Both the position numbers and the translations under genes were made by a program. The notes under the pieces are model-generated. The model did not search any database, had not been told where the DNA came from, and saw only the letters and a list, made by a program, of their open reading frames with translations. A stretch of DNA of 10,000 bases from Magnetospirillum sp. (GTDB taxonomy: Bacteria; Pseudomonadota; Alphaproteobacteria; Rhodospirillales; Magnetospirillaceae): NCBI GenBank assembly GCA_020217035.1, contig JAIWOG010000121.1, forward strand, positions 1 through 10,000, written 5' to 3'. Below are positions 1 through 10,000 of the stretch, one piece after another (the first letter of the stretch is position 1; each line of letters begins with the position of its first letter).

Positions 1-1
1 G

Positions 2-988
2 CTGGCGACCAGGCTGGGCATCGACAAGTATGCGGGCACCACCGACGAGACCAAGGCCGGGCCGGTGTGGAACGGCACCGTGCGCCTGCACCAGCCCCAC
101 CTCGATCAGCCCCTGCGCTGGAAACGCCCGCGCCGGATCTTCGTGAACTCCATGTCAGACCTGTTCCACGAGGCCCTGTCGGACGAGGACATCGACAAGG
201 TGTTCGCGGTGATGGCGACGGCCAACTGGCACACGTTCCAGATCCTCACCAAGAGGGCGGATCGGATGCGAGATTACTGCCGGTCGTTCGTCGCCAGGCA
301 TTCCAGTGAAGAGGGGCGCAACATCCTCGACCGCACGGTCTGGCCGCTCCCGAACGTCTGGCTCGGGGTGTCGGTGGAGGATCAGGCTGCGGCGGATGCC
401 CGCGTTCCGGCGCTGCTCGACACGCCTGCGGCTGTGCGCTGGTTGTCCTGCGAACCCTTGCTTGGGCCAGTGGACCTGACCCGCGTGGGCTACGGTGAGG
501 ATCCATTTGACGAGTGCGGAGGCCACCCCGAAAGCGCCATCGGTGCGGTAGCGACCGGCATGTGGTGGGATGCCACCACCGGCCACTTTTGGAGCGACAA
601 CCGCCACGGCGATGGATCGCGCAGCGGCCTTGAGCTTTCTGCCCGCTACCCGCGCATCGACTGGGTTGTGTGCGGAGGCGAGAGCGGTGCCCGATCCAGA
701 CCGATGCACCCCGACTGGGCGAGAGGGCTGCGCGATCAGTGTGCCGCCACCAGCCTGCCTTTCTTGTTCAAGCAATGGGGCGAATGGACGGTCACCTATG
801 ACCGCGACGCCGAGGACCCCGACTGGCGGCGCTGTCCGACCGCCAGGAACAACAACGAGCGATACCTCAACCTCGCGGGCGGGCACGGCTTCCATGGGGA
901 GCGGATGGTGTTCGTTCGGAAGTCCGGCAAGAAAGCGGCTGGGCGCCTGCTCGATGGCGTGCTGCACGACGGGTATCCGGAGGTCTGA
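2..988 (+). CDS. DUF5131 / phage Gp37-Gp68 family protein (5'-truncated by window edge)
   Basis: The frame is open from base 2 to the TGA at 986-988, giving 328 visible residues. A GTG at 65 is only an internal codon, because upstream residues already match the family. Recognisable family segments are WNGTVRLH, the stretch from PRRIFVNSMSDLFHE through QILTKRADRM, VWLGVSVEDQ, WLSCEPLLGP, WVVCGGESG and the C-terminal LFKQWGEW. The family's N-terminal three-Cys motif, which resembles an Fe-S or radical-SAM-like site, would lie just left of the window and cannot be checked. Members are frequent in prophages and islands; the biochemical role is not established. Residues about 165-210 look like a lineage-specific insert before WVVCGGESG. 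The next gene starts two bases after the stop, suggesting co-transcription with the element's HTH and integrase genes. Confidence 0.9.
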   Translation: MATRLGIDKYAGTTDETKAGPVWNGTVRLHQPHLDQPLRWKRPRRIFVNSMSDLFHEALSDEDIDKVFAVMATANWHTFQILTKRADRMRDYCRSFVARHSSEEGRNILDRTVWPLPNVWLGVSVEDQAAADARVPALLDTPAAVRWLSCEPLLGPVDLTRVGYGEDPFDECGGHPESAIGAVATGMWWDATTGHFWSDNRHGDGSRSGLELSARYPRIDWVVCGGESGARSRPMHPDWARGLRDQCAATSLPFLFKQWGEWTVTYDRDAEDPDWRRCPTARNNNERYLNLAGGHGFHGERMVFVRKSGKKAAGRLLDGVLHDGYPEV

Positions 989-990
989 CC

Positions 991-1266
991 ATGCCCAAGC
1001 AGCCCGCCAACTGGCCCGCCGCCGCGCTCCCGCGCCGTTTGACGCGGGAGTGGGCTGCCTTTTACTGCGGGGTGTCCCCCAACACCTTCGATGCCAAGGT
1101 CAAGGCTGGCGAGTACCCGAAGCCGGACCAGGACGGGCGATACGACCTGAAGCTGCTTGACCAGGCCATCGACAGGATCAACGGTATCGTCTGCGACGAT
1201 CCCGAGCAGCAGCCGGAAAGCTGGGCGGTGACCCCGCGCTCGCGGGGGCGGAGGGTGAGCGCATGA
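991..1266 (+). CDS. Small HTH protein, AlpA/excisionase-like
   Basis: A 91-residue protein. Residues about 17-55 fit a MerR/AlpA-type helix-turn-helix: LTREWAAFYCGVSPNTFDAK, then a short turn and GEYPKPDQDGRYDLKLLD, the shape of a wing followed by a helix. In many alphaproteobacterial elements a protein like this directly precedes the integrase and acts as an excisionase or integrase regulator; that role here is inferred. The ATG at 991 has GGAGG at 979-983, inside the end of the DUF5131 gene. Its stop overlaps the integrase start (ATGA at 1263-1266), implying translational coupling. The tail after residue 68 is polar and looks unstructured. A transcriptional regulator without a role in excision is also possible. 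Confidence 0.75.
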   Translation: MPKQPANWPAAALPRRLTREWAAFYCGVSPNTFDAKVKAGEYPKPDQDGRYDLKLLDQAIDRINGIVCDDPEQQPESWAVTPRSRGRRVSA

Positions 1267-2423
1267 CGGGCTCCAAGGAGATCGGCGTGGTCACCATTCA
1301 TCTTCCTGGCGTGAACAAGGTCCGCAAACGGCAGAAGGATGGGACCGTCCGCGTCCACTATTACCACCGCGCCACCAAGACCAAGCTCCCGGACGACCCT
1401 ACCAGCACCGAGTTCATTACGCGCCTCAACGAACTCAATGCGCAGATGGATGCCAAGCCCGCCGCCGGGGCGGCACCGGGGACCATCGCCGCCCTGATCG
1501 AGCATTACAGGGGCTCGCAGGAATTCAAGGGGCTGCGCGACAAGACGCGCCGGGATTACACCCGTTACCTGGAAGTGATCCGCGAGGAGTGGGGCAAGAA
1601 CCGCGTCGCCGGCATCGACCGCGAGGCGGTGCTTAATCTCCGCGACGCCTTCCAGGACACGCCGCGCACAGCCAACTATGTGATGGCGGTGCTTCGCCTA
1701 CTGCTGACCTTCGCGGTGGACCGGCCGAGCGTCTACGGGCTGAAGCACAACCCGGCCTCGCGGCCGAAGAAGCTCAAGACCGGCGACGGCCACCGGCCGT
1801 GGGAGGAAGGCGAGATCGCGGCGTTCCGGGCGCACTGGAGGCTTGGCACCGTCGAGCGCACCGCCTTCGAGATCGGCCTCAACACCGGCCAGCGGGGCGA
1901 GGACATCATCGCCATGGAGCGCGTCCACATCGGGGCCGACGGCAGTATCGCCGTGGCCCAGGAGAAGACTGGAGCGCGGGTATGGGTGCCGCAATCGCTG
2001 GACCTGATGGCGGCGCTGGCGGCCTGGGACAAGGCGCAGGCCGAACGGGTCTCGGCCGTGGAGGCCGCCGGAAAGCCGGTGCCCCTGGCGATGCGCCGCA
2101 TGCTGCTCACCACCGAGACCGGCCGGGCCTTCAAGGTGGACCGCTTCCGCCATGTGATGATCGGGGCCTACCAGGATGTGGGCGGCCTTCACGCCGGGCT
2201 GGAGTCGGGCGGGGTGACCACCCACGGCCTGCGCTACACGGCCGCCACCATCCTGCACGAGCTTGGGAACGACTGGGACACCATCGCCAGCATCACCGGC
2301 CACGAGACCGTGCAGATGGTGCGGAAGTACACCGCCAAGAAGCGCAAGGCGAAGGTGGCGATTGCCAGCCTGGACAAGGCCCGCAAGGGGGCCAAGGGCG
2401 GCCCCGATGGGAACCTGAAGTGA
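1263..2423 (+). CDS. int: Tyrosine recombinase / phage-type integrase
   Basis: A 386-residue site-specific recombinase that integrates and excises the element. The N-terminal part (about 1-65) looks like an arm-binding region, and about 73-160 fits the SAM-like core-binding domain. The catalytic domain follows with the full set visible: R211 in LNTGQRGEDI, K235 in QEKTG (beta-hairpin Lys), H321-x-x-R324 in HGLRYTAA, H347 in ITGHETV and nucleophile Y356 in RKYTAKK. Nothing is truncated, so the enzyme should be active. The start is the ATG at 1263, overlapping the previous stop, with a GGAGG-like site at about 1248-1253. The tRNA-Lys 3' end lies 85 bases downstream and is the likely target. Confidence 0.95.
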   Translation: MTGSKEIGVVTIHLPGVNKVRKRQKDGTVRVHYYHRATKTKLPDDPTSTEFITRLNELNAQMDAKPAAGAAPGTIAALIEHYRGSQEFKGLRDKTRRDYTRYLEVIREEWGKNRVAGIDREAVLNLRDAFQDTPRTANYVMAVLRLLLTFAVDRPSVYGLKHNPASRPKKLKTGDGHRPWEEGEIAAFRAHWRLGTVERTAFEIGLNTGQRGEDIIAMERVHIGADGSIAVAQEKTGARVWVPQSLDLMAALAAWDKAQAERVSAVEAAGKPVPLAMRRMLLTTETGRAFKVDRFRHVMIGAYQDVGGLHAGLESGGVTTHGLRYTAATILHELGNDWDTIASITGHETVQMVRKYTAKKRKAKVAIASLDKARKGAKGGPDGNLK

Positions 2424-2426
2424 ACG

Positions 2427-2461
2427 GGTTTGCAAACCGTCCACTGATTGGGTTGCAAACC
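2427..2461. repeat. 12-bp palindrome and 9-bp direct repeat between int and tRNA
   Basis: GGTTTGCAAACC at 2427-2438 is a perfect palindrome. TTGCAAACC recurs in direct orientation at 2430-2438 and 2453-2461, 23 bases apart, about two helical turns. The position between the integrase stop and the tRNA end suits integrase arm-type or excisionase binding sites; that role is inferred. Confidence 0.6.
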
Positions 2462-2468
2462 AAAGTCA

Positions 2469-2500
2469 AAGGGCCTGACCTATCTCTAGGTCAAGCCCTT
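2469..2500 (-). terminator. 13-bp hairpin downstream of tRNA-Lys, probable terminator
   Basis: Arms 2469-2481 and 2488-2500 pair over 13 positions with one mismatch around a 6-base loop. Read on the - strand it begins 8 bases after the tRNA CCA end and is followed by a T-rich but interrupted tract (TTTGACTTTGG). It could end tRNA-Lys transcription and also block read-through from the integrase gene. It lies on the element side of the junction, so the tRNA may be using an element-supplied terminator. Confidence 0.55.
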
Positions 2501-2508
2501 GATTTTAT

Positions 2509-2584
<76 letters not shown>

Positions 2585-2621
2585 GCAGTGTTGCTGGGGT
2601 GTCCCCCCTGCGGAGGACGGC

Positions 2622-2650
2622 TTTATAGTCGGATCGTCCCCGGCTGGCAA
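2622..2650 (-). promoter_or_regulatory. Sigma70-type promoter for tRNA-Lys
   Basis: On the - strand, TTGCCA (2645-2650) and TATAAA (2622-2627) are separated by exactly 17 bases. Transcription would start about 30 bases before the tRNA 5' end at 2584. Both hexamers are close to consensus, suiting a strong constitutive stable-RNA promoter. Confidence 0.7.
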
Positions 2651-2694
2651 GGGGAAAATTTGAACTTTTTCGCCGATCATTTCACGCCCCCGTC

Positions 2695-2723
2695 TTGGCC
2701 TTTGCGGACGGGCGGATTACAAC
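2695..2723 (+). promoter_or_regulatory. Possible promoter for the TrpB2-like gene
   Basis: TTGGCC (2695-2700) and TACAAC (2718-2723) are 17 bases apart, four of six matches each. The predicted leader is about 43 bases. A CATAAT at 2749-2754 is an alternative -10 but lacks a good -35 and would leave a very short leader. Confidence 0.35.
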
Positions 2724-2772
2724 CGCGTGAAGCCCGTGCGGGGCGCACCATAATTCAGGGAAACCGTCCGCC

Positions 2773-4134
2773 ATGACCGATTCCGTCAAATATTTCCTGC
2801 CCGAAGAGAAGATGCCCAAGGCCTGGTACAACCTGGCCGCCGACCTTCCGGTGCCGCTGCCGCCGCCCCTGCATCCCGGCACCGGCCAGCCGCTGGGGCC
2901 AGACGATCTGGCCCCCATCTTCCCCCAGGCGGTGATCGCCCAGGAAATGACCACCGAACGCTGGGTCGACATCCCCGAGCCGGTGCGCGACGTCTATCGC
3001 CTGTGGCGCCCGGCGCCGTTGATCCGCGCCCGGCGGCTGGAGCGTGCGCTGGGCACCCCGGCCAAGATCTTCTTCAAGTACGAAGGCGTGTCGCCGGCCG
3101 GCAGCCACAAGCCCAACACCGCCGTGCCGCAAGCCTTCTACAACCAGCAGGAAGGCGTGAAGCGGTTGTCCACCGAGACCGGCGCCGGCCAGTGGGGCAG
3201 CTCGTTGGCGTTCGCCGGCTCGCTGTTCGGCATCGAGGTCGAGGTCTTCATGGTGAAGATTTCGTACAACCAAAAGCCCTATCGCCGCGCCCTGATGGAA
3301 ACCTATGGGGCGCGCTGCATCGCCAGTCCGTCGTCCCTGACCAATTGCGGTCGCGCCATCTTGGAAAAGACCCCGGATTCCAACGGTTCTCTGGGCATCG
3401 CCATCTCGGAGGCGGTGGAAGTGGCCGCCACCCGCGACGACACCAAATACGCGCTCGGCAGCGTGCTGAACCATGTCTGCCTGCACCAGACCATCATCGG
3501 CGAAGAAGCCATGCTGCAGATGGAAATGGCCGATGCGGCCCCCGACGTGGTGGTGGCCTGCACCGGCGGCGGCTCGAACTTCGCCGGCCTGGCCTTCCCC
3601 TATATCCGCGAGAACCTGAAGAACGGCGGCAAGACCCGCATCGTCGCCGTCGAGCCGGCATCGTGCCCGACGCTGACCAAGGGCCAGTACGCCTATGATT
3701 TCGGCGACACCGGCCACCTGACGCCGCTGGTCAAGATGCACACCTTGGGCTCGACCTTCATGCCGCCGGGCAGCCATGCCGGCGGCCTGCGCTATCACGG
3801 CATGGCGCCGATGGTCAGCCACGTCAAGGAACTGGGGCTGTGCGAGGCCCGCGCCTTCGCCCAGACCGAATGCTTCGCCGCCGCCATCACCTTCGCCCGT
3901 GCCGAAGGCATAGTGCCGGCCCCCGAATCGTCGCACGCCATCAAGGGCGCCATCGAGGAGGCGCTGCGCTGCAAGGCGGAAGGCAAGGCGGAAACCATCC
4001 TGTTCAACCTGTCGGGCCACGGCCATTTCGACATGCAGGCCTATACCGACTATTTCGCCGGCAACTTGAAGGACCTGCCCTATGACGAAGCGGCGCTGGA
4101 AACGGCGCTGTCCGAACTGCCGCAGGTGGGTTAA
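2773..4134 (+). CDS. trpB2: TrpB2-type tryptophan synthase beta-like PLP enzyme
   Basis: A 453-residue fold-type II PLP enzyme of the TrpB2 class, longer than the classical TrpB1 partner of TrpA (about 400 residues). The PLP-binding lysine is K113 in GSHKPNTA, catalytic E135 is in ETGAGQWG, and the phosphate loop is GGGSN at 265-269. The N-terminal extension with WYNLAADLP and the LWRPAPLIRA segment is typical of TrpB2. The class makes tryptophan from indole and serine, or may use serine/indole in a salvage role. No trpA is adjacent, so it probably works alone or with a distant TrpA. The start at 2773 has a weak AGGGA at 2756-2760. The stop at 4132-4134 overlaps the stop of the convergent sigma-like gene. 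An annotation as a generic TrpB-like lyase would also be defensible. Confidence 0.93.
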   Translation: MTDSVKYFLPEEKMPKAWYNLAADLPVPLPPPLHPGTGQPLGPDDLAPIFPQAVIAQEMTTERWVDIPEPVRDVYRLWRPAPLIRARRLERALGTPAKIFFKYEGVSPAGSHKPNTAVPQAFYNQQEGVKRLSTETGAGQWGSSLAFAGSLFGIEVEVFMVKISYNQKPYRRALMETYGARCIASPSSLTNCGRAILEKTPDSNGSLGIAISEAVEVAATRDDTKYALGSVLNHVCLHQTIIGEEAMLQMEMADAAPDVVVACTGGGSNFAGLAFPYIRENLKNGGKTRIVAVEPASCPTLTKGQYAYDFGDTGHLTPLVKMHTLGSTFMPPGSHAGGLRYHGMAPMVSHVKELGLCEARAFAQTECFAAAITFARAEGIVPAPESSHAIKGAIEEALRCKAEGKAETILFNLSGHGHFDMQAYTDYFAGNLKDLPYDEAALETALSELPQVG

Positions 4135-4511
4135 ACCCCGAAAAGTCGATCCAGCCAACCGGCCCGCTTTTGCGGCCGGTTGGCGCATTCGCCCACCACT
4201 TGGCGGATCAGGGCGGCGATGTCTTCGTCGTCAATGGCGCCGGGTCCAAGCCCGCCTCTGCCGGTACCGGCTTCCATCATATCCAGCAAACGCCGATCCA
4301 GCCGTCCCGATCGCGGCGCCCACAACGGAGCGCTTTCCCATACCTTCACCATGACCCGGGCGGCGCCCTGCAAGGCCCGCTCCCGGTCGTCATGGGCGGC
4401 CAGGGCGCAAAGCGCCAGCCACGGCAACTTGCGGACACACAAAACGGTGAAGGCGCGCATGCTGCCCGCAGCGACGAAGTCGAGGATTTCGTCGTCGGAC
4501 AAGGCCAGCAT
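4131..4511 (-). CDS. Short ECF sigma-like protein with region 2 only
   Basis: A 126-residue protein. Residues about 5-75 line up with sigma region 2 of the full ECF factor encoded at 6485-7054: SDDEILDFVAAGSMRAFTVL against DDDELLELTATGNRDAFQIL, then MVKVWESAPLW against FLKVWTQAPKW. After about residue 76 the match ends. The tail is Gly-rich, then IDDEDIAALIRQVV and a basic end, RPQKRAGWLDRLFGV. No region 4 is visible, so promoter -35 recognition should be absent. The start is the ATG at 4511 with a perfect AGGAGG five bases upstream; a GTG at 4517 is less well placed. It follows the acidic protein gene by 17 bases and is probably the third gene of the EF-hand operon. It could be a decaying paralogue, but the excellent ribosome site and the intact frame suggest it is made. 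Function is unknown; a decoy or anti-sigma-binding role is speculation. Confidence 0.75.
   Translation of the reverse strand: MLALSDDEILDFVAAGSMRAFTVLCVRKLPWLALCALAAHDDRERALQGAARVMVKVWESAPLWAPRSGRLDRRLLDMMEAGTGRGGLGPGAIDDEDIAALIRQVVGECANRPQKRAGWLDRLFGV
4154..4184. terminator. Strong 11-bp hairpin after trpB2, within the 3' end of the convergent gene
   Basis: GCCAACCGGCC (4154-4164) and GGCCGGTTGGC (4174-4184) are perfect inverted arms with a 9-base loop, starting 20 bases past the trpB2 stop. No U-run follows on the + strand, so it may pause polymerase, protect the mRNA 3' end, or need Rho. It also encodes residues of the convergent small protein. Confidence 0.45.
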
Positions 4512-4528
4512 GCGCACCTCCTAACCGA

Positions 4529-5050
4529 TCACGCCTTGATGTCCACCAGACCGGACGACATCAACTGGGTCAGGTAATCCTTGGCCTTGCTGGTGTCGCT
4601 GCCCTGGTTGGCCTGCTGCAACTTTTCCAGCAATTCTTCCAGGGCGGTCTTCTCGGTCTCGTCCTCTTCCTCGGTCTCCGAGGTTTCTTGGCTGCCGCCG
4701 GAGGGCGGCGGACCACCGGCACCAGACGGCGGCGGACCGGGGGGCGGAGCGGACGGACGGTTGGCGGCCATCTGGCTTTCGAACTCGTCCAAGGCGGCGC
4801 GGACTTGGTCGGCTTCCTCCTGGGTCAGGGTGCCGGCCTCCACGTCCTGGGTCAGTTGTTGTTCCAAAGCCTCGCGCACGCTGGCCGGGTCGGCCGGAAT
4901 CGAACCCGCGCTCATGGTCGACTTGACCACGCTTTCCAGTTCAGAGCTGATGGAAGAGGATTTCTCGGCGCTCAGGCCCTTGCTTTGCAGCGAGGTCGCC
5001 AGGGTGTCCTGAAGCGATGGCGGGCGGCCGCCCACGGATGAAATGCTCAT
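4529..5050 (-). CDS. Acidic Pro-rich protein of unknown function in EF-hand operon
   Basis: A 173-residue protein I cannot assign to a family. The N-terminal half (about 10-93) is Ser/Gln-rich and probably helical, including REALEQQLTQDVEAGTLTQE. A Pro/Gly linker follows (about 96-120, PPPGPPPSGAGG and PPPSGG). Then comes an acidic stretch (SETEEEDETEKT) and a C-terminal helical segment ending in SSGLVDIKA. There is no signal peptide, membrane segment or canonical EF-hand loop. The acidic run could bind cations loosely, but that is inference. The start ATG at 5050 has AAGGGGAAA just upstream. It sits between the EF-hand gene (119-base gap) and the sigma-like gene (17-base gap). Its Gln/Ser-rich C-terminus is compositionally like that of the EF-hand protein. 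Confidence 0.85.
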   Translation of the reverse strand: MSISSVGGRPPSLQDTLATSLQSKGLSAEKSSSISSELESVVKSTMSAGSIPADPASVREALEQQLTQDVEAGTLTQEEADQVRAALDEFESQMAANRPSAPPPGPPPSGAGGPPPSGGSQETSETEEEDETEKTALEELLEKLQQANQGSDTSKAKDYLTQLMSSGLVDIKA

Positions 5051-5169
5051 GTGCTTTCCCCTTGTTCTCAAGACGACGGGTGGTTTCTCCACCATTCGCT
5101 TACACGGGGCTTGGCCGCCGACCCTGCGCGATGATTTTCACTTTTCCACCGCGCAGGGGAAGACGGCGA
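5051..5169 (-). promoter_or_regulatory. Gap with hairpin and CCGTGTAAG element before the acidic protein gene
   Basis: CCCTGCGCG (5122-5130) and CGCGCAGGG (5150-5158) form a perfect 9-bp stem with a 19-base loop, starting 11 bases after the EF-hand stop; it lacks a T-run, so it may be a processing or attenuating stem. GGTGG/CCACC (5079-5093) is a smaller stem in the leader. CCGTGTAAG (- strand, 5099-5107) ends 48 bases from the start codon. A near copy sits at almost the same distance before the EF-hand gene, hinting at a shared promoter or operator element. Confidence 0.4.
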
Positions 5170-6081
5170 TCACGCACTCAGCGACAAGGCGGAAACGGCG
5201 CTGCCGCCATAGAGCGCCGAGCCGCTTTGCTGCGACTTGGAATAGGCATCGATGGCCGACATCAATTGCTGCATGGCCGACGAGGTGGCGCCGTCCGACG
5301 GCGTTCTGGACTCGCCGGATTGCAGGGCTGAGATCAGTTTTTCGACCAAGTCCTGCTCGTCCTGGCTGAGCGAGACGTCGGCTGCTTGGGGCGGCGGCGG
5401 CCCCTGCATGCCCTGGGCAAGCTGTTCGGAAGTGATGAACTCGGCGTCTTCGCCGGCCAGGCTTTCGAACAAGGCGGTGGCTTCTTCCTCGCTGACGTCG
5501 TCGGGGCGGCCGGCCAGGAATTCCTGTCGGCTGACCACGCCGTCCTTGTTGGTGTCCAAGGCGTCGTAGACTTCGTCGGCTTCACCGCCGCCGCCGCCGC
5601 CGCCGCCCGCAGGTGGCTGCATGGCGGCGACGAAGGTTTCGGAATCGACGCTTTCGGTGCCCTCGCCGAACAATGTGCTGTAAAGGGCGGTGGCGTCTTC
5701 CTCGCTGACGTCGTCGGGACGGCCGGCGACGAATTCGTCCTGCGACACGGCGCCGTCGCCATCGGTGTCGAGTTTGGCGAACAGGTCGGAGGCTTCGGGC
5801 CGCGAGCCACCCAGGCTTTGCACTTGGATCATGGTGGCCTGCATGCTGGCCGCCATCTGCTGGAAGGCGGTAGCCAGGTCGCTTTGGCTCAGCGCACCGG
5901 TGCCTTCGCTGTCCAGCTTGTCGTAAAGGGAACCGGCCTTCTCGGCGCTGAGGTCGTCGGGAGCGCCGGCGACGAATTCGTCCTTCGACACCGTGCCGTC
6001 GCCGTTGGTGTCGATGCGCGTGAACATCTTTTCGAATTGGGCCGAGCTGAAAGAGCCGAGCCCGCTGATCCCACTTGCCAT
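5170..6081 (-). CDS. Multi-EF-hand calcium-binding protein
   Basis: A 303-residue protein built of three repeats. Each begins with a canonical EF-hand loop (24-35 DTNGDGTVSKDE; 105-116 DTDGDGAVSQDE; 176-187 DTNKDGVVSRQE), with Ca2+ ligands at positions 1, 3, 5 and 12. A conserved F-[VL]-A-G-x-P-D-D-[LV]-S-x-E linker follows, then a degenerate second loop (57-68, about 138-149, about 209-220). An eight-Gly run (159-166) separates repeats two and three, and a GPPPPQ linker precedes a Gln/Ser-rich tail. There is no signal peptide or membrane segment, so it is cytoplasmic or leaves by a non-Sec route. The start ATG at 6081 has GGAGA (6090-6094) upstream; upstream in-frame Met codons lie in AT-rich regulatory DNA. 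It is divergent from an ECF sigma operon and leads an operon with a sigma-like protein, suggesting Ca2+ buffering or signalling tied to that circuit. Confidence 0.93.
   Translation of the reverse strand: MASGISGLGSFSSAQFEKMFTRIDTNGDGTVSKDEFVAGAPDDLSAEKAGSLYDKLDSEGTGALSQSDLATAFQQMAASMQATMIQVQSLGGSRPEASDLFAKLDTDGDGAVSQDEFVAGRPDDVSEEDATALYSTLFGEGTESVDSETFVAAMQPPAGGGGGGGGEADEVYDALDTNKDGVVSRQEFLAGRPDDVSEEEATALFESLAGEDAEFITSEQLAQGMQGPPPPQAADVSLSQDEQDLVEKLISALQSGESRTPSDGATSSAMQQLMSAIDAYSKSQQSGSALYGGSAVSALSLSA
5587..5607 (-). repeat. (GGC)7 trinucleotide run encoding poly-Gly
   Basis: Seven perfect GGC codons (- strand) plus one GGT encode eight glycines between EF-hand repeats two and three. Slippage would change linker length in whole residues without a frameshift. 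Confidence 0.85.
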
Positions 6082-6199
6082 GGTCTTTCTCCGCAGAAGC
6101 GGCAAGCCGACAATTCGGCTCACGACACCTAACACGGAGAAGAAGCAAAAAACCTGCACCAAGAAAACAAAATTCCGGAAAAATCCTATTATTACTGTC

Positions 6200-6251
6200 T
6201 TGTATAAATACAAATAACGGCTCGCCAAATAATTTATGGCGTCCGTTATTT
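6200..6251. promoter_or_regulatory. Nested dyads, candidate operator
   Basis: TTGTAT-AA-ATACAA (6200-6213) is a perfect 6+6 inverted repeat. It overlaps a larger dyad: AAATAACGG (6212-6220) with CCGTTATTT (6243-6251), enclosing GCCA (6224-6227) and TGGC (6237-6240). The near-symmetry over 40 bp in the middle of a divergent region suggests binding of a dimeric regulator to control both operons. Confidence 0.5.
6201..6228 (-). promoter_or_regulatory. Possible sigma70-type promoter of the EF-hand operon
   Basis: On the - strand, TTGGCG (6223-6228) and TATACA (6201-6206) are 16 bases apart, four of six matches each, giving a leader of about 110 bases. Both hexamers sit within inverted repeats, so a bound regulator would block them. 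A sigma-specific promoter nearer the gene (around 6108-6137) is an alternative. Confidence 0.4.
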
Positions 6252-6359
6252 TATCTCTTGCACATTTACTGTTTGTTAGTGCACGATCCGAATTGTCGCC
6301 ACATTCCATGCAAGGGCGGGGCCAACACATCCCGACAGCCCCCCCTGGCGTTGAAGGGC

Positions 6360-6447
6360 GACGCAGAAGGCGTCACTCCCCAGAACAGGGAAATCGCTGC
6401 CGGGTGACCCGGCAAATGTTGCCGAGAGGGCGGCAAAGCCTGCCGCC
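6360..6447 (+). promoter_or_regulatory. Run of hairpins in the leader of the ECF sigma operon
   Basis: Four stems are readable. GACGC/GCGTC (6360-6374) has a 5-base loop. TGCCGGGT/ACCCGGCA (6398-6414) is an 8-bp palindrome around one base. TTGCCG/CGGCAA spans 6419-6436, and GGCGGCA/TGCCGCC spans 6429-6447. The last two share bases 6429-6436 and cannot form together, the logic of an attenuator or switch; the last is followed by TTTGGGGG. I do not recognise a named riboswitch. If it lies in the transcript it is 5' UTR of the sigma gene. Confidence 0.45.
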
Positions 6448-6484
6448 TTTGGGGGTGGAGTGTTTCGATGATCCGGATGCGGCC

Positions 6485-7054
6485 ATGAACGACAGCCGCG
6501 ACGACGACGAATTGCTGGAACTGACGGCCACGGGGAACCGTGACGCCTTTCAAATCCTGATGGAAAGGCACGTCAAATCCATGTTGATGCTGGCCCAGAG
6601 GGTCAGCGGCAATTCCGACGACGCCGAGGAACTGGTCCAGGACGCCTTCTTGAAGGTGTGGACGCAGGCGCCCAAGTGGCGCCGCGACGGGGCCGCGCAA
6701 TTTTCCACCTGGCTTTACCGGGTGGTGCTGAACGGCTGCCTGGACCGGCGCCGCCGACCGGTCTGGACCGGCTTGGACGAGGCCGCCGAACTGGCCGACA
6801 CCGCCCCCGGCGCCGCCCAGCATCTGGCCCGAAGCCAAAGCCGCGCCCTGATCCAGGCGGCCATGGGAACCATCCCCGAACGCCAACGCGCCGCCCTTTT
6901 CCTGCACTATTTTTCTGAAATCAGCGCCCCCCAGGCGGCTCAGGTGCTGGATATCAGCGTGCCGGCCATGGAAGCCCTCTTGATACGCGGCAAGCGAGCG
7001 CTTAAGAAGGAATTGATACGCCGAGGCGTCACCGACCTTGGAGACATGCTTTGA
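6485..7054 (+). CDS. ECF-type RNA polymerase sigma factor
   Basis: A 189-residue extracytoplasmic-function sigma factor. Region 2 covers about residues 8-85 (DDDELLELTATGNRDAFQIL, then EELVQDAFLKVWTQAPKW and FSTWLYRVVLNGCLDRRRR). Region 4 covers about 120-178 (IPERQRAALFLHYF, then SAPQAAQVLDISVPAMEALL and IRGKRALKKEL, the -35-binding HTH). The start is taken as the ATG at 6485, which puts region 2 at the usual distance; a GTG at 6455 is an in-frame alternative and neither has a strong ribosome site. The TGA at 7052-7054 overlaps the next start. It is followed by a membrane anti-sigma candidate and a metal-sensor-like protein, as in CnrH-CnrY-CnrX-type systems. Its targets probably include one or both divergent operons, which is inferred. 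Confidence 0.94.
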   Translation: MNDSRDDDELLELTATGNRDAFQILMERHVKSMLMLAQRVSGNSDDAEELVQDAFLKVWTQAPKWRRDGAAQFSTWLYRVVLNGCLDRRRRPVWTGLDEAAELADTAPGAAQHLARSQSRALIQAAMGTIPERQRAALFLHYFSEISAPQAAQVLDISVPAMEALLIRGKRALKKELIRRGVTDLGDML

Positions 7055-7377
7055 CCGCGGACGGGCTTGATACGCTGATCAAGAACGCCTTCCCCGCCAC
7101 CGACATCCCGCCCGACCAAGTGCAACGGGTGATGGCGGGGGTGTTCGCGCGTCTGGATCAAACGCAGCCGCAAGTCCGCCTCAACCGCTGGCAACGCCTG
7201 GGACAATTGCTGTCCGAGCTGACCCCGGCCCCTTGGGTTCTGGTTCGCCAGGCCGCCCTGCCCGTGGCCCTGGCCCTGGCCCTGGGCGTTTACCTGGGAC
7301 AGGTTCCCCGCCAGACCGCGCCGCAAGTCCAATTGCTGGCCAGCCTGACCAGCCCCTTGATGAGCGCGGGCTATTGA
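7051..7377 (+). CDS. Single-pass membrane protein, probable anti-sigma factor
   Basis: A 108-residue protein with a cytoplasmic N-terminal part (about 1-62), one membrane helix (about 67-86, QAALPVALALALGVYLGQV) and a short outer tail ending in SPLMSAGY. That is the CnrY-like plan: the N-terminal segment holds the sigma factor and the helix links to a periplasmic sensor. Sequence similarity to named anti-sigmas is weak; the call rests on topology and position. The start is TTG at 7051, overlapping the sigma stop (TTGA), with GGAGA (7040-7044) well placed. Its TGA overlaps the ATG of the sensor gene, so all three should be made in coupled amounts. Confidence 0.75.
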   Translation: MTADGLDTLIKNAFPATDIPPDQVQRVMAGVFARLDQTQPQVRLNRWQRLGQLLSELTPAPWVLVRQAALPVALALALGVYLGQVPRQTAPQVQLLASLTSPLMSAGY

Positions 7378-7814
7378 TGGCCGAACACCCCATCTTGCGA
7401 TGGCTGTTGCCGGTTTCGCTGACGGTGAACGCGTTCCTGGGCGGGTTGATGGTCAGCCAATGGCAGAAACCCGCTGTCCCGCCGCCGCCGCGACCGGAAC
7501 GGATGATCGAGGAAATGGCGGAAACCCTGCCCGCGGCCGACGCCGCCATCCTGCGGCAAAGCTTCGGAGCGCGTACCGCCAAGCTGGAACACCGTCCCCG
7601 CAACCCCGAGGAAATGTTCCTGAAGATCGGCGCCGCCCTGAAGACCGAGCCCTTCGACCCCCTGGCCCTGGCCGCCATCTTCCGCGACGGTCGCAAGAGC
7701 CGCGACGCCATGGACGATACCATCGAAGGCGCCCTGGTGGACGCCGCCACCAAGATGTCCGCCGAGGGCCGCCATAAACTGGCCGACTGGCACCCCCGCC
7801 CACCACGTGACTGA
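7377..7814 (+). CDS. Membrane-anchored periplasmic metal-sensor-like protein (Metal_resist/CnrX type)
   Basis: A 145-residue protein with an N-terminal membrane anchor (about 8-27, RWLLPVSLTVNAFLGGLMVS), a Pro-rich spacer (33-40) and a helical periplasmic domain. The segments LPAADAAILRQSF, AALKTEPFDPLALAAIF and the KMSAEGRHKLADW tail fit the heavy-metal-resistance/periplasmic sensor family related to CnrX and ZraP. His and Met residues (H72, M80, H133, H139) are few, so metal choice cannot be read. The start is the ATG at 7377, overlapping the previous stop (TGATG); an in-frame ATG at 7233 would bury most of the anti-sigma gene and is rejected. It likely senses a periplasmic ion or stress and controls the anti-sigma. 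Confidence 0.82.
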   Translation: MAEHPILRWLLPVSLTVNAFLGGLMVSQWQKPAVPPPPRPERMIEEMAETLPAADAAILRQSFGARTAKLEHRPRNPEEMFLKIGAALKTEPFDPLALAAIFRDGRKSRDAMDDTIEGALVDAATKMSAEGRHKLADWHPRPPRD

Positions 7815-7824
7815 ACCGCCCGAC

Positions 7825-7856
7825 AAAAACCCCGCCAAGATTTGCTCTGGGCGGGG
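7825..7856 (-). terminator. Intrinsic terminator of flbT
   Basis: On the - strand CCCCGCC (7850-7856) pairs with GGCGGGG (7830-7836) and is followed directly by TTTTTG. It starts 8 bases past the flbT stop. The stem may also stop + strand transcription from the sensor gene. Confidence 0.85.
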
Positions 7857-7864
7857 GTAGGGTT

Positions 7865-8317
7865 TCAGCCGACGCTGTCGTCCCGTGCCGGGGTGTCGCC
7901 CAGCTTGGCGCTCCACGTTTCGGCCGCCCGTTCCAGCTTGGCCAGCACCTCGGATTCGTGCTTCAGCAGCTTGCGCGACGATTTCAGCGCCTTGTAGTAC
8001 AGGCCCGCCGCCAGCTCGTCGCGGATTTCCTGGCCGATATCCACCGCCGACGGACAGGCGTCCAGGTATTCCACCAGGTAATGGGTGAACAGCGTCAAGT
8101 AATGGTCGCGCTTTTCCGGGAAGATGTAGGCGCATTGCAGGCAGAAATAGACCCGTGCCGCCGGCGTCGCGATGTCGTCGTTGGTCAGGATTTCCTTTTG
8201 CCGTAAGATGTTGGATTCATTGTGAATCCTAAGCTTGGTATTGGCGCCGGCATTTTCGATGACAGCACCGTTGATGATGACTTTTTCACCAGGCTTGAGG
8301 TCGATCAGCAAAGGCAA
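7865..8317 (-). CDS. flbT: FlbT, post-transcriptional flagellin regulator
   Basis: A 150-residue protein with the family signature at the N-terminus: LIDLKPGEKVIINGAVIENA, then LRIHNESNILRQKEIL, and PAARVYFCLQCAYIFPE in the middle. In Caulobacter FlbT binds flagellin mRNA leaders and represses flagellin until hook assembly, with FlaF as counterpart. The length matches the family. The start is a TTG at 8317 that aligns with family N-termini, with GGAGAG six bases upstream. No flaF or flagellin gene is in the window, so it stands apart here, with its own promoter and terminator. The C-terminal 40 residues are helical and less conserved. Confidence 0.95.
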   Translation of the reverse strand: MPLLIDLKPGEKVIINGAVIENAGANTKLRIHNESNILRQKEILTNDDIATPAARVYFCLQCAYIFPEKRDHYLTLFTHYLVEYLDACPSAVDIGQEIRDELAAGLYYKALKSSRKLLKHESEVLAKLERAAETWSAKLGDTPARDDSVG

Positions 8318-8358
8318 GGGAAACTCTCCTGGACGGCGGATGCGGACTTGCTTCCAGC

Positions 8359-8385
8359 ATTATACCCTTGGGCCGTCGGGCGCAA
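8359..8385 (-). promoter_or_regulatory. Promoter of flbT with consensus TATAAT
   Basis: On the - strand a perfect TATAAT (8359-8364) lies about 42 bases before the flbT start. TTGCGC (8380-8385) is a fair -35 but with a short 15-base spacer. It sits in the 80-base gap after the isomerase gene and would separate flbT from that operon. Confidence 0.5.
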
Positions 8386-8397
8386 TGCCGGGCTGCC

Positions 8398-9000
8398 CTA
8401 CCATCCCCCGCTTTCCAGCCAACGCCGCACCATGGGCAGGCGGTCCGAGCCCCAGAACCCCTCGTCCCCGATCATGAAGAACGGCGAGCCGAACACCCCC
8501 TTGGCGATGGCCGCGTCGGTTTCGTCCTTGCAGCGGGCCTTGAAGGCCGGGTCGTCCATGGCGGCCAGGGCGGCGGCGGCGTCATGGCCGCACTGGGCCG
8601 CCACGTCGGCCACCACCGATTTCTCGCCGATATTGCGGTTATGGGCGAAATAGGCGGCGAAGGCGGCGCGGGCGAAACCTTTGGCGGCGGCCGGATCCAG
8701 GGAATCCAGCCACCAGAAGACACGAGCGGCGGCGATGGTGGCCACCGGGAAGGGATCGGGGAAGGCGTAAGGGATGCCGGTCATCCGCCCCAGGCGGTCC
8801 CAATCGTGGCGACTGTACGCCCCCTTCAACGGCTGGGTGACCAGCAATTGGTTGCCCGACGCCTTGAAGGCCGGCCCCAGCAGGATGGGTATCCAACGGC
8901 AAGTGGCGCCGGTCTCGGCCGCCACCTGTTCGATGCCGTCAACGGCGAAATAGGCGTAGGGCGACGAGAAGTCGAAATAGAAGTCGACAATCTTGCTCAT
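8398..9000 (-). CDS. 2-hydroxychromene-2-carboxylate isomerase-like protein (DsbA/GST-kappa fold)
   Basis: A 200-residue protein of the DsbA-like thioredoxin fold. The N-terminal YFDFSSPYAYF carries the Ser-Pro that replaces the CxxC of DsbA and binds glutathione in kappa-class GSTs. GSPFF (171-175) and FWGSDRLPMV near the C-terminus are the other family hallmarks. The founding enzyme (NahD) isomerises 2-hydroxychromene-2-carboxylate with glutathione in naphthalene breakdown. No other such genes are here, so the substrate is probably different. The start is the ATG at 9000 (GGACAG upstream), ten bases after the SDR stop; co-transcription is likely. Confidence 0.9.
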   Translation of the reverse strand: MSKIVDFYFDFSSPYAYFAVDGIEQVAAETGATCRWIPILLGPAFKASGNQLLVTQPLKGAYSRHDWDRLGRMTGIPYAFPDPFPVATIAAARVFWWLDSLDPAAAKGFARAAFAAYFAHNRNIGEKSVVADVAAQCGHDAAAALAAMDDPAFKARCKDETDAAIAKGVFGSPFFMIGDEGFWGSDRLPMVRRWLESGGW

Positions 9001-9010
9001 GGGCTCTGTC

Positions 9011-9679
9011 CTACCACGCCACTTCGCTGCCGTCGAAATGGAAGAACTTTCCACTGTCGTTTAGTTTTACTTTATCCAGAACCGCCTTCATGCCGGCGAC
9101 CGCCTGGGGCGGGGTCAAGGGCGCGTTGGGGCCACCCATGTCGGTCCGCACCCACCCCGGAGACAGGGCGATCACCGCGATCTGACGGGCCGCCAGATCC
9201 AGGGACAGGCTTTTCACCACCATGTTGAGCGCCGCCTTGGACGCCCGATAGGCGTAGAACCCGCCCGAGGTGTTTTCCGCCACCGACCCCATCTTGGACG
9301 AAATGGCCGCGATGATTCCACCCGCCGGCACCTGGTCGGCGAACAGTTCCGCCACCTGCAACGGCGCCAGGGCGTTGACCCGCATGACCTTCAGGAAACC
9401 GTCGGCATCCACCGCGCCGAAGCCTTGGTTATCGCCATAGATGCCGGCGTTGTTCAAGACGACGTCCAGGCTGATGCCCGCCAAGGTCGCCTTCAGCCGC
9501 TTCAAGGTGGACAGGTCGGCGACGTCGGCCACATAGACCTCGGCCCCGGCGTCGGAAACCGCCTTTCCCGACAAGGGGTCGCGCACCGTGGCCAGGACCC
9601 GCCAGCCGGCGGCGGCGTATTGGCGGGCGAATTCCAGTCCCAGGCCGCGATTGGCCCCGGTGATCAAGATGGTCGGCAT
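9011..9679 (-). CDS. Short-chain dehydrogenase/reductase (C-factor-like SDR)
   Basis: A 222-residue Rossmann-fold oxidoreductase. The cofactor loop TGANRGLG is at 7-14, NNAG at 76-79, catalytic Ser at 127/128 (ISSKMGS) and YRASK gives Y144 and K148. SPGWVRTDMGG at 173-183 is typical of the C-factor/carbonyl-reductase branch. R33 after the second strand (TVRD) suggests NADPH preference. The start is the ATG at 9679 with GGAGAC upstream; in-frame ATGs at 9712 and 9727 add residues with no family match. It heads a probable operon with the isomerase-like gene. Substrate is unknown. Confidence 0.93.
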   Translation of the reverse strand: MPTILITGANRGLGLEFARQYAAAGWRVLATVRDPLSGKAVSDAGAEVYVADVADLSTLKRLKATLAGISLDVVLNNAGIYGDNQGFGAVDADGFLKVMRVNALAPLQVAELFADQVPAGGIIAAISSKMGSVAENTSGGFYAYRASKAALNMVVKSLSLDLAARQIAVIALSPGWVRTDMGGPNAPLTPPQAVAGMKAVLDKVKLNDSGKFFHFDGSEVAW

Positions 9680-9722
9680 GGTCTTGCGTCTCCGTGCTTG
9701 CAGGTCTTTCATGCTATCCGCG

Positions 9723-9750
9723 CTCATAGGCTATGACAAACCCTCACCAA
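9723..9750 (-). promoter_or_regulatory. Possible promoter and dyad upstream of the SDR gene
   Basis: On the - strand TTGGTG (9745-9750) and TATGAG (9723-9728) are 16 bases apart. The -10 lies in the inverted repeat TCATAG-G-CTATGA (9724-9736). A second dyad, CGGTTA/TAACCG (9752-9775), is close to the divergent methyltransferase gene. These suggest local regulation but are short enough to be chance. Confidence 0.3.
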
Positions 9751-9802
9751 CCGGTTATGGTCATTTCGGTAACCGCCCGACTAAAGTGGGGGATGTTTGG
9801 GT

Positions 9803-10000
9803 ATGTTGCTTGATCCAGGCCAGGACGCCGCCACGTTCAGCGCCTATCGCGCCGGCTTCCCCGAGTTGCTGCGCCAGCGGCTGCAATCCATGGGTTTCGG
9901 CCAGGCCGGAAGCCGAATCCTTGATTTGGGCTGCGGCCGGGGCGATCTGGCGAAGATGTTCGCCGAAACCAGCTGCGCGGTGACCGCCCTCGATATTTCG
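9803..10000 (+). CDS. Class I SAM-dependent methyltransferase (3'-truncated by window edge)
   Basis: Sixty-six codons are visible, open to the window end. The N-terminus reads MLLDPGQDAATFSAYRAGFP, then motif I (ILDLGCGRGDLA, the AdoMet glycine loop) and the acidic end of strand two (VTALDIS). This is the start of a Rossmann-like methyltransferase; the substrate cannot be inferred from this part. The start is the ATG at 9803 with GGGGGA about ten bases upstream. An ATG at 9793 is in another frame and meets a stop at once. It diverges from the SDR gene. Confidence 0.88.
   Translation, partial: MLLDPGQDAATFSAYRAGFPELLRQRLQSMGFGQAGSRILDLGCGRGDLAKMFAETSCAVTALDIS

Follow-up and report, generated by a model that had tools for sequence, protein, structure and literature searches.

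Genes of the divergent locus

The window analyzed here, a 10,000-nucleotide stretch of DNA from a Magnetospirillum sp., contains an operon for an ECF sigma factor, an anti-sigma-like protein and a sensor that diverges from an operon for an EF-hand protein, an acidic protein and a sigma2-only protein. All six genes that a preliminary description had placed between positions 4131 and 7814 are present, and the arrangement it reported, with a sigma factor coupled to a single-pass membrane protein and a metal-sensor-like protein, is real.

6485..7054, plus strand: ECF sigma factor of the PRK05602 family, 189 aa (ATG at 6485; Pfam, NCBIfam and PDB matches; tree)
7051..7377, plus strand: anti-sigma-like protein, 108 aa (position, hydropathy, conservation among relatives)
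7377..7814, plus strand: membrane-anchored periplasmic sensor of the Metal_resist family, with a CpxP/Spy/CnrX-like helical fold
5170..6081, minus strand: calsymin/XopAW-like EF-hand protein, 303 aa (NCBIfam NF041410, calsymin-named homologues, EF loops)
4529..5050, minus strand: acidic protein, 173 aa (conservation; EF loop in several sister-genus relatives)
4131..4511, minus strand: sigma2-only protein, 126 aa (hhalign, Foldseek, dN/dS)
7865..8317, minus strand: FlbT, a flagellar regulator whose gene adjoins the module, given for context (Pfam FlbT 4.4e-39)

The ECF sigma factor matches Pfam Sigma70_r2 (8e-17) and barely exceeds the cut-off of NCBIfam PRK05602 (210.3 versus 208 bits); CnrH (4cxf, E 6.6e-13) ranks fifth of its 21 PDB matches. 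The TTG start of the anti-sigma-like gene overlaps the sigma stop codon, and hydropathy predicts one transmembrane segment near residue 62. Neither Pfam nor PDB searches found a relative of this protein, and its identification as a CnrY relative was rejected since a PDB profile search gave chance-level matches only. The sensor matches Pfam Metal_resist (6e-22), and fold comparison placed CpxP, CnrX and Spy in the top rows with middling scores. A single-sequence PDB search found no relative of the sensor, while the best match of its profile was a weak one to CnrX (3zg1, E 0.004).

The EF-hand protein, with its likely start at 6081, lies above the cut-off of NCBIfam NF041410 (2.6e-47; 161.6 versus 120 bits), and some of its homologues carry the name calsymin; two sister-genus homologues (L123 and L131) lie under the cut-off (112.5 and 97.6 bits). 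Its description as six-lobed holds in that six EF-like loops, arranged as three pairs, were found, but only three of them (at residues 24, 105 and 176) are canonical by the PROSITE pattern and the other three are degenerate. Lanmodulin-like lanthanide binding was considered and rejected, the NCBIfam matches being only partial and far under cut-off. The acidic protein matches nothing in Pfam over cut-off and has a dN/dS of 0.16-0.29 in four comparisons. The last protein of the operon had been called sigma-like; the start of sigma2 does match, but regions 2.3-2.4 and sigma4 were not recognisable in it. hhalign aligned it to the ECF alignment over 63 columns (probability 95%), and its top Foldseek matches are region 2 of sigmaE (E 0.6-1.1, probability 0.94-0.98). 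Its dN/dS of 0.21-0.37, from five comparisons with the window, indicates purifying selection. Of 81 candidates, 15 are homologous to it, and the only two with a named source both come from Magnetospirillum.

Co-occurrence of the sigma module and EF-hand genes

The ECF sigma factor belongs to a group of 29 members (tree support 100/100), 26 of which are adjoined by a gene of the EF-hand scaffold; by neighbour labels of our own assignment, an EF-hand gene diverges from the sigma gene in 18, an EF-poor, Ser-rich or acidic gene takes its place in 8, and 3 show neither. At three loci (L195-L197) the EF-hand profile match is only E about 2-4e-4 and was unflagged in a second run. Under a strict criterion (an ORF with at least two PROSITE EF loops at most 1.6 kb upstream), an EF-hand gene precedes 25 of 69 sensor-bearing modules versus 1 of 21 sensor-less ones (Fisher P 0.005), where the rows are phylogenetically non-independent, the count includes an EF match at L282 (a 737-aa ORF that may be spurious), L286, where no sensor was found, lies near a contig end, and three ECF matches (G054:C249, G008:C269 and G017:C32) were left out. 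This enrichment provides the co-occurrence across related genomes on which the preliminary description had made its proposal depend. The same module is found in other alphaproteobacteria with Sec-type EF-hand genes immediately upstream and co-oriented. By a crude pattern, signal-peptide-like starts occur in 26 of 28 co-oriented EF-hand ORFs, some with doubtful starts, and in none of the 21 divergent ones.

An ECF-type promoter motif as a probable link between the two operons

An ECF-type motif with the consensus CGCA(G/T)G-N16/17-CGTG precedes two genes of the EF-hand operon.

6131..6158, minus strand: ECF-type promoter motif of the EF-hand gene, TGCAGG-N16-CGTGTT, 77 nt before the start codon (weak in the window, stronger in relatives)
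5101..5128, minus strand: ECF-type promoter motif of the acidic gene, CGCAGG-N16-CGTGTA (exact-pattern count)

The exact pattern CGCAGG-N16-CGTGT occurs three times in the genome, the acidic-gene copy among them, versus none for a reversed-pattern control. The window's EF-hand copy scores 6.9, under the shuffled 95% level of 12.8. All 7 loci in the subclade of the window keep the motif 77 nt from the EF-hand start, and in seven others the distance is 80-82 nt. At least 20 of 40 genes carry the motif, a lower bound because the start-codon heuristic missed several true starts; this motif and the palindrome described below were derived from the same loci as were counted, many of them closely related. 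The density of the motif is 0.08 per kb and strand, true sites included. The motif also precedes ECF2 and ECF3 of the same genome, as well as A. brasilense rpoE8, and it lies 46-76 nt upstream of co-oriented EF-hand genes in 8 of 23 loci from other alphaproteobacteria, its strict form being missing before the other 15. An unlinked EF-hand gene (L134 of G020) has one such motif, and the window's sigma type was not seen in that genome.

The 5'RACE-mapped fliC2 promoter of RpoE6 reads CGCCAG-16-CGTGAG in the available text of its source (PMC12826043), and the ECF-type motif resembles it. Because the motif stands before the EF-hand gene at constant spacing, is also present ahead of the acidic gene and resembles the RpoE6 promoter, the sigma factor most likely targets the EF-hand operon, judging from DNA signals. 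Co-occurrence and promoter motifs thus both support the functional link that had been drawn from the sigma module to the EF-hand operon. Descent can keep synteny within one family, and the two operons might be unrelated neighbours whose intergenic region is simply common by descent. This is highly improbable, given that both operons have the promoter motif, at fixed spacing, in sister genera, that one genome retains it at an acidic gene located on a different contig (L216), and that other families show a second EF-hand association, this one co-oriented. As an element shared by both sides of the divergent region, the motif holds in sister genera; in the window it is weak before the EF-hand gene and absent before the sigma gene, as it is throughout this genus. 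Autoregulation of the sigma factor in this genus was rejected on that account.

A probable flagellar sigma54 input

The divergent region contains three further elements.

6309..6324, minus strand: sigma54 -24/-12 element TGGCCCCGCCCTTGCA (24-locus counts, geometry, random-window control)
6410..6424, unstranded: palindrome CGGCA-N5-TGCCG, FlbD/ftr-like putative activator site 1
6431..6445, unstranded: palindrome CGGCA-N5-TGCCG, FlbD/ftr-like putative activator site 2

The element has the GG/GC spacing of a -24/-12 promoter, RpoN is present, and transcription is predicted to start near 6298, toward the EF-hand gene. A sigma54 element scoring at least 9/12 occurs in 23 of 24 divergent regions versus 1.95 after shuffling and 36 of 535 random windows; at a score of at least 10 the counts are 21/24 and 7/535. 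The palindrome, with at most one mismatch, is found in 22/24 regions versus 29/535 random windows, and two or more copies in 15/24 versus 0/535, most pairs being centred at -139/-118 or -131/-109 relative to the start of sigma54 transcription. The shared elements that had been noticed in the divergent region are therefore real across 24 related regions, and the sigma54 element and paired palindromes far exceed controls.

The palindrome also lies upstream of fliF and of fliX/flgI in the same genome, where a sigma54-like element follows it at flgI. In two relatives it lies upstream of fliF as well, and one of them has it before flgI too, the other before a FliD_C gene; with at most one mismatch it precedes 14 of 20 sensor-less, flagellin-type ECF genes. 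Because the same palindrome precedes fliF and fliX/flgI, a FlbD-like flagellar regulator likely activates the EF-hand operon. The preliminary description overlooked this second, probably flagellar sigma54 input. Of the 9 and 10 exact palindromes in two complete relatives, 4 and 6, respectively, are at other places, the totals being under the reversed-pattern control. Activators of sigma54 are numerous, and some exact palindromes lie at non-flagellar genes; the palindromes and the sigma54 element could serve another enhancer-binding protein (nitrogen, envelope or metal), with no flagellar role for the EF-hand operon. That reading is unlikely, since palindromes recur at fliF in three genomes, at fliX/flgI and near flagellin-type ECF genes, with a sigma54-like element at flgI, and fliF is a known FlbD target in Caulobacter according to the available part of PMC3930126. 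The flagellar input is not a general feature, since co-oriented modules rarely have the sigma54 element (3/22) or the palindrome (2/22). Neither these elements nor the ECF-type motif were found at the unlinked EF-hand homologues L135-L137.

Nature of the signal

CnrYXH of Cupriavidus metallidurans has a CnrX sensor with His-based Co/Ni ligands and an adjacent RND efflux target. The three gene kinds, the sensor fold and the weak CnrX match are those of such a transition-metal system, beside which the EF-hand operon would lie by chance, and RND efflux genes do adjoin other modules of the sigma family, although in a separate subgroup only (most neighbours in this survey were called by eye from raw ORFs). 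However, no His or Cys is conserved among 41 aligned sensors, which makes CnrX-kind Co/Ni sensing unlikely and led to its rejection for want of conserved ligands; no RND efflux gene is found among the window genes, and it is the EF-hand operon to which the promoter motif points. A chance-neighboured Co/Ni system is accordingly a very improbable account of the locus.

The preliminary description held that the EF-hand operon points to Ca2+ instead. This is not supported, since the divergent gene encodes a Ser-rich scaffold lacking canonical EF loops in G001, G002, G013, G050 and G054, three genomes (L188-L190) retain the sigma module with no EF-hand-scaffold neighbour, and the family has RND neighbours elsewhere. 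Ca2+ is a hypothetical signal of the switch. A circuit in which Ca2+ is measured by the EF-hand protein, or by the sensor, to control the sigma factor, on the model put forward for periplasmic CaBP and SigV in Caulobacter, would fit the recurrence of EF-hand genes beside sensor-bearing modules in two architectures, the signal-peptide-like starts of the co-oriented proteins, which match the cabp-sigV layout, and the induction of cabp and sigV by calcium limitation and acid, with mutual effects, described in the accessible text of PMC13171946. It is nonetheless quite doubtful here: the divergent EF-hand protein has no signal peptide and therefore misses the periplasmic sensor unless otherwise exported, several relatives lack canonical loops, and the sensor has no conserved His or Cys and few conserved acidic residues.

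Proposed regulation and significance

The locus is probably an envelope-responsive ECF switch with an output operon that has two kinds of promoter. The conserved DNA signals point to activation of the EF-hand operon by the switch and to its additional timing by the programme that builds the flagellum. From family knowledge, the CnrX/CpxP-like sensor and the one-TM anti-sigma would tether the sigma factor at the membrane until an envelope signal frees it. Free sigma would then transcribe the EF-hand and acidic genes from the CGCA(G/T)G-N16/17-CGTG promoters. Independently, sigma54 RNA polymerase would transcribe the EF-hand gene with an activator bound to the palindromes, FlbD-like to judge from the sites at fliF and fliX/flgI. 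Under such control, the proteins would first be made at middle-to-late flagellar assembly. They probably act outside the cytoplasm, where Ca2+ suffices to fill EF loops, because they are very acidic, have no signal peptide and are similar to secreted calsymin. On this view the sigma factor would have the EF-hand protein among its targets but need not rely on it as a Ca2+ sensor. A more speculative and rather unlikely extension is that calsymin-like EF-hand and Ser-rich proteins form a hidden class of flagellum-timed export substrates, switched on through sigma54/FlbD at basal-body completion, leaving through the flagellar export gate and tuned in supply to the envelope by the RpoE6-related ECF/anti-sigma/CpxP-like sensor module, with the sigma2-only protein as an anti-sigma-binding decoy that tunes the loop.

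To our knowledge, few bacterial EF-hand proteins have a known regulation or function. For one group of them, the locus supplies a promoter code that combines an ECF motif, and the sigma/anti-sigma/sensor module adjoining it, with a flagellar sigma54 input. The locus also makes a connection between Ca2+, the flagellum and the envelope testable.

Comparison with known systems

In the full text of open-licence papers, no report was found of an ECF gene neighbourhood with an EF-hand gene, of a sigma factor with a periplasmic heavy metal sensor and an EF-hand, or of an EF-hand linked with FlbD; a further search of these papers did retrieve the Caulobacter CaBP-SigV study. CnrYXH shares with the locus the three gene kinds, a one-TM anti-sigma, the sensor fold and sigma homology (4cxf), but the locus differs in having neither conserved His/Cys ligands nor RND genes and in its EF-hand output. 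The RpoE8 operon of Azospirillum brasilense, unlike the locus, has TPR and glycosyltransferase neighbours and no EF-hand gene. We know of no ECF module associated with casA of Rhizobium etli. Its product calsymin is calmodulin-like with three domains bearing EF-hand motifs, as here; in the portions available of two papers, R. etli is reported to secrete it and casA expression is described only in bean colonisation and infection (PMC10574481, PMC9860679). The FlbD/FliX sigma54 hierarchy of Caulobacter has, as here, sigma54 promoters and FlbD (ftr) sites, including one at fliF, but an EF-hand operon is not among the targets named in the available parts of the sources (PMC3930126, PMC3096577).

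RpoE6-Asf6 and RpoE8 of A. brasilense belong to the same sigma family, and the available text of PMC12826043 describes RpoE6 as controlling flagellar filament genes and the RpoE8 operon as sigma/hypothetical/periplasmic heavy metal sensor, like the module here. The function of the RpoE8 operon is not known according to its authors (PMC12826043), and the locus suggests a candidate role for it.

The closest published relative of the locus is the Caulobacter CaBP-SigV loop, reported in 2026. The accessible portion of that paper (PMC13171946) differs from the locus in several respects: CaBP has 133 aa and is Sec-exported, whereas the 303-aa EF-hand protein here has no signal peptide; the sigV promoter lies inside the cabp gene, and the -35 elements are of GGAA type; and an anti-sigma, a sensor and a sigma54/FlbD input are not mentioned in that portion. 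In Caulobacter vibrioides, as here, the EF-hand gene directly adjoins the ECF sigma gene, and CaBP and SigV are reported to regulate each other; the authors postulate a membrane link (PMC13171946). A Metal_resist match is present somewhere in the C. vibrioides genome. The locus suggests candidates for that missing link.

Gene layout

The EF-hand operon of the window is best seen as an output of the ECF sigma factor and of the flagellar sigma54 programme. The Magnetospirillum-like draft genome (G000; 3.54 Mb, 334 contigs) carries the following genes here:

6485-7054, + strand, ECF sigma
7051-7377, + strand, one-TM anti-sigma-like protein
7377-7814, + strand, Metal_resist protein (sensor)
5170-6081, - strand, EF-hand protein
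4529-5050, - strand, acidic protein
4131-4511, - strand, 126-aa protein whose match is confined to the beginning of sigma region 2

The three plus-strand genes are consecutive with overlapping ends, and the next gene after them encodes FlbT. The EF-hand protein, some homologues of which are named calsymin, scores above the NCBIfam XopAW cut-off and has six EF loops, three of them canonical and three degenerate, a net charge of -39 and no signal peptide. AlphaFold models the sensor (pLDDT 92) as a long helix at the N-terminus plus a periplasmic domain made of helices; CpxP, CnrX, NccX, Spy and ZraP are among its top structural matches, with scores that are middling for a helical bundle. Residues N18 and R132 do not vary across the aligned sensors, in which no His or Cys is conserved.

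Just 15 homologues of the sigma2-only protein (4131-4511) were found; it is perhaps confined to the Magnetospirillum-like genus and is a possible decoy for the anti-sigma. Positions 65-2584, with a DUF5131 protein, a phage integrase and tRNA-Lys (2509-2584, - strand), resemble the terminus of an integrated element.

Association of sigma modules with EF-hand genes

The sigma has a match in 38/55 genomes of the window's family (E 1e-25 or better) and in 28/144 alphaproteobacteria drawn separately from the class; the EF-hand protein has one in 30/55 family genomes (E 1e-3). On a midpoint-rooted tree of 106 sigma sequences, the window belongs to a 29-member group (support 100/100). By labels that the author assigned, 18 of its rows have an EF-hand gene in divergent orientation, 8 have a gene of the same scaffold that is EF-poor, Ser-rich or acidic, and 3 have neither. 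Among the individual loci, L124 and L133 have fewer than two loops in the PROSITE screen, L126 is cut by its contig end and counted for its EF-hand profile match, L191 has an acidic gene only, located on the sigma strand, L192 has a truncated EF gene plus an acidic gene, and L195-L197 matched the EF-hand profile only at E ~2-4e-4.

Counting strictly (at least two PROSITE EF loops in an ORF within 1.6 kb upstream of the module), an EF-hand gene accompanies 14/43 sensor-bearing versus 0/18 sensor-less modules in the family set, 11/26 (same strand, upstream) versus 1/3 in the class set, and 25/69 versus 1/21 in both. Farther from sigma genes, 7 EF ORFs occur in 673 kb, in loci that had been selected for an EF-hand match. 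By a crude pattern, Sec-export-like starts are found in 26/28 co-oriented versus 0/21 divergent EF-hand ORFs.

Modules of other sigma subgroups adjoin RND efflux genes or flagellin clusters. Related modules at L204-L209 are divergent from RND efflux genes, and four of these (L206-L209) have a different element, GCGTAAG, upstream of the sigma gene. At L193-L198, in several genera, the EF-hand protein is replaced by low-complexity proteins that are rich in Ser and have Pro-rich spacers; the one at L195 has no Pfam match. On Azospirillum plasmids (L224, L225) the genes divergent from an RpoE8-type operon encode TPR and glycosyltransferase proteins, not an EF-hand protein.

Promoter elements

A -24/-12 element directed toward the EF-hand gene is present in 23/24 divergent regions versus 1.95 after shuffling and 36/535 random windows. 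At least one CGGCA-N5-TGCCG palindrome (at most one mismatch) occurs in 22/24 divergent regions versus 29/535 control windows, and at least two in 15/24 versus 0/535. Relative to the predicted start, most palindromes are centred at about -110 to -140, a usual enhancer position. Within the window's family both elements accompany the EF-hand gene: neither occurs at promoters of the ECF2 paralogue (0/8), co-oriented modules have the palindrome in 2/22 and the sigma54 element in 3/22 cases, and L188-L190, at which no EF-hand neighbour was seen, have them in 1/3 and 0/3, respectively.

Both the EF-hand gene and the acidic gene are preceded by the ECF-type motif CGCA(G/T)G-N16/17-CGTG or a near variant, and outside the window's genus so is the sigma gene. 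In 7/7 loci of the subclade that includes the window, the distance from the beginning of the motif to the start of the EF-hand gene is 77 nt, and in 7 further loci it is 80-82 nt; in the window the EF-hand copy is weak and the acidic-gene copy strong. CGCAGG-17-CGTGTA precedes the genome's own ECF2, CGCCAG-16-CGTGTA its ECF3 and CGCAGG-16-CGTATC rpoE8 of Azospirillum brasilense. CGCAGGG...CGT lies 46-76 nt before the start of 8/23 co-oriented EF-hand genes and is absent from the other 15/23. Given this distribution and its likeness to the A. brasilense RpoE6 promoter, mapped as CGCCAG-16-CGTGAG (PMC12826043), the motif is probably the sequence read by the window's sigma family.

Flagellar genes and known systems

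The exact palindrome occurs 17 times in G000 versus 30 in the control, and the sole adjacent pair is that of the divergent region. Of three further sites inspected with their flanks, one lies before fliF, one between fliX and flgI, and one inside a coding region. In two complete relatives, 5/9 and 4/10 sites are at the module pair, fliF, flgI, a FliD_C gene or a flagellin-type ECF gene; the remaining sites do not look flagellar. RpoN and FliX are encoded in G000. A second, RpoE6-like sigma/anti-sigma/sensor module (L007; G000:C256:4000-14500) has the promoter class of the window's module and is followed by a sensor-less ECF gene and by flagellin, FliD-like and FliS-like genes; near-palindromes precede the sensor-less ECF gene. 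An ECF-like reading frame at G000:C257:6441-6977 has one in-frame TGA.

The activator's identity, direct binding, export and a possible effect of Ca2+ are all inferences. In Caulobacter, FlbD binds to ftr sites and acts as a repressor of fliF and an activator of sigma54 genes (PMC3930126). The Caulobacter CaBP-SigV EF-hand/ECF pair is reported to respond to Ca2+ limitation and acid, in work that leaves its membrane link open (PMC13171946); by analogy, the conserved anti-sigma and sensor would be natural candidates for that link.
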